Source: Salinihabitans flavidus (GTDB taxonomy: Bacteria > Pseudomonadota > Alphaproteobacteria > Rhodobacterales > Rhodobacteraceae). From it: a DNA stretch of 64,000 nt. Each line of letters begins with the position of its first letter. Position 1 is the first letter of the stretch. Made by a program: the position numbers and the translations under genes. The notes below the pieces were generated by a model. It saw only the letters and a list, made by a program, of their open reading frames with translations, was not told the origin of the DNA and did no database searches. Where the stretch lies: the NCBI RefSeq assembly GCF_900110425.1, contig NZ_FODS01000006.1:62001-126000 (forward strand), given 5' to 3'. This document shows, in pieces, positions 1 to 64,000 of the stretch.

Positions 1-508
1 CTGCCACCGACTTGTGCAGCCCATTCTCTATTTCAAAGGCTATCAGGCAGTGCAAGCCTACAGGATCGGCCATTGGATGTGGCAGCAAGGACGCAGGGAT
101 CTTGCCTATTTCATCCAGATGCGTGTGAGTGAGATTTTCGGGATTGATATTCACCCCGCGGCGCGTATCGGCAAGGGAATCATGATCGACCATGCCCATT
201 CCATCGTAATCGGGGAAACCGCTGTGGTCGGGGATAACGTGTCGATGCTGCATTCCGTGACATTGGGCGGGACCGGCAAGGAAGAAGAAGACCGCCATCC
301 CAAGATTGCCGATGGTGTTCTGATCGGGGCAGGGGCCAAGGTTCTGGGCAATATCCGGATCGGAAAATGCTCTCGCATCGCGGCAGGGTCCGTTGTGTTG
401 TCCGACGTGCCGCCCTGCAAGACAGTGGCCGGTGTGCCCGCCCGCATTGTCGGTGAGGCAGGCTGCGATCAACCGTCAGTGAACATGGATCAGCTTCTCA
501 AATCCTGA
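1..508 (+). CDS. cysE: Serine O-acetyltransferase, C-terminal part
   Basis: This is the 3' part of a gene that starts before the window; the reading frame is open from base 2 (CHRLVQPILYFKG). The product transfers acetyl from acetyl-CoA to L-serine, the first step of cysteine synthesis in the cytoplasm. The visible part holds the left-handed beta-helix hexapeptide repeats (GIDIHPAARIGKGIMIDHA, then VIGETAVVGDNV) and the catalytic-site GGTGK loop, followed by a short C-terminal tail. The HxxRIGHW stretch before the helix is typical of CysE and not of maltose or chloramphenicol hexapeptide acetyltransferases. The convergent pdhC gene follows after about 55 bp. Confidence 0.93.
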   Translation, partial: CHRLVQPILYFKGYQAVQAYRIGHWMWQQGRRDLAYFIQMRVSEIFGIDIHPAARIGKGIMIDHAHSIVIGETAVVGDNVSMLHSVTLGGTGKEEEDRHPKIADGVLIGAGAKVLGNIRIGKCSRIAAGSVVLSDVPPCKTVAGVPARIVGEAGCDQPSVNMDQLLKS

Positions 509-564
509 TGCGGTTGTGGAAAGAGTGGGGCACGCGAAAAATCGCATGCCTCTCTCTCTTGAGA

Positions 565-1890
565 TCAGGCCAGCATGGTGAGCGGGTTTTCGAGGTTGTC
601 GACAATGGCTTCCAGTAATTGGGCGCCCAAAGCCCCGTCGATTACGCGGTGATCGACCGATAGCGTCACCGACATGACCGTTGCGACCGTCAGTTCGCCA
701 TCTTCCCCCACCACAGGTTTCTTGACCCCGGCGCCGATCGCGAGGATCGCACCATGCGGTGGGTTGATGACGGCATCGAAATTGTCGATCCCGAACATCC
801 CGAGGTTGGAGATGGCGAAACTGCCGCCCTGATACTCATGCGGCGCGAGTTTGCGGTCGCGGGCGCGGTTGGCAAGATCCTTCATTTCCGACGAAAGGGC
901 GGAGAGTGATTTCATGTCGGCGTCGCGCAGGACAGGGGTGAAGAGCCCGCCTTCGATGGCGACGGCAACGGCCACATCGGATGGCTTCAGTTTCAAAAGC
1001 CGGTCTCCGGCCCAGACGGCGTTGGCGTCCGGTACCGATTGCAACGCCATGGCACACGCCTTGATGATGAAATCATTGACAGAAAGCTTCACGCCGCGCG
1101 CCTCGAGCTTGGAATTGAGCTCGGAGCGGAACTTCAGCAGCGCGTCAAGCCGGATGTCGCGGCGCAGGTAGAAGTGCGGAATCGACTGTTTCGCTTCCGT
1201 CAGACGGGCCGCGATTGTCTTGCGCATCCCGTCGAGCTTAACTTCCTCGTAGTCCCGGTCTGCATAGATTTTTGCCACGGTCTCCGCGTCCGGACCTGAT
1301 GCCAAGGCGGTCGGGGCAGGCGCTTCCTTGGCCGCCGATTCGGGTCTTTCGGCCGGAGCGGTATCCGCTTTGGCTGCCTCGACATCCGCTTTGACGATAC
1401 GACCGCGGGGACCGGATCCCTTCACTTGCGTGAGATCCAATCCCTTTTCGGCGGCGATCCGGCGGGCCAGAGGAGAGGCGAAAACACGCTCTCCGGAATC
1501 GTCGATGGGAGCCGGAGGGGCAACCTGGCCAGTGGCGGCTTTCTCAGGGCCCCCGCTGGGGGCCGCCGCGGCAGCCGAGTCGGCCTTCTCGGCCTCCGGT
1601 TTCGCCTCTCCTTCATCGGATGCCTGACCGATGTCGTCGACGCTTTCCCCCTCTTCGAGAATGACGGCAATGGGCGTATTGACCTTCACACCCTCGGTGC
1701 CTTCGCCCACGAGAATCTTGCCGATCACGCCTTCATCGACGGCCTCGAACTCCATCGTCGCCTTGTCGGTTTCGATTTCGGCAAGAAGATCGCCAGAGGC
1801 GACGGTGTCACCTTCCTTCACAAGCCACTTGGCCAGCGTGCCTTCCTCCATCGTGGGGGAGAGGGCGGGCATCAGGATTTCGGTGGGCAT
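565..1890 (-). CDS. pdhC: Pyruvate dehydrogenase E2, dihydrolipoamide acetyltransferase
   Basis: A 441-residue E2 core of the pyruvate dehydrogenase complex; it transfers the acetyl group from lipoamide to CoA. It has one N-terminal lipoyl domain (residues about 1-80, lipoyl lysine in ETDKATMEF), an Ala/Pro-rich linker, a peripheral subunit-binding domain near residue 135-170 ([13 protein letters not shown]) and a C-terminal catalytic domain ending with the active-site DHRVIDG motif. It is last in the minus-strand operon pdhA, VOC-like gene, pdhB, DUF5076-like gene, pdhC. The lipoyl domain is nearly the same as the one on PdhB. Assignment to PDH and not to a 2-oxoglutarate complex rests on the pdhA and pdhB neighbours. 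Confidence 0.97.
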
Positions 1891-1891
1891 G

Positions 1892-2152
1892 TCAATCCTC
1901 CTCCAAGAGGGTCATCTGGTCAAAAGGGGCGCGGCGGGGTTGGCTGCCCCGGGCAAGAGCGGCGATCGCCGCCTCGATCCGGGGACGGTGTTGCGCGATC
2001 CATTCATAGGCTTGCTGGTGCGAAGGGCGCGTGCCGGGGCGCCAGTCATCTGCCGCCAGCCGCTCAGGCAGTAGCGCCACGATCCACCTGCCGTCCACCT
2101 CAGAGGCGATGCGGTAGGATTCCGTTGCGATATCGCGCCCCTTGATCTGCAT
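1892..2152 (-). CDS. Small conserved protein in PDH operon (DUF5076-like)
   Basis: An 86-residue cytoplasmic protein, starting [12 protein letters not shown], encoded between pdhB and pdhC. Its start lies 4 bp after the pdhB stop and its stop is 1 bp before the pdhC start, so it is translated as part of the operon. A longer frame to 2236 exists, but that start would lie inside pdhB and I reject it. The sequence contains [20 protein letters not shown] and a helical C-terminal half; no signal peptide or catalytic motif is visible. It resembles, from memory, the small family DUF5076. The position suggests a role linked to PDH, but no function can be read from the sequence. Confidence 0.75.
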
Positions 2153-2156
2153 CGGT

Positions 2157-3572
2157 CTACCTGTAGGTGACCTGGCGCACGGCTTCGACCACCTCGTCGG
2201 TGGTGACCAGCGCGTGTTTTTCCAGGTTGGCGGCATAGGGCATCGGCACGTCCTTGCCCATGCAGTTGATCACCGGAGCATCGAGGTAGTCGAAGGCCCT
2301 CTCCATCAGCGTGGCCGAGAGATGATTGCCGATTGAGCTTACGGGCCATCCCTCTTCCACAGTCACACAGCGGTTTGTTTTCTTCACACTGGCAATCACC
2401 GTGTCATAGTCAAGCGGGCGCAGGGTGCGCAGGTCGATCACCTCGGCCTCTATCCCGTCCTCGGCGAGCCTGCCCGCCGCTTCGAGCGCATAGGTCATCC
2501 CGATCCCGAAGCTGACGATGGTGACATCGCCGCCTTCACGCCAGATCCGCGCCTTGCCGAAGGGCACGGTGTAGTCATCGAGCACAGGCACATCGAAACT
2601 CTTGCCATAGAGAATCTCGTTTTCGAGAAAGATAACCGGGTTGGGATCGCGAATGGCGCTCTTGAGAAGCCCTTTCGCATCCGACGCAGAGTAGGGCATC
2701 GCCACCTTCAGTCCGGGGATCTGCGCGTACCACGCCGCGTAATCCTGGCTGTGCTGCGCACCAACGCGCGCGGCAGCGCCGTTCGGGCCGCGGAACACGA
2801 TTGGACAGCCCATTTGGCCGCCCGACATGTAGAGAGTCTTCGCTGCGGAGTTGATGATCTGGTCGATCGCCTGCATGGCAAAGTTGAAGGTCATGAATTC
2901 CACGATCGGATTCAACCCTCCAAAGGCGGCGCCCACGGCGATGCCGGCGAATCCATGTTCGGTGATGGGGGTGTCAATCACACGCTTGGCCCCGAATTCG
3001 TCAAGCAGACCCTGGCTGATCTTGTAGGCGCCCTGATATTCGGCGACTTCCTCGCCCATCAGGAACACGCCTTCGCTACGGCGCATTTCCTCGGCCATTG
3101 CATCGCGCAGGCACTCGCGGACTGTCTGGCTTTTCAGTTCGGTGCCTTCCGGCCAGTCAGGTTCGGGGATCGCGCCGGCGTCAGGTTCCGACTTTGCTTT
3201 TTCAGATTTGGCCTTGGCGGGCGCCTTGGCCTCGGGTTTCGAGGCGCTTTCCGTTGCCGCCTTGGTGCCGTCTTCATCCTCCTGTGTCTCGGCAGGTTTG
3301 GACGCCGCCTCGGCGGCGCTTGCGTCCTCACCTTCTTCAAGAAGCACGGCGATCGGCGTGTTCACCTTCACGCCTTCGGTGCCCTCGGCGACAAGAATCT
3401 TACCGACCACACCTTCGTCCACGGCCTCGAATTCCATCGTGGCCTTGTCGGTTTCGATCTCGGCAAGGATGTCACCGGAAGCCACCTCGTCTCCCTCCTT
3501 CACAAGCCATTTCGCCAGCGTGCCTTCCTCCATGGTCGGCGACAGGGCGGGCATCAGGATTTCCGTTGCCAT
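2157..3572 (-). CDS. pdhB: Pyruvate dehydrogenase E1 beta subunit with N-terminal lipoyl domain
   Basis: A 471-residue E1-beta. With PdhA it forms the thiamine diphosphate enzyme that decarboxylates pyruvate and reductively acetylates lipoamide. Unlike enterobacterial or mitochondrial E1-beta it begins with a full lipoyl domain (residues 1-80, [17 protein letters not shown], lipoyl lysine in ETDKATMEF), then an Ala/Lys-rich linker, then the transketolase-like core ([28 protein letters not shown]). The start at 3572 was chosen because it begins the lipoyl domain; the frame runs open upstream to 3689 into the preceding gene. Lipoylated E1-beta is an established trait of many alphaproteobacteria. 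Confidence 0.97.
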
Positions 3573-3573
3573 G

Positions 3574-3888
3574 TTACGCGTTCCCCTCCGGTGTGATTGT
3601 TCCCAAGACATTGCCGTCGCCAATTTCGACATAGGCGCAGCGAGCGATGCCGGGTTCGTCCTGCTGCGGGAGCGCCTCGACTTCGTCATTCCTGAGCGTC
3701 GAGTCGTTGCGCGCGTCGCAATCGTCGACCACGACGGTCATAGGGCCGCCGATATGGCGACCGTCGATCAGGTGACAGCCAATCTCTTCGCCACCCACCA
3801 TGGGCGAAAACGACCATCCGAAGAGGTCCGCGTGGAACGCCCTGGTGCGCACCCCGTTGCCTGCGTGGCTCTCGAAATGCGGCATCAT
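3574..3888 (-). CDS. Small VOC (glyoxalase-like) protein inside the PDH operon
   Basis: A 104-residue protein whose ATG overlaps the pdhA stop (ATGA) and whose stop lies 1 bp before the pdhB start, so it is translationally coupled to both PDH E1 subunits. It shows a worn VOC-superfamily pattern: [11 protein letters not shown] near the N-terminus, [13 protein letters not shown] in the middle, and [17 protein letters not shown] near the C-terminus, where classical members have a 'fuller' metal-binding set. Length is that of a single compact VOC domain. Substrate is unknown. A second ATG three bases in could also serve as start. It may be a metal-free or structural member; this is inference. Confidence 0.7.
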
Positions 3889-4904
3889 ACAGCCTCGCCC
3901 TGGGGAACTTCTTTTGCGTAGATGTCTGTCCAGAGTTCGTCGAGCGCGGGCTCGGGGCTGTCCTTGGCGAACTCGGCAGAGGCGTTGACGATCTCCTTGA
4001 TCTCCTTGTCGATGGCCTTCAGATCCTCTTCGCTGGCGTGCTTGCCGGTCAGAAGCATATCGCGCGCCTGTTCAATTGGATCGCGTTCCTCGCGCATTTT
4101 CTGTACCTCTTCGCGGGTGCGATATTTCGCAGGATCGGACATGGAATGCCCGCGATAACGGTAGGTTTTGATCTCGAGGATATAGGGACCCTTTCCGGCG
4201 CGGCAGTGCGCCACGGCCTTCTCCCCCGCCTCCTTTACCGAAAGCACATTCATCCCGTCCACCATCTCTCCGGGAATGCCAAAGGCCTCGCCCCGCTTGT
4301 AGATGTCCTGAGTGGACGTGGAGCGTTCCTGCGAGGTGCCCATTGCATACTGGTTGTTCTCGATCACGAAGACCACCGGAAGCTGCCAGAGTGCGGCCAT
4401 GTTGAACGTTTCGTAGACCTGCCCCTGATTCGCGGCGCCGTCCCCGAAATAGGTATAGGTCACATTGTCGTTGCCGCGATATTTATCGGCGAAGGCCAGA
4501 CCTGCGCCCAAGGGGACGTTGGCGCCGACGATACCGTGGCCGCCATAGAAATGTTTCTCTTTCGAGAACATATGCATGGAGCCGCCCTTGCCCTTGGAAT
4601 AGCCGTCCTGTCGGCCCGTCAACTCGGCCATGACGCCCTTGGGATCCATGCCGCATGCGAGCATGTGGCCGTGGTCACGGTAGGTCGTGATGCGCTTGTC
4701 GTTCTCTTTGGCAGTTGCCTCGAGCCCGACAACGACGGCCTCTTGGCCGATGTAGAGGTGACAGAATCCGCCGATCAGCCCCATGCCGTAAAGCTGTCCG
4801 GCCTTTTCCTCGAACCGGCGGATCAGGAGCATGTCGCGGTAGTACTGTTTCAGTTCATCGCCGGACACGTTCGGCTTCTTTGCGGTGGTCTTCCTCGCAG
4901 CCAT
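3885..4904 (-). CDS. pdhA: Pyruvate dehydrogenase E1 alpha subunit
   Basis: A 339-residue E1-alpha subunit that binds thiamine diphosphate. The GDGAANQGQVYE segment and the following NNQYAMGTS form the TPP-binding motif, RYRGHSMSDPAKYR is the typical phosphorylation-loop region, and the N-terminus has the AARKTTAKK basic lead. The upstream sequence has a GGAGGAA ribosome site. It is the first gene of the minus-strand PDH operon; E3 (lpd) is encoded separately near 24.5 kb. The branched-chain E1 alternative is unlikely given the TPP motif context and neighbours. Confidence 0.97.
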   Translation of the reverse strand: MAARKTTAKKPNVSGDELKQYYRDMLLIRRFEEKAGQLYGMGLIGGFCHLYIGQEAVVVGLEATAKENDKRITTYRDHGHMLACGMDPKGVMAELTGRQDGYSKGKGGSMHMFSKEKHFYGGHGIVGANVPLGAGLAFADKYRGNDNVTYTYFGDGAANQGQVYETFNMAALWQLPVVFVIENNQYAMGTSQERSTSTQDIYKRGEAFGIPGEMVDGMNVLSVKEAGEKAVAHCRAGKGPYILEIKTYRYRGHSMSDPAKYRTREEVQKMREERDPIEQARDMLLTGKHASEEDLKAIDKEIKEIVNASAEFAKDSPEPALDELWTDIYAKEVPQGEAV

Positions 4905-5028
4905 CGGTTGCAGTTCCTCCCAGACGCTGGCGGCGCCCGAAGCCCGGGCGCAATGGTTTAGTCTTAAACAAAATGCTAACCGAAGCGCGGGTGGGCTGCG
5001 AGCAAAAAATTTTCGAAATCATTTCGGT

Positions 5029-5331
5029 TCAGCGGATGACCATTTCGTCGGCGCGGATCATCCCCAGAACATCGCGCGCCTGCTGATCCAGAAGGTCCAG
5101 ATCAAGGTAGTCATCGGAGAGCCGATGCGTCAGGTTTTCCATCCGTGCGACCTGCGCATCAAGCGTCTCAAGCTCTGCCTTGAGTGTTTCCGAACCAGCC
5201 TGAACCTCAACCCGCCGGAAAAGGCCGTAGTCCCCCTGCACGGCGGCAAAGGTGAAATAGGCGGCCAGGCTGAACGCGATGGCGAAAAACGCGATCGCTG
5301 TCAGGGTGGGGCGGGGTGTCTGAATGCTCAT
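5029..5331 (-). CDS. ftsB: Septum formation initiator FtsB/DivIC family
   Basis: A 100-residue bitopic membrane protein. Residues about 8-33 form one transmembrane helix (LTAIAFFAIAFSLAAYFTF), followed by a periplasmic coiled coil (VEVQAGSETLKAELETLDAQ and on) and a short tail with LLDQQARDVLGMIRADEMVI, the usual DivIC signature. FtsB acts with FtsL and FtsQ in the divisome to activate septal peptidoglycan synthesis. The start at 5331 was preferred over 5376 because it precedes the membrane segment closely. It sits upstream of pdhA on the same strand, 124 bp away, a common arrangement in Rhodobacteraceae. Confidence 0.9.
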   Translation of the reverse strand: MSIQTPRPTLTAIAFFAIAFSLAAYFTFAAVQGDYGLFRRVEVQAGSETLKAELETLDAQVARMENLTHRLSDDYLDLDLLDQQARDVLGMIRADEMVIR

Positions 5332-5496
5332 GTCTGCCTCTGGCACCCTCTGAGTGGGATACTTCGGGCGAATCATGCCACAGCGAGCCCGGCAGGGGAA
5401 TCCCCTAATCCATCCGCAGGGCGGCTTTCTGCGCGGGGATGGATTGGTCTTGGCGCATCAGTGGCGTATCCTCGGGTCAAGACGGAGGAGAACGAG

Positions 5497-7113
5497 ATGT
5501 CACAGACCGATCCCCGGGCAGACCTCGGCACGCATGTCGTGGAGAATCAGCCCACACCGCGCGGCGGACGTGACTTCTGGGCCGAAGACGCACCCTTGCA
5601 GGCGGCCATCGCGGCGCGTGGCGGGCGGGGGGCAGAACTGGCTCGTGCGGGTGCGGTCTATGGCGCGCAGGACATGCTGGAGGCGGCCGAGGAGGCGCGG
5701 CGGGATGCGCCGCGGCTGATGCTGTTCGCGCGGTCGGGACACCGGCTTGACGAGGTGCGCTTCAATCCCGGCTATCACAAGGTGCTGGGCGCGGGTGTCG
5801 CGCAGGGTTATGCCCTTGCCGCATGGTCGGGCGAGGCGGGCGGGCATGTCACCCATGCCGCCCATGTCTACATGATGGCTCAGCTTGAACCGGGGGTCGG
5901 TTGCCCGCTGACAATGACCTATGCGGCTGTTCCGGCGCTGTCGGCCGATCCCGCGCTGGAGGGTGCGTGGCGTCCGAAACTTCTTTCGGATCAATATGAT
6001 GCCTCAATCCGACCCGCCGCTGAAAAGGCCGGTGTGACCCTTGGCATGGCGATGACCGAAAAGCAGGGTGGATCGGACGTTCGGGCCAATACGACGCGGG
6101 CGGTGCGCGAGGGGGCGCATTACCGGCTTGTCGGGCACAAGTGGTTCTGTTCGGCGCCGATGTCGGATGCCTTTCTGACGCTGGCCTACACCGAGGGGGG
6201 GCTGACGTGCTTTCTGGTGCCGCGCTGGCTGGAGGGGGAGCGCAACGGCATCCGGATTCAGAGGCTCAAGGACAAGCTGGGCAATCGCGCCAATGCGAGC
6301 GCCGAGATCGAATATGTCGATGCGCTGGCGTATCGTCTGGGCGAAGAGGGCGCGGGGGTGCGCACGATCATCGAGATGGTGCATCACACGCGCCTCGATA
6401 CCGCGCTGGCGCCGGCGGGGCTGATGCGGGCGGCGGTGTCGGAGGCGAAATGGTGGGTGGAGGGGCGCAGCGCCTTTCAGCGGCGCCTGATCGACCAGCC
6501 GCTGATGCGGTCGGTTCTGGCCGATCTGGCGCTCGATACCGAGGGGGCACTGGCCGTCGGAATGATGATGGCCGAAGCCTTTGACCGCAGCGACGCCGAG
6601 AACCGGGCCTTTGCACGCATTGGCGTTGCGCTGGCCAAGTATCTGACAAACAAGCGTTCCATCGCGGTCATCGCGGAGGCGATGGAGGTGCTGGGCGGCA
6701 TGGGCTATGTCGAGGAGACGCCCATGCCGATGCTCTATCGCGAGGCGCCGCTCAACGGAATTTGGGAAGGCTCGGGCAACGTGATCTGCCTTGATGTGCT
6801 GCGCACCTTGGCCAGGGAACCGCTGGCGGGCGAGGTTCTGGCCGCGCGGCTGGAGGGGGTGAGGGGGCGCGACGCGCGCTATGACGCGGCGCTGGAGGCG
6901 CACAGGACGCGCTGGACAGGACTACCGGCGGAGGGGGAGGCGCGGTGGTTTGCCGAGAGCCTTGGTACCCTGCTGACCGCTGCGGCGCTTCTGGAGACGG
7001 CGCCGGAGGCGGTGGCGGAGGGCTTTGTCACCAGCCGCCTGACCGGCGCGCGCGGCAGCCTTCCGGGGGCGGTTGCGGGGCTGGATGAGGCGGCGATTCT
7101 GGACCGGATCTGA
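5497..7113 (+). CDS. aidB: AidB-family acyl-CoA dehydrogenase
   Basis: A 538-residue flavoprotein close in length and motif order to E. coli AidB (541 aa): N-terminal NQPTP segment, RRLDEVRF-like GHRLDEVRFNPGYH, the FAD-binding GMAMTEKQGGSDVRANTT, LKDKLGNRANASAEIEY, EAMEVLGGMGYVEE and the C-terminal GIWEGSGNVICLDVLR. AidB proteins are FAD enzymes with weak isovaleryl-CoA dehydrogenase activity and DNA affinity, induced in the E. coli alkylation response; the role here is unproven. The start at 5497 follows a GGAGGAGAACGAG ribosome site; an upstream in-frame extension exists but covers ftsB and the promoter region. The gene is followed at once by dispersed repeat copy 1. Confidence 0.9.
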   Translation: MSQTDPRADLGTHVVENQPTPRGGRDFWAEDAPLQAAIAARGGRGAELARAGAVYGAQDMLEAAEEARRDAPRLMLFARSGHRLDEVRFNPGYHKVLGAGVAQGYALAAWSGEAGGHVTHAAHVYMMAQLEPGVGCPLTMTYAAVPALSADPALEGAWRPKLLSDQYDASIRPAAEKAGVTLGMAMTEKQGGSDVRANTTRAVREGAHYRLVGHKWFCSAPMSDAFLTLAYTEGGLTCFLVPRWLEGERNGIRIQRLKDKLGNRANASAEIEYVDALAYRLGEEGAGVRTIIEMVHHTRLDTALAPAGLMRAAVSEAKWWVEGRSAFQRRLIDQPLMRSVLADLALDTEGALAVGMMMAEAFDRSDAENRAFARIGVALAKYLTNKRSIAVIAEAMEVLGGMGYVEETPMPMLYREAPLNGIWEGSGNVICLDVLRTLAREPLAGEVLAARLEGVRGRDARYDAALEAHRTRWTGLPAEGEARWFAESLGTLLTAAALLETAPEAVAEGFVTSRLTGARGSLPGAVAGLDEAAILDRI

Positions 7114-7121
7114 GGGGTTTG

Positions 7122-7244
7122 GGCGAATCAGGGGTAACGCGCTGATTTCACTCAAAAACCGCTTTCGGTATCACGTCGGTATTACGTCGGTATCGTTTTC
7201 CGGCAGGCGCCATCGAACCCGTGCGTTAATAGTACGAGCGTTGC
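7122..7244. repeat. Dispersed 11-bp-phased repeat element, copy 1
   Basis: This non-coding element starts 9 bp after the aidB stop. A left block of 42 bp (GGCGAATC at 7122, then GGTAACGCGCTGATTT and AAAAACCGC) is followed by three 11-bp units at 7164-7174, 7175-7185 and 7186-7196 (TTCGGTATCAC, GTCGGTATTAC, GTCGGTATCGT). A GAGCGTTGC word follows at 7236. The same order occurs near 26460 and 46894. Compared with copy 3, the downstream word is exactly 11 bp closer, as if one unit were missing. A period of 11 is not a multiple of three, so this is not a coding repeat. Confidence 0.85.
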
Positions 7245-7363
7245 GCGCGGCATCCTGACCCGGGCACTTGTCCACTGCGCGGCGCCTATTATCTAGAAAC
7301 CAGACCAACGCCGGGCATATCCGGCGCGACGACGTTCGAGACCGAAAATTGGAAAGGAAGATT

Positions 7364-7846
7364 ATGACCGACACCACCCAGAGCGTGACGAATTTGCAAA
7401 AAGCCCTTGCGATGGAGCTTAGCGCGGCGACGCAATACCTGCTGCACGCGCATGTGCTTGAAGATTGGGGTCTCGACAAGCTGGCGAGCAAGATGCACGA
7501 GGAAATGCAGGAAGAGCTTGGCCATGCAGGCCGGTTCATCGACCGTATCCTGTTCCTTGGCGGCGATCCGAAGCTGGAATCGGCCAAGACGCCCAAGCGG
7601 GCCAAGAGCCTGAAAGAGATGTTCGAGGCCGACAAGGCCGACGAGAAGGAAGCCATCACGTTCTACACTCAGGCGGCGCGCGAATCCTATGAGGGCAATG
7701 ATATCGGCTCCCGCGCGCTTTTCGAGGAGATCGCGCTTGACGAGGAAGGGCACTGGAGCTGGCTCGATCTGCAACTCGACCTGCTGAAGCGGATGGGGGA
7801 GCCGGCCTTCATCTCCAAATACATGAGCAGCGACAACGAAGACTGA
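7364..7846 (+). CDS. bfr: Bacterioferritin-like ferritin lacking the haem-ligand methionine
   Basis: A 160-residue four-helix ferritin that aligns without gaps to the first 69 residues of E. coli Bfr. Ferroxidase ligands are present: E18 (MELSAATQY), E51 and H54 (EELGHA), a glutamate in EKEAITFY, and E/H in LDEEGHWSW. At position 52, where Bfr has the methionine that ligates haem between two subunits, this protein has leucine (codon CTT, 7517-7519). It would store iron as a shell and oxidise Fe(II). Some bacteria pair such a subunit with a haem-binding partner; no partner is in this window. The start at 7364 follows GGAAAGGAAG. Confidence 0.93.
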   Translation: MTDTTQSVTNLQKALAMELSAATQYLLHAHVLEDWGLDKLASKMHEEMQEELGHAGRFIDRILFLGGDPKLESAKTPKRAKSLKEMFEADKADEKEAITFYTQAARESYEGNDIGSRALFEEIALDEEGHWSWLDLQLDLLKRMGEPAFISKYMSSDNED

Positions 7847-7878
7847 TGCGCCCCGCGTGATGGCGCAGGTGACATGAG

Positions 7879-7903
7879 GCCGGGCGGGTTTGCCCCGCCC
7901 GGC
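7879..7903. terminator. Hairpin between convergent bfr and fba
   Basis: A perfect 10-bp stem (GCCGGGCGGG at 7879-7888 with CCCGCCCGGC at 7894-7903) and a 5-base loop lies between the convergent bfr and fba genes. There is no clear T-run on either side, so intrinsic termination may be weak, but position and strength fit a transcript end. Confidence 0.6.
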
Positions 7904-7931
7904 AACCATCCGAGGTACCGCCTGACCGCGA

Positions 7932-8825
7932 TCAGCCGGCGACGGAGGCCGCGTAGATGCTCTCAATCGCCTCGGAGATGGTGGCGTTGAATTCCGCCTC
8001 GCTCTGCTGGGCGGAGAGGCCTTCGGTCAGGCCGCGCGAAAAGCTGGCGATCACGCCGGTGTTCTGCGCCAGCTTCTCGTTCGCCTCGTCGCGCGTATAG
8101 CCGCCCGAGAGTGCCACGACCCGCAACACGCGCGGATGATCCACCAGCGGTTTGTAGAGATTGGGTTTGCTGGGCAGGGTGAGTTTGAGCATCACCTGCC
8201 GGTCGTCCGGCAGCGCATCCAGATGCGCCAGAAGCTCAGCCAGAAGGATGTCTTCGGCCTCTGACTTGTCGGGGATGGAAATCGTCACCTCCGGTTCAAG
8301 GATGGGCATGAGCCCCTGGGCGAGGATTTGCTCGCCGATCTCGAACTGCTGATCGACGATCGCCTTGATGCCCGCCGGGTTGGCCGCGTCGATGACCGAA
8401 CGCATCTTGGTGCCGAAGATCCCGGCCTGCACCGCGCGCGACAAGAGCGCGTCGAGATCGGGCATGGGCTTCATCATCCGGACGCCGTTTTCAGGCTCCG
8501 CCAGCCCCTTGTCGACCTTCAGGAACGGCACGATGCCGCGTTCGGACCAGAGGTAATTGGCCGAGGGCTTGCCCGCGATTTCGCGATCCATCGTGTCCTC
8601 GAAGAGGATCGCACCGACGATCTTGTCGCCGGTGAACGAAGGCGCGCGGGCGATGCGGGCGCGCATCTCGTGGATCAGGTCGAACATCTCCTCGTCGGAG
8701 CTGTAGGCATCCTCTTCGATCCCGTAGAGGTGCAGCGCCTTGGGCGTGGAGCCGCCCGATTGATCGAGGGCGGCGATAAAGCCCTTCCCGGCGCCGATCT
8801 TTTCCGCTTGCAACTGTTTCGACAT
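7932..8825 (-). CDS. fba: Fructose-bisphosphate aldolase, class I
   Basis: A 297-residue class I (Schiff-base) aldolase that splits fructose-1,6-bisphosphate into dihydroxyacetone phosphate and glyceraldehyde-3-phosphate. It shows [18 protein letters not shown] near the N-terminus, [14 protein letters not shown], the [13 protein letters not shown] loop, ILEPEVTI and [13 protein letters not shown] with the lysine, and [12 protein letters not shown]. There is no zinc-aldolase (class II) histidine pattern. The start at 8825 ([15 protein letters not shown]) was chosen over an upstream in-frame ATG. It lies 137 bp downstream of pgk on the same strand, a glycolysis/gluconeogenesis pair. Confidence 0.93.
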
Positions 8826-8962
8826 GTCTCGCTCCGGCAAAGTTCTCTTCACATACTGATCTTCGTGTCCCGCCTTCGCTTCTACGCAAGGCGCGCGGGG
8901 GGTGCAATCTTGGTGGCGCTAACTCCGACGTCGCGCCGCAGGTTCATTCGTGTCGTGCCAGT

Positions 8963-10159
8963 TTATGCCGCATCGTTGAGCGCGGCGACGCCGGGCAGGG
9001 TCTTGCCTTCCATCCATTCAAGAAAGGCACCGCCCGCAGTGGAGATATAGCTGAAGTCGTTGCCCGCCCCGGAGGCGTTGAGCGCGGAGACCGTATCGCC
9101 GCCGCCGGCCACGGAGGTGAGCTGTCCCGCGCGGGTGAGCGCCGCGGCCTTGAGCGCGGCGGCATTGGTGGCAGTGTCGAAAGGCTCCACCTCGAACGCG
9201 CCGAGGGGGCCGTTCCAGATCAGGGTGCGACTGTCCTCGAAGACCTTGGTGATGCGGTCGATGCTGTCGGGGCCGGCATCGAGGATCATCGCATCGTCCG
9301 GGCATTGATCGGCGGGCAGGGTTTCATACGGGGCGTCGGAATCCAGCTTGTGCGCCACAACGATATCGGAGGGCAACACGATGGTGCAGCCCAGTTCCGT
9401 GGCCCGTTGCATGATTTCGTTTGCGGTGTCCATCATCAGCCGTTCGGCCAGAGAGATGCCGATGGGAAACCCCTTTGCGGCGAGGAAGGTATTGGCCATG
9501 CCGCCGCCGATGATCAGGTTGTCAACGCGGGTGATCAGGTTGCTCAGAAGCTCCAGCTTCGAGGAGACCTTGGCGCCGCCGACGACGGCGGTGACAGGGC
9601 GTCTGGGATCGCCGAGCGCGGCCTCCAGCGCCTCAAGTTCCACCTGCATGAGGCGCCCCACGCAGGCGGGCAGGAGGCGGGCGAGCGCCTCTGTCGAGCT
9701 GTGGGCGCGGTGGGCGGCGGAGAAGGCGTCGTTGCAGTAGACCTCTCCGAGCCGGGCCATCGCCTTTGCCAGATCGGGGTCGTTCTTTGTCTCTTCGCCG
9801 TGAAAGCGGGTGTTTTCCAGAAGCAGCACCTGACCGGGGGCAAGGGCGTTCGCGGCCGCCTCCGCGGCAGGGCCGATGCAGTCGGCGGCGAAGACCACGG
9901 GCGCCTCGAAGGCGCGCTCCAGTGTCGGGATGAGCTGTTGCAGCGAAAGGTTGGCGCGCCGCTCTCCGGCCGGACGGCCGAAATGCGACAGCAGCATCGG
10001 CTTGCCGCCTGCCGCGAAGATGTCGCGCACCGTCGGCTTGAGGCGGCGGATACGGGTGGAATCGGTCACCATGCCATCGACGACGGGCACGTTGATATCC
10101 ACGCGCACCAGCACGCGCTTGCCTTCAAGGTCCATGTCATCGAGCGTTTTCCAGGCCAT
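8963..10159 (-). CDS. pgk: Phosphoglycerate kinase
   Basis: A 398-residue kinase that interconverts 1,3-bisphosphoglycerate plus ADP and 3-phosphoglycerate plus ATP. Motifs include [11 protein letters not shown] near residue 20, the LLSHFGRP substrate loop, [28 protein letters not shown], and the C-terminal nucleotide-binding [10 protein letters not shown]. The length is normal. The start at 10159 ([16 protein letters not shown]) follows GGAAGGGGACGGG; an upstream GTG/ATG extension to 10192 has no family support. It leads a minus-strand pair with fba and is divergent from the cyclophilin gene. Confidence 0.97.
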
Positions 10160-10287
10160 CCCGTCCCCTTCCGCGATCCATGTTGTTGTCAAGGTTCCTA
10201 AAGGAAACTCCGGTCAGGTCAATGGCGCGGCTTGGCATTCGCCGGGGGTGTGATTAGGTTGCCCCGGACACACACAAGGAGGGCCCG

Positions 10288-10800
10288 ATGGCCGAGATCA
10301 AAGACCCCGAAAACACCATCCTGATGGAGCTGAAGGACGGCACCGTGGTGATCGAGCTGTTGCCCGATATCGCGCCGGGCCATTGCGAGCGGATGAAGGA
10401 ACTGACGCGCGCGGGCGCCTATGACAATGTCTGTTTCCATCGCGTGATCGAGGGATTCATGGCGCAGACGGGCGATGTGGCCCACGGCAACATGGAGAAG
10501 GATTACAACCCCGGACGGGCGGGCACGGGCGGGTCGGACCTGCCGAACCTGAAGGCCGAGTTCAGCCGCATTCCGCATGATCGCGGCACCATCGGCGCGG
10601 CGCGCAGCCAGATGCCCGACAGCGCCAACAGCCAGTTCTTCATCAACTTCGGCGACAATCATTTTCTCAACGGGCAATACACCGTCTATGGCCGGGTGAT
10701 CGACGGGATGGCGCATGTGGATGCCCTCGCGCGCGGTGAGCCGCCCGCGAACCCTGACCGGATGCTCAGCATGAAGGTGGCGGCCGATGTGGATGCGTAA
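10288..10800 (+). CDS. Cytoplasmic cyclophilin-type peptidyl-prolyl isomerase
   Basis: A 170-residue cyclophilin that catalyses cis-trans isomerisation at proline. It has the core motifs CFHRVIEGFMAQTGD (catalytic Arg), the SANSQFFINF segment and FLNGQYTVYGRVIDGM. It has no signal peptide, so it acts in the cytoplasm. The next gene is a second cyclophilin whose start overlaps this one, giving a tandem pair with two cell locations. An AAGGAGGG ribosome site precedes the ATG. Confidence 0.95.
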   Translation: MAEIKDPENTILMELKDGTVVIELLPDIAPGHCERMKELTRAGAYDNVCFHRVIEGFMAQTGDVAHGNMEKDYNPGRAGTGGSDLPNLKAEFSRIPHDRGTIGAARSQMPDSANSQFFINFGDNHFLNGQYTVYGRVIDGMAHVDALARGEPPANPDRMLSMKVAADVDA

Positions 10801-11341
10801 CCTGACAGCCGTGCTCGCGATGGTCGCGGCCGGCCCCGCGCTGGCCGACGGGCTTGTGATCGAGGTGGAGGGCGAAGCCAATGGCACCGTCGTGATCGAC
10901 CTTTTCGAGGACAAGGCCCCGCAGCACGCCGAGCGGCTCAAAACGCTGGCGGCACGCGGCGATTATGACGGCGTGGTGTTCCACCGGGTGATCGACGGTT
11001 TCATGGCACAAACCGGCGACGTGCAGCATGGCCGGATCGGCGGCGACATGCGCATGGCCGGGCGCGGCGGGTCGGACCTGCCGGACCTGCCGGCGGAGTT
11101 CTCGGACCTGCGGTTCGAGCGGGGCGTGGTGGGCATGGCCCGTTCGCAAAGCCCCGACAGCGCCAATTCGCAATTCTTCATCATGTTCGCGGACGGTGAT
11201 TTCCTCAACGGGCAATATACCGTCGTCGGCGAAGTGACCGAGGGTATGGACGTGGTCGATGCGATCAAGCGCGGCACCGGACAGAACGGCGCGGTGACGG
11301 GACGGCCCGACGTGATGGCCACGGTCAGCGTGTCCGAGTAG
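10793..11341 (+). CDS. Periplasmic cyclophilin-type peptidyl-prolyl isomerase
   Basis: A 182-residue cyclophilin with an N-terminal signal peptide (MRNLTAVLAMVAAGPALA, cut before DG), so the enzyme is exported. The core has VFHRVIDGFMAQTGD, SANSQFFIMF and FLNGQYTVVGEVTEGM, matching the upstream gene closely and pointing to duplication. Its start overlaps the end of the upstream cyclophilin by 8 bp; an ATG at 10787 is also in frame and would add two residues. It probably helps fold envelope proteins. Confidence 0.94.
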   Translation: MRNLTAVLAMVAAGPALADGLVIEVEGEANGTVVIDLFEDKAPQHAERLKTLAARGDYDGVVFHRVIDGFMAQTGDVQHGRIGGDMRMAGRGGSDLPDLPAEFSDLRFERGVVGMARSQSPDSANSQFFIMFADGDFLNGQYTVVGEVTEGMDVVDAIKRGTGQNGAVTGRPDVMATVSVSE

Positions 11342-11346
11342 CCCCC

Positions 11347-12093
11347 ATGCCCCGGGCCACGGGATACGAGCCGCTCAACACGCTCAAACCCGTGGCCCGT
11401 GGGCTGTGGCTGATTGATGGGCCGGCGATCCGCTTCATGGGGTTGCCGTTTTCCACCCGCGCGACCGTGGTGCGTCTGGACAATGGCGATCTGTGGGTGC
11501 ATTCGCCCACGGCGCTGACGGATGGGTTGCGCGGCGAGCTGGACGCGCTTGGTCCCGTGCGTCACCTGATCGCGCCCAACTGGATTCACTACGCCCATCT
11601 CCCCCGGTGGCAGGCCGCCTTCCCCGAGGCCATCGCATGGGGTGCGCCGGGTGTGGCCGAACGGGCCGCGAAAAAGGGGGTGACGCTGCGGCTGGACCAT
11701 GAGTTGCAATGGGACGGGGCCGAGGCGCCCTGGTCCGGGCAGATCGACCAGATGATCGTCCGCGGCAGCGAGGTGCATCGCGAGGCGGTGTTTTTCCACC
11801 GGGCCAGCGCCACGCTGATCCTGACCGACCTGATCGAAGCCTTCGAGACCGCAAATCTGCCCGTGTGGATGCGCCCCATCGTCAGGATCGCGGGCATCGA
11901 CGACAGCGACGGAAAGATGCCCCCCGACATGCGATGGACCTTCCGCGACAAGGCGGCGCTGGTCGAGGACGTGACGCGCATGATCGACTGGGCCCCCGAA
12001 CGGGTGATCCTAGCGCATGGCCGGTGGTTCGACAGGGGCGGCGCGGCCGAGTTGGAGCGCGCCTTTCGCCACGTGCTGAAATCGCGGTCCTGA
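11347..12093 (+). CDS. DUF4336 domain protein (metallo-hydrolase-like)
   Basis: A 248-residue protein of the DUF4336 family. It begins YEPLNTLKPVARGLWLIDGP and has LWVHSPTAL, LGPVRHLIAPNWIHYAHLP and a C-terminal VILAHGRWFDRGG. The fold is thought to be related to metallo-beta-lactamases, with histidines in HSP, IHYAH and AHG as possible ligands, though a full HxHxDH motif is absent. It lacks a signal peptide and follows the periplasmic cyclophilin after 5 bp, so it is probably co-transcribed. Substrate unknown. Confidence 0.85.
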   Translation: MPRATGYEPLNTLKPVARGLWLIDGPAIRFMGLPFSTRATVVRLDNGDLWVHSPTALTDGLRGELDALGPVRHLIAPNWIHYAHLPRWQAAFPEAIAWGAPGVAERAAKKGVTLRLDHELQWDGAEAPWSGQIDQMIVRGSEVHREAVFFHRASATLILTDLIEAFETANLPVWMRPIVRIAGIDDSDGKMPPDMRWTFRDKAALVEDVTRMIDWAPERVILAHGRWFDRGGAAELERAFRHVLKSRS

Positions 12094-12232
12094 GACAGGG
12101 CGCCGGGCGGCAGGACACCCCGCAAGGGGCTTGAAGAGAGTGAACAGGACAACACACATCGCGTCACGTTCGCGTGCCGTGGGGTTCTTTTGTCCGGTTG
12201 CCGGGCTCAGGCTGGCGTCAGGAGGAGAGCCC

Positions 12233-13204
12233 ATGCGATTTGCAATGACATTTGCCATCTGCGTCGCCCTTGCCAGCGGCGGCGCTCTGGCCGAGCCACG
12301 CCTGTGGAAAGGCGAATGGCCCGACACCGATTTCACCCGCACCAGCGTGAGTGACTGGTCGCAGATCATATCGGGCGGTCCGCCCAAGGACGGCATTCCG
12401 GCTCTGAGCGATCCGCAATTCCTGCCCGCTGCAAAGGAAAGCCGGATCGCCGGGCGCGAGCCGGTGATCACGCTGGGTCTTGAAGGGGCGACCCCGCGCG
12501 CCTACCCGCTGCGCTATCTGACATGGCATGAGATCGTGAACGACACGGTGGGCGGCGTGCCGGTGGCGGTGACATTCTGCCCGCTGTGCAACTCGGCGAT
12601 TACCTTCGACCGGCGGGTGAAGGGAAAGGTGCTGAGCTTCGGGGTGTCGGGCAAGCTGCGCCATTCGGACATGATCATGTATGACCGCGAGACCGAAAGC
12701 TGGTGGCAGCAGGCCATCGGAGAGGCGATCGTGGGCGAGATGACGGGAACGGAGCTGACCACCCTGCCGACATGGATGGAAAGCTGGGACCAGTTCAGGG
12801 CGCGCCATCCCGACGGGTGGGTGATGGACGCGCCGGCGGCCCATACGCGCAATTACGGCGCCAACCCGTATCAGGGGTATGACAGTCTGAGCCGCCCGTT
12901 CCTCTACAACGGGGAAAACCCGCCGCACGGGATCGAGCCGCTGGCGCGCGTGGTGCGCGTGGGGGATGCGGCCTGGCCGTTGACACGGCTGCGCGACGCG
13001 AAAGAGCTACGCGAACGCGGCGTGGTGATCACATGGCGGGAGGGGCAGGCTTCCGCGCTCGATACCGGCAGGATCGGGGAGGGGCGCGATGTCGGCTCTA
13101 TCCGGGTGCGGGGCGGGCAGGGGCAGGACGTGCCGCATGACGTGATCTTCGCCTTTGCCTTTCACGCCTTCTGGCCGAAGGGGCAGTGGATGTTGGATCG
13201 CTAG
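12233..13204 (+). CDS. DUF3179 domain protein, exported
   Basis: A 323-residue protein with a signal peptide (MRFAMTFAICVALASGGALA). The body has the DUF3179 hallmarks YLTWHEIVND, VTFCPLCNSAITFDR with a CxxC pair, FGVSGKLRHSDMIMYD, and TESWWQQAIGEAIVGE. The CxxC and conserved aromatic residues suggest a metal or redox site, but the family has no proven reaction that I know. The start at 12233 follows GGAGGAGAGCCC and gives the signal peptide directly; the longer in-frame start at 12131 is not needed. It ends convergently with the GGDEF gene. Confidence 0.85.
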   Translation: MRFAMTFAICVALASGGALAEPRLWKGEWPDTDFTRTSVSDWSQIISGGPPKDGIPALSDPQFLPAAKESRIAGREPVITLGLEGATPRAYPLRYLTWHEIVNDTVGGVPVAVTFCPLCNSAITFDRRVKGKVLSFGVSGKLRHSDMIMYDRETESWWQQAIGEAIVGEMTGTELTTLPTWMESWDQFRARHPDGWVMDAPAAHTRNYGANPYQGYDSLSRPFLYNGENPPHGIEPLARVVRVGDAAWPLTRLRDAKELRERGVVITWREGQASALDTGRIGEGRDVGSIRVRGGQGQDVPHDVIFAFAFHAFWPKGQWMLDR

Positions 13205-13347
13205 TGGTCTGCACCTGACAAAAGGTTCCCACTTTGCCTCTGGTGCGGCATCGATGGCTCGTAGGGTCGGAGGGGCAGCCATGCGGACCTTCCGGACTTT
13301 CCTTGCGGGCGCGCGATAGCGATAGCCACAATTTTTCGGCCAAGCTC

Positions 13348-14148
13348 TCAGTGGCCCGCGGCGGTCCGTGGCAGGGACCGGATGGATGTGCTGTGCCCTG
13401 CGGCCGTCTCTGGCATTTCGGACAGATCGGAGAACATGACGACCTGGTTCCTGCCCAGATGCTTGGCGCAATAAAGCGCGGCGTCGGCCTGACGGATCGC
13501 TGTCTCGATCTCAGCTGCGGCCTGTCGCAGGGACCCGCCGATCGACACGGTCACAGTGACACTTCTGCCCTCGCTATCGACCTTGGACGACTCCACCCGC
13601 ACGCGGATTCGTTCGGACGTTTCCAAGGCAATTGTTGCGGTTGCGTTGTCGAGAAAGATGACGAATTCCTCGCCCCCGAAGCGACAGACAATGTCCCGCG
13701 CGCAGACCTCCTGCGCAAGGATGCGGGCTACGTTCGCGATCACCTTGTCGCCGGCCGGGTGTCCGTAGGTGTCGTTCACAACCTTGAATTTGTCGATGTC
13801 CACCATCAGCGACACGCCAAAGCTGCCCGGCCTTTCGGCGAGGCGTGCAAAGAAGAAGTCCCGCGTGGCCACGTCAGTCAGCCGGTCGCGGCTGACAAGG
13901 CGCTGAAGTTCGGTGTTCAAGGCATGGACACGGAGCATCTGCTGGGTGACCAAGTAGGTTGCGCTGAAGGTGAGTATGAGCGTGGTCGGCAAGGCAACCA
14001 TGAGCGTCTGCGGCCAGGCATCGGGCGGAAAATACAGCAAATAGATCACTGTAACGATCGTGAGCATCACAAGCGTCAGCCCAACTGAAAGCCGCGTCGC
14101 CTCGCTTTTGCTGGTGACCTGCAATATCTGCACGTCCAACTCCTCCAT
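13348..14148 (-). CDS. Membrane-bound GGDEF diguanylate cyclase
   Basis: A protein of 266 residues from the chosen start (MEELDVQILQV); longer in-frame starts reach 14205 and 14247. Two transmembrane helices (about residues 20-40 and 49-69) precede a GGDEF domain with RLTDVATRDFF, VDIDKFKVVNDTYGHPAGD and an intact FGGEEF active site, so it should make cyclic di-GMP from two GTP. The inhibitory RxxD site that normally lies five residues before GGEEF reads CARD, so product inhibition through that site is unlikely. The C-terminus has TAAGH twice. No sensor domain beyond the membrane part is seen. Confidence 0.88.
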   Translation of the reverse strand: MEELDVQILQVTSKSEATRLSVGLTLVMLTIVTVIYLLYFPPDAWPQTLMVALPTTLILTFSATYLVTQQMLRVHALNTELQRLVSRDRLTDVATRDFFFARLAERPGSFGVSLMVDIDKFKVVNDTYGHPAGDKVIANVARILAQEVCARDIVCRFGGEEFVIFLDNATATIALETSERIRVRVESSKVDSEGRSVTVTVSIGGSLRQAAAEIETAIRQADAALYCAKHLGRNQVVMFSDLSEMPETAAGHSTSIRSLPRTAAGH

Positions 14149-14514
14149 GAGGCTACCCTGCTCGTCGGAATCTTGATTGATATGTGTGCAGGGATCGTGG
14201 ATCATACCGGACGCCGCCGCGTTGCAGTAGCTGTCCGAATGACCCAACCTTATGGCCAGTCAAGGCTTGTCGCCTGAGGTAGTTTGGGCTCAAAGCCGTC
14301 ATCTGACCGTTTTGCTCAAGGATGCTGTGCAAGTGTCCGACACCCTGCTTTCATCGGGTATGTTGTGTTAGATGGCGAACACGAGTTCCGCAGCGGCGGG
14401 CATCGACACAAGAACAGCGCCCGCTCCCGACATGAAAACAGGCGCTCCGGGCGCCTGTCGTGAGTGTCTGTCGCTGGCTGCCGGAAGGGCGCGGCCCCAC
14501 ACGGGCCGACGCGA
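14149..14514. other. Non-coding stretch between GGDEF gene and bactofilin
   Basis: These 366 bp hold the upstream region of the GGDEF gene (both genes are on the minus strand) and the bactofilin terminator at 14438-14458. If the GGDEF gene starts at 14247 instead of 14148, about 100 bp of this is coding. I see no RNA gene or repeat in the rest. Confidence 0.5.
14438..14458 (-). terminator. Rho-independent terminator after bactofilin
   Basis: ACAGGCGC at 14438-14445 pairs with GCGCCTGT at 14451-14458 over a 5-base loop. Read on the minus strand the stem is followed by TTTTC, as expected of an intrinsic terminator about 60 bp after the bactofilin stop. Confidence 0.75.
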
Positions 14515-15087
14515 TCAGGTTCCTTGCTTGGGCTGTTGTGACTGCTTTTGCGCGGCCTGCTGCTGTTGGGGCTGCTGCTGGGCGGCCTGTTGCTGTGCGG
14601 CCTGTTGCTGTGCGGGCTGCTGCTTCGGGGCGGACCCTTTCGGTGAAAGAGGATCGTCCTGACGCTGAACCGAGCCTTCGAAATGGGCGCCGGATTCGAT
14701 GGCGATGGTCTTGTGGATAATGTCACCTTCGACCCGCGCGCTGGACGTCAGGCGGACCTTGAGACCGCGTACGCGACCCACGATGCGCCCGTTGACGACC
14801 ACATCGTCGGCCACGACCTCGCCCTTGATGGTGGCGGTTTCACCGATGGTCAGCAGGTGGGCGCGGATGTCCCCCTCTACGGTGCCTTCGACCTGAATGT
14901 CGCCGGTGGTCTTGAGGTTGCCGGAGATATGCAGATCGGACGACAGCACCGATGCCGGCGGCTTTGCCTTCGGGGCAGGGGACTTGTGGTCGCCCGATGC
15001 CGGCGCCGCGGGGATGTTCTTTTCCTCCGGTTTGGGGGTGTCTGCGGCCTTCGGGCCGGGCTCATTGATTTTGCTCTTAGAAAACAT
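14515..15087 (-). CDS. Bactofilin (polymer-forming cytoskeletal protein)
   Basis: A 190-residue bactofilin. After a Pro/Lys/Ala-rich disordered lead (to about residue 48) comes the beta-helical DUF583 core (SDLHISGNLKTTGDIQVEG, TIGETATIKGEVVADDVV, ARVEGDIIHKTIAIESGAHF). The C-terminal 45 residues are a Gln/Ala-rich low-complexity tail of repeated AQQQ. Bactofilins polymerise without nucleotide at the inner membrane and place cell-wall enzymes. The start overlaps the end of the M23 peptidase gene by 11 bp, so the two are coupled, like the bactofilin and LmdC pair known in other alphaproteobacteria. Confidence 0.95.
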   Translation of the reverse strand: MFSKSKINEPGPKAADTPKPEEKNIPAAPASGDHKSPAPKAKPPASVLSSDLHISGNLKTTGDIQVEGTVEGDIRAHLLTIGETATIKGEVVADDVVVNGRIVGRVRGLKVRLTSSARVEGDIIHKTIAIESGAHFEGSVQRQDDPLSPKGSAPKQQPAQQQAAQQQAAQQQPQQQQAAQKQSQQPKQGT

Positions 15088-16390
15088 CTCTTGCCGCCTT
15101 GATAAAGATCATCGGGTTCACTGCTTTGCCGTTCACGCGCACCTCGTAGTGCAGATGCGTGCCGGTGGAGCGTCCGGAATTGCCCATATCACCGATAAGC
15201 TCTCCGCGCGAGACCCTTTGGCCTTCCTTTACGCGGATTTTTGCCAGATGGGCGTAGCGGGTCTCAATCCCGTGGTCGTGCCTGATCTTCACCAGACGGC
15301 CATACCCCGAGAGCCATCCGGCGTGAATCACCACCCCTTCGGCGGTGGAATAGATCGGCGTTCCGTGGCGCGCGGCGAAATCGGTGCCCTTGTGCATCCG
15401 GCCCCAGCGCATCCCGTATCCCGAAGTGTAGCGAAAGGCATTCTTGATCGGCAGGGCGAAGGGCGCGGTTTCGGCGGCAATGCGATACATGTTGAGCCTG
15501 TCCATCTGATTGAGCAGACGGTTGGCGCGCATGGCTTCTTCGCTCGGCTCTTCGCCACGGGTGGAAAAGGCGATGGGGGTCAGCGGACCGCCCTGTCCCG
15601 AGTAGCCCTTGCGGACCTCTGCGAGCATGCTGTCGGTCGACAGCCCGGCCTTTTCGAACATCTTCTCCAGCGGTTCGACCGAAACGGACATCGCGTCTTC
15701 GAGTTGCCGGAAGATCTGATCGTTCTTTTCCTCCATCAGGCGCAGCTCGAGACGCATGTCCTCCGCCTCTGCCAGTGCCATCTGCGCGTCGGCGAAGATG
15801 CGATCGCGTTCGCTGGCGATCTCCGTCAGCGCGCCGGTCAGCAGTTTGAGCGTTTCCTCGCTCACCCCTTCATCGGCGGCAAGGCGGGCGGTGCCGTCCT
15901 CCAGCGCCTCATGCGTCGCGGCAACCTCGGCGCGGGCGGTGTCGCGTTCATTCATGGTGCGGCGCAGCGTGGACTGGATCACCTCGATCCCGGTTTCCAA
16001 CTCCTTGCGGCGGGTTTCGGAGGCGAGAAGCTCCGACTGCATCACCGAGATCTGTTCAAGGGCCGCGGCAAAGCGCGATTGCGCGGCCTGGGCTTCCTGG
16101 GTGCGCTGATCGCGTTCGCGGCTCATTTCGTTGAGGCGCACCTCGTAGGTTTGCCGGTCGCGGCGGGCCTGCTCACGAAAGTTGCCCGAGCCGATGGAAT
16201 CCATCAGCAGAATCGCGGTGGCCACGATGGCCCAGCCGACGATCAGCGCGCTTCCCGTAGCGGCAAAGAGCTGCGTCTCCGGGCGCAGTCGGATAAAGCG
16301 CGTATCACTGTCCGAGCGCAGGAAAAGGCGCCGTTCCGGGAAATATCGTTCCAGAAGTGCGTGCAAGCGGATTGCAATGCGAGTTCTCAA
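15077..16390 (-). CDS. M23 peptidoglycan endopeptidase, bactofilin partner
   Basis: A 437-residue membrane-anchored M23 peptidase. A basic cytoplasmic lead of about 40 residues is followed by one transmembrane helix (about 42-65), a long periplasmic coiled coil (about 70-240) and a LytM domain with all zinc/catalytic residues: HKGTDFAA, RYAHLAKI and HLHYEVR. It should cut peptidoglycan cross-bridges. It begins with a TTG codon (no ATG is available before the membrane helix; a stop lies just upstream), after GAGGGGACGGG. Architecture and coupling to the bactofilin gene match LmdC-type enzymes whose cytoplasmic tail binds bactofilin; that link is inferred. Confidence 0.92.
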   Translation of the reverse strand: MRTRIAIRLHALLERYFPERRLFLRSDSDTRFIRLRPETQLFAATGSALIVGWAIVATAILLMDSIGSGNFREQARRDRQTYEVRLNEMSRERDQRTQEAQAAQSRFAAALEQISVMQSELLASETRRKELETGIEVIQSTLRRTMNERDTARAEVAATHEALEDGTARLAADEGVSEETLKLLTGALTEIASERDRIFADAQMALAEAEDMRLELRLMEEKNDQIFRQLEDAMSVSVEPLEKMFEKAGLSTDSMLAEVRKGYSGQGGPLTPIAFSTRGEEPSEEAMRANRLLNQMDRLNMYRIAAETAPFALPIKNAFRYTSGYGMRWGRMHKGTDFAARHGTPIYSTAEGVVIHAGWLSGYGRLVKIRHDHGIETRYAHLAKIRVKEGQRVSRGELIGDMGNSGRSTGTHLHYEVRVNGKAVNPMIFIKAARDVF

Positions 16391-16582
16391 CCGGCCCGTC
16401 CCCTCAATCTTTCTGTGTCATCCCCATCACGTCGGCATAAGGTCTTTTTGCTGTTGCTGTGCCGATGGTGAATTTCTTAACGAGTGCCCGGTTTTGGGGC
16501 AAGACCTTTCCCGGCAACGCGGCGTTCCTGCGTCGTGATCGGCAAGTAATTGCAATAATGGGCAAAAAACCGCCGATATGGG

Positions 16583-17407
16583 TCAGCGTTCTGCCGGGCG
16601 ATCCGCGAGTGGCCAGTAGAAATCCGGCGGGAGCCCGGCCTCGGCGCGTTTCTCCTCGTTGAAAGGGGGTTTCAGCGGGCCGTGGAAATAGCGCCGCACG
16701 AGGGTGTGAAACGTCTCTTTGGGGTCGAGATCGAAGCGCCCGCAGAGAAAGTGGAACCACTTGGAGCCATAGGCGACATGGCCCACCTCTTCGGCGTAGA
16801 TCACTTCAAGCGCATCGACAGCATGGCCGATGCCGGCCTTGCGGAAGATGTCTATCATACCGGGGGTCACGTCGAGGCCACGCGCCTCCAGCACCATGGG
16901 AACGACGGCGAGACGGCCCATGAAATCCTGCGCCGTATCCTCGGCCGCGCGCCACATGCCGGCATGGGCGGGCAGCGCGCCGTAATGGCTGCCTTCCGCT
17001 TCAAGACAGTCCGATACAAGGTTGAAATGCTTGGATTCCTCATCGGCGGCCTTCACCCAGTCGTCATGGAAGCCAAGCGGCATTTTCACATCCGAAAAGC
17101 GCGCGATGATGTCCCAGTGCAGATCCACGGCGTTGAGTTCGATATGCGCCACGGCATGCAGAAGCGCGATGCGGCCCTGCGGAGTTCCGGGGCGGCGGCG
17201 CGGCACGTCGCGGGGGTGCAGCAGCTCGGGTTTTTCTGGCCGTGCGGGGGTATCGGGGGGCGCGGCGCGCCCGATCTCCAGCGGGGTTCCCGCGTCTCGG
17301 GCGGCGAACCAGCGGGCGGCGCAATCGCGCGAGAGCGCGGCCTTCTCGCGCCCGTCGGCGGTCGTCAGAACCGCCACCGCCATATCGCTCAGCGTGGCGG
17401 CGCTCAC
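16583..17407 (-). CDS. DUF455 ferritin-like family protein
   Basis: A 274-residue protein of the DUF455 family, a ferritin-like four-helix fold. Putative di-iron ligands are visible in AHIELNAVDLHWD, AADEESKHF and EVIYAEEVGHVAYG, that is, repeated E...ExxH patterns; ExxH at both sites supports a metal centre related to MiaE-type enzymes. The GTG start overlaps the bcp stop (GTGA), so the two genes are translated together; an ATG eight codons later is possible. The substrate is unknown. The coupling with a peroxide-reducing enzyme may hint at an oxidative-stress role, which is inference. Confidence 0.87.
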   Translation of the reverse strand: MSAATLSDMAVAVLTTADGREKAALSRDCAARWFAARDAGTPLEIGRAAPPDTPARPEKPELLHPRDVPRRRPGTPQGRIALLHAVAHIELNAVDLHWDIIARFSDVKMPLGFHDDWVKAADEESKHFNLVSDCLEAEGSHYGALPAHAGMWRAAEDTAQDFMGRLAVVPMVLEARGLDVTPGMIDIFRKAGIGHAVDALEVIYAEEVGHVAYGSKWFHFLCGRFDLDPKETFHTLVRRYFHGPLKPPFNEEKRAEAGLPPDFYWPLADRPAER

Positions 17408-17853
17408 AGCGCGCGCACCGCGTTCAGCACCTCCTCGACGTGGCCGGGCACTTTCACCTTGCGCCATTCGCGCACGATGCGGCCCGCGCCGTCGATCAGG
17501 AAGGTGGACCGCTCGATGCCGAAAAACGTCTTTCCATACATGTTTTTTTCTTTCCAGACCCCATATCGCTCGCAGGCATCACTGTCGGCGTCGGAGAGCA
17601 GGGTTACGCCGAGGCCCTGCTTGTCACGAAATTTTTCGTGGGAGGCGAGGCTGTCCTTGGATATGCCGAAGACACGGGCGCCGGCGGCGTCGAAATCGGC
17701 CAGCGAGTCGGAAAAGCCCACCGCCTCCTTTGTGCAGCCGGGCGTGTTGTCGCGGGGGTAGAAGAAAAGGACCACGGGCGCGGGGCGCTGATCGGATAGG
17801 GTCACGGTCTCTCCGCCGGGTTGGGGCAGGGTAAAATCCGGGGCGTCGGTCAT
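17404..17853 (-). CDS. bcp: Peroxiredoxin, Bcp/PrxQ family
   Basis: A 149-residue thiol peroxidase that reduces hydrogen peroxide and organic peroxides in the cytoplasm. The peroxidatic cysteine is in FYPRDNTPGCTKEAVGFSD. The usual resolving cysteine five residues later is valine here (CTKEAV), and the alternative PrxQ position in ASHEKF has no cysteine, so this is probably a 1-Cys type or uses the later SDACERYG cysteine. VTLLSDADSDACERYGVW and STFLIDGAGRI are typical of Bcp. It is the first gene of the pair with the DUF455 gene and is divergent from the AsmA-like gene. Confidence 0.93.
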   Translation of the reverse strand: MTDAPDFTLPQPGGETVTLSDQRPAPVVLFFYPRDNTPGCTKEAVGFSDSLADFDAAGARVFGISKDSLASHEKFRDKQGLGVTLLSDADSDACERYGVWKEKNMYGKTFFGIERSTFLIDGAGRIVREWRKVKVPGHVEEVLNAVRAL

Positions 17854-17948
17854 GCGGTGCTCCTTGGGTCTGGATTGCGGAGCCTATATGCTAGAACGAA
17901 ACGGGCAACAAGAAAGCGCCGGTCAGAGGCAGGACCGCGCGGAGTAAG

Positions 17949-20900
17949 ATGAGCGACCGGACTTCGCAGGACATTCCCAAACGCCGGCGCGGACGGCGGG
18001 CCGGTATCTGGGCACTGCTCAGCCTGGCGCTTCTGGCGATGCTGGCGGGCGGCGCGCTTTGGTTCGCGACGGGGCGGCAGATGGAAGTGCCGCAGGCGAT
18101 ACGCGACCGGATCGAGGCGCAGATCGACGCACTTGTACCGGAAATCGACCTGCGGTTTTCGCGCATGTTCGTCACGTTGGAGAGCTCCGGACGCCCGCGT
18201 GTGGTGCTTCGCGACATCAGGTTGCGCGAGCCGACCGGCGGCGCCGAGCTGACGCTGCGCGAACTGGATGGCACGCTGTCACTGACCGCGCTGCTGGAAG
18301 GACGATTCGCACCCAAGCGGGTTCACATGACCGGGGCCTTTCTGACCGCGCGCCGCGATGCTCAGGGCAAGGTGGATGTGTCTCTTGGTGAGTATGGCGC
18401 GAGCGGGATTGATCTGGGCGCGATGATGGCCGGGCTTGACGGGGCGTTGCAGCGGCCCGAATTCAGGCATCTGGTCGCGGTGCAGCTTGACGCGGTGACG
18501 CTGCGCTACGAGGATCTGCGCGCCGGGCGGGGCTGGACCGTGGATGGCGGGCGGCTGCGGCTGGAGCGCGCGGAAGGCGGGCTTCGGCTGTCGGCCGATC
18601 TGGCGGTGCTCTCGGGTGGCGCGGAGGCCGCCACGGTGCAGATGAGCTATGAAAGCGCGATCGGCTCGACGGCGGCGGAATTCGGCGTCAACTTCGAGGA
18701 TATGGCGGCGGGCGACATGGCCTCGCAATCGGCGGCGCTGGCGTGGCTTGGTATCCTGAACGCGCCGATTTCCGGGGCCTTGCGGGCGAGCATGGATGAC
18801 AGCGGCGCGATGGGACCGATGCATGCGTCGCTTCAGATCGGCGCGGGAGTGTTGCAGCCCAACGATGAGATCCGGCCGATTCCCTTCCGCTCTGCACAAA
18901 GCTATTTCACCTATGCGCCGGGATCGCAGACCTTGCGATTCGATGAGCTTTCGGTGGTGAGCGACTGGGTGACGGCCCGGGCCGAGGGGCAGGCGCATCT
19001 GCGTGATCTGGTCGCCGGATGGCCGAGCGAGTTATTGGGTCAGTTCCGCTTGACGAGTTTCACCGCCAATCCCGCGGGTGTCTATGACCGGCCGGTGGCG
19101 CTCGATCTGGCGGAGGTCGATTTCCGACTGCGGCTTGACCCGTTCGATCTCACGCTGGGGCAGATGATGGTCCAGAAAGACGGCCAGAGTCTGCGTCTGA
19201 ACGGGCAGCTGTCGGCGACGGCGGATGACTGGAACCTTGCGCTCGACGGGCGGATGGACGCGTTGTCCCGGACCGGGCTGGTGGAATTCTGGCCGCCCGC
19301 CATCAAGCCCAAGACACGCGACTGGATCGAGACCAACATTTTCGACGGGGCGTTGGAGGACATTAATCTCGCGGTGCGTTCGCGTCCGGGAGAGCGGCCC
19401 GGCGTCTACATGGATTTCAAGTTCCGCGACACCGACCTGCGGTTCATGAAGACGATGCCGCCGGTGCGGGGTGCGTCGGGTCATGTTACGTGGATGGACA
19501 ACCGGATGACCGTCGTGGCGGAAGGCGGGCAGGTCATGGCCGACGCGGGTGGCGCGGTGGCCGTCGCGGGCACGTCGCTTGTCATCCATGACACGCGGAT
19601 CAAGCAGGCCCCGGCGCGGGTGCGTCTGCGCACCGACAGCACGGTGACGGCGGCGCTGTCGCTGCTCAACCGCGCGCCGCTTCGGGTCATGGACAAGGCG
19701 GGTCTGCCCGTGGCGCTGGCCGAGGGACGGGCGAGCGCCTCCGGACAGCTTGATCTACGGCTCAAGAAGGATCTTCAGCCGGAAGACGTGATCTATGAGA
19801 TCGAGGGCACCTTGAGCGGGCTGCACAGCGAGGCCCTTGTGAAGGACAGGGTTCTGCGGGCGGAGGCCCTGACCGTGCGCGCCAACAACGATGGCGTTTG
19901 GATCGGCGGCGACGGACAGATTGGCGCGGTCCCGTTCTCGGGGCAGTGGCACTCCAAGTCCGGTCCGAAACATCGCGGCAAGAGCCGGATCGAGGCGACG
20001 CTCGAGCTTGATGAACGATTCGTGGAGGAGTTCCGGATCGGCCTGCCGGAGGGCAGCTTTTGGGGACGTACGCAGGGCGCGATCGAGGTCGATCTGCAAG
20101 ACGGGCGCCCTCCGGCGTTCACCATGTCCTCTGCGCTGGACGGGCTGGGCCTTGCGATCCCGGCACTGGGCTGGACCAAGCCCGAGGCGGCCGCCGGGCA
20201 GCTTGTGGTCGCGGGACGCTTGGGCCAGCCGCCCGCCATCGACCGCCTGTCACTTGATGTCGCGGGGCTGTCGGCGGAGGGCGATATTTCCATCCACGCG
20301 GACGGCGGCCTTGACAGGGCGCGCTTCGGGACGCTGACGATCGGGAGCTGGCTCGATGTGGTCGCGGAGCTTCGGGGACGGGGGCCGGGTGTGGCACCGG
20401 CCGTCGAGGTGACCGGCGGGCGGGTGGATATGCGGGATGCGCCGCAAAGCGGTCGCGCCGGGAGCGGCACGGGGCAGGGCGGGGGGCCGATTTCTGCCCG
20501 GCTGGACCGGGTGCAGATCTCCGAGGGGATCGCGCTGACAGACTTCAACGGCGATTTCACCACCCGCGCGGGGGTGGACGGGCGGTTTTCGGGGCGTGTG
20601 AACGGCGATACCGGCGTGACCGGCGCGGTCACGCCGCGCGGCAGCCGCAGCGCCTTTCGCATCCAGTCGGAGGATGCGGGCGGTGTGTTTCGCTCGGCCG
20701 GTGTGCTCAAGCAGGCCACGGGCGGCGCGATGGACCTGACCCTGATCCCTGTCGGCGATGCGGGCAACTACGACGGCAATCTGAGGGTGCGCAACATCCG
20801 TCTGCGCAACGCGCCGGCGATGGCGGCGCTTCTCAATGCGATCAGTGTGATTGGTCTACTGGAACAACTGGGTGGGCAGGGCATCCATTTCAGCGATGTC

Positions 20901-21260
20901 GAGGCGCAGTTTCGCCTAAGCCCCGACCGCATCCACATCACGCAGGGCAGCGCGGTGGGGCCCTCTTTGGGGTTGTCGATCGACGGGCTCTACGGGCTCA
21001 AGACCGGGCGGTTCGACCTTCAGGGCGTGATCTCTCCGATCTATCTGCTGAACGCGGTGGGGCGGGTGATTTCCCGTCGGGGCGAGGGGCTTTTCGGTTT
21101 CAACTACTATCTGCGGGGCACGGGGGACGATCCGCGGGTGCAGGTCAATCCGCTGTCGGTCTTGACGCCCGGCATCTTCCGCGACATTTTCCGCCGCCGA
21201 ACGGGAGGGGAGCGGTCCGAGTCCCCGGTGCCGGAACTCAACCCACAGGCGGAACGCTGA
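17949..21260 (+). CDS. AsmA/YhdP-like envelope protein (DUF3971 type)
   Basis: An 1103-residue protein with one N-terminal transmembrane helix (about residues 19-41) and a very long periplasmic region rich in beta-strand repeats. [21 protein letters not shown] and the [22 protein letters not shown] near the C-terminus are typical of YhdP/DUF3971 and AsmA-like C-terminal modules. Related giant proteins form hydrophobic grooves that bridge the inner and outer membranes and carry phospholipid. The C-terminal tail after about 1080 is disordered. queA starts 4 bp after its stop, so they are co-transcribed. The lipid role here is by family analogy. Confidence 0.85.
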
Positions 21261-21264
21261 TCCC

Positions 21265-22302
21265 ATGAAACTGAGCGATTTCGAGTTTGATCTGCCCGAG
21301 CGGCTGATCGCGACGCGGCCCGCGTCACCGCGCACGGCGGCGCGGCTTCTGGTGGCGCAGGGCGATGCGATCACCGATGCGCGGGTGCGCAATCTGCCCG
21401 GCTGGCTCCGGGCCGGCGACCGGCTCATCCTGAACGACACGAAGGTGATTCCCGCGCGGCTGACCGGGAGGCGCCAGCGTGCCGGGGCGCAGGCGCGGAT
21501 CGAGGTCACGCTTCTGGAGCCTCAGGCCGTCGCGGGGCGCTGGCGCGCGCTTCTCAAGCCGCTTCGGAAGGTGCGCGAGGGTGAGGTGATCACGTTTTCG
21601 GACAACCTGAGCGCGACCCTCGTGGCCCGCGAAGACGGACAGGGCCTACTCGAATTTTCGCTCTCCGGCGCGGATTTCGACGCGGCGCTGGCCGAGGCGG
21701 GGGCGATGCCGCTGCCGCCCTATATCGCCGCGAGGCGACCCGCCGATGAGCGCGACAAGACCGATTACCAGACCGTCTTCGCCCGCCATTCCGGCGCCGT
21801 GGCGGCCCCCACCGCGTCGCTTCATTTCGACGAGGCGCTGTTGCAGCAGATCGCGGCGATGGGAGTGGGGCTGACCCATGTGACCTTGCATGTCGGCGCG
21901 GGCACCTTTCTGCCGGTGAAGGTGGAGGATGTGCGCGCGCACAGGATGCATGCCGAATGGGGGCGCGTGAGCGCGGAGGCCGCCGCGCAGATCGCCGCGA
22001 CGCGGCGCGCGGGCGGGCGGATCATTCCGGTGGGCACCACCGCGCTGCGCCTGATCGAAAGCGCCGCCGCCGGAGGAGAGATCGCGCCGTGGGACGGGGA
22101 GACGGACATCTTCATCTATCCCGGCTACGAGTTCCGTGTGACCGATGCGCTGATGACGAATTTCCATCTGCCCGGCTCCACTTTGATGATGCTGGTTTCG
22201 GCGCTGATGGGCACGCAGCGGATACACCGGATCTATGACCATGCGATTGCCGAAGAGTATCGCTTCTTCAGCTATGGAGACGCCTCGCTTCTGATCCGCT
22301 GA
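21265..22302 (+). CDS. queA: S-adenosylmethionine:tRNA ribosyltransferase-isomerase
   Basis: A 345-residue QueA, which adds the ribosyl part of SAM to preQ1 in tRNA to form epoxyqueuosine at the wobble position. Signature segments are [19 protein letters not shown] at the start, [53 protein letters not shown] and [15 protein letters not shown]. Length is normal. It follows the AsmA-like gene with almost no spacer. The usual partner tgt is not next to it here. Confidence 0.97.
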
Positions 22303-22399
22303 ACGGGGCGCGAAAATCCGCGTCCGTGTCGCGGACGGGGGTGACGTGTCGCGGCAGTCTATGTATGGGTCGGGCCAATCACGCGTGAAGGAGCCACCC

Positions 22400-23665
22400 A
22401 TGTTTCAATTCCTGTCCAGCGCCTGGGCGCTTCTTCTGGGCATGGGACTGCTCATGGTGGGCAATGGTCTGCAATCGACGCTGCTCGCCGTGCGCGGCGA
22501 GATCGAGGGGTTTTCGACCTTCGAGATGTCGCTGGTGATGTCGGCGTATTTCGTGGGCTTTCTCGGCGGATCGCGGCTTGCACCGGATATGATCCGGCGC
22601 GTCGGACATGTGCGCGTCTTCGCCGCGCTGGCGAGTTTCATCTCGGCTGTGCTGATTCTTTACCCCACATTCACAAACCCGTGGATCTGGGTCGCCGGGC
22701 GGGTGATCATCGGGTTCTGTTTCTCGGGCGTTTATGTCACCGCCGAAAGCTGGCTCAACAATGCCGCGACGAACGAGAACCGGGGCAAGGCGCTGTCGCT
22801 CTACCTGATCGTGCAGATGGTGGGAATCGTGGCCGCGCAGGGGCTTCTGGTGGTGGCGGACCCCTCTGGCTACGTGCTCTTCGTGATCCCCTCGGTGCTG
22901 GTGTCGATCTCTTTCGCACCGATTCTGCTGTCGATCTCGCCAACGCCCGCGTTCGAGGCCACAAAGCGGATGACGCTGCGCAGGCTGGTGGAAATCTCGC
23001 CGCTTGGCGCGGTGGGGATGTTGATCCTGGGCGGGGCGTTTTCGGCGCAGTTCGGCATGTCGGCGGTCTATGGCGCGACGGTGGGTCTGTCGCTCGAAAA
23101 GCTGTCGCTGTTTATCGCGACCTTCTATATCGGCGCGTCCGTTCTTCAGTATCCGATCGGGTGGCTGTCAGACAGGATGGACCGGCGGCTTCTGATCATG
23201 ATCGCGGCGCTGATCGCGGGCATTGGCGCGGTGATCGGGATGGCCTTTGGAACCAGCTACTACATGCTGTTGCTGGCCGCCTTTACCGTGGGCGGGATGA
23301 CCAACCCGCTTTATTCCCTGCTGCTGGCCTACACCAACGACTATCTGGAGGCCGACGATATGGCGGCGGCCTCCAGCGGGCTTGTCTTCATCAACGGAAT
23401 GGGGGCGATTGCCGGGCCGGTCATCACCGGCTGGATGATGGGGCTGATCGGGCCGCCGGGGTTTTTCCTCTTCATCGCGATTCTTCTGGTGATGGTCGCG
23501 GGCTATGCCGCCTACAGGATGACGAAACGCGCCGCGCCGGATGTTTCGGAAACCGGGGTCTGGGCCCCGGTGTCGCCGGGATCGTCTGTCGTAGCGGTTG
23601 AAGCGGCGCAGGAATATGCAATCGACGCGGCAGCCGAGGAAGATGTTAGCGAAAACGCCGCCTGA
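22400..23665 (+). CDS. MFS transporter (YcaD-like)
   Basis: A 421-residue major facilitator with about 12 transmembrane helices. SAYFVGFLGG and the motif-A-like GWLSDRMDRRLLI between helices 6-8 and the internal AESWLNNAATNENRGKALSLYLIVQM match the YcaD/MFS group often annotated as drug or sugar efflux. The last 40 residues are an acidic Ala/Glu cytoplasmic tail. Start at 22400 follows GAAGGAGCCACC. Substrate cannot be told. It has its own promoter region after queA, and the DUF924 promoter lies right at its end. Confidence 0.88.
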   Translation: MFQFLSSAWALLLGMGLLMVGNGLQSTLLAVRGEIEGFSTFEMSLVMSAYFVGFLGGSRLAPDMIRRVGHVRVFAALASFISAVLILYPTFTNPWIWVAGRVIIGFCFSGVYVTAESWLNNAATNENRGKALSLYLIVQMVGIVAAQGLLVVADPSGYVLFVIPSVLVSISFAPILLSISPTPAFEATKRMTLRRLVEISPLGAVGMLILGGAFSAQFGMSAVYGATVGLSLEKLSLFIATFYIGASVLQYPIGWLSDRMDRRLLIMIAALIAGIGAVIGMAFGTSYYMLLLAAFTVGGMTNPLYSLLLAYTNDYLEADDMAAASSGLVFINGMGAIAGPVITGWMMGLIGPPGFFLFIAILLVMVAGYAAYRMTKRAAPDVSETGVWAPVSPGSSVVAVEAAQEYAIDAAAEEDVSENAA

Positions 23666-23669
23666 AATG

Positions 23670-23698
23670 TTGCGACTGTTGTAAAAAGTGACTGTTAT
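23670..23698 (+). promoter_or_regulatory. Sigma70-type promoter for the DUF924 gene
   Basis: TTGCGA at 23670-23675 and TGTTAT at 23693-23698 are separated by 17 bp, a good fit to the housekeeping consensus in an AT-rich gap. A transcript would begin near 23704-23706, directly at the left arm of the leader hairpin. Confidence 0.6.
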
Positions 23699-23706
23699 CA
23701 AGAAGC

Positions 23707-23760
23707 TCCTTGTGTGTAACATTTTCATGTCACCTTGGTGGGGACATTAACACAAGGAGT
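23707..23760 (+). promoter_or_regulatory. Leader hairpin that pairs with the ribosome binding site of the DUF924 gene
   Basis: CTCCTTGTGT at 23707-23716 is a perfect 10-base complement of ACACAAGGAG at 23751-23760. The right arm contains AAGGAG, the ribosome site 8 bp before the ATG at 23769. The 34-base loop holds a nested hairpin (ATGTC at 23728-23732 with GACAT at 23744-23748, and CACC with GGTG inside). The left arm would be at the very 5' end of the mRNA, so the folded leader would block translation. What would open it (temperature, small RNA, ligand) is not visible. Confidence 0.6.
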
Positions 23761-23768
23761 AACGGACT

Positions 23769-24356
23769 ATGGCAGGTCCGGAAGAGATTCTGAACTTTTG
23801 GCTCGACGAGGTCGGGCCGGACGGCTGGTACAAGGTCGATGAGGCGCTTGACCAGGAGATACGCGACAGATTCGGGAGTATATGGCAGCGGGCGATGGAC
23901 GGTGGCTATGCGCAATGGCTGACCTATGCGAGTGGATCGCTGGCCTACATCATCCTGCTTGACCAGTTTCCCCGCAACATGTTCCGGGGCGGGTCCATGG
24001 CCTTTGCGTCGGACAAGATCGCACTGGCGGCGGCGAAATCGTCGGTTCACCACAAATACGACCTGAAGATCGATGAGCCTGCGCGACAGTTCTTCTATCT
24101 TCCGCTCATGCATTCGGAGAACCTGTGCGATCAGGATCGCTGCGTGCGGCTTATGAAAGAGCGGATGCCGGAGACGGGGGCGCACAACATGCTCCATGCC
24201 AAGGCACACCGTGAAGTGATCCGCGAATTCGGGCGGTTTCCCTATCGCAACGAGGCGCTGAAGCGCAGTTCGACCGGCCCGGAGCGCGCGTTCATGGAGC
24301 GCGGCGGCTATGCCGAGACCTTGCGCGCGCTGGAGCGGAAGGCCGAGGCGGCCTGA
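23769..24356 (+). CDS. DUF924 family protein
   Basis: A 195-residue all-helical protein of family DUF924. It begins EEILNFWLDEVGPDGWYKVD and has SLAYIILLDQFPRNMFRG, YLPLMHSEN and GRFPYRNEALKR, all hallmarks. The family is widespread and resembles TPR folds; the reaction or partner is unknown. It has no signal peptide. A promoter and a hairpin that covers its ribosome site lie directly upstream, an unusual degree of control for such a gene. Confidence 0.92.
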   Translation: MAGPEEILNFWLDEVGPDGWYKVDEALDQEIRDRFGSIWQRAMDGGYAQWLTYASGSLAYIILLDQFPRNMFRGGSMAFASDKIALAAAKSSVHHKYDLKIDEPARQFFYLPLMHSENLCDQDRCVRLMKERMPETGAHNMLHAKAHREVIREFGRFPYRNEALKRSSTGPERAFMERGGYAETLRALERKAEAA

Positions 24357-24481
24357 TCCCGTCTTGAGATCTTGGCCGTGGCCGGGCGGGACCCGGCGGC
24401 GGATGGTGGGCACCATCGCGTATTGAAGCGCCATGGGCCATCGGGTAGCGTTGCCGTCAACAGACAGCAGGAGAGCGCGCG

Positions 24482-25876
24482 ATGGCGGAAAAATCCTTTG
24501 ACATGATCGTGATCGGGTCCGGGCCCGGGGGGTATGTGGCCGCGATCCGCGGCGCGCAGTTGGGCCTGAAGGTAGCGATCGTCGAGCGCGAGAACATGGG
24601 GGGCATCTGCCTCAACTGGGGCTGCATCCCGACCAAGGCGCTCTTGCGGTCCTCCGAGGTGTTTCACCTGATGCACCGGGCCAAGGAGTTCGGCCTGAGC
24701 GCGGAGAAGGTCGATTTCGATCTGGACGCGGTGGTGAAACGCTCGCGCAAGGTGGCGGGGCAGCTCAACTCCGGCGTCTCGCACCTGATGAAAAAGAACA
24801 AGATCACGGTGGTGATGGGCGAGGCCACCGTGCCGGCCAAGGGCAAGGTCGAGGTCAAGACCGACAACGGCAGCGAGTCCCTCAGCGCGAAACATATCGT
24901 GCTGGCCACCGGGGCGCGGGCGCGTGAACTGCCGGGGCTGGAGGCCGACGGCGATCTGGTCTGGACCTACCGGCACGCACTGCAACCGCCGCGGATGCCG
25001 AAAAAGCTTCTGGTCATCGGGTCGGGTGCGATCGGGATCGAATTTGCCAGCTTCTACAACACGCTGGGCGCCGAAACCACGGTGGTCGAAGTGATGGACC
25101 GCATCCTGCCGGTGGAGGATGAGGAGATTTCCGCCTTTGCGAAAAAATCCTTTGAAAAGCAGAAGATGACCATCATGGAAAAGGCCATGGTCAAGCAGCT
25201 TGACCGGGGCAAGGGGAAGGTCACGGCGCATATCGAGCGCGGTGGAAAGGTCGAGAAACACGACTTCGACACGGTGATCTCCGCTGTGGGGATTGTCGGC
25301 AACACCGAGGGTCTCGGCCTTGACGAGCTTGGGGTGAAAACCGAGAAAACGCATGTGATTACGGATGAATATTGCCGCACCGGGGTGGACGGCATCTATG
25401 CCATCGGGGATCTGGCCGGGGCGCCGTGGCTGGCGCACAAGGCCAGCCATGAGGGCGTCATGGTGGCCGAGCTGATCGCGGGCGGGAAACCGCATCCGGT
25501 GCGGCCCGACTCCATCGCCGGCTGCACCTATTGCCAGCCGCAGATCGCCAGCGTGGGCATGACCGAGGCGCAGGCGAAAGAGAACGGGCACAAGGTGAAA
25601 GTGGGCCGCTTCCCCTTTGTCGGCAACGGCAAGGCGATTGCTTTGGGAGAGGCCGAAGGCATGGTCAAGACCGTGTTCGACGCCAAGACCGGCGAGCTTC
25701 TGGGCGCGCATATGGTGGGCGCGGAGGTGACCGAGCTGATCCAAGGCTATGTCGTGGGCCGGGTGCTGGAGACCACCGAGGCGGAGCTGATGGAGGCCGT
25801 GTTCCCGCATCCGACGCTGAGCGAGATGATGCATGAATCGGTGCTCGACGCCTATGGCCGCGTGATCCACTACTGA
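24482..25876 (+). CDS. lpd: Dihydrolipoyl dehydrogenase (E3)
   Basis: A 464-residue flavoprotein disulfide reductase that reoxidises dihydrolipoamide with NAD+ in the 2-oxo-acid dehydrogenase complexes. It has the FAD-binding GSGPGGYVAAIRGAQLG, the redox pair in GGICLNWGCIPTKAL, the NAD-binding GSGAIGIEFASFYNTLG, and the C-terminal HPTLSEMMHESVLDAYGR with the catalytic His-Glu. It lies about 20 kb from the PDH operon. AGGAGAGCGCGCG precedes the ATG, and the next gene starts 3 bp after its stop. Confidence 0.97.
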   Translation: MAEKSFDMIVIGSGPGGYVAAIRGAQLGLKVAIVERENMGGICLNWGCIPTKALLRSSEVFHLMHRAKEFGLSAEKVDFDLDAVVKRSRKVAGQLNSGVSHLMKKNKITVVMGEATVPAKGKVEVKTDNGSESLSAKHIVLATGARARELPGLEADGDLVWTYRHALQPPRMPKKLLVIGSGAIGIEFASFYNTLGAETTVVEVMDRILPVEDEEISAFAKKSFEKQKMTIMEKAMVKQLDRGKGKVTAHIERGGKVEKHDFDTVISAVGIVGNTEGLGLDELGVKTEKTHVITDEYCRTGVDGIYAIGDLAGAPWLAHKASHEGVMVAELIAGGKPHPVRPDSIAGCTYCQPQIASVGMTEAQAKENGHKVKVGRFPFVGNGKAIALGEAEGMVKTVFDAKTGELLGAHMVGAEVTELIQGYVVGRVLETTEAELMEAVFPHPTLSEMMHESVLDAYGRVIHY

Positions 25877-25879
25877 ACC

Positions 25880-26440
25880 ATGCCGGGGCTGAATCGCATT
25901 GTCATGAACCGCACGAGCCGCCGCTGGCTGCGCGCGCTCGACCTTGAAAACATGGACATTGGCGAGATTTCCGGCCAGTGGGGCAAGGGGCTTGGCGGGC
26001 GCAGCTATGTCTCGCTTCGCTATCCCGATTACGACATCTGCAAGGGGGCGTTTGCCGATGAGCAGGGGCGCCCCCTGTCGTTCGACCTGATCCTGGCCAA
26101 TCAGGTGTGGGAACATCTCGATCGGCCCTATGCGGCGACGCGAAACGTGCGGGGGATGCTGCGCGAGGGGGGGTATTTCTGGCTCGCCGTGCCGTTTTTC
26201 ATCCCCTATCACCCGGCGCCGCAGGATTGTTCACGCTGGTCGGCGCGGGGGTTGAAGAACCTGTTGATCGAGGGAGGATTCGACGCCGGGCAGATCCGGT
26301 CGGGGCAGTGGGGCAACCGCCAGGTGGCGGCGCGCAACCTCGAAGAGGACTGGCCGCCGGTCTATGATCCCGAGCGCGACGATCTGGAGAACGATCACAG
26401 TTTTCCGATCTGTTCCTGGGCGTTGGCGCGCAAAATCTGA
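25880..26440 (+). CDS. Class I methyltransferase-like protein without a clear SAM motif
   Basis: A 186-residue protein (or 178 if the ATG at 25904 is used). The middle has LILANQVWEHLDRPYAATRNVRGMLREGG, the post-II and post-III pattern of type 11 methyltransferases, then FWLAVPFFIPYHPAPQDCSRW. The N-terminal glycine-rich SAM loop is not evident; its place is taken by LDLENMDIGEISGQWGKG. It may be a divergent enzyme or one that lost activity. It follows lpd after 3 bp and is probably co-transcribed. Dispersed repeat copy 2 begins 20 bp after its stop. Confidence 0.75.
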   Translation: MPGLNRIVMNRTSRRWLRALDLENMDIGEISGQWGKGLGGRSYVSLRYPDYDICKGAFADEQGRPLSFDLILANQVWEHLDRPYAATRNVRGMLREGGYFWLAVPFFIPYHPAPQDCSRWSARGLKNLLIEGGFDAGQIRSGQWGNRQVAARNLEEDWPPVYDPERDDLENDHSFPICSWALARKI

Positions 26441-26459
26441 GCGGCGGGGCCTTGCGAGG

Positions 26460-26544
26460 GGCGAATCGGGTTAAGCCGTTGATTTTTATGAAAATGCCAT
26501 GTCGGTATAACGTCGGTATTTTGTCGGTATCGCATCGGTGCGGT
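26460..26544. repeat. Dispersed 11-bp-phased repeat element, copy 2
   Basis: The left block starts GGCGAATCGGGTTAA (26460) with TTGATTTTTATGAAAATG, one base shorter than in copies 1 and 3. It is followed by four 11-bp units: 26501-26511 GTCGGTATAAC, 26512-26522 GTCGGTATTTT, 26523-26533 GTCGGTATCGC, and a degenerate ATCGGTGCGGT. It lies between the convergent methyltransferase-like and rhodanese genes, just before a strong hairpin. Confidence 0.85.
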
Positions 26545-26560
26545 TTGCGCTGAAGGGGCC

Positions 26561-26594
26561 GGTGAACGCAGCGTTCGGAAACGCCGCGTTCACC
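26561..26594. terminator. Two-part hairpin between convergent genes
   Basis: GGTGAACGC at 26561-26569 pairs with GCGTTCACC at 26586-26594. Inside it, GCGTT at 26571-26575 pairs with AACGC at 26580-26584 around a CGGA loop, with one A/C mismatch between the stems. It ends 15 bp before the rhodanese stop. Position fits a bidirectional transcript end, though no T-run follows. Confidence 0.6.
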
Positions 26595-26609
26595 TGTCGA
26601 CGCGGGGCG

Positions 26610-26969
26610 TCAGGCGTTCAGCACCGTGCCGCCCGCGCGCTGCCAATGGGCGAGGCCTCCGATATTGTGGACATCCTCAAAGCCCATCTGCCGTAGCAGG
26701 CGCGCGCCCTGCGCCGAGCGCGCGCCCGAGGCGCAGTAGAGCGCCAGCGCCATCTCCGGTTTGAGTTCGGGGTGATGGTCGGGATGGCGCGAATCGGCCA
26801 TGTCGCGCAGCCGCGACAGCGGGATATGCAGCGCGCCGGCGGCCTTGCCGGTGCTGGCCACTTCGCCATGCTCGCGCAGGTCGATCACGGTCACGCGGCC
26901 ATCGCGCTGCGCGGTCACGGCCTCTTGGGCGGTCATGCCCTTTGTCGGGGCCTGTCTGAAGAAGAACAT
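26610..26969 (-). CDS. Rhodanese-like domain protein
   Basis: A 119-residue single rhodanese domain. It has VTVIDLREHGEVASTGKAAGALHIPLSRL and the active-site loop ALYCASGARSAQGARLL with the catalytic cysteine that carries a persulfide, then GFEDVHNIGGLAHWQ. There is no signal peptide, so it acts in the cytoplasm on sulfane sulfur. It stands alone on the minus strand, divergent from uvrA. Physiological donor and acceptor are unknown. Confidence 0.92.
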   Translation of the reverse strand: MFFFRQAPTKGMTAQEAVTAQRDGRVTVIDLREHGEVASTGKAAGALHIPLSRLRDMADSRHPDHHPELKPEMALALYCASGARSAQGARLLRQMGFEDVHNIGGLAHWQRAGGTVLNA

Positions 26970-27134
26970 GCGGTTTCCTTTCGCTCGATTGGGTCCTGTT
27001 GCCGTTCAATTTAACATTCAAGAAACGGAATACAATATCTTTGCGGCATGCCGCCGCCGGTTCCGGTTTTGTTCGCATTTTTTTGTTGGAGACTCAGCGC
27101 GGCTCACCTATTTAGGGCAGAGGAACCGGGGGCG

Positions 27135-29998
<2,864 letters not shown>

Positions 29999-30002
<4 letters not shown>

Positions 30003-30862
30003 ACCGGCTCGGCCTGGCCCTGGGATCGGGCGGCGCGCGCGGATGGTGCCATGTCGGCGTGATCAACGCCTTGCGCGAGATGGATGTAACGCCGGACGTG
30101 GTGGCGGGGTGCTCCATGGGGGCGCTGGTCGGCGCGGCCTGGGCCGGGGAGCGGCTTGGCGCGCTGGAGGACTGGGCGCGCGGGTTGACGCAGACCGGGG
30201 TTCTGCGTCTTGTCGATCTGCGGTTTCGGAACGGCGGGCTGATGCGCGGCAGCGCGGTGGGCGAGATGCTGCGCGCGCTGGATCTGCCCGAACGGATCGA
30301 GGAATTGAAGCACCCTTTTATCGCGGTGGCCACGGATATGGTGAGCGGGCGCGAGGTGTGGATTCGCGAGGGATCGCTCTTCGATGCGGTGCGGGCGTCG
30401 ATCTCCATTCCCGGTATCTACAGCCCGCATTTGGTGGCGGGTAAATGGCTTCTGGATGGGGGGCTGGTCAACCCGGTGCCGACCTCTGCGTGCCGGGCGC
30501 TGGGGGCCGACAAGACGATCGCGGTCAATCCTAATGGCAGGAACGGCGATCTGTGGACCCCGCGCGAGAGTGCGCTCGATGCGCTTAGCCAGTCGTGGAT
30601 GCAAAGGCTGCCCGAGCCTATGCGGGAGCTTTTCCACAGCGATGGCGTCAGAGGGCCGAATTACATCGATGTGGTGTCCACCTCGGTCGACATCATGACG
30701 GAGTTCGTGCGCAAGACGCGCGACGCGACCGATCCGCCGCATGTGAGCCTTCAGGCCGATCTGAGTCATATGACGGTGCTGGAGCTTTACCGCGCGGCGG
30801 AGGCCATCGCGGAGGGCGAACGGCTTGTGGCGGAGCAGAAAGAGGCGATTGCCGCGCTGTGA
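29999..30862 (+). CDS. Patatin-like phospholipase (RssA/NTE type)
   Basis: A 287-residue cytoplasmic patatin. The oxyanion loop GSGGARGW, the nucleophile elbow GCSMGAL and the catalytic dyad aspartate in [11 protein letters not shown] are all present, so it should be an active serine acyl hydrolase on phospholipids or related esters. There is no signal peptide. The ATG overlaps the uvrA stop (ATGA), so the two genes are translationally coupled despite unrelated roles. It ends convergently with mmsB, with a GC hairpin between. Confidence 0.92.
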
Positions 30863-30870
30863 AGGCGGAC

Positions 30871-30891
30871 CGCGCCCCGGAGAGGGGCGCG
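30871..30891. terminator. Hairpin between patatin gene and mmsB
   Basis: CGCGCCCC at 30871-30878 pairs with GGGGCGCG at 30884-30891 over a 5-base loop, in the 36-bp gap between two convergent genes. No T-run is present. Confidence 0.55.
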
Positions 30892-30898
30892 CCGCGGA

Positions 30899-31771
30899 TC
30901 AGCTATGGCCGCGTTTTTCGAAGCGCGGCAGCATGGCGGAGAAATCGCGGCCCTTGCCGTCCTCCTGCTCGACGAACTGGGCGTAGAGCTTCATCGCGGC
31001 CTGCCCGAGCGGGGTGTCAGCGTCGGCCGTCTCTGCCGCCTGCTGGGCAAGTCGCAGATCCTTGAGCATCAGGTCGGCGGCAAAGCCCGGCTGATAATCG
31101 TTGTCCGAGGGGCTTTTCGGGCCGATGCCCGGCGCGGGGCAATAGGTGGTCATCGACCACGACTGCCCCGAAGAGGTGGAGACCACGTCGAACATCGCCT
31201 GCCGGTCGAGACCGAGCTTGTCGGCCAGCGCGAACGCCTCGCAGGTGACGATCATCGTGGCGCCGAGGATCATGTTGTTGCAGATCTTGGCCGCCTGACC
31301 GTTGCCCGAGGGGCCGCAATGCACGGCCTTCTGGCCCATGATGTCGAACAGCGGTTTGGCGATGTCAAAGCCCGTCTCGTCGCCGCCGACCATGAAGGTG
31401 AGCGTGCCGCCCTGCGCGCCGCCGACGCCGCCGGACACCGGCGCGTCGAGCGCGGAGAGCCCAGCGGCCAGCGCCTCTTCGGCCACGGCGCGGGCGCTGT
31501 CCACGTCCACGGTGGAGCAATCGAGGAACACCGCGCCCTTGTCCATCGCGGGGATGATCTCATCGGCGACGGAGCGCAGGATCTGGCCGTTGGGCAGCAT
31601 GGTGATCACGACCTCCGCGCCCTTGGCCGCGGCGGCGCCGCTCTCGGCCATTGTCACGCCGTCCACGGCGACATCGGCCATGTCGAAGCCGATCACCTCG
31701 TGCCCGGCCTTGGCGAGGTTGGCGGCCATCGGCCCGCCCATGTTGCCAAGCCCGATAAATCCGATACGCAT
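30899..31771 (-). CDS. mmsB: 3-hydroxyisobutyrate dehydrogenase
   Basis: A 290-residue NAD-dependent beta-hydroxyacid dehydrogenase that oxidises 3-hydroxyisobutyrate to methylmalonate semialdehyde in valine breakdown. The Rossmann motif GFIGLGNMGGPMAANLAKAGH opens the protein; the substrate loop DAPVSGGVGGAQGGTL, and the catalytic lysine segment GNGQAAKICNNMILG follow. The start at 31771 is preferred over a GTG at 31777, with GGGAGAGTGACC before it. It is the last gene of the minus-strand set with the hydrolase and acyl-CoA dehydrogenase. The next enzyme, MmsA, is not in the window. Confidence 0.95.
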   Translation of the reverse strand: MRIGFIGLGNMGGPMAANLAKAGHEVIGFDMADVAVDGVTMAESGAAAAKGAEVVITMLPNGQILRSVADEIIPAMDKGAVFLDCSTVDVDSARAVAEEALAAGLSALDAPVSGGVGGAQGGTLTFMVGGDETGFDIAKPLFDIMGQKAVHCGPSGNGQAAKICNNMILGATMIVTCEAFALADKLGLDRQAMFDVVSTSSGQSWSMTTYCPAPGIGPKSPSDNDYQPGFAADLMLKDLRLAQQAAETADADTPLGQAAMKLYAQFVEQEDGKGRDFSAMLPRFEKRGHS

Positions 31772-31773
31772 GG

Positions 31774-32814
31774 TCACTCTCCCTTTTCGAATGTGAGGGC
31801 CGCGCCCTCCAGCGGTTTCAGCATGTCCGAGACAGCCGTGTCCGGCAAGCTTTCGAGCCCGTGCTGCCAGTCTGGATTGCGGTCCTTGTCGATGATCGCG
31901 GCGCGTATGCCCTCGAGCAGATCGCCCTTTTCCATCGCGCGGTAGGTGAAGCGATATTCCATGTCGAGCGCGGCGCGGATATCATCGGCCTTGCGGGAAT
32001 GGCGAATGATCTCCAGCGCGCAGCCGAGTGACAGCGGTGAGTTGCGCGACAGGGACTTGAGCGCGGCGGCGCCGAAATCAGAGTCGTCGGCGCGCAGCGC
32101 GGCGACAATATCGGCCAGCCCCGCGCCGGAAAAGGCCGCGTCGATCGCATCGCGCTGCGCGGTGAGCGCGCTTGGCGGGGCGGGGTGGGCGGCCTGTTCG
32201 ATCAGGGCGGGGTCGGCGGTGTCCTCCAGCCGCGCGATCAGGGCGGGCCAGTCGTCCTCGGGAATGTAGTGATCGGCGAAACCGGCGAGGATGGCGTCGC
32301 CCGGCTCCATCCTCGCGGCGGTCAGGCCGAGGTATTCGCCAAGCCGCCCCGGCGCGCGCGCCAGTATCAGGGAGCCGCCCACGTCGGGCACAAGGCCGAT
32401 GCCGCATTCCGGCATGGCGATGCGGCTGGTCGCGCCCACCACCCGGTGCGCGCCGTGGCAGCCCACGCCGACGCCGCCGCCCATGGTGAAGCCCTGCATG
32501 AAGCTGGCGACGGGTTTGGGAAACTCGAACAGCTTGGCGTTCATGCGGTATTCATCGGCCCAGAAGCGCCGCCCGAAGGCGAAATCGCCCTTGGTGCCGG
32601 TCTCGTAAAGCTCGGCGATGTCGCCGCCGGCACAGAACGCCTTGTCGCCCGCCGCGTCGATGACGATCATCGCAACGTCGTCGTCGCCGGACCATGCGTC
32701 AAGCGCGTCTTCGAGCGCGAGGCACATCTTGTAGCTCAGCGCGTTGAGCGCCTTGGGGCGGTTGAAAGTGATGCGGCCGGTGCGGCCGGTCTTGCGGATC
32801 TCGATATCGGTCAT
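31774..32814 (-). CDS. 3-hydroxyisobutyryl-CoA hydrolase (enoyl-CoA hydratase fold)
   Basis: A 346-residue crotonase-fold protein of the HIBYL-CoA hydrolase type, which frees 3-hydroxyisobutyrate from CoA. RITFNRPKALNALSYKMCLAL, FCAGGDIAELYETG, GFTMGGGVGVGCHGAHRV, MPECGIGLVPDVGGSLILARAPG, and the C-terminal FTYRAMEKGDLLEGIRAAI match the hydrolase subgroup, which is longer than simple hydratases. It lies between isobutyryl-CoA dehydrogenase and mmsB, which strongly supports a valine pathway role. Confidence 0.93.
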   Translation of the reverse strand: MTDIEIRKTGRTGRITFNRPKALNALSYKMCLALEDALDAWSGDDDVAMIVIDAAGDKAFCAGGDIAELYETGTKGDFAFGRRFWADEYRMNAKLFEFPKPVASFMQGFTMGGGVGVGCHGAHRVVGATSRIAMPECGIGLVPDVGGSLILARAPGRLGEYLGLTAARMEPGDAILAGFADHYIPEDDWPALIARLEDTADPALIEQAAHPAPPSALTAQRDAIDAAFSGAGLADIVAALRADDSDFGAAALKSLSRNSPLSLGCALEIIRHSRKADDIRAALDMEYRFTYRAMEKGDLLEGIRAAIIDKDRNPDWQHGLESLPDTAVSDMLKPLEGAALTFEKGE

Positions 32815-32833
32815 GTGGGTTCCCGGTGGGGTG

Positions 32834-33973
32834 TCAGGCGGTGATCATGTCGCGCGACACGATCATGCGCATGATTTCATTGGTGCCTTCGAGGATCTGG
32901 TGCACGCGCAGGTCGCGCACGATCTTCTCGATCCCGTAGTCGGCCAGATAGCCGTAGCCGCCGTGCAGTTGCAGGCAGTCGTTGGCGACGTCGAAGGCGA
33001 CATCGGTGACGTAGAGTTTGGCCATCGCGCAGAACTTGGTCGCGTCGGGGATGCCGTTGTCAAGCTTCCACGCCGCCTGCCGCAGGAAGATGCGGGCCGA
33101 TTGCAGCTTCACCTCCATATCCGCGAGGCGGAATTGCAGGGCTTGAAACTGGTTGAGCGATTTGCCGAACGCCTTGCGGTCGTTCATGTAGGCCAGCGTC
33201 AGATCGAGTGCGTTCTGCGCGCCACCAAGGGCGGAGGCGGCGATATTGAGCCGCCCGCCGTCGAGACCGGCCATCGCATAGGCGAAGCCGCGCCCTTCCT
33301 CTCCGATCAGGTGGTCGGCGGGGATCTGGCAATCATCGAACTGCACCTGCGCGGTGGGCTGCGCGCGCCAGCCCATCTTGTCCTCCAGCGCGCCATAGGA
33401 GAGGCCGTCGGTGCCGGCCTCAACCACCACGGTGGAAATCCCTTTGGGGCCCGCGTCGCCGGTGCGGCACATCACGATATAGGCATCCGAATAGCCGCCC
33501 CCGGAGATGAATGCCTTGGTCCCGTTGAGGGTGTAGCCCTCGTTGGTCTTTTCGGCCCGCGTCTTGAGGGCAGAGGCGTCCGAGCCGGAGCCGGGTTCGG
33601 TCAGGCAGTAGGAAAACACCTTGGACATGGAGCACAGGTCGGGCAGCCATTTCGCCTTGGTCTCTTCGCTGCCGAACTTGTCGATCATGCCGCCGCACAT
33701 GTTATGGATCGACAGAAAGGAGCCAACCGAGGGGCAGGACATCGCCAGCGCCTCGAACACCAGCGTGGCATCGAGGCGGGTCAGGCCGGTGCCGCCGTGG
33801 TCCTCGGAAACGTAAAGCCCGCCGAAGCCCAGATCGGCCAGTTGCGGCCAAAGCTCTTTTGGAATGGTGCCGTCCTGTTCCCACTGGCGGGCATTGGGGG
33901 CGATATGCTCTTCCCCAAAGCCCCGGGCCATGTCGAAAATCAGGGTCTGCTCTTCTGTCAGCGCGAAATCCAT
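32834..33973 (-). CDS. Isobutyryl-CoA dehydrogenase (acyl-CoA dehydrogenase family)
   Basis: A 379-residue FAD enzyme that oxidises isobutyryl-CoA to methacrylyl-CoA. It has YCLTEPGSGSDASALKTRA, GTKAFISGGGYSDAYIVMCRTG, FGKSLNQFQALQF, and the C-terminal QILEGTNEIMRMIVSRDM that carries the catalytic glutamate region. Substrate is inferred from the operon with the hydrolase and mmsB; a general short-chain acyl-CoA dehydrogenase is the alternative. It is first in the valine set and divergent from surE, with about 247 bp of non-coding DNA between. Confidence 0.92.
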   Translation of the reverse strand: MDFALTEEQTLIFDMARGFGEEHIAPNARQWEQDGTIPKELWPQLADLGFGGLYVSEDHGGTGLTRLDATLVFEALAMSCPSVGSFLSIHNMCGGMIDKFGSEETKAKWLPDLCSMSKVFSYCLTEPGSGSDASALKTRAEKTNEGYTLNGTKAFISGGGYSDAYIVMCRTGDAGPKGISTVVVEAGTDGLSYGALEDKMGWRAQPTAQVQFDDCQIPADHLIGEEGRGFAYAMAGLDGGRLNIAASALGGAQNALDLTLAYMNDRKAFGKSLNQFQALQFRLADMEVKLQSARIFLRQAAWKLDNGIPDATKFCAMAKLYVTDVAFDVANDCLQLHGGYGYLADYGIEKIVRDLRVHQILEGTNEIMRMIVSRDMITA

Positions 33974-34220
33974 TCGGCTCCTCCCCGGTGCGAAATTGAA
34001 CGGCTGTTAAATTATACAGGTTCCCGAAGGTAATGTCAGTGTGCAAAAATGCAAAGCGGGTTGGAGATTTTACAAACGATCACGGAGCGTTTGCCCGAGC
34101 ACCCTGACGCGCGGTGGCCCCCGAGGACATGAGGGCGCGCGCGGCGCCGCGCCGCAGCGGGTGCTTGCCCCGCGCGGGCCGCTCCACTACACAGAGGCGA
34201 ACCGCGAAGGGCAGGCTGGC

Positions 34221-35003
34221 ATGCGTATTCTCATCACAAATGACGACGGCATCAACGCGCCGGGCCTTGAGATTCTGACGCGAATCGCGGGGCAGATCGC
34301 AGGCCCCGATGGCGAGGTCTGGACCGTGGCGCCCGCGTTCGAGCAATCGGGGGTGGCGCACAGCATCAGCTATACCCATCCCACGATGATCGCGCAGATG
34401 GGCGAGCGCCGCTATGCCGCCGAGGGAAGCCCGGCCGATTGCGTGATGGCGGGGCTTCACGACGTGATGAAGGACGCGCCCCCCGATCTGGTGTTGTCAG
34501 GGGTGAACCGGGGCAACAATTCGGCCGAGAACGCGCTTTATTCCGGAACGCTGGGCGGCGCGATGGAGGCGGCGCTGAAGGGTATTCCGGCGATGGCGCT
34601 GTCGCAGTATTTCGGCCCGGACGTGCGTGATCTGGACAATCCGTTCGAGGCGGCGGCGGAGCACGGCGCGCGGGTGGTGCGCCGCGTGCTTGAGGCCGCG
34701 CCGGGCAATACGCAGGACTATCATCTGTTCTACAACATCAACTTCCCGCCGGTGCCGGCCGATCAGGTCAGGGGACTGCGCGTGACGACCCAGGGGCTTC
34801 GGCCCAACACGACCTTTTCGGTGGAGCCGCATCTGTCGCCCGCGGGGCGGCGGTTCCTGTGGGTGCGGGGCGGGGATCAGAGCATTGCCAGCGCGCCGGG
34901 CACGGATGCCGCGGCCAATCTCGACGGATATATTTCCGTCACGCCGATGCGCGCGGATCTGACCGCGCATGATGTGCTCGATCATCTGAAGGCGATTGAA
35001 TGA
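34221..35003 (+). CDS. surE: 5'-nucleotidase SurE
   Basis: A 260-residue metal-dependent nucleotidase. The start gives [19 protein letters not shown] with the paired aspartates of the active site, followed by [33 protein letters not shown] and [28 protein letters not shown], all typical. It removes phosphate from nucleoside monophosphates and is tied to survival under stress. The long in-frame extension to 34041 is not coding. pcm overlaps its stop and a LytM lipoprotein follows, the same order as surE-pcm-nlpD in gammaproteobacteria. Confidence 0.97.
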
Positions 35004-35644
35004 CCGATGCCGCCGAGCGCAAGATGCAGTTCCTGTTCGCCCTGCGCAGCAAGGGCGTGACAGACAAGAGCGTGCTCACCGCGATGGAGCGGATCGACCG
35101 CGGCGCCTTTGTCCGGGGGTTGTTCGCGGGGCGGGCCTATGAGGACATGCCGCTCCCCATCGCCTGCGGGCAGACGATTTCGCAGCCTTCGGTGGTGGGG
35201 CTGATGACCCAGGCGCTCAAGGTCAGCCTGCGCGACAAGGTGCTGGAGGTGGGCACGGGGTCGGGCTATCAGGCGGCGGTGCTGAGCGAGCTTGCACGGC
35301 GGGTCTATACCGTGGACCGGCACAAGCGGCTGGTGGCCGAGGCGCGGCGGGTTTTCGAGGCGCTCGATCTGAGCAATATCACCGCCTTTACCGCCGACGG
35401 CAGCTTTGGCCTGCCCGATCAGGCGCCGTTCGACCGGATTGTCGTGACCGCAGCGGCGGAAGACCCGCCCGGGCCCCTCTTGGCGCAACTCAAGATCGGC
35501 GGTATCATGGTGGTGCCCGTGGGCCAGTCGGATGCGGTGCAACGGTTGATCCGCGTGACGCGGCATGAGACCGGGTTCGAGTATGAGGAGTTGCGCCCGG
35601 TGCGGTTCGTGCCGCTGATAGAAGGACTGGCGCGTGACGGTTGA
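35000..35644 (+). CDS. pcm: Protein-L-isoaspartate O-methyltransferase
   Basis: A 214-residue SAM enzyme that repairs L-isoaspartyl residues in aged proteins. It has [28 protein letters not shown], the SAM loop [19 protein letters not shown], and [21 protein letters not shown] with GGIMVVPVG. The ATG overlaps the surE stop (ATGA), so both are translated together. Confidence 0.97.
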
Positions 35645-35769
35645 GGCTGGCCGCCGAACGCCTTTCGCGCGACGGATATGAGGCGGACCGCGTGCCCGGA
35701 CCGGGCGCATGTGGTGAGTGACAACGCAGCCCCGCGCAAGAACAGGGGCGCAGGCGAGGATGGATCGGG

Positions 35770-36978
35770 ATGACAGTGAATTTCAATGAGCGGCAACCAG
35801 CACGTCGGGTGATGCGCGTGATGGCCGCCGTGAGCGTCGTGGCCGTCGTGGCGGCCTGCGAGGGGCCGCTTGATTTCGACATGCGGGGGCGGCTTGGCTC
35901 CGATCTGGACACATCGGGGCCGGCGGTGCGCGCGACGGCGGACCGCCCCGAGGCCGACCGGCGCGGGGTCATTTCCTATCCCAACTACCAGGTGGCGGTC
36001 GCACGGCGCGGGGATCGACTTCGCGACGTGGCGGCGCGCATTGGCGTCGATGCGCAGGAACTGGCGTCCTACAACGGAATGCAAACTGACGACGAACTGC
36101 GCCGCGGCGAGGTTCTGGCACTGCCGCGCCGGGTGGAAGAGCCATCGGCGGCCACGGGCGGCGCGGGCGTCGTGCGGGCCCCTTCGGATGTCGATATCTC
36201 CTCGGTTGCCGGGGGCGCGATCGAGCGCGCGGATGGGGTAAGGACCGCGGAACTCGACCCGATTCCGGCGGCGGAGGATGCCCCCAGCGGCGAGACCGGG
36301 GTCGAGCCGATCCGGCACAAGGTCAGCCGGGGCGAGACCGCCTTTACCATCGCGCGGCTTTATGGCGTGTCGGTGCGCGCGCTGGCGGAGTGGAACGGAC
36401 TGGGCAAGGATTTCGTGATCCGCGAGGGTCAGATCCTTCTGATCCCGCCGGTCGTGGACGCGCCTGAGACGGCGAACAACGCCGCGCCGACGAGCAGGCC
36501 GGGCGACGGATCGCCCACGCCGACCCCGCCAAGCGCGTCGAAGCCCTTGCCCGAAGAGGACATCGCGGCGGCGCCGCCGGAGCCACCGGAGTCGCCGGAC
36601 CTTGGCGGCACACAGACCGAAAGCGTATCGGACTCGCGGATGGATCGCCCGGTGGAGGGCAAGATCATCCGCGCCTATGCCAAGGACAAGAACAACGGTG
36701 TGGATTTCTCCGCCCCTGCCGGGGCGCCGGTTCGGGCCGCTGACGATGGAACTGTGGCCGCCATCACCACCGATGCGGACAATGTGCAGATCCTCGTGGT
36801 GCGCCATCCCGACAACCTGATGACAGTGTACTACAATGTCGCGGATGTGGCCGTCGAGAAGGGCAGCACCGTCGCGCGCGGCTCAAAGATCGCCACCGTG
36901 CCGGATGGTGATAATTATGTGCATTTCGAGGTGCGCAAGGGGTTCGACAGCGTCGATCCGATGCCGTATCTGGAATAG
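35770..36978 (+). CDS. nlpD: LysM/LytM lipoprotein, NlpD-like amidase activator
   Basis: A 402-residue lipoprotein: signal peptide with lipobox VVAAC (cysteine about residue 30), two LysM modules (near residues 75-120 and 175-220, IRHKVSRGETAFTIARLYG), a Pro-rich linker and a C-terminal M23/LytM domain (about 295-402). The LytM domain lacks the catalytic residues: NNGVDF in place of HxxxD, TVYYNVADV in place of the middle histidine, and YVHFEV in place of HxHFEV. This is the NlpD/EnvC pattern, in which the domain activates an N-acetylmuramoyl-L-alanine amidase and does not cut the wall itself. Its place after surE-pcm supports this. Confidence 0.9.
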   Translation: MTVNFNERQPARRVMRVMAAVSVVAVVAACEGPLDFDMRGRLGSDLDTSGPAVRATADRPEADRRGVISYPNYQVAVARRGDRLRDVAARIGVDAQELASYNGMQTDDELRRGEVLALPRRVEEPSAATGGAGVVRAPSDVDISSVAGGAIERADGVRTAELDPIPAAEDAPSGETGVEPIRHKVSRGETAFTIARLYGVSVRALAEWNGLGKDFVIREGQILLIPPVVDAPETANNAAPTSRPGDGSPTPTPPSASKPLPEEDIAAAPPEPPESPDLGGTQTESVSDSRMDRPVEGKIIRAYAKDKNNGVDFSAPAGAPVRAADDGTVAAITTDADNVQILVVRHPDNLMTVYYNVADVAVEKGSTVARGSKIATVPDGDNYVHFEVRKGFDSVDPMPYLE

Positions 36979-36982
36979 CTCC

Positions 36983-37004
36983 GCGCCTGCACCGAGTGCG
37001 GCGC
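36983..37004. terminator. Hairpin between nlpD-like gene and purF
   Basis: GCGCC at 36983 pairs with GGCGC ending at 37004, and GCAC with GTGC inside, with one bulged T and a CGA loop. It lies in the 33-bp gap between convergent genes; no T-run follows. Confidence 0.45.
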
Positions 37005-37011
37005 GCGGGCG

Positions 37012-38514
37012 CTATTCCGCCGCCTTGAGCTGAAAGCCCTTGTCGATCATGTCGGTGGGTTCCACCGGATACTCGCCGGAGAAACAGGCGTCGCAGTATT
37101 GCGGGTGCTCCGTATCGCGGCCCTGCGCCTCTCCGACGGCGCGGTAAAGACCGTTGAGCGACACGAACCTCAGGCTGTCCACCTCAAGGTAGCGGGTCAT
37201 TTCCTCTTCGGTCATGTTGGCGGCAAGGAGCTTGTCGCGCTCGGGCGTGTCCACGCCATAAAAGCAGGGCCATGAGGTGGGCGGGGAGGCGATGCGAAAA
37301 TGCACCTCTTTCGCGCCTGCGTCGAGGACCATTTCCTTGATCTTGCGGCTGGTTGTGCCGCGCACCACGGAATCGTCTACGAGGATCACCCGTTTGCCCC
37401 GGATCAGCGCGCGGTTGACGTTCAGCTTCAGCCGCACCCCCATGTTGCGGATCTGCTCTGTCGGTTCGATGAAGGTACGGCCCATATACTGATTGCGGAT
37501 GATGCCCATGCCGTAGGGGATGCCGCTTTCATGGGCATAGCCGATGGCGGCCGGCGTGCCGCTGTCGGGCACCGGGCAGACCAGATCGGCCTCGACCGGC
37601 GCCTCGCGTGCCAGTTCCACGCCGATCTGGCGGCGGGTTTCATAGACGGAGCGCCCGCCGAGGATGGAATCGGGGCGCGAGAAATAGACATGTTCGAAAA
37701 TGCAAAAGCGGGGTTTGCGCGGGCGGAACGGGAAACGGCTGTCGATGCCTTCGGCCTCGGTGATGACGACCATTTCGCCGGGCGCGACTTCGCGTATGAA
37801 TTCGGCGCCGATGATGTCGAGCCCGCAGGTTTCCGACGACAGCACCCAGCCATCGCCCAGCCGTCCGAGCACAAGCGGGCGCACGCCCAGAGGATCGCGC
37901 ACGCCGATCAGCTCCGTTCCGGTCATCGCGACAATGGAGAACGCGCCCTCGACCCGGCGCAGGGCGTCCTCCATCCGTTCGGGGATGTCGCGTTGCAGGG
38001 AGCGGGCCATCAGGTGAATGATACACTCGCTGTCCGACGAACTCTGGAAGATGGAGCCGCGCTCGATCAATTCGCGGCGCAGGGCAATGGCGTTGGTGAT
38101 GTTACCGTTGTGGGCGATTGCCGCGCCGCCCATCGAGAACTCCCCGAAGAAGGGCTGCACGTCGCGGATCTGCGTCGGACCCTTGGAGCCGGAGGTGGAA
38201 TAGCGCACGTGCCCGATCGCCAAGGGCCCGGGCAGCGTCTTCATCAGGCTTTCCTTGGTGAAGTTGTCGCGCACATAGCCGAAGCGGCGGGCGGAGTGAA
38301 AGCCCTGGCCGGGTTGGTGGCAAACGATGCCGCCGGCCTCTTGTCCGCGGTGCTGAAGGGCGTGCAGGCCGAGGGCGACGAAATTGGAGGCATCGGTCAG
38401 GCCGATCACGCCGAAAACGCCACATTCCTCGTGCAGTTTGTCATCGTCGAAGGGGTGGGCGGGGGGGAATTTGATGGACAAAGGGGGCAGCTCCGAATCC
38501 ATTGACCGTTGCAT
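37012..38514 (-). CDS. purF: Amidophosphoribosyltransferase
   Basis: A 500-residue PurF that makes 5-phosphoribosylamine from PRPP and glutamine, the first step of purine synthesis. Residues 1-30 are a propeptide to be cut off so that cysteine 31 of CGVFGVIGL becomes the N-terminal nucleophile. Other motifs: GHVRYSTSG, SDSECIIHLMA, and the PRPP loop VILVDDSVVRGTTS. The start at 38514 is preceded closely by AAGGAGG; a later ATG (38502) lacks a ribosome site. It lies after cvpA on the same strand, the classical cvpA-purF order. Confidence 0.97.
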   Translation of the reverse strand: MQRSMDSELPPLSIKFPPAHPFDDDKLHEECGVFGVIGLTDASNFVALGLHALQHRGQEAGGIVCHQPGQGFHSARRFGYVRDNFTKESLMKTLPGPLAIGHVRYSTSGSKGPTQIRDVQPFFGEFSMGGAAIAHNGNITNAIALRRELIERGSIFQSSSDSECIIHLMARSLQRDIPERMEDALRRVEGAFSIVAMTGTELIGVRDPLGVRPLVLGRLGDGWVLSSETCGLDIIGAEFIREVAPGEMVVITEAEGIDSRFPFRPRKPRFCIFEHVYFSRPDSILGGRSVYETRRQIGVELAREAPVEADLVCPVPDSGTPAAIGYAHESGIPYGMGIIRNQYMGRTFIEPTEQIRNMGVRLKLNVNRALIRGKRVILVDDSVVRGTTSRKIKEMVLDAGAKEVHFRIASPPTSWPCFYGVDTPERDKLLAANMTEEEMTRYLEVDSLRFVSLNGLYRAVGEAQGRDTEHPQYCDACFSGEYPVEPTDMIDKGFQLKAAE

Positions 38515-38615
38515 GCCCCTCCTTAAGGGGTTCCGCACGGTATGTCACGAAAGGATCACAAAGGCGGGCAGCTTGTCCTGCGAATGTGCAATGGATCGGT
38601 CTGCGCGACTTGAAA

Positions 38616-39170
38616 TCACTCGCTACAGGCGCCGACCAGTTCCTCGTATTGCCGGGTGATCCAGCCGAGTGCGGCCTCGGGGTTGCGCTCTTCGATCTGC
38701 TGGGTGATGCGGCCGAAGACCTGCGCGGAGCGGCTGTCATCGACCATTGCAAAGTTTTGCGAGGTGACAACGGTTTCATAGACGAAGAAGGCGATGGCCA
38801 CCAGAAGGATGCCGCGCAGCACGCCGAAGAGAAAACCCGTCCCCTGATCGAGCCCGCCGAGGGCGGAGCGCTTGACCAGAGACGAGAACAGCGGCGTGAA
38901 GAACGAGACCACGACCAGCGCCACGGCAAAGACCGCGGCGAAGGCGCTGATGATGCTCAACTCGCAACTGTCGGCGATGAATTCGCCCAGAACGGGGATT
39001 TCCCGGATCAGCGGCTCCACGTGCGGGGCGAAGAGAAAAGCGAGGACTGCGGCGGCGACCCAGCCGGCGATGGCCATCGCCTCGCGCACGAACCCCCGCG
39101 AATAGGCCAGAAGGGCCGAAATGAGGATCACGGCAGCCACGACGCCGTCGATGAGGGTAAATCCGTCCAT
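38616..39170 (-). CDS. cvpA: CvpA family membrane protein
   Basis: A 184-residue membrane protein with about four helices (TLIDGVVAAVILISALLAY, EAMAIAGWVAAAVLAFLF, AVFAVALVVVSFFTPLF, FLFGVLRGILLVAIAFFVY) and a soluble C-terminal tail. GLDQGTGFLFGVLRGI is the family signature. CvpA was named for colicin V production and its basic task is unclear, perhaps in envelope function. It lies just upstream of purF, as in many proteobacteria. Confidence 0.93.
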   Translation of the reverse strand: MDGFTLIDGVVAAVILISALLAYSRGFVREAMAIAGWVAAAVLAFLFAPHVEPLIREIPVLGEFIADSCELSIISAFAAVFAVALVVVSFFTPLFSSLVKRSALGGLDQGTGFLFGVLRGILLVAIAFFVYETVVTSQNFAMVDDSRSAQVFGRITQQIEERNPEAALGWITRQYEELVGACSE

Positions 39171-39210
39171 GCCGTGTCCTGTCCCTTTTTTGTTTTGGCG
39201 GGTCCGCCGG

Positions 39211-40578
39211 TTATCCCGCGCCGAACATGTCCCCGACGAACGCGGTCAGATCGCCCGGGCGGTTCAGGCTCATGCCCGCCACCGAGGGAGATTTGCCGCC
39301 CCGCGGGGCCACTGCGGATGAGAAACCAAGTTTCTGGGCTTCTTTCAACCTGTTTTCTGTCTGTGACACCGGCCGAAGGGCGCCGGAGAGGCTGATTTCC
39401 CCGAAAATGACTGTTTCCTTCGGCAGCGCGGTGTCCTCACGCGCCGAAAGCAGCGCGGCGGCCACCGCCAGGTCGGCCGCCGGTTCGGTGATCTTCATCC
39501 CGCCCGCGACGTTGAGATAGACATCGAGCCCGGTGAACGGGATGCCGCAACGCGCCTCCAGCACGGCGAGGATCATCGCAAGGCGCCCGCTGTCCCAGCC
39601 GACCACGGTGCGGCGCGGCTGCGCGTGGGGGGAGGGGGCGACAAGCGCCTGAAATTCGGTCAGCAGCGGGCGCGTGCCTTCGATCCCGGCGAATACGGCG
39701 CTTCCGGGGCTGGGGTCGCCGCGTTCGGACAGGAACAGTGCCGAAGGGTTGGGCACCTCGGCAAGTCCGCGGCCCGTCATTTCGAACACGCCGATCTCGT
39801 CGGCGGGGCCGAAGCGGTTCTTGACCGCGCGCAGGATGCGGAACTGGTGACCGCGCTCTCCCTCGAAATAGAGGACGGTATCGACCATATGCTCCACCAC
39901 GCGGGGACCGGCGATCTGGCCATCCTTGGTGACATGTCCGACGAGAAACACCGACATGCCCCGGCGCTTGGCGAAGGAGGTCAGCTCATGCGCGGCGGCG
40001 CGGACCTGACTGACGGAGCCGGGCGCGGAGCCGATGGTGTCCGACCACATGGTCTGAATGGAATCGATGACGGCGAGATGCGGGCGCTCCGTCTCCAGCG
40101 TGGTGAGGATGTCGCGCAGGTTGGTTTCGGCGGCCAGCATGACGGGCGCATCCGACAACTTCAGTCGCTGCGCGCGCATTCGGATCTGTGCCGGCGCCTC
40201 CTCTCCCGAGACATAGAGGGTTTTCATTCCCCCGCGGGCAAAGGCGGCGGCGGCCTGTAGCAGCAGCGTGGATTTGCCGATCCCCGGATCGCCCCCCACC
40301 AGCGTGGCGGAGGCGGGCACCAGACCACCGCCCAGCACGCGGTCAAGCTCGGCAAGCGTGCTCATGGTGCGGGGGGGCAGAGCCTCTTCCGTGCCCAGGT
40401 CGGACAGCGCGACCGCCCGTCCCTTGGCCGGTCCGAGCGTGGCGGCGGCGGGCCCGGCGGCGAGGGGCGCCTCTTCGACGATGGAGTTCCATTCCCCGCA
40501 GGTATCGCAACGCCCCGACCATTTGGTGAAACGGGCGCCACAGGCGGTGCAGGTGAATTCGGATTTCGACTTGGCCAT
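39211..40578 (-). CDS. radA: DNA repair protein RadA
   Basis: A 455-residue RadA/Sms, a RecA-like helicase that drives branch migration in recombination. It has the N-terminal C4 zinc finger (CTACGARFTKWSGRCDTCG), Walker A GGDPGIGKSTL, the RadA-only KNRFGPADEIGVFEM motif, and a Lon-like C-terminal domain (LDVYLNVAGGMKITEPAADLAV). The start at 40578 gives MAKSKSEFTC; the longer frame upstream overlaps the PqiA-like gene. Confidence 0.97.
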   Translation of the reverse strand: MAKSKSEFTCTACGARFTKWSGRCDTCGEWNSIVEEAPLAAGPAAATLGPAKGRAVALSDLGTEEALPPRTMSTLAELDRVLGGGLVPASATLVGGDPGIGKSTLLLQAAAAFARGGMKTLYVSGEEAPAQIRMRAQRLKLSDAPVMLAAETNLRDILTTLETERPHLAVIDSIQTMWSDTIGSAPGSVSQVRAAAHELTSFAKRRGMSVFLVGHVTKDGQIAGPRVVEHMVDTVLYFEGERGHQFRILRAVKNRFGPADEIGVFEMTGRGLAEVPNPSALFLSERGDPSPGSAVFAGIEGTRPLLTEFQALVAPSPHAQPRRTVVGWDSGRLAMILAVLEARCGIPFTGLDVYLNVAGGMKITEPAADLAVAAALLSAREDTALPKETVIFGEISLSGALRPVSQTENRLKEAQKLGFSSAVAPRGGKSPSVAGMSLNRPGDLTAFVGDMFGAG

Positions 40579-40580
40579 GA

Positions 40581-41018
40581 TCAGCTTTTGACGCCTCGGC
40601 GCTTCGCCGTCAAATGGGCAATCGCGACGGAGGCGAGAATGCAGCCGGTGAAGAGGTAGAGCCCCCATCCGGTTTCAATGGTGACCCGCCCGACGCCTCT
40701 TGCGATCACGATGTAAAGGGCGATCAGGAACACATCGGCCATCGCCAGCCGCCCGAGGATGTCGAGCATGGGCAGAACCCGGCGGCGCAACAGGTGAAAG
40801 TGAATGAGCGCGAGGCCGATGGTCTTCAGATAGGGCGCGAAAAGGGCCAGAAAGCTGACCAGCAGCGCCAGCGCCGGATCGGTGCCCCAGAGGCTTTGCA
40901 GCCCCGAGACGATGGTGATTTCCGACAGTCCGAAGAGCGGCAGATAGCCCGCGCGCAGCAGCGGGGCGAACCACGCGACGGGATAGAGGATCAAAAGGGC
41001 GAGGTTGGCGTAGCGCAT
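40581..41018 (-). CDS. Single-domain PqiA-like membrane protein
   Basis: A 145-residue inner-membrane protein with about four helices and the paraquat-inducible protein A pattern (VAWFAPLLRAGYLPLFGLSEITIVSGLQSLW and ILGRLAMADVFLIALYI). Full PqiA has two such domains of about 200 residues each with cysteine pairs; this copy is one short domain without the CxxC motifs. PqiA/YebS proteins work with MCE lipid carriers, and mlaF-mlaE lie directly upstream on the same strand, which suggests a link to lipid transport (inference). Its stop is 2 bp before radA. Confidence 0.82.
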   Translation of the reverse strand: MRYANLALLILYPVAWFAPLLRAGYLPLFGLSEITIVSGLQSLWGTDPALALLVSFLALFAPYLKTIGLALIHFHLLRRRVLPMLDILGRLAMADVFLIALYIVIARGVGRVTIETGWGLYLFTGCILASVAIAHLTAKRRGVKS

Positions 41019-41078
41019 GATCCGGGCAATAAAGCACTTTCAAACGGAAAGCGATTGCTCCGATGGCGAGATTGATGC

Positions 41079-41825
41079 CTAGCGCACCGCCGCGATCGGC
41101 CCGTCCGCGCGGCCGTGGATGAACTGATCGAGATAGGGATCGCCGGAATTGTCCATCTCGGCCACCGGGCCGGTCCATTTGATCACCCCGTCATAGAGCA
41201 TCGCCACGTTGTCGGCGATGGCGCGCACCGATGTCATGTCGTGGGTGATGGTCATGGCGGTGGCGCCCATCTCCGTGACGATCTCGCGGATCAGGTCGTT
41301 GATCACCCCGGCCATGATCGGATCGAGCCCGGTCGTCGGCTCATCGAAGAAGATGATCTCCGGCTCCGCCGCGATGGCGCGGGCAAGGCCCACGCGCTTC
41401 TGCATGCCGCCCGAAAGCTCGGACGGGAAGAGATCGGCCACATCCGGGGACAGCCCGACGCGGCGCAGCTTTTCCACCGCGATCTCGCGTGCCTCATCCC
41501 TCGGACGCTTGAGAGAGCCGCGCAGCAAGCGAAAGGCCACGTTCTGCCAGACGGGCAGGGAATCGAACAGCGCGCCACCCTGAAACAGCATCCCGAAGCG
41601 GGCGAGAAAGGCATCGCGGTCGCCCCTGGTCGCGTCCTTGCCATCGACGAGGATCTGCCCGGCGTCCGGCGGAACCAGCCCGAGAACGCATTTCAGCGCC
41701 ACGGACTTGCCAGAGCCGGAGCCGCCGATGATGACCATGGAACTGCCGCGCGGCACCTCCAGATCGACGCCGCGCAGCACCTTGTTGGCACCGAAAGCCT
41801 TATGAACATCCCGAAGCGTGATCAT
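41079..41825 (-). CDS. mlaF: MlaF, ATPase of the phospholipid (MCE) ABC transporter
   Basis: A 248-residue ABC ATPase. Walker A GGSGSGKSVALK, signature ELSGGMQKRVGLARAIA, Walker B EIIFFDEPTTGLDPIMAGVI and the H-loop TITHDM are present; FGMLFQGGALFDSLPVWQNVAF is typical of MlaF. With MlaE and the MlaD lipid binder it moves phospholipid between membranes to keep outer-membrane asymmetry. Its ATG overlaps the mlaE stop. A longer frame to 41954 runs inside mlaE and is not used. MlaD is encoded far away, near 59.1 kb. Confidence 0.95.
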   Translation of the reverse strand: MITLRDVHKAFGANKVLRGVDLEVPRGSSMVIIGGSGSGKSVALKCVLGLVPPDAGQILVDGKDATRGDRDAFLARFGMLFQGGALFDSLPVWQNVAFRLLRGSLKRPRDEAREIAVEKLRRVGLSPDVADLFPSELSGGMQKRVGLARAIAAEPEIIFFDEPTTGLDPIMAGVINDLIREIVTEMGATAMTITHDMTSVRAIADNVAMLYDGVIKWTGPVAEMDNSGDPYLDQFIHGRADGPIAAVR

Positions 41826-42604
41826 GTGCCGAAAAACAATGATGTGAGCAGGAAGTTGGCCGCGAGGATGAGCACCGCCGCCGCCTGAACCGAGCCCTTG
41901 GTGGCCTGACCCACGCCCTGCGCGCCGCGACCGGAATTCATCCCGAAATAGCATCCCATCGTGGCGGCGATCCCGCCGAAGGCGCAGCCCTTGGCCAGTG
42001 ATGACAGGACGTCGCGCACTTCGAGGAAATCCACGGTGTTGTGGATGTAGGTGGACGGGTTGAAGCCGAGTTGCTGCGTGCTGACGATGAAGCCGCCGAA
42101 CACGCCGATAACGTCGCCGACGCCGACCAGCGCGGGCACCACCAGAAGCGCGGCGAGAACGCGCGGCGCGGTGAGGTATTTCATCGGATGGGTGGAGAGC
42201 GTCACCAGCGCGTCGATCTGCTCTGTCACTTTCATGGTGGCGATCTCGGCGGCGATGGAGGAGGTCACGCGCGCCGCGATCATCAGACCGCCCAGCACCG
42301 GCCCCAACTCGCGCACCATGCCGATGGCGACAATCTGCGGGACCACGGCCTCGGCCGAGAAACGGGTGCTGCCGTCATAGATCTGAAGCGCCAGCGCCCC
42401 GCCGGTGAAGAACGCGGTCAGCCCCACGACCGGCAGCGACAGCCAGCCGATTTGCAGCAGCGCCACCAGAAATTCGCGCCCGTAGAAGGGGGGGCGAAAG
42501 ATATGGCTCAGCCCCTGCGCCGTAAAGAGCGACACCTGTCCGGTCAGCGCCAGAAGCGCCAGCGTCTGCCGGCCCAGATAGGCGAGAGGCGCAGCCGCGA
42601 TCAC
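41822..42604 (-). CDS. mlaE: MlaE, permease of the phospholipid (MCE) ABC transporter
   Basis: A 260-residue permease with about five to six helices. [45 protein letters not shown], and [21 protein letters not shown] are the MlaE hallmarks, including the EQIDAL coupling helix. The GTG start overlaps the alr stop (GTGA), and mlaF overlaps its own stop, so alr, mlaE and mlaF form one tightly coupled unit. Confidence 0.95.
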
Positions 42605-43635
42605 GGGCGGTAGCGGCGGGTGTAGCGCCCGCCCAACGAGGTGAGAATCTCGTAGCCGATGGTGCCGGCCCAGCCGGCCAGATCATCGACGCCCTGATGC
42701 GTGCCCAGAAGTTCCACCTCGGCGGGGTCGGCATCGAGGTGGGTGACATCGACGGCGATGAGATCCATCGAGATCCGGCCCAGCACCGGGCAGGGCGTGT
42801 CGCCCACATGGACCTGCGCATGGGGCGCCATGATCCGGGGGATGCCGTCGCCGTAGCCGCCCGCGACGGTGGCGACGCGGGTGGGGGCGCTGGCCGTCCA
42901 TGTGTTGCCGTAGCCCACGGTCTCTCCCGGCTGCACATCGCGGATCTGGATCACGGGGATGGTGACATGGGCGACGGGGTCGGCGTCCGCGAAGGGGTGC
43001 CCCCCGTAAAGGCCGACACCCGGGCGGGTGATGTCGAAATGATACTCGGGGCCGAGAAGAATGCCGCCCGTCGCGGCGAGGGAGCGCGGCACGTCGCAAC
43101 CCTCGGTCATGTCACGGAATGCCTGAAGCTGCTGTGCGTTCATCGGGTGGTCCGGCTCATCGGCGCAGGCCAGATGCGACATGATCAGAACCGGGTTCTG
43201 CTCCAGCGCGATGTCGCGCAGGGCGGCCCATTCGGCGGGCTCCATTCCCAGCCGGTTCATGCCGCTGTCGAGCTGAATTCCGAAGGGATGGCCGGGCAGC
43301 GCCTCCACATGGCGCAGCATCTGATCGACGGTGTTGATCATCGGCACCAGCGACAGATCGCTGATCATGTCCGTATCGCCCGGCATGTGCCCGGCAAAGA
43401 CGCAGATTTCCGGCCCCGGACCCAACGCCTGCCGCAGGTCGGCGCCTTCCTCGGCCAGCGCGACGAAGAAGCGCCTCGCCCCCGCCTGAGCCAATGCGCG
43501 GCCCACGCGGCCGACGCCCAGACCGTAGCCGTTGGCCTTTACCACCGCAGCCGTTTCGCAGTGGGTCATCGCATCCAGTGCGGTCCAGTTGGCGGCCAGT
43601 GCGGCGAGGTCGATGGTGAGCTTGGGTGTAGACAT
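42601..43635 (-). CDS. alr: Alanine racemase
   Basis: A 344-residue PLP enzyme that interconverts L- and D-alanine for peptidoglycan. The PLP lysine is in [16 protein letters not shown], the substrate-side region in [16 protein letters not shown], and the catalytic tyrosine in [13 protein letters not shown], followed by [14 protein letters not shown]. The length is slightly short for the family but the fold is complete. It is the first gene of the alr-mlaE-mlaF unit, tying wall and outer-membrane upkeep. Confidence 0.95.
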
Positions 43636-43711
43636 GGGGCGTTAGTTGACGCTCTGCGGCGTGGAGGTCAAGTGGAAAGCTGGCTGCCCGCGCGGGCGAG
43701 GCGGGCGGGGC

Positions 43712-44779
43712 CTATTCGGCGGGCTGAAACCCCTCGATCAACTGGCGCAGGCCGATCGCGGCGCCGATCAGGATCGACAGGACGGTGACGGGCGCCGACA
43801 GCGACAGGAGCGAGAAGGCGGTGATGCCTTGCCCCACCGTGCAGCCGAGCGCGAGCACCGCGCCTGCGCCCATGATCACGGCGCCGAGAATCTGGCGGCG
43901 CAGCTCTCGCGGATCTTCGCAGGCTTCCCAGCGGAAATGCCCCTTGATCAGCGAGCCGATGAACGCGCCGACCCAGACCCCTGCGACAGAGCCCACGGCA
44001 AAGGACAGCGGGCGGACAGATCCGGACATGGCATAGACGATCGATTCGCCCACCGGGGCCGAAAAGCTGTGCGAGACCACGGGCAGCGCGTCGAACCCGT
44101 TGGAAAAGACCCACTGGCTTCCGGCCCAGCCGGTGATGACTGCCAGCGCCACCACGAGCGACCAGAAGATCGACTGCGGTTTGGCCCAGAGATCGCGCGA
44201 CGCCAGCGCGCCGATACAGATCAGCGCCCCGATGGCCAGACCGATCGGCACCGGCGAGAGGTTGAGCCAGTCGCCCGCGATATGGGCGATTCCCGGCGGT
44301 GTGTGGGTGGTCACGTCGACCTGCGGAAAGGCCCAGTTGCGCAAGGGGGCCAGTGGCCCGGCCAGAACGGCATAGGCGGACACCCCCATCACCAGAACGA
44401 TGACAAAGGCGCGCAGGTCACCACCGCCGAGCCGCGCAATGCTACCGTAGCCGCAGTTGCCCGCCAGGGCCATGCCATAGCCGAACATGAGTCCGCCCAG
44501 GATCGAGGCCATCGGCATCCAGCGGATCGAGAGGTAATAGGACAGCTCCGGCTTCAGAAACCCGGTGCCCAGAAGCGTGAATGAGCCAAGGACGGCCGCC
44601 CCGATGGCCAGTGCCCACATGCGAATCCGCGTACTTGAACCGCCATAGAGCATGTCCTCAATCGCGCCCATCGTGCAGAAACGGCCAAGACGGGCGGCCA
44701 GGCCGAGCATAAGCCCGCCCGCCGCGCCGAACAGCGCGACAAGGTTGCTTTCGCCGACAAACTCCAGCAGTTCCAGCAT
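43712..44779 (-). CDS. soxT: SoxT, YeeE/YedE-family sulfur-compound transporter
   Basis: A 355-residue membrane protein with about nine to ten helices of the YeeE/YedE (DUF395) family. Repeated GLMLGLAARLGRFCTMGAIEDML and GGLMFGYGMALAGNCGYGSIARLG contain the conserved cysteines that hand thiosulfate through the channel in the E. coli homologue. GAVLALGCTVGQG is a third cysteine site. In Paracoccus the homologue next to soxR-soxS is called SoxT. Its place at the end of the soxS-hbp-soxR-soxT unit supports import of sulfur compounds, either as substrate or as signal for SoxR. Confidence 0.88.
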   Translation of the reverse strand: MLELLEFVGESNLVALFGAAGGLMLGLAARLGRFCTMGAIEDMLYGGSSTRIRMWALAIGAAVLGSFTLLGTGFLKPELSYYLSIRWMPMASILGGLMFGYGMALAGNCGYGSIARLGGGDLRAFVIVLVMGVSAYAVLAGPLAPLRNWAFPQVDVTTHTPPGIAHIAGDWLNLSPVPIGLAIGALICIGALASRDLWAKPQSIFWSLVVALAVITGWAGSQWVFSNGFDALPVVSHSFSAPVGESIVYAMSGSVRPLSFAVGSVAGVWVGAFIGSLIKGHFRWEACEDPRELRRQILGAVIMGAGAVLALGCTVGQGITAFSLLSLSAPVTVLSILIGAAIGLRQLIEGFQPAE

Positions 44780-44829
44780 CGCCGGACCCTCCTCCCTCTG
44801 TGTTGCCGGGATTCCGGCTGCGCGCGGCG

Positions 44830-45192
44830 TCAGGCGGTGGACGCGTCCGTCTGATCGTCCTCCTCGGCGCAGAACAGCGCGTACACCAGTTCCAGCATAC
44901 GCCGGGGGCGATGATCCGCCAAACGATAATAGATTGTCTTACCCTCCCGGCGGGACACGACAAGCCCCTCAAGGCGCAGGCGGGAAAGCTGCTGTGACAC
45001 GGCGGCCTGACGCGCGGCTAGGAGATCTTCCAGTTCCGTGACCGATTTTTCGCCCGACACGAGATGACACAGGATCATCAACCGGCCCTCATGGCTGATC
45101 GCCTTGAGGAAGTTCGAGGCGGTGGTGGCATTGTCCACCATGCGATCCATTTCCTGTTCGGAAATGTCCTTGTTGAAAACCGGAAGTCCCAT
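44830..45192 (-). CDS. soxR: SoxR, ArsR-family repressor of sox genes with persulfide-sensor cysteines
   Basis: A 120-residue ArsR/SmtB winged helix: ISHEGRLMILCHLVSGEKSV, helix-turn-helix LAARQAAVSQQLSRLRLEGLV, wing REGKTIYYRLAD. It has only two cysteines, C42 and C108, 66 residues apart, the same spacing as the cysteine pair of the persulfide sensors SqrR and BigR, which bridge the pair with sulfur to leave DNA. Metal-binding ArsR motifs are absent. It probably represses sox operons through the ATTC-N8-GAAT dyads found before soxX and soxB and the related half-sites between soxS and soxV. Confidence 0.93.
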   Translation of the reverse strand: MGLPVFNKDISEQEMDRMVDNATTASNFLKAISHEGRLMILCHLVSGEKSVTELEDLLAARQAAVSQQLSRLRLEGLVVSRREGKTIYYRLADHRPRRMLELVYALFCAEEDDQTDASTA

Positions 45193-45225
45193 ACCACGCT
45201 TTCCTCGTCTGTCTCCTGCCCGGCT

Positions 45226-45729
45226 TCAGAAGGCGATCTGCATTTCGATCGCGGCGATGCCGTCTTCGGCGCATTCATCGTCAAGTTCGGGTGACGGTGC
45301 GCCGGATACACCAATTCCCGCGACGATGCTACCGTCACCGGCATTCACCAGAAGCCCGCCCCCCAGCGGCAGCGCCTCGGTCAGATCGCGGATGCCCGAA
45401 GAAATGGTGCCCGCCTTCGTGGCCTCGGCCAGTTCGGTGGTGGAGGTGCGGAAGCTCACCGCCGTCCATGCCTTGCGGCGTGATGTTTCATAGGAGTGAA
45501 CGCCGGCGTAGCGATCGGAGAGGAACACCTGCGGCTGGCCGAAGCGGTTCACCACGGTCACGCCGACCTGATAGCCCGCCTCGCGGCACGATTGCAGCGC
45601 GGCCTGCGCCATTTCGAGCGCGACCTCGGGCTTGAGGGTCTGGAAGTCGACGAAGGGGCCTTCGTCGTCCTGTGCGAAGGCAGGGGCGGCAAGGCAAAGC
45701 GTGGCGGCGGCGGCAATGAGATGTCTCAT
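45226..45729 (-). CDS. Exported haem-binding HbpS/GlcG-like protein in the sox cluster
   Basis: A 167-residue protein with a signal peptide (MRHLIAAAATLCLAAPAFA). The body is a GlcG/HbpS (DUF336) domain: LEMAQAALQSCREAGYQVGVTVVN, RKAWTAVSFRTSTTELAE, and GGGLLVNAGDGSIVAGIGVSG. Members of this family bind haem or corrinoids in some bacteria and sense redox state next to two-component systems. Here the gene sits between soxS and soxR, overlapping soxS by ATGA, so it is made with the regulators and thiol carriers. A role in haem handling for the many sox cytochromes is inference. In Paracoccus soxR and soxS are adjacent. Confidence 0.85.
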   Translation of the reverse strand: MRHLIAAAATLCLAAPAFAQDDEGPFVDFQTLKPEVALEMAQAALQSCREAGYQVGVTVVNRFGQPQVFLSDRYAGVHSYETSRRKAWTAVSFRTSTTELAEATKAGTISSGIRDLTEALPLGGGLLVNAGDGSIVAGIGVSGAPSPELDDECAEDGIAAIEMQIAF

Positions 45730-46088
45730 GAGTCTCCCTTTTCAAATCCGGTATGTTTTTCGAGAAGTTGTTCGATCAGTGGCCAGAAGAAATCCCCTCC
45801 CGGGTAGCCTTCGAGCCGAGCCAGTTCCCGCCCGTCCTCGACGATCAAGAAGGTTGGTGTGAAGACCACCTTGCGCGCATAGTCCACATCCTGTGGCGGC
45901 GCGCGCAGGCGTTCGCGGCGCAGGGGGGCATATTGCCCGGCCTCGGAGTTCGGCCAGATCGGTGCGATCTCTGCGTCCCAGCGTTCGCAATAGACGCAGC
46001 CGGGCTGTTCCACCATGACAAGCTCCACCGCCGCTGCGGGCAGGGCGGTGAGCAGTGTGAAGAACATAGCGAAAATGGCGCGGGGCAT
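45726..46088 (-). CDS. soxS: SoxS, periplasmic thioredoxin-like protein
   Basis: A 120-residue protein with a signal peptide (MPRAIFAMFFTLLTALPAAA). The thioredoxin-like core has a CxxC active site in VEQPGCVYCERWDAE and the cis-proline region FTPTFLIVEDGRELARLEGY. In Paracoccus SoxS keeps SoxYZ reduced and active. It heads the minus-strand unit and is divergent from soxV, which encodes the membrane electron conduit that would feed it. A frame that runs on to 47063 lies inside soxV on the other strand and is not used. Confidence 0.92.
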   Translation of the reverse strand: MPRAIFAMFFTLLTALPAAAVELVMVEQPGCVYCERWDAEIAPIWPNSEAGQYAPLRRERLRAPPQDVDYARKVVFTPTFLIVEDGRELARLEGYPGGDFFWPLIEQLLEKHTGFEKGDS

Positions 46089-46126
46089 TGGAACTCCGAT
46101 TGACGAAGCGTCGACAGGAAACATAA

Positions 46127-46141
46127 TATGAATATATGAAT
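46127..46141. promoter_or_regulatory. Probable SoxR sites between soxS and soxV
   Basis: Two TATGAAT words in direct order (46127-46133 and 46135-46141) lie in the 69-bp gap between the divergent soxS and soxV genes. They match the half-site of the dyads before soxX and soxB, but a perfect inverted arrangement is not found here. Confidence 0.5.
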
Positions 46142-46157
46142 TGATCAAGGATACCCC

Positions 46158-46895
46158 ATGTTCGACATTTCCTACGCGGGGGCCGCGCTTGCCGGCCTTC
46201 TGTCGTTTTTTACGCCCTGTATTCTGCCGATGGTCCCGTTCTACCTGTGTTACATGGCGGGTATCTCCATGAACCAGCTTCAGGGGGACGGTACGATCGC
46301 GCCGGGGGCGCAGCGGCGGCTTGTCTTGTCGTCGGTTCTTTTCGCACTTGGCGTCAGCACGATCTTCGTGCTTCTGGGGCTTGGCGCGACGGCGCTGGGA
46401 CAGGCCTTCGCGCAGTGGCGGCAGCCGCTGTCCTATGTCGCGGCGGCGATTCTGGCGGTATTCGGCCTTCATTTTCTGGGGGTTATCCGGATCGGCCTGC
46501 TGTACCGCGAGGCCAAGGTCGAGAGCACGGCAGAGCCGACGACGATGATCGGCGCCTATGTCATGGGGCTGGCCTTCGGCTTTGGCTGGACGCCCTGCGT
46601 GGGGCCAGCGCTGGCGTCGATCCTGATGATCGCGAGCGGGATGGGCGACCTGTTTCGCGGGGGGCTTCTGCTGCTGGTCTACGGGCTGGCGATGACCGCG
46701 CCCTTCGTGGTGGCGGCGATCTTCGCGCGGCCCTTCCTGCGCTGGATGCAGCGCAACCGGCGGTATCTGCCCTATGTCGAGAAGGCGATGGGGGTTATGC
46801 TGATTGTGTTCGCGATCCTGATCGCCACGGACGCGGTGAACGTGATCGCCTTCTGGATGCTGGAGGTGTTTCCAACCTTCGGCAAGGTGGGATGA
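46158..46895 (+). CDS. soxV: SoxV, CcdA-family thiol-electron transporter
   Basis: A 245-residue membrane protein with about six helices of the CcdA/DsbD-beta family. The two redox cysteines lie in LLSFFTPCILPMVPFYLCYMAG and GFGWTPCVGPALASI, each in a TPC context in the membrane. It takes electrons from cytoplasmic thioredoxin to the periplasmic carriers SoxW and SoxS. It is divergent from soxS. Its stop codon lies inside the first bases of dispersed repeat copy 3. Confidence 0.94.
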   Translation: MFDISYAGAALAGLLSFFTPCILPMVPFYLCYMAGISMNQLQGDGTIAPGAQRRLVLSSVLFALGVSTIFVLLGLGATALGQAFAQWRQPLSYVAAAILAVFGLHFLGVIRIGLLYREAKVESTAEPTTMIGAYVMGLAFGFGWTPCVGPALASILMIASGMGDLFRGGLLLLVYGLAMTAPFVVAAIFARPFLRWMQRNRRYLPYVEKAMGVMLIVFAILIATDAVNVIAFWMLEVFPTFGKVG

Positions 46896-47027
46896 CGAAT
46901 CGAGGTTAACGTGCTGATATTGCGGAAAAACCGCTTTCGGTATCACGTCGGTATAACGTCGGTATTGCGTCGGTGCCGGACACCGGCCCCAACCGACGGC
47001 GGAACGGATTACCGCAGCGAGCGTTGC
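46894..47027. repeat. Dispersed 11-bp-phased repeat element, copy 3
   Basis: The element starts with GACGAATC at 46894, overlapping the soxV stop (46893-46895). Its 42-bp left block (GGTTAACGTGCTGATAT, AAAAACCGC) is followed by four 11-bp units: 46936-46946 TTCGGTATCAC, 46947-46957 GTCGGTATAAC, 46958-46968 GTCGGTATTGC and 46969-46979 GTCGGTGCCGG. GAGCGTTGC occurs at 47019, 11 bp further from the start than in copy 1, which has one unit fewer. It fills most of the gap between soxV and soxW. Confidence 0.85.
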
Positions 47028-47083
47028 ATCGCTGAGGGTGCGACGCGCGATTTTGGGAAACACGGTCTGGGAGGATTGAGACC

Positions 47084-47662
47084 ATGAAACGGATGATACT
47101 GGCCGCGCTGGCGGTGATCTGGGCGCTGCCGCTCTGGGCGGTGGAGATGGGAGACGACGGGCTGCACAAGCCCGGCTGGTACAAGGAGACCTTCAAGGAT
47201 CTGCGGGAGGATTTCGCGGATGCGGAAAGCGAGGGAAAGCGGCTTCTGCTCATCGTGGAGCAGCGCGGTTGCATCTATTGCCGCGACATGCATGAGAACA
47301 CCTTTACAGACCCGCGCGTGAAGGAGCATCTCGAAGAGACCTATTTCCCGGTACAGATCAACCTGCACGGCGATACGGAACTGATCGACACCGATGGCGA
47401 GGCGCTGTCCGAGAAGGCGGCGGCCCGCAAATGGAACGTGATGTTCACGCCGACGATGATCTTCATGCCGCCCGAACTCGACGAGAGCAAGCCGGCCGTG
47501 GCGCAGGCGGTGGCGGTGATGCCGGGCGCCTTCGCGGCGGGCACCACCTTCGACATGATGACATGGGTGGCCGAGGAACGTTACCTTGATCAGTCGGAGG
47601 AGGATTTCCAACGCTACCACGCGCGCAAGATCCGCGAAAGGAACGACGGCAGCACCGATTGA
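47084..47662 (+). CDS. soxW: SoxW, periplasmic thioredoxin
   Basis: A 192-residue thioredoxin-fold protein with a signal peptide (MKRMILAALAVIWALPLWA). The active site is in LIVEQRGCIYCRDMHENTF (CxxC), with the cis-proline in NVMFTPTMIFM. It carries electrons from SoxV toward sox enzymes. The gap to soxV, where the two are usually close, holds repeat copy 3. A possible SoxR dyad for soxX lies 50 bp after its stop. Confidence 0.93.
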   Translation: MKRMILAALAVIWALPLWAVEMGDDGLHKPGWYKETFKDLREDFADAESEGKRLLLIVEQRGCIYCRDMHENTFTDPRVKEHLEETYFPVQINLHGDTELIDTDGEALSEKAAARKWNVMFTPTMIFMPPELDESKPAVAQAVAVMPGAFAAGTTFDMMTWVAEERYLDQSEEDFQRYHARKIRERNDGSTD

Positions 47663-47712
47663 TCCGCATGGGGGACAAAGGGCGCAGCATCGCCGGAGAA
47701 TCATTCTCAATT

Positions 47713-47728
47713 ATTCATTTCCATGAAT
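47713..47728 (+). promoter_or_regulatory. SoxR operator before soxX
   Basis: ATTCATTTCCATGAAT is a perfect dyad (ATTCAT-N4-ATGAAT) and equals ATTC-N8-GAAT, the pattern known for persulfide-sensing ArsR repressors such as SqrR. It lies 84 bp before the soxX start, upstream of a TATGCT word at 47764 that could be a -10 box. Confidence 0.7.
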
Positions 47729-47811
47729 TTGATGTTGCGTTTCCATCCCGCTGTGGACTACGGTATGCTTAATGACTGCAAGCCACGAACAGGCATTGAA
47801 TGGGAGGAGAC

Positions 47812-48288
47812 ATGAGGCTTTGGACACTCACAGGGGCGGCGATCATCGCGGCCGGAAGCGCAACGGCGGGGCCGGTTGCCCCAACTGACGTCGCGTTTGG
47901 CGAATATGGCTCGGTAAGCGAATCGCTGACCGGGGTGCCGGGCGATCCGGAAGCTGGCGCCAATGTCGTCAAGAACAAGGGAATCGGCAATTGCATCGCC
48001 TGCCATCAGGTGAGCGCGCTGAGCGATACGCCGTTTCAGGGTGAGATCGGGCCGCCGCTTGACGGTGTGGCCGACCGCTGGAGCGAAGCGGAGATTCGCG
48101 GAATCGTCGCCAACGCCAAGAAGACGTATGATGGCACGATGATGCCGTCCTACTACAAGGTCGAAGGATATATCCGTCCCGGCGATGCCTACACCGGCAA
48201 GGCCGCGGAGGAACCTCTCGATCCGCTTTTGACCGCGCAGCAGATCGAGGACGTGGTCGCATTTCTCATGACGCTCTCGGAAGAGTGA
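47812..48288 (+). CDS. soxX: SoxX, monohaem cytochrome c
   Basis: A 158-residue protein with a signal peptide (MRLWTLTGAAIIAAGSATA). One haem site, CIACHQ, with probable distal methionine in DGTMMPSYYKV. SoxX forms the SoxXA complex with SoxA and couples thiosulfate to the SoxY cysteine. The start at 47812 follows GGGAGGAGAC. It leads the soxXYZA unit. Confidence 0.95.
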   Translation: MRLWTLTGAAIIAAGSATAGPVAPTDVAFGEYGSVSESLTGVPGDPEAGANVVKNKGIGNCIACHQVSALSDTPFQGEIGPPLDGVADRWSEAEIRGIVANAKKTYDGTMMPSYYKVEGYIRPGDAYTGKAAEEPLDPLLTAQQIEDVVAFLMTLSEE

Positions 48289-48321
48289 TCAGGACCGGAC
48301 AACACCAAGGAGAGAAGAGAC

Positions 48322-48741
48322 ATGGAATTCACAAGACGTGACACTCTGGCGCTGGGGGCGGCCGCTGCGGCGATGACCGTTCTGCCGTTCCGCGCCAATG
48401 CCGCGACGGTGGATGAGCTGATAAACGAGTTCACCGGCGGCGCCGACGTGGCGGACAGCGGCGTGACGCTGACCGCGCCCGAAATTGCCGAGAACGGCAA
48501 CACGGTTCCGATCGAAGTGGCCGCCGAAGGCGCGAGCGCCATCATGGTGCTCGCCGCGGGCAACCCGACCCCGCCGGTCGCAACGTTCAATTTCGGCCCG
48601 CTGGCCGGTTCGCACGCCGCGTCCACCCGGATTCGTCTGGCGGGCACACAGGACGTGATCGCGATTGCCCAGCTTGCCGACGGCAGCTTTGCGCGGACCA
48701 GCAAGAACGTCAAAGTCACCATCGGCGGCTGCGGCGGCTAA
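48322..48741 (+). CDS. soxY: SoxY, sulfur-carrier subunit
   Basis: A 139-residue protein with a twin-arginine signal (TRRDTLALGAAAAAMTVL, cut after ANA). The C-terminus ends in the flexible GGCGG swinging arm whose cysteine carries the sulfur intermediates through the Sox cycle. NTVPIEVAAEG and AASTRIRLAGTQDVIAIAQL are the immunoglobulin-like core. It partners with SoxZ, encoded 19 bp downstream, and is exported folded with it. Confidence 0.97.
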   Translation: MEFTRRDTLALGAAAAAMTVLPFRANAATVDELINEFTGGADVADSGVTLTAPEIAENGNTVPIEVAAEGASAIMVLAAGNPTPPVATFNFGPLAGSHAASTRIRLAGTQDVIAIAQLADGSFARTSKNVKVTIGGCGG

Positions 48742-48760
48742 GGCATAAGGAGAGCAAGAT

Positions 48761-49090
48761 ATGGCATCTGGTGTAAAACCCCGCGTCAAGGTCCCGAGTT
48801 CGGCCGACGCAGGTGAGGTGGTCACGATCAAGACCCTCATCAGCCACAAGATGGAATCGGGCCAGCGCAAGGACAGCGACGGCAATACCATTCCGCGGTC
48901 GATCATTCACCGCTTCACCTGTGATTTCAACGGTGAGAACGTGATCGACGTGAAGATGGAACCGGCGATTTCGACCAACCCCTATTTCGAGTTCTACGCC
49001 ACCATCCCGGAATCCGGTGAGATGAAATTCACCTGGTATGATGACGATGGTGACGTTTACGAGGAAGCCAAGAACGTCACGGTGGGATAA
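48761..49090 (+). CDS. soxZ: SoxZ, sulfur-carrier partner
   Basis: A 109-residue immunoglobulin-like protein without its own signal; it is exported in complex with SoxY. PRVKVPSSADAGEVVTIKTLISHKMESG and KFTWYDDDGDVYEE are typical. It steadies SoxY and helps dock it to SoxXA, SoxB and SoxCD. Confidence 0.97.
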   Translation: MASGVKPRVKVPSSADAGEVVTIKTLISHKMESGQRKDSDGNTIPRSIIHRFTCDFNGENVIDVKMEPAISTNPYFEFYATIPESGEMKFTWYDDDGDVYEEAKNVTVG

Positions 49091-49164
49091 TCCGGTCAAC
49101 GGACCCAGGCAGCGCCCTGTCCTCGGTGTTGGGGGCGGGGCGGAGACCCAAGGGAGGAAATGCG

Positions 49165-50019
49165 ATGAAATTCAAGGCAATGACGGCGATCGCCGCGCTT
49201 GCCCTCGCCGTGCCGGCGCTGGTCGTGGCGGACCCGGATGACGACAACCTCGTCATCAATGGCGAGATCGAGATGACCACGAAGGTGGAACCGGCGGACC
49301 ATCTGGACGGCGCACTGCCGACAGTGATGTCCGGCTGGCACTTCCGCGCCGACGAGACACAGGCGCTTCAGATGGACGACTTCGACAACCCCGGCATGAT
49401 CTTCGTCGATCAGGCGATGGACGCCTGGCAGACCGCCGAGGGGACGGAGGACAAATCCTGCGCGAGCTGCCACGAAGATCCCGCGGATTCGATGAAGGGC
49501 GTGCGGGCCACCTATCCCAAGTGGAACGAGGATGCCGGTGAAGTGCGCACCCTCGCGATGCAGATCAACGACTGCCGCGAAAACCAGATGGGCGCGGAGC
49601 CTTACAAGTACGACAGCGGACCGATGGCGTCGATGGAGGCCCTGATCTCTGTCCAGTCGCGTGGAATGCCGGTGGATGTGGCCATCGACGGGCCAGCTCA
49701 GGAAACCTGGGAGCGGGGTAAGGAAATCTACTATACCCGCTATGGTCAGCTTGAGCTAAGCTGCGCCAACTGCCACGAGCAGAATTATGGCAACATGATC
49801 CGCGCCGACCACCTCAGCCAGGGGCAGATTAACGGCTTTCCAGTCTACCGCCTGAAGAACGCACGGCTTAACACCGCGCATGGCCGGTTCAAGGGCTGTG
49901 TGCGTGACACCCGCGCCGAGACCTTCGCGCCCGGCAGCGACGCGTTCGTGGCGCTTGAGCTTTATGTCGCTTCGCGCGGCAACGGTCTTTCGGTCGAAGC
50001 ACCGTCGGTTCGCAACTAA
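49165..50019 (+). CDS. soxA: SoxA, dihaem cytochrome c
   Basis: A 284-residue SoxA with a signal peptide (MKFKAMTAIAALALAVPALVVA). Two CxxCH haem sites are present (CASCHEDP and CANCHEQN), so it is the dihaem form, and the active-site cysteine that ligates the catalytic haem and takes the sulfur is in GRFKGCVRDTRAE. It links thiosulfate to SoxY. The start at 49165 follows AGGGAGGAAATGCG. A strong terminator lies right after its stop. Confidence 0.96.
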   Translation: MKFKAMTAIAALALAVPALVVADPDDDNLVINGEIEMTTKVEPADHLDGALPTVMSGWHFRADETQALQMDDFDNPGMIFVDQAMDAWQTAEGTEDKSCASCHEDPADSMKGVRATYPKWNEDAGEVRTLAMQINDCRENQMGAEPYKYDSGPMASMEALISVQSRGMPVDVAIDGPAQETWERGKEIYYTRYGQLELSCANCHEQNYGNMIRADHLSQGQINGFPVYRLKNARLNTAHGRFKGCVRDTRAETFAPGSDAFVALELYVASRGNGLSVEAPSVRN

Positions 50020-50025
50020 GACTTA

Positions 50026-50055
50026 AAGGCCCGCGCCGGGAAAGGCGCGGGCCTT
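50026..50055 (+). terminator. Terminator between soxA and soxB
   Basis: AAGGCCCGCGCC at 50026-50037 and GGCGCGGGCCTT at 50044-50055 form a perfect 12-bp stem with a 6-base loop, followed by CCTAT. It lies 6 bp after the soxA stop and ends the soxXYZA transcript, at least in part. Confidence 0.8.
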
Positions 50056-50069
50056 CCTATGCTTAAATA

Positions 50070-50091
50070 ATTCATACATGCGAATATGAAT
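50070..50091 (+). promoter_or_regulatory. SoxR operator before soxB
   Basis: ATTCATA at 50070 and TATGAAT at 50085 form an inverted pair; ATTC-N8-GAAT is also met at 50070-50085. The site lies 27 bp before the soxB start and just after the soxA terminator, so it probably overlaps the promoter of a separate soxBCDEF unit. Confidence 0.7.
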
Positions 50092-50117
50092 GGCATGACA
50101 GACGGAAAGGCAATGGC

Positions 50118-51815
50118 ATGATCTCTCGTCGCGATTTTCTACAGGCCAGCATGGCCGCATCGGCGCTTGTCGGGGCCAGCGGGTTCGGAAACTGGGGCCG
50201 TCTTGCGGCGCAGCAATCTCTGACCCAGGATCAGCTCTTGCAATTCGACACCTTCGGGAACGTGTCGCTGATCCATCTGACGGACATTCATGGACAGCTC
50301 AAGCCGATCTATTTCCGCGAGCCGGAGATCAATATCGGTGTGGGCAAGAACAAGGGCGAGGTGCCGCATATCACCGGTGCCGATTTCCGCCGCATGTATG
50401 GCATAGAGGATGGCAGCCCGTCGCATTACGCGCTGACCTACAATGATTTCACCGCGCTGGCGCGCACCTACGGCAAGATGGGCGGACTGGATCGCATCGC
50501 CACGGTGATCGGCGCGATCCGCGCGGACCGGCCCGATGCGCTTTTGCTCGATGGCGGGGATACATGGCACGGCTCTTATACCTGCCATCACACGCAGGGC
50601 CAGGACATGGTCAACGTGATGAACGCGCTCAAGCCCGATGCGATGACCTTCCACTGGGAATTCACGCTGGGCAGCGAGCGGGTGCGCGAGATCGTCGAGG
50701 GCCTGCCGTTCGCGGCGCTGGGGCAGAACATATTCGATGCCGAATGGGACGAGCCGGCCGAAGCCTTCCCGCCCTACAAGTTCTTCGAGCGTGGCGGCGT
50801 GAAGATCGCGGTGATCGGGCAGGCGTTCCCCTATATGCCGATCGCCAACCCCGGCTGGATGTTCCCCGAGTACAGCTTTGGCATCCGGGATGAGCGGATG
50901 CAGGAGATGGTGGACGAGGTGCGCGCGCAGGGAGCGGAGCTTGTCGTCTGCCTGAGCCACAACGGCTTTGACGTGGACAAGAAGATGGCCGGAACGGTCA
51001 AGGGGATCGACGTGATCCTGACCGGGCACACGCATGACGCGCTGCCCGAGCCGGTTCTGGTCGGCGACACGATCCTGATCGCCACCGGCTCGAACGGCAA
51101 ATTCGTCAGCCGCGTCGATCTGGACGTGCGCGACGGGCAGATGATGGGGTTCCGGCACAAGCTGATCCCGATCTTTTCGGACGTGATCGCGCCGGATGCT
51201 TCGGTCACGCGGCTGATCGACGAACAGCGCGCGCCCTTTATCGACCAGTTGACCGAGGTGATCGGCAAGACCGACACGCTTCTGTATCGCCGAGGCAATT
51301 TCAACGGCACATGGGACGACCTGATCTGTCAGGCGCTGATCGAGGAGCGCGACGCCGATATCGCGATGTCGCCGGGCGTGCGCTGGGGGCCGTCGGTCCT
51401 GCCGGGGCAGGACATCACGCGCGAGGACATCTGGAACGTCACCTCTATGAGCTATGGCGAGGCGTATCGCACGGAAATGACGGGCGAATTCCTCAAGGTC
51501 GTGCTGGAGGACGTGGGCGACAACCTGTTCAACCCCGACCCTTATTACCAGCAGGGCGGCGACATGGTGCGCGTGGGCGGCCTTGGCTATCGCATCGACA
51601 TCAACAAGCCGCAGGGCGAGCGGATCAGCGATCTGACGCTGCTGCGCACCGGCGAGGCGATCGACCCGTCGCGCAGCTATGTCGTGGCCGGCTGGGCGAG
51701 TGTCAACGAAGGCACCGAGGGCCCGCCGATCTGGGACGTGGTGGAGGCGTATATTCGCCGCAAGGGCACGGTTTCGCTTGAGCCGAACAATTCGGTGAAG
51801 GTGGTGGGCGCCTGA
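50118..51815 (+). CDS. soxB: SoxB, thiosulfohydrolase
   Basis: A 565-residue dimanganese enzyme of the 5'-nucleotidase/metallophosphatase group with a twin-arginine signal (SRRDFLQASMAAS). Metal-site motifs: SLIHLTDIHGQLKP, LLLDGGDTWHGSYTCHHTQG, VCLSHNGFDVDKKM and VILTGHTHDALPEP. It hydrolyses the terminal sulfone from the SoxY-bound cysteine as sulfate. It begins the second sox transcript, soxBCDEF. Confidence 0.97.
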   Translation: MISRRDFLQASMAASALVGASGFGNWGRLAAQQSLTQDQLLQFDTFGNVSLIHLTDIHGQLKPIYFREPEINIGVGKNKGEVPHITGADFRRMYGIEDGSPSHYALTYNDFTALARTYGKMGGLDRIATVIGAIRADRPDALLLDGGDTWHGSYTCHHTQGQDMVNVMNALKPDAMTFHWEFTLGSERVREIVEGLPFAALGQNIFDAEWDEPAEAFPPYKFFERGGVKIAVIGQAFPYMPIANPGWMFPEYSFGIRDERMQEMVDEVRAQGAELVVCLSHNGFDVDKKMAGTVKGIDVILTGHTHDALPEPVLVGDTILIATGSNGKFVSRVDLDVRDGQMMGFRHKLIPIFSDVIAPDASVTRLIDEQRAPFIDQLTEVIGKTDTLLYRRGNFNGTWDDLICQALIEERDADIAMSPGVRWGPSVLPGQDITREDIWNVTSMSYGEAYRTEMTGEFLKVVLEDVGDNLFNPDPYYQQGGDMVRVGGLGYRIDINKPQGERISDLTLLRTGEAIDPSRSYVVAGWASVNEGTEGPPIWDVVEAYIRRKGTVSLEPNNSVKVVGA

Positions 51816-51857
51816 GCAGGCGACCGCGAAGTGAATGTTGTAAAGGAGACAAGTCAG

Positions 51858-53141
51858 ATGACGGAGAGCGTCAAGGGCAAGGTCCCGTCACGCCGGGCGT
51901 TCCTGAAAGGGGCGGTCGCGGCTGGCGGAGCGGTGGCCGGTGCGGGCATGGTCCGCGCAGCGGAGGGTGATCCCCTGATCACCGAGGTGCAGCCGTGGGC
52001 GAGCGGGTTTGGCGAAGGGGTCGATGCCACGCCTTACGGGCTGCCGATCCGGTTCGAGAGCGATGTGGTGCGGCGCAACGTGGAGTGGCTGACCGCGGAC
52101 ACGATTTCGTCGATCAACTTCACGCCGATCCATGCGCTCGATGGCACGATCACGCCGCAGGGCTGTGCGTTCGAGCGGCACCATTCGGGTGCGATCGAGT
52201 TGAGCAAGCAAGACTACCGGCTGATGATCAACGGGCTGGTGGATACGCCACTTGTGTTCACCTATGCCGATCTGGAACGGTTCCCGCGCGAAAACCACGT
52301 CTATTTCTGCGAATGCGCCGCCAACACCGGGATGGAGTGGGCCGGCGCGCAGCTCAACGGCGCGCAATTCACCCACGGGATGATCCATAACATGGAGTAT
52401 TCCGGCGTGCCGCTGCGCACGCTGCTGGAGGAGGCCGGGCTCGATCCGGCGGGCGATCTGTCGGACAAGTGGATCTATGTCGAGGGGGCGGACGCCTCTT
52501 CCAACGGCCGCTCGATCCCGATGGACAAGGCGCTCGACGATGTGCTGGTGGCCTTCAAGGCCAATGGCGAGGCGCTGCGCAAGGAGCACGGGTATCCGGT
52601 GCGCCTCGTGGTGCCGGGCTGGGAAGGCAACATGTGGGTCAAGTGGCTGCGCCGGGTCGAGGTCATGGATGGCCCGGTCGAGAGCCGCGAGGAGACCAGC
52701 AAATACACCGACACGCTGGCCGACGGCACGTCGCGCAAGTGGACGTGGGAGATGGACGCGAAATCGGTCATCACCTCGCCAAGCCCGCAATCGCCGATCC
52801 CCCACGGGGCCGGGCCGCTTGTCATCACCGGGCTGGCATGGTCAGGGCGTGGCGCGATTGACCGCGTGGATGTGAGCATCGACGGCGGCGAGAACTGGCA
52901 GACCGCGCGTCTGGCCAAGCCGGGTGAGGCCAAGGCGCTGACGCGGTTCTATCTCGACATCGAGTGGGACGGGTCGGAAATGCTGCTGCAAAGCCGTGCG
53001 ATGGACGACACCGGCTATGTGCAGCCGACCAAGGAGGCGCTGCGCGAGGTGCGCGGCGAGAATTCGATCTACCACAACAACTGTATTCAGACCTGGTTGG
53101 TCACGCCGAACGGGGAGGCCGAGAATGTCGAAGTATCTTAA
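51858..53141 (+). CDS. soxC: SoxC, sulfane dehydrogenase molybdenum subunit
   Basis: A 427-residue sulfite-oxidase-family enzyme with a twin-arginine signal (SRRAFLKGAVAAGGAV). The molybdenum cofactor cysteine lies in ENHVYFCECAANTGMEW; the dimerisation domain begins near residue 320 (HGAGPLVITGLAWSGRG). With SoxD it oxidises the sulfane sulfur left on SoxY by six electrons. The ATG at 51858 follows AAAGGAGA; a GTG at 51831 is in frame but worse placed. soxD overlaps its end by 17 bp. Confidence 0.96.
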   Translation: MTESVKGKVPSRRAFLKGAVAAGGAVAGAGMVRAAEGDPLITEVQPWASGFGEGVDATPYGLPIRFESDVVRRNVEWLTADTISSINFTPIHALDGTITPQGCAFERHHSGAIELSKQDYRLMINGLVDTPLVFTYADLERFPRENHVYFCECAANTGMEWAGAQLNGAQFTHGMIHNMEYSGVPLRTLLEEAGLDPAGDLSDKWIYVEGADASSNGRSIPMDKALDDVLVAFKANGEALRKEHGYPVRLVVPGWEGNMWVKWLRRVEVMDGPVESREETSKYTDTLADGTSRKWTWEMDAKSVITSPSPQSPIPHGAGPLVITGLAWSGRGAIDRVDVSIDGGENWQTARLAKPGEAKALTRFYLDIEWDGSEMLLQSRAMDDTGYVQPTKEALREVRGENSIYHNNCIQTWLVTPNGEAENVEVS

Positions 53142-54162
53142 CCTTGGGCTGATCGGGGCGGTGGCCGCATCGCTCGGCGCCGCCCCGGCGCTGGCTGACG
53201 GGTATGGCCTTGGCCGTGCCGCGACCGCCGATGAAATCGCCGCATGGGATCTGGACGTGATGCCGGACGGCACCGGGCTTCCCGAAGGGTCGGGGTCCGT
53301 GTCGGATGGCGAGGATCTTTTTGTCGAGCATTGCGCCGTGTGTCACGGCGACTTTGCCGAGGGTGTGGGCAACTGGCCGGCGCTCGCGGGCGGCGAGGGG
53401 TCGCTTGCGGATGAGGATCCGGTGAAGACGGTCGGCAGCTACTGGCCGTATCTGTCCACGGCGTGGGACTATGTCCATCGCTCCATGCCCTACGGCAACG
53501 CGCAGATCTTGAGCGCGGATGAGACCTATGCCATCGTGGCCTATATCCTGTATTCGAACTACATCGTGGAGGATGACTTCGTTCTGACGAAAGACAACTT
53601 CCTTGATGTGGAAATGCCCAACGCGGACGGGTTCATCGTCGATGACCGCGAAACCGCAGAGGCGCATTTCTGGGACGCCGAGCCTTGCACGGAGAACTGC
53701 AAGGACGAGGTGGAAATCACCATGCGCGCCACGGTGCTTGACGTGACCCCGCAGGATGACGCGGAAGAGGCGATAGCCGATCAAGCCGCCGCCGAAGAGC
53801 CTGCCGCCGAAGAGGCCGAAACCCAACAGGCCGCGCTTGACCCCGAGCTTGTTGCCGAGGGCGAGAAGGTTTTCCGCAAGTGCCAGGCCTGTCACCAGGT
53901 CGGTGAGGGCGCGAAGAACCGGGTCGGCCCGCAGCTCAACGGGATCGTTGGCGCGAGTGTCGGAAGGATCGAGGATTTCCGATACTCGAAGCCGATGGCC
54001 GAACTGGGCGAGAGCGGAGAAGTCTGGACCGAGGATAATCTGGCTGCCTTCCTCGCCAAGCCCCGCGATTTCCTGAAGGGCACGAAGATGTCCTTTGCCG
54101 GGTTGCGCAAGGAAGAGGATCAAGCCGCGGTGATCGAATACCTCAAGAGCTTCGAGGAGTGA
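53125..54162 (+). CDS. soxD: SoxD, dihaem cytochrome c subunit of sulfane dehydrogenase
   Basis: A 345-residue protein with a signal peptide (MSKYLNLGLIGAVAASLGAAPALA). Two haem sites: CAVCHGDF in the first half and CQACHQVG in the second, joined by an Ala/Glu-rich linker (EEAIADQAAAEEPAAEEAE). The second half ends like small class I cytochromes (GTKMSFAGLRKEEDQAAVIEYLKS). It takes electrons from SoxC. Its start lies inside the soxC end. Confidence 0.95.
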   Translation: MSKYLNLGLIGAVAASLGAAPALADGYGLGRAATADEIAAWDLDVMPDGTGLPEGSGSVSDGEDLFVEHCAVCHGDFAEGVGNWPALAGGEGSLADEDPVKTVGSYWPYLSTAWDYVHRSMPYGNAQILSADETYAIVAYILYSNYIVEDDFVLTKDNFLDVEMPNADGFIVDDRETAEAHFWDAEPCTENCKDEVEITMRATVLDVTPQDDAEEAIADQAAAEEPAAEEAETQQAALDPELVAEGEKVFRKCQACHQVGEGAKNRVGPQLNGIVGASVGRIEDFRYSKPMAELGESGEVWTEDNLAAFLAKPRDFLKGTKMSFAGLRKEEDQAAVIEYLKSFEE

Positions 54163-54165
54163 TCC

Positions 54166-54879
54166 ATGCGCCACGCAGTCCTGATCCTGTCAGTCTGCGC
54201 GGCCATCACGACAGCGGCGCGCGCCGAGGAAGGCGCGCGCCCCATTGGCGACGCGGAGCGCGGCGAGACCGTCTTCGCCAGAAAATGCGCCTCCTGCCAT
54301 CAGGTCGGGCCGGATGCGCGGCACCGGATCGGCCCGCATCTGAACGGGATCTTCGGGCGCAAGGCGGCCAGTTTCCCCGAGTTCAACTATTCCCGAAGCA
54401 TCGAGCGGGCCCGCGACGACGGGCTGGTGTGGGATCTGCGCCGGCTTGATGCCTATCTGGAGAACCCCAAGGCGCTTGTATCCGGCACGCGGATGAATTT
54501 CGCCGGGCTCAAGAACCAGCGCGACCGCGACGATGTTCTTGCCTATTTGCGCATATTCTCCGACAATCCACAGAATATCCCCGAGGCCGCGCCGACCGCG
54601 CGCAAGATGGAGGTGGATTTGCCGGAAGAGGTCCTGTCGATCGAAGGCGACGCGGCTTTTGGCGAGTATCTGTCCAGTGAATGCACGACCTGCCATCAGG
54701 TGGACGGCGACAACGACGGCATACCGTCGATTACCGGCTGGCCCGAGGAGGATTTCGTGGTCGCCATGCATGCCTACAAGCAGAAGCTGCGGCCGCACCC
54801 GGTGATGCAGATGATGGCCGGACGGCTGTCAGACGAGGAAATCGCCGCCCTCGCGGCCTATTTCAAGGGATTGGAGTGA
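54166..54879 (+). CDS. soxE: SoxE, dihaem c-type cytochrome
   Basis: A 237-residue cytochrome with a signal peptide (MRHAVLILSVCAAITTAARA). Haem sites CASCHQVG and CTTCHQVD; the first half resembles the C-terminal part of SoxD (GTRMNFAGLKNQRDRDDVLAYLRI), the second is like the small flavocytochrome subunit. In Paracoccus SoxE and SoxF form a flavocytochrome c. It starts 3 bp after the soxD stop. Confidence 0.92.
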   Translation: MRHAVLILSVCAAITTAARAEEGARPIGDAERGETVFARKCASCHQVGPDARHRIGPHLNGIFGRKAASFPEFNYSRSIERARDDGLVWDLRRLDAYLENPKALVSGTRMNFAGLKNQRDRDDVLAYLRIFSDNPQNIPEAAPTARKMEVDLPEEVLSIEGDAAFGEYLSSECTTCHQVDGDNDGIPSITGWPEEDFVVAMHAYKQKLRPHPVMQMMAGRLSDEEIAALAAYFKGLE

Positions 54880-54914
54880 GGGCATACCACAACCGAGATC
54901 TGGGAGGAGCTCAC

Positions 54915-56177
54915 ATGACGATCAACAGACGGATATTCCTGGGAACCGCCGCGGCGGCCACGATGGCCGCGCCCATGGTGATGGGGGCTTCGCACGGGCG
55001 CCCGCGCGTTGTCGTGATCGGCGGCGGGGCGGGCGGCGCCACGGCGGCCCGCTATGTCGCCAAGGACAGTAAGGGCGAGATTGACGTCACGCTGGTGGAG
55101 CCGACGCGGAGCTATTATACCTGCTTTTTCTCCAACCTCTACATCGGAGGCTTCCGCGAGCTTTCGAGCATCGCCCACAGCTATGGCACGCTGGCCAGCG
55201 AGTATGGCATCAACGTCGTGCACGATTGGGCGGTGGGGATCGATCGGGACGCCAAAACGGTGAGTCTGGCGGGGGGCGACACGCTGCCCTATGACCGGCT
55301 GATCCTGAGCCCCGGCATCGACTTCGTGGAAGGCGCGGTGCCCGGCTGGGACATCTCGCAGCAGGGGCGGATGCCCCACGCCTACAAGGCCGGAAGCCAG
55401 ACCGAACTTCTCAAGGCGCAGATCGAGGCCATGCCCGAGGGCGGGGTGTTCGCGATGGTCGCGCCGCCGAATCCCTATCGCTGCCCACCGGGCCCCTATG
55501 AGCGGGTGAGCATGGTGGCGCACAAGCTGCGGGAGGAGAATCCGACCGCGAAGATCCTGATCGTGGACCCCAAGCAGAACTTTTCGAAACAGGCACTGTT
55601 CGAGGAAGGGTGGGCCAAGCACTACGGCGGCATGATCGAGCGGATCGGCCCGGATTTCGGCGGCGAGAATGTCTCGGTCGATCCGATGGCGATGACCGTG
55701 ACCATCGACGGCGCGGTGGAGAATGTCGATGCCTGCAACGTGATCCCGGCGCAGAAGGCCGGGCGTATCTGCGAGCTGGCGGGGATCACCGAGGGCAACT
55801 GGGCCCCGGTGGTGCCGCAGACCATGCAGAGCCGGATGGATGAGAATATCCACGTTCTGGGCGATGCCACCAATCAGGGCGACATGCCGAAATCCGGCTT
55901 CTCGGCCAATAGCCAGGCCAAGGTCGCGGCGATGGCGGTGCGCGGGGCGCTGACGGACTCGCGCGTGTTCCCGGCCAAGTTCTCCAACACCTGCTGGTCG
56001 CTCATCGACACAGAGGACGGCGTGAAGGTGGGCGCCACCTATGAGGCGACGGACGAGAAGATCGCCAAGGTCGATGGCTTCATCAGCGACACCGGCGAGG
56101 ATGAGGATTTGCGGCGCCAGACCTTCGAGGAATCTTTGGGCTGGTATGCCGGGATCACCTCGGACATGTTCGGGTAA
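54915..56177 (+). CDS. soxF: SoxF, FAD subunit of flavocytochrome c (sulfide dehydrogenase type)
   Basis: A 420-residue flavoprotein with a twin-arginine signal (NRRIFLGTAAAATM). VVVIGGGAGGATAARYVAK is the FAD loop; a redox cysteine in SYYTCFFSNLYIGG and another in NPYRCPPGPYERVSM match FccB. It oxidises sulfide and helps restore SoxYZ. The start at 54915 follows GGGAGGAGC. It is the last sox gene; soxG and soxH, found in Paracoccus, are not here, and a strong terminator follows. Confidence 0.93.
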   Translation: MTINRRIFLGTAAAATMAAPMVMGASHGRPRVVVIGGGAGGATAARYVAKDSKGEIDVTLVEPTRSYYTCFFSNLYIGGFRELSSIAHSYGTLASEYGINVVHDWAVGIDRDAKTVSLAGGDTLPYDRLILSPGIDFVEGAVPGWDISQQGRMPHAYKAGSQTELLKAQIEAMPEGGVFAMVAPPNPYRCPPGPYERVSMVAHKLREENPTAKILIVDPKQNFSKQALFEEGWAKHYGGMIERIGPDFGGENVSVDPMAMTVTIDGAVENVDACNVIPAQKAGRICELAGITEGNWAPVVPQTMQSRMDENIHVLGDATNQGDMPKSGFSANSQAKVAAMAVRGALTDSRVFPAKFSNTCWSLIDTEDGVKVGATYEATDEKIAKVDGFISDTGEDEDLRRQTFEESLGWYAGITSDMFG

Positions 56178-56489
56178 GTCGATCGGGCCGGGCGGTCGCC
56201 CGGCCCCTTTGCGAACCCTCTGCGCCCGTCCGGCATCGTCCGGCGGACATCGTGCCGCACCCTTGCGCAGGAAAGGCGTGTCGCGCATTCGCATTTTGTT
56301 CCGCTGAGCGCGGGGTTTGCGCCCCCCTTACCCCCCATGTATCGTTGAGGCGCGCGGCCAACAGGGACGTCGCGCGGCACGCTAATTCGCCCACCGCCCC
56401 TTGCAGCCCCCCGTATGCCCAACTAAGACTCTGTTAGGTCGCGATCTGTAAGGATCGCAGGAACGACAGAAGCAGGCAGGCGCACACAT
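56178..56489. other. Non-coding stretch between soxF and clpP
   Basis: These 312 bp hold the sox terminator (56185-56206), then a C-rich stretch with CCCCCCATGTA near 56331 that resembles the -10 of heat-shock sigma32 promoters (no convincing -35 found), and a 6-bp hairpin in the probable clpP leader (GCGATC 56441 with GATCGC 56453). No gene is seen. Confidence 0.5.
56185..56206 (+). terminator. Terminator of the sox cluster
   Basis: GGGCCGGGC at 56185-56193 pairs perfectly with GCCCGGCCC at 56198-56206 over a 4-base loop, followed by CTTTG, just 8 bp after the soxF stop. Confidence 0.8.
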
Positions 56490-57122
56490 ATGACGGATCC
56501 TCACGAAACTTACATGAACACGCTGGTTCCGATGGTGGTCGAGCAGACCAGCCGCGGCGAACGGGCCTATGACATCTTCTCGCGCCTGCTCAAGGAGCGG
56601 ATCATTTTTGTCAACGGGCAGGTGCATGACGGCATGTCGAGCCTGATCGTGGCGCAGCTTCTGCATCTGGAGGCGGAAAATCCGTCGAAGGAAATCTCGA
56701 TGTACATCAATTCGCCTGGCGGTTCAGTGATCGCGGGGATGAGCATTTACGACACGATGCAGTATATCAGACCCAAGGTTTCGACCCTTGTCTGCGGTCT
56801 GGCGGCCTCAATGGGATCGGTGATCGCACTGGGCGGCGAAAAGGGGCTTCGGTTCTCGCTTCCCAACTCGGAATTTCTGGTGCATCAGCCCTCGGGTGGC
56901 AGTCAGGGCACCGCGGAGGACATCCTGATCCAGTCGCGGCACATCGAGCAGACGCGCGAGCGATTCTATCAACTCTACATGCGCCATACGGGCCAGGATT
57001 ACGAGACAGTGCGGCAAGCGCTTGATCGCGACAAGTGGATGACCCCCGAGGAAGCCAAGGAATGGGGTCACATCGACGAGATCGTGGAGAGCCGCGACAA
57101 GGTCGAAGAGGAGAAGAAGTGA
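56490..57122 (+). CDS. clpP: ATP-dependent Clp protease proteolytic subunit
   Basis: A 210-residue serine protease that forms the double-ring proteolytic chamber fed by ClpX or ClpA. The catalytic serine is in [15 protein letters not shown], the histidine in [11 protein letters not shown] and the aspartate near [12 protein letters not shown]. Normal length. It lies 146 bp before clpX on the same strand. Confidence 0.97.
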
Positions 57123-57268
57123 TACCGGCACTGTGATCGCCCCGATCCCGAACGCGGGGCGATTTGAGATTGTGCCGGGCAAATGGCTGGCTTAGGCTGG
57201 CCGAAACGTGGAGGCTTTGGCAGGGTGGCGCACCCTGGGACGAGCATTAAGGCCCCGAAAGGTAGATT

Positions 57269-58534
57269 ATGGCGACGAATTCTGGTGGCGACAGCAAGAA
57301 CACCCTCTACTGCAGTTTCTGCGGCAAGAGCCAGCACGAGGTGCGAAAACTGATCGCGGGCCCGACGGTGTTCATCTGCGACGAATGTGTCGAGCTGTGT
57401 ATGGACATCATCCGTGAAGAGAGTAAGGCAAGTGGCCTGAAATCCTCGGAAGGAGTGCCGACGCCCAAGGACATCTGCGAGGTGCTCGATGACTACGTGA
57501 TCGGGCAGATGGTGGCGAAGCGGGTGTTGTCGGTGGCGGTGCACAACCACTACAAGCGTCTCAACCACTCGCAGAAATCCGGCGATATCGAGCTACAGAA
57601 ATCCAACATCCTGCTGATCGGCCCCACGGGCTGCGGCAAGACGCTTCTGGCGCAGACACTGGCGCGCATTCTTGATGTGCCGTTCACCATGGCCGATGCC
57701 ACCACGCTGACCGAGGCGGGATACGTCGGCGAGGATGTGGAGAACATCATCCTCAAGCTGCTTCAGTCGAGTGAATACAACGTGGAACGTGCGCAGCGCG
57801 GCATCGTCTATATCGACGAGGTCGACAAGATCACGCGCAAGTCGGAAAACCCGTCGATCACCCGCGACGTGTCGGGCGAGGGGGTGCAGCAGGCGCTTCT
57901 GAAACTGATGGAGGGCACCGTTGCCGCGGTTCCGCCGCAGGGCGGGCGCAAGCATCCGCAGCAGGAATTCCTTCAGGTGGACACGACCAACATCCTGTTC
58001 ATCTGTGGCGGTGCCTTTGCCGGGCTCGACAAGATTATCGCGCAGCGCGGCAGGGGCAGCGCGATGGGTTTTGGCGCCGATGTGCGCAGCAGCGAGGAAC
58101 GCAATATCGGCGAGGTGTTCCAGGATCTCGAACCCGAGGATCTTCTGAAATTCGGTTTGATCCCGGAATTCGTCGGTCGTCTGCCGGTTCTGGCGACGCT
58201 GGAGGATCTGGACGAAGACGCGCTGGTCACGATTCTGACAGAGCCGAAGAACGCCTTGGTCAAGCAGTATCAGCGGCTCTTCGAGCTTGAGGATGCCAAG
58301 CTGACCTTCACCGACGAGGCGCTCAGGGCGATTGCCAAGCGGGCCATCAAGCGCAAGACGGGTGCGCGCGGTCTGCGTTCGATCCTGGAGGATATCCTGC
58401 TCGACACGATGTTCGAGCTGCCCGGAATGGACAGCGTGACCGAGGTCGTGGTCAACGAAGAGGCGGTGACCTCGGATGCCGCGCCGCTGATGATCCACGG
58501 CGAGGGCGAAAAGGAATCGGCCACCGCGGGCTGA
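57269..58534 (+). CDS. clpX: ATP-dependent Clp protease ATP-binding subunit ClpX
   Basis: A 421-residue AAA+ unfoldase. N-terminal C4 zinc domain ([17 protein letters not shown]...CDECVELC), Walker [16 protein letters not shown], Walker [10 protein letters not shown], the GYVGEDVEN pore loop and the [16 protein letters not shown] sensor 2. It unfolds tagged substrates for ClpP. A strong terminator lies 25 bp after the stop. Confidence 0.97.
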
Positions 58535-58558
58535 TCCGGAGAGATTGCCTGGAGTCGC

Positions 58559-58589
58559 AAACGACGCCACCAGACGGTCGGCGTCGTTT
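58559..58589 (+). terminator. Rho-independent terminator after clpX
   Basis: AAACGACGCC at 58559-58568 pairs perfectly with GGCGTCGTTT at 58580-58589, followed by GTCTT. It closes the clpX transcript. Confidence 0.8.
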
Positions 58590-58690
58590 GTCTTGGCGTC
58601 TCAGGGTATCGCGTCCCGTTTCGCGCGTTCGGGCCACTGGACCTTTGCCCCGCGATGCGGCATAGAAAGGAAGAATTTGCGGAGGCATTC

Positions 58691-59074
58691 ATGGGCATTC
58701 TGAACACACTTCTGCGCGCGGTGACATGGTGGCATGGCAGCACGCTCAACACCCAGTTTTTCACATGGCGCAAGGGTCAGATGGTGGGTGAGGACGACCA
58801 GGGCAACATATTCTACCGCAACCGCGACGATTCCCGGCGTTGGGTGATCTTCAACGGCGAGGCGGAGGCAAGCCGGGTCAGCCCCGATTGGCACGGCTGG
58901 CTGCATCGCACCTATGACGATGCACCGAGCGAAAAACCGCTGGGGCACAAGCCTTGGGAGAAGCCGCACCAGGAGAACCTGACTGGTACCCCGCTGGCCT
59001 ATGCGCCAACGGGATCAATTCGCCGCGCCCATCCGGTGGAACGGCGCGATTATGAGGCGTGGACGCCTGAATAA
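58691..59074 (+). CDS. NADH:ubiquinone oxidoreductase accessory subunit NDUFA12
   Basis: A 127-residue homologue of the mitochondrial complex I subunit NDUFA12, one of the supernumerary subunits shared by alphaproteobacteria and mitochondria. [26 protein letters not shown] and [24 protein letters not shown] are the family hallmarks, with YEAWTPE at the end. The start at 58691 was chosen over 58655 by the family N-terminus. It lies 17 bp before mlaD. Confidence 0.95.
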
Positions 59075-59091
59075 CCCCGGAGGGGACGAAG

Positions 59092-59559
59092 ATGTCAGCG
59101 GCACAACGCATCGAGATCGCCGTGGGCGCGGTCGTCCTGGCCGTGGCGATCGGTTTTCTGGTGTATGTGAGTCAGGCCACCGGGTTGACCGGGGGGCGCG
59201 ACGGAGGGTATCCGCTCACGGCCTCTTTCCGGTCGGCTGAAGGCGTGAGCGTGGGCACGGATGTGCGCCTTGCCGGGGTGAAGATCGGCACTGTCACGAA
59301 GGTTCGACTCAATACCGAGACCTTCCGCGCCGATACCGTGTTTCTGGTGCAGGACGGCGTGGAAATTCCCGATGACAGCGCGGTTGTCGTATCCTCCGAA
59401 GGGCTTCTGGGCGGTAATTTCGTGGAAATCCTGCCCGGCGGATCGCCGTTCAACCTTGCGGCGGGAGAGGAGATCATAGACACGCAGGGCGCTGTCAGCC
59501 TTGTATCGCTTCTGCTCAAGTTCGCCTCGGGTGGTGGTGGAGAGGAAGAGGTGCAGTGA
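59092..59559 (+). CDS. mlaD: MlaD, phospholipid-binding MCE protein
   Basis: A 155-residue protein with one N-terminal helix (EIAVGAVVLAVAIGFLVYVS) and a single MCE domain (YPLTASFRSAEGVSVGTDVRLAGVKIGTV, VVSSEGLLGGNFVEILPGG). It forms the hexameric lipid channel between MlaE-MlaF and the outer membrane. Its permease and ATPase genes lie about 17 kb away in this window, a split usual in alphaproteobacteria. The next gene starts within its stop (GTGA). Confidence 0.94.
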   Translation: MSAAQRIEIAVGAVVLAVAIGFLVYVSQATGLTGGRDGGYPLTASFRSAEGVSVGTDVRLAGVKIGTVTKVRLNTETFRADTVFLVQDGVEIPDDSAVVVSSEGLLGGNFVEILPGGSPFNLAAGEEIIDTQGAVSLVSLLLKFASGGGGEEEVQ

Positions 59560-60137
59560 GACTGTTTGCCATATCCCTTTTGCTATGCTGGGCCGGATTG
59601 GCACAGGCGCAGGAGATCGTGGTCGAACCGCTCGACGATCCCGAGACGGACACGCAATCGGGACCATCGATCACCGAAGATGACATTCCCACCTTCAATC
59701 GGGACGGGCCGCGAATCGAGATCGAGGAAATGCCAAGAGCGAACCCGGATGCGCCATCGATTACCGAGGATTATTACCAGTCGCCAATCACGCTGAGCCC
59801 CGGTTTTGGCCAGACCGAGGAAACAGTGATTCAGCAAGAGGTCGCGCAATCGCCAGGCGCGGTGCTGCGCGGGATCGACAGGCTGAGCGGCGAGGTGGAG
59901 GACTTCGAGATTCAGTCCGGCCATTCGGCAAGACTTGAGAAACTTCGCATTGAGCTTTCGGATTGCCGCCATCCGGTCGACAATCCGACAGGCGAGGCGT
60001 TTGCCTTTCTCACCGTCCGCGATGAAGCAGAAGCCGATCCGCTGTTTCAGGGGTGGATGATCGCCTCTTCCCCGGCGCTGAACGCGCTCGATCATGCGCG
60101 CTATGACATCTGGGTATTGCGCTGCATCACCTCCTGA
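59556..60137 (+). CDS. DUF2155 domain protein, exported
   Basis: A 193-residue protein with a signal peptide (cut after AQA). A variable Asp/Pro/Glu-rich middle is followed by the conserved DUF2155 part: [46 protein letters not shown], and [29 protein letters not shown], with two conserved cysteines that may pair. Function unknown; it may help the complex I or Mla genes it is co-transcribed with. The start is a GTG that overlaps the mlaD stop. Its last 37 bp overlap the convergent aat gene. Confidence 0.9.
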
Positions 60138-60739
60138 ACCGTCGGAACCGGCGGGGCGGTGAAATCGGCCTCCTGCGTGATGGCCTCACGCAGCCGCGCG
60201 TGATAGGCGGCGCGGCTGACCTCCTGCCCTCCGAGTGACGCCAGATGCGGTGTCAGGAACTGCGTATCGAAGAGCGTGAACCCGCCGAGATTGAGTCGAT
60301 CCACGAGAAACGCCAGCGCGATTTTCGAGGCATCGGTGCGGCGCGAGAACATGCTTTCTCCGAAAAAGGCGGCCCCCAGCGTGACGCCATAGACGCCGCC
60401 GATCAACGTCTCGGCGCTGTCCCACACCTCGAGCGAATGGGCCCGTCCTTTCAGGTGCAGCGCGAGGTAGAGGCGCCGGATTTCCGCATTGATCCATGTG
60501 TCGTCGCGATCCGCGCAGCCATCGACCACGGCGGCGAAGTCGCGGTTGACCGAAACGCGGAAATCCCCGCGCCGCAGCCGCCGGCGTAGTGAGCGCGAGA
60601 TGTGAAAGCCATCAAGCGGCATGATCCCGCGCCGCCTTGGATCGACCCAGAAAATTTCCGGGTCGTCGCGATGCTCCGACATGGGGAAAATCCCCATCGC
60701 ATAGGCGCGCATGAGCATGTCAGGTGTCAGCTCCGACAT
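60101..60739 (-). CDS. aat: Leucyl/phenylalanyl-tRNA--protein transferase
   Basis: A 212-residue Aat that adds Leu or Phe to proteins with N-terminal Lys or Arg, making them N-end-rule substrates for Clp[62 protein letters not shown] and [16 protein letters not shown] match. Start at 60739 follows the family N-terminus. Its 3' end overlaps DUF2155 on the other strand by 37 bp. It lies 22 bp after accC. Confidence 0.95.
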
Positions 60740-60761
60740 GCCTATGCGCCGAGGGACGGCA

Positions 60762-62114
60762 TCAGCCGCCGCCCAGATTGCTTTCAAGCCAGTGTTCCAG
60801 CCAGTGAATGTTGTAGGTTCCGGCAAGAATGTCGGGCTCTGTCAGCAGGGCGTGAAACAGCGGGATGGTCGTGTCCACACCGTCCACGATCAACTCTCCC
60901 AGTGCGCGGTGGAGCCGGGCGATGGCCTCGGGCCGGTCGCGGCCATGCACGATCAGCTTGCCGATCAGGCTGTCGTAATAGGGTGGGATCGTATAGCCGT
61001 CGTAAAGTGCCGAATCCATCCGCACGCCAAGCCCGCCGGGCGCGTGGTAATGGGTGATCCTGCCGGGGCAGGGGGAAAAGTTCGGCAGCTTCTCGGCATT
61101 GATGCGCACTTCGATGGCGTGGCCGTTGATTTCCAGATCGTCCTGACCGAACGACATGGGGAGCCCTTCGGCAACGCGGATCTGCTCGCGCACGAGGTCC
61201 ACGCCGAAAATCGCCTCTGTCACCGGATGTTCGACCTGAAGACGGGTGTTCATCTCGATGAAATAGAACTCACCGTTCTCATAAAGAAACTCGATGGTGC
61301 CCGCGCCGGAATAGCCCAGCTCGGCCACCGCGTCGGCGCAGATCTTGCCGATCCTGTCGCGTTCGGATTGGCTGATGGAGGGGCCGGGCGCCTCTTCGAG
61401 CACCTTCTGATGCCGCCGCTGGAGAGAGCAGTCGCGCTCCGCCAGATGTACCGCCTTGCCCTTGCCGTCGCCGAAGACCTGAATCTCGATATGACGCGGC
61501 GTGGTGAGGTATTTCTCGATATAGACCTCATCGTTGCCGAAGGCCGCCTTCGCCTCGGCGCGGGCGGTGCGGAAGGCCGATTGCATTTCTGTCGCGCTAT
61601 GGGCCACTTTCATGCCGCGGCCGCCGCCACCCGCGGTCGCCTTCACGATCACCGGATAACCGATTTCCTCGCCCAGTTCGAGCGCAGCTTCGACATCGGC
61701 GATTCCCGCCTCGGAGCCGGGCACACAGGGCACGCCAAGCGCCTTCATCGTGTCCTTGGCGGTGATCTTGTCGCCCATCATGCGGATATGTCTGGCGCTC
61801 GGTCCGATGAAGGTGAGGTCGTGATCCTCGACGATCTGGACGAAATTGGCGTTCTCGGAGAGAAAACCGTAGCCGGGATGGATCGCCTGCGCGCCCGTCA
61901 CCTCACAGGCGGCGATGATCGCGGGAACGGACAGGTAGCTGTCGGTGCTGGAGGGCGGACCGATGCAGATCGCCTCATCGGCCATGCGCACATGCATCGC
62001 GTCGGAATCGGCGGTCGAATGGACCGCGACCGAGCGGATGCCCATCTCGCGGCAGGCACGGATCACGCGCAGGGCGATCTCTCCGCGGTTGGCAATCAGG
62101 ATTTTCTCGAACAT
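60762..62114 (-). CDS. accC: Acetyl-CoA carboxylase, biotin carboxylase subunit
   Basis: A 450-residue biotin carboxylase that makes carboxybiotin from bicarbonate and ATP for fatty acid synthesis. [24 protein letters not shown], the glycine loop [39 protein letters not shown] and EVRINAE are the ATP-grasp hallmarks. It follows accB after 9 bp. Confidence 0.97.
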
Positions 62115-62123
62115 TGTGCCGCC

Positions 62124-62630
62124 TTACTCGATGATGACCAGCGGTGCGCCATATTCCACGGTGGCGCCGTCTTCCACCAGGATGCGTTTCACGGTGCCTG
62201 CGCGGGGGGCGGGGATGTGGTTCATGGTCTTCATCGCCTCCACGATCAGGATCGTATCCCCCTCGCTCACCTGGCTTCCGATCGACACGAAGGGCGTGGA
62301 ACCGGGTTCCGGCTGCAGGTAAATCGTGCCGACCATCGGCGAGGTGACAGCGCCGGGGTGGTCGGCAGGGTCTTCACTTGCGGCAGCGGCGGATGCGGCG
62401 GCGGTCGCCTCTGAGGCCGGGGCGGATTCTGCCGGTGCCGTGGCGGCGGCAGCAGGTGCAGGGGCTGCCATGGCGGCGGTGACATGCTGCGCGCGGCTCA
62501 CGCGCACGTTGAGGCTGTCGTCTTCACCATATTCCCGCATCACTTCGAGTTCGGTCAGATCGTTCTGGCGCAGAAGCTCGGCCAGCGCCTGAATGAAGGC
62601 GACATCCGCGTCATGGGTCTTGTTCGTCAT
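62124..62630 (-). CDS. accB: Acetyl-CoA carboxylase, biotin carboxyl carrier protein
   Basis: A 168-residue BCCP. A helical N-terminus (DVAFIQALAELLRQNDLTELEV) and a long Ala/Pro linker precede the biotinyl domain with the thumb (QPEPGSTPFVSIGSQVSEGD) and the biotin lysine in VEAMKTMNHI. The start at 62630 (MTNKTHDAD) was chosen by the family; the upstream extension is not coding. It leads the accB-accC-aat unit. Confidence 0.96.
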   Translation of the reverse strand: MTNKTHDADVAFIQALAELLRQNDLTELEVMREYGEDDSLNVRVSRAQHVTAAMAAPAPAAAATAPAESAPASEATAAASAAAASEDPADHPGAVTSPMVGTIYLQPEPGSTPFVSIGSQVSEGDTILIVEAMKTMNHIPAPRAGTVKRILVEDGATVEYGAPLVIIE

Positions 62631-62768
62631 GTTTTGTCCTCTGCTGCGCTTATTGCCGTTGCGCTTCTCTCGGAAACCCCGTTCGGGCCTTATAGGCCAT
62701 CGTTCGGGCCATGAAAAGCGGCGCTTTCGGGGGTGCCGGGGCATGGGATCGCGCGCCAATTGTTCCGG

Positions 62769-63311
62769 TCACAAGGGCATGCCCGACAATTTGGCCACCA
62801 GCTCGGCCAGTTTGCGCGCGCCGAACTTGCGCAGCAGGCGCGCGCGGTAGTCCTCGACGGTGCGGTAGCTCAGATCAAGGTCGCGGGCGACCTCCTTGCT
62901 CGTCAGTCCACGGCAGGTCAGGATGGCCACCTCGCGTTCGCGCTGTGTCAGGGCGACGACGGGGCGTTCCTCCGACAGGTCGGCAAAACTCCATATGCCG
63001 CGCTGGAATGGAGTATCGGGGGTCAGGGAAACGCCGCGCACCCGGCACCAGAAGAGGCCGCCGCCACGCCGCCGCATGATCCGTTCGTCGTTGTAACGTC
63101 CGCTTTCGCGCATGGCGGAAAGCCCGCGTTGGCCGATGATCTGGAAATCCTCCTCTGAGGCATAGAATTCACCCAGTGAGACGCCGGCGCAGGCGGCGGG
63201 CCTGTCCTCGAACATCTCGCCAAAGGCGCGGTTGGCAATTCGGATCACGCGGTTTTCAAGCATGACAAGCCCGACGGGCGCGTGATCAAAGGCGATACGA
63301 TCCATGTCCAT
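62769..63311 (-). CDS. PAS-LuxR type response regulator
   Basis: A protein of about 180 residues (start MDMDRIAFDHAPVGLV at 63311; 63305 and 63359 are also possible). A PAS domain (about 1-110: ENRVIRIANRAFGEMFED, ...RRGGGLFWCRVRGVSL) is followed by a LuxR helix-turn-helix (LTQREREVAILTCRGLTSKEVARDLDLSYRTVEDYRARLLRKFGA). It has no receiver domain, so the PAS fold should sense the signal, small ligand or redox. Target genes are unknown. It lies between accB and the PTS enzyme I gene on the same strand. Confidence 0.88.
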   Translation of the reverse strand: MDMDRIAFDHAPVGLVMLENRVIRIANRAFGEMFEDRPAACAGVSLGEFYASEEDFQIIGQRGLSAMRESGRYNDERIMRRRGGGLFWCRVRGVSLTPDTPFQRGIWSFADLSEERPVVALTQREREVAILTCRGLTSKEVARDLDLSYRTVEDYRARLLRKFGARKLAELVAKLSGMPL

Positions 63312-63376
63312 GCGCGCCACATTGCCGCCAAGCCGGTGCAAAGCCAAGGGGCAGGGCATGGCCTGTCGGGATGCGT

Positions 63377-64000
63377 TCAGGTCACGCCGCGCAGGTAATC
63401 CATCACCGCCGGTCGCACGGATTGATCGCCGCGTTCGCGGGACTCGACGATGACCTTGTGCACCTCTTCGAGGTTGGAGCGCCGGATCAGGCTTTTGACC
63501 GGCCCGATGGAGGCGGGCCGCATCGAGAGTGTGCGCATGCCCATTGCCGCAAGGCACAGTGCCTCGATCGGGCGGCCTGCGTCCTCCCCGCAGAAGCTCA
63601 GCGGGGTTTTCGTGCGGTTGCAGCGGTTCACGATCCCTTCCAGAAAGCTCAGGAAGCTGACGTTGAGCGTGTCATAGCGCCGCCGCACGCGCTCATTCTC
63701 GCGGTCGGCGGCAAAGAAGAACTGCTTGAGATCGTTGCCGCCGATGGACAGGAAATCCACCTCTTCGAAGAAGCGCTGCGGCGCGAAGGCAAGGCTGGGT
63801 GTTTCCAGCATCGCCCCGATTTCAAGTGACTCGGGCAGCGGATGGCCAAGGATGCGTTCGCGCGCGATGGCCTTGTCCATCTCGGCGCGGGCGGCGGTGT
63901 ATTCGTCGTATTGCGCAACGAACGGAAACATGACCGAGAGCGGTCGCCCCTTGGCGGCCCGCAACAAGGCCTGAAGCTGCATCCGCATCACGCCGGGCCT
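63377..64000 (-). CDS. ptsP: PTS enzyme I (probably nitrogen-type PtsP), C-terminal part
   Basis: The last 207 codons of a phosphoenolpyruvate-protein phosphotransferase whose start lies beyond the window end; the frame is open to base 64000. The PEP-binding barrel is visible: LSVMFPFVAQYDEY, IGAMLETPSLAF, EEVDFLSIGGNDLKQF, and the catalytic cysteine in LSFCGEDAGRPIEALCLAAMG. The absence of the sugar PTS in many Rhodobacteraceae makes the nitrogen-PTS form more likely, but the GAF domain that would prove this is out of view. Confidence 0.88.
   Translation of the reverse strand, partial: RPGVMRMQLQALLRAAKGRPLSVMFPFVAQYDEYTAARAEMDKAIARERILGHPLPESLEIGAMLETPSLAFAPQRFFEEVDFLSIGGNDLKQFFFAADRENERVRRRYDTLNVSFLSFLEGIVNRCNRTKTPLSFCGEDAGRPIEALCLAAMGMRTLSMRPASIGPVKSLIRRSNLEEVHKVIVESRERGDQSVRPAVMDYLRGVT

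Follow-up and report, generated by a model that had tools for sequence, protein, structure and literature searches.

The operators of CarH, a MerR-type B12 photoreceptor, are described as three or four head-to-tail 11-bp repeats, each occupied by one DNA-binding domain (PMC8156234). Tandem 11-bp direct repeats, also three or four in number (four in 60 of 64 arrays and three in 4 of 64), make up the arrays analyzed here, of which three are located in the window, i.e., the whole 64,000-nucleotide stretch of Salinihabitans flavidus DNA under study. The CarH precedent shows that docking of one protein domain per 11-bp repeat exists. However, CarH sites are gene operators, whereas here there appear to be about 170 dispersed sites, most of which do not lie between divergent genes. 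Furthermore, the CarH consensus nAnnTnnACAn is not matched: the unit of our arrays, read on the other strand, is nATACCGACGn, with A2, A8 and C9 in agreement and positions 5 and 10 different, and the agreement may be due to chance, given that the alignment was made by hand and is the best of 22 possible registers.

ParR/parC centromeres are direct-repeat arrays as well, with an 11-bp repeat in plasmid R1, and both their words and their specificity differ between families (PMC9426499), so that arrays of this type can diversify in specificity. In those systems, however, a single plasmid-borne parC site adjoins parM, whereas here 64 arrays are dispersed over 1.51 Mb, and a search of 72,556 plasmid records gave no credible match. 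The REP, REPIN and BIME elements are short and extragenic and number above 100 per genome (PMC2817692), and our arrays likewise come in many short extragenic copies. They differ in that the unit is not a hairpin-forming palindrome (DNA fold z of 0.80, 0.26 and -2.82 for the three window copies, with no shared structure), in that each copy is a direct array of four units, and in that different words occupy the same place across genera. The AIMS/KOPS-type polarity sequences are dispersed and directional, and a role in segregation has been proposed for them (PMC5993296). Compared to these 8-mers, the arrays are 44 bp long, consist of four units, and display a strand bias in the genome of S. flavidus only.

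The nucleoid-occlusion proteins Noc and SlmA each bind tens of dispersed sites, which are palindromic and single and carry a conserved word. The dispersal of sites for one DNA-binding protein, in our case a putative one, is the feature in common, and the palindromic, single, conserved character of the Noc and SlmA sites is the difference. At tandem sites of the OmpR/PhoB type, 7-bp words recur with an 11-bp period and the response regulator is bound head-to-tail; the period fits our arrays, period alone being compared. Dispersed protein-binding sites are a known kind of element; words that are specific to a genus but occupy conserved positions are not, to our knowledge. Among open-licence papers, in which absence is weakly tested, no description of the arrays was found, and the matches listed for the array sequence look like unrelated primers; with Rfam 15 yielding no match either, the element, on whose novelty a preliminary description of this DNA took no position, corresponds to no named family in these searches.

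A genome-wide family of ordered four-unit arrays

The three non-coding copies noticed in that description are present, with CGAATC at positions 7124, 26462 and 46896 and the first unit starting at 7164, 26501 and 46936. Their components are as follows.

7124-7163, forward strand: left block of copy 1 (CGAATC, GGTAACG, CTGATTT and AAAAACCGC)
7164-7196, forward strand: array of copy 1, three 11-bp units (TTCGGTATCAC GTCGGTATTAC GTCGGTATCGT)
7220-7244, forward strand: right block of copy 1, with GTTAA and GAGCGTTGC
26462-26500, forward strand: left block of copy 2
26501-26544, forward strand: array of copy 2, four 11-bp units, with convergent genes on either side
26559-26578, forward strand: right block of copy 2 (GTGAACGCAGCGTTCGG)
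46896-46935, forward strand: left block of copy 3, directly after the predicted stop codon at 46893-46895
46936-46979, forward strand: array of copy 3, four 11-bp units
47007-47027, forward strand: right block of copy 3, with GAGCGTTGC

GAGCGTTGC lies 72 bases from the start of unit 1 in copy 1 and 83 bases in copy 3, a difference of exactly 11, as previously noted. In all three copies, a same-strand gene end precedes the array. When as many as 3 mismatches are allowed, a pattern of three units has 5 overlapping matches in the window, all within the three arrays, and none in 100 shuffles of it.

The expectation that many further copies exist was borne out. At up to 2 mismatches, the three-unit pattern has 295 matches, overlapping within arrays, in the whole genome (4.09 Mb), with 0 matches for the reversed control pattern. 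A word-based scan covering 1.51 Mb of the S. flavidus genome, split over six contig pieces with the window in one, identified 64 arrays both at threshold 19 and at threshold 20, and the reversed-sequence control gave 0 at thresholds 18 to 22, 9 at 17 and 51 at 16. Scaling from this sample suggests about 170 arrays in the 4.09-Mb genome. The earlier count of "three or four" units holds for the window, where copy 1 has three and copies 2 and 3 have four, but across the sample four is the usual number. Among 170 neighboring word pairs at most 60 bp apart, 127 are separated by exactly 11 bp, 2 by 12, 1 by 10 and 2 by 9. Across the 60 arrays of four units, the second unit is invariably GTCGGTA (60 of 60), the seventh base of unit 4 is G in 47, and unit 1 begins with T in 33. 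The unit-specific bases, i.e., the unit 2 word and the G of unit 4, indicate that the units are ordered rather than plain copies produced by slippage, and that the site has both order and direction.

Within the 1.51 Mb, all 17 matches to the left block (up to 2 mismatches) are followed by an array. The converse does not hold: by a crude test (GANTC near the expected place), the left block accompanies 40 of 63 arrays and is absent, among others, from those squeezed between close genes, such as C35:284049. Thus, the array is the core of the element. The left block is A-rich in the window copies, and an A-run usually lies just upstream of the array; the right block is weakly conserved in an alignment of 53 copies. 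Both blocks are common to many copies in this genome and look duplicated. When 0.73 Mb was scanned generically for repeats of three units, 25 period-11 arrays were recovered, every one of which belongs to the 11-bp family; periods 8, 10, 13, 14, 16 and 17 gave 0 or 1 array each, and periods 9, 12 and 15 gave 3 to 5. The 16 period-7 repeats in 0.73 Mb, considered as a second family, look like GC-rich noise. An IHF site in the left block was also considered, YAANNNNYTGATW being plausible by eye against the IHF consensus; many copies instead have CTGAAAT, and we do not claim such a site.

Placement, spacing and orientation

Judging by gene positions from a home-made gene caller, 63 of the 64 arrays are intergenic, any overlap with the end of a predicted gene being 19 bp or less; the remaining array is at a contig edge. 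The 63 arrays comprise 26 in convergent gaps, 16 in tandem gaps in the sense direction, 17 in tandem gaps in the antisense direction, and 4 in divergent gaps, whereas the 705 background gaps of at least 60 bp include 93 convergent, 423 tandem and 189 divergent ones. The arrays therefore favor convergent gene pairs, are rare in divergent gaps and are indifferent to the direction of transcription.

The arrays are also evenly spaced. In the S. flavidus genome, a single gap between arrays is shorter than 5 kb, compared to 10.9 expected, and 6 are shorter than 8 kb, compared to 17.1; the coefficient of variation (CV) of the spacing is 0.67, against 0.92 for random placement into gene gaps (p 0.0032, 5000 simulations). 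A second genus behaves in the same way: among the 71 arrays derived from 100 of 114 matches listed for the single-contig genome G285, the CV is 0.73, where uniform placement would give 0.98 (p 0.0037), and gaps shorter than 10 kb number 2, compared to 12.6 expected. All these spacing tests were chosen after the data had been seen. Counts of the arrays listed per twelfth of this chromosome (6, 7, 5, 6, 7, 7, 7, 9, 3, 3, 7 and 4, with origin and terminus uncertain) display no clear density trend.

In the S. flavidus genome, array direction agrees with the local GC skew in 45 of 62 cases (p 0.0005; 45 of 64 by contig), and with the local gene majority in only 33 of 64. Among the 71 arrays listed for G285, 44 follow the GC skew when the origin is fitted (p 0.057); by nearest sample, 31 of 53 agree (p 0.27), a result equalled by 19 of 71 circular shifts. 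Strand clustering of 77 arrays listed over 17 contigs gave p values of 0.06 and 0.23. Given that the orientation bias is significant in S. flavidus but not replicated in G285, we do not claim replication polarity.

The plasmid search mentioned above, with a 43-base array query and E of 10, returned a sole match, which is archaeal, with an E of 7 and 65% query coverage. Its score of 34 bits is attained by the same query in 55 of the 64 S. flavidus arrays. The plasmid collection includes plasmids of Roseovarius and Sulfitobacter, the words of which may differ; on this search, the arrays are likely restricted to chromosomes. A search of phages at E 0.01 gave no match. One exact GTCGGTAT array is present in a viral contig from IMG/VR (L425:7489-7518, IMGVR_UViG_3300037791_000022) and may represent a prophage or host flank.

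Different words at shared positions in related genera

At up to 3 mismatches, the S. flavidus pattern has at least one match in 46 of 394 genomes of the family, that of S. flavidus included, and at least 10 in 23; the carriers among the matches listed include Roseovarius, Pseudooceanicola, Shimia, Silicimonas, Boseongicola, Sulfitobacter and Sedimentitalea, with Roseovarius litoreus and Shimia aestuarii as cultured representatives. The reversed control pattern has 12 to 58 matches in four other genomes, and 1 to 4 in some, which revealed a second word, GTATGGCT. Thus, the 11-bp phase is conserved in relatives, as the preliminary description anticipated; other genera keep the arrays, and the word may differ. 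Nothing credible emerged when 20-kb samples of 17 genomes of the family were scanned generically for period-11 repeats, with 2 weak matches at a lower threshold and, in another run, 4 GC-rich matches from two genomes. This is a weak negative because the samples include G001 and G079, which carry arrays elsewhere; 3 of 20 samples were short contigs reading N and were either dropped or had their N matches ignored.

Comparison of the proteins flanking 218 arrays yielded 212 related pairs between different loci sets, of which only 26, some of them weak, are related on both flanks. Several of these both-flank pairs combine different words, as at valS and at the junction shared by the S. flavidus array C35:284049, Sedimentitalea L171 and L092 of genome G161. 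The valS array lies inside the gene in three genera (G121, G083 and Shimia abyssi, L218), with different words, and in all three the reading frame passes through the array while the loop residues differ, which suggests selection on the DNA. The three valS proteins, as well as the lpd protein, pass the NCBIfam cut-offs. The earlier statement that the element is not a coding repeat is accordingly true of the examined part of the S. flavidus genome but not of these three other genera.

The other shared position is upstream of lpd, where the arrays lie 10-35 bp from the start codon. Of the 60 genera surveyed, 30 have matches to the S. flavidus word or the reversed control, and the remaining 30 have no more than two, if any. 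A four-unit array was found in 20 of the 60, 16 belonging to the former group and 4 to the latter, on scoring against shuffles with a cut of z at least 3.3 that was set after the list had been seen, and with the row for G086 (z 3.2, another position) left out. Six words are used at this site. Two of them, GTCGGTAT and GTCGGCAT, are one base apart; the others are GTCGGACT, GTATGGCT with variants, GTARYTCTTTC and RTACATA. C followed by GT is common to most of the words, G079 having mostly C-AT. By eye, the arrays run against lpd (the scan ignores direction), and the near-symmetric word of G079 fits either way. In 14 of the 30 genomes picked as carriers, the lpd array is absent, indicating that sites turn over. 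In the genome of S. flavidus, the lpd array has a transposase-like fragment, named by eye (MRPQTNGMVERFNGRI..., G000:C40:102-354), at a distance of about 1 kb, close to the end of a contig.

Words read at lpd recur across the corresponding genomes. GTARYTCTT has 20 overlapping matches in G001, amounting to about 12 arrays, that of lpd included, and 0 in 7 other genomes, with a control of 0. The counts for GTCGGACT, which take in the lpd site, are 87 for G080, 15 for G343 and 0 for 6 others, again with a control of 0; matches to the S. flavidus word (up to 3 mismatches) number none in G080 and 35 in G343. RTACATA has 64 matches in G079, 3 in G121 and 0 in 6 others, with 23 control matches in G079; this test is weaker because the word is near-identical read backwards, so that the control also matches. 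A word can thus be read at one site and then found genome-wide, which makes the system directly testable.

Genome G343 presents a mixture of words. In four of its arrays (L373, L375, L377 and L379), unit 2 is GTCGGCAAAAC or GTCGGCAAAGC, and units 1 and 3 are GTCGGACT, so that each unit position seems to prefer a word of its own. Its lpd site (L371) consists of three GTCGGA units and one GTATGGCA unit, possibly an intermediate of word switching.

A putative chromosome-wide site and the alternatives

We propose, with a probability of roughly one half, that the array is a directional DNA site for a putative DNA-binding protein, with one domain per repeat, a chromosome-wide role and drifting specificity. 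The site would be double-stranded DNA in which each of four head-to-tail repeats of 11 bp takes up one helical turn, with optional flanking blocks; a sequence-specific protein would dock one domain on each repeat, as a tetramer or as two dimers. Such sites would serve the whole chromosome, in its organization, segregation or positioning, rather than the neighboring genes, and, as the specificity of the protein drifts between genera, the sites would be rewritten in place to follow.

One alternative is that the arrays are mobile repeats, dispersed in the manner of REP/REPIN elements or MITEs; they would then be non-autonomous copies in the least harmful, mostly convergent gaps, inserted perhaps via single-stranded DNA of the lagging strand. 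Spread by duplication is possible given the left and right blocks common to many S. flavidus copies, enrichment in convergent gaps is as expected of harmless insertion, and insertion into the lagging strand, a mode reported for other elements (PMC6006769), would be consistent with the orientation bias seen in S. flavidus. Nevertheless, we regard this scenario as rather unlikely, because different words at fixed places, lpd and valS, argue against simple mobility, as do the almost constant number of exactly four ordered units, the rarity of short gaps in two genera and the lack of a hairpin shared by the three window copies. The original suggestion of a "mobile or selected binding array" therefore stands in its second part, the phased array looking like a selected protein-binding site, whereas a simple mobile repeat is weakened by matching sites elsewhere that carry a different word.

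The rarity in divergent gaps, with only 4 of 63 arrays there and 26 of 63 between convergent gene ends, and the even spacing, which is not expected of operators, argue against another possibility, namely, a large regulon in which a CarH-like or OmpR/PhoB-like regulator on four direct repeats controls the adjacent genes; the array inside valS in three genera is equally at odds with it. We therefore deem a regulon decidedly improbable, even though the three or four tandem 11-bp repeats of CarH operators, with one domain each, offer a described model (PMC8156234) and the proximity of the lpd arrays to the start codon is in its favor. Scarcely tenable is the RNA element also raised in the preliminary description, such as a 3' end stabilizer or an array for an RNA-binding protein acting after transcription: each window copy does follow a same-strand gene end, but in the 1.51 Mb the tandem arrays run with the genes in 16 cases and against them in 17, the three copies have no stable or shared fold (RNA z of -0.12, 0.60 and -1.77), and Rfam 15 at gathering score gives 0 matches in the window and 8 array loci.

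Chromosome-wide binding sites of bacteria, parS among them, are generally regarded as conserved words. In the arrays, it is the word that differs from genus to genus, with the architecture and some of the positions retained. Returning to the directional site for a putative protein, we tentatively suggest its extension to a genus-specific address code of Rhodobacteraceae, in which about 70 to 170 evenly spaced four-repeat sites may be read by one chromosome-organizing protein, with the word switching between genera and many sites staying where they are, rewritten in place even within valS. If true, such a code would resemble the coevolution seen at centromeres or in the style of PRDM9. The change of word at retained positions is a natural experiment on how a DNA-binding protein and its tens to hundreds of sites could change specificity together, and it points to a protein acting at the level of the chromosome, so far undescribed, in a family of major importance in the sea. 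Among 25 matches from a MerR_1 search of five genomes, no group was seen, by eye, in which the DNA-binding part clearly varies with the word. A MerR-type protein is encoded in all five genera examined (L380, L381, L382, L383 and L384), in open frames of 183-323 aa; its N-terminal DNA-binding domain is conserved, and 4 of the 5 proteins have a long low-complexity tail.
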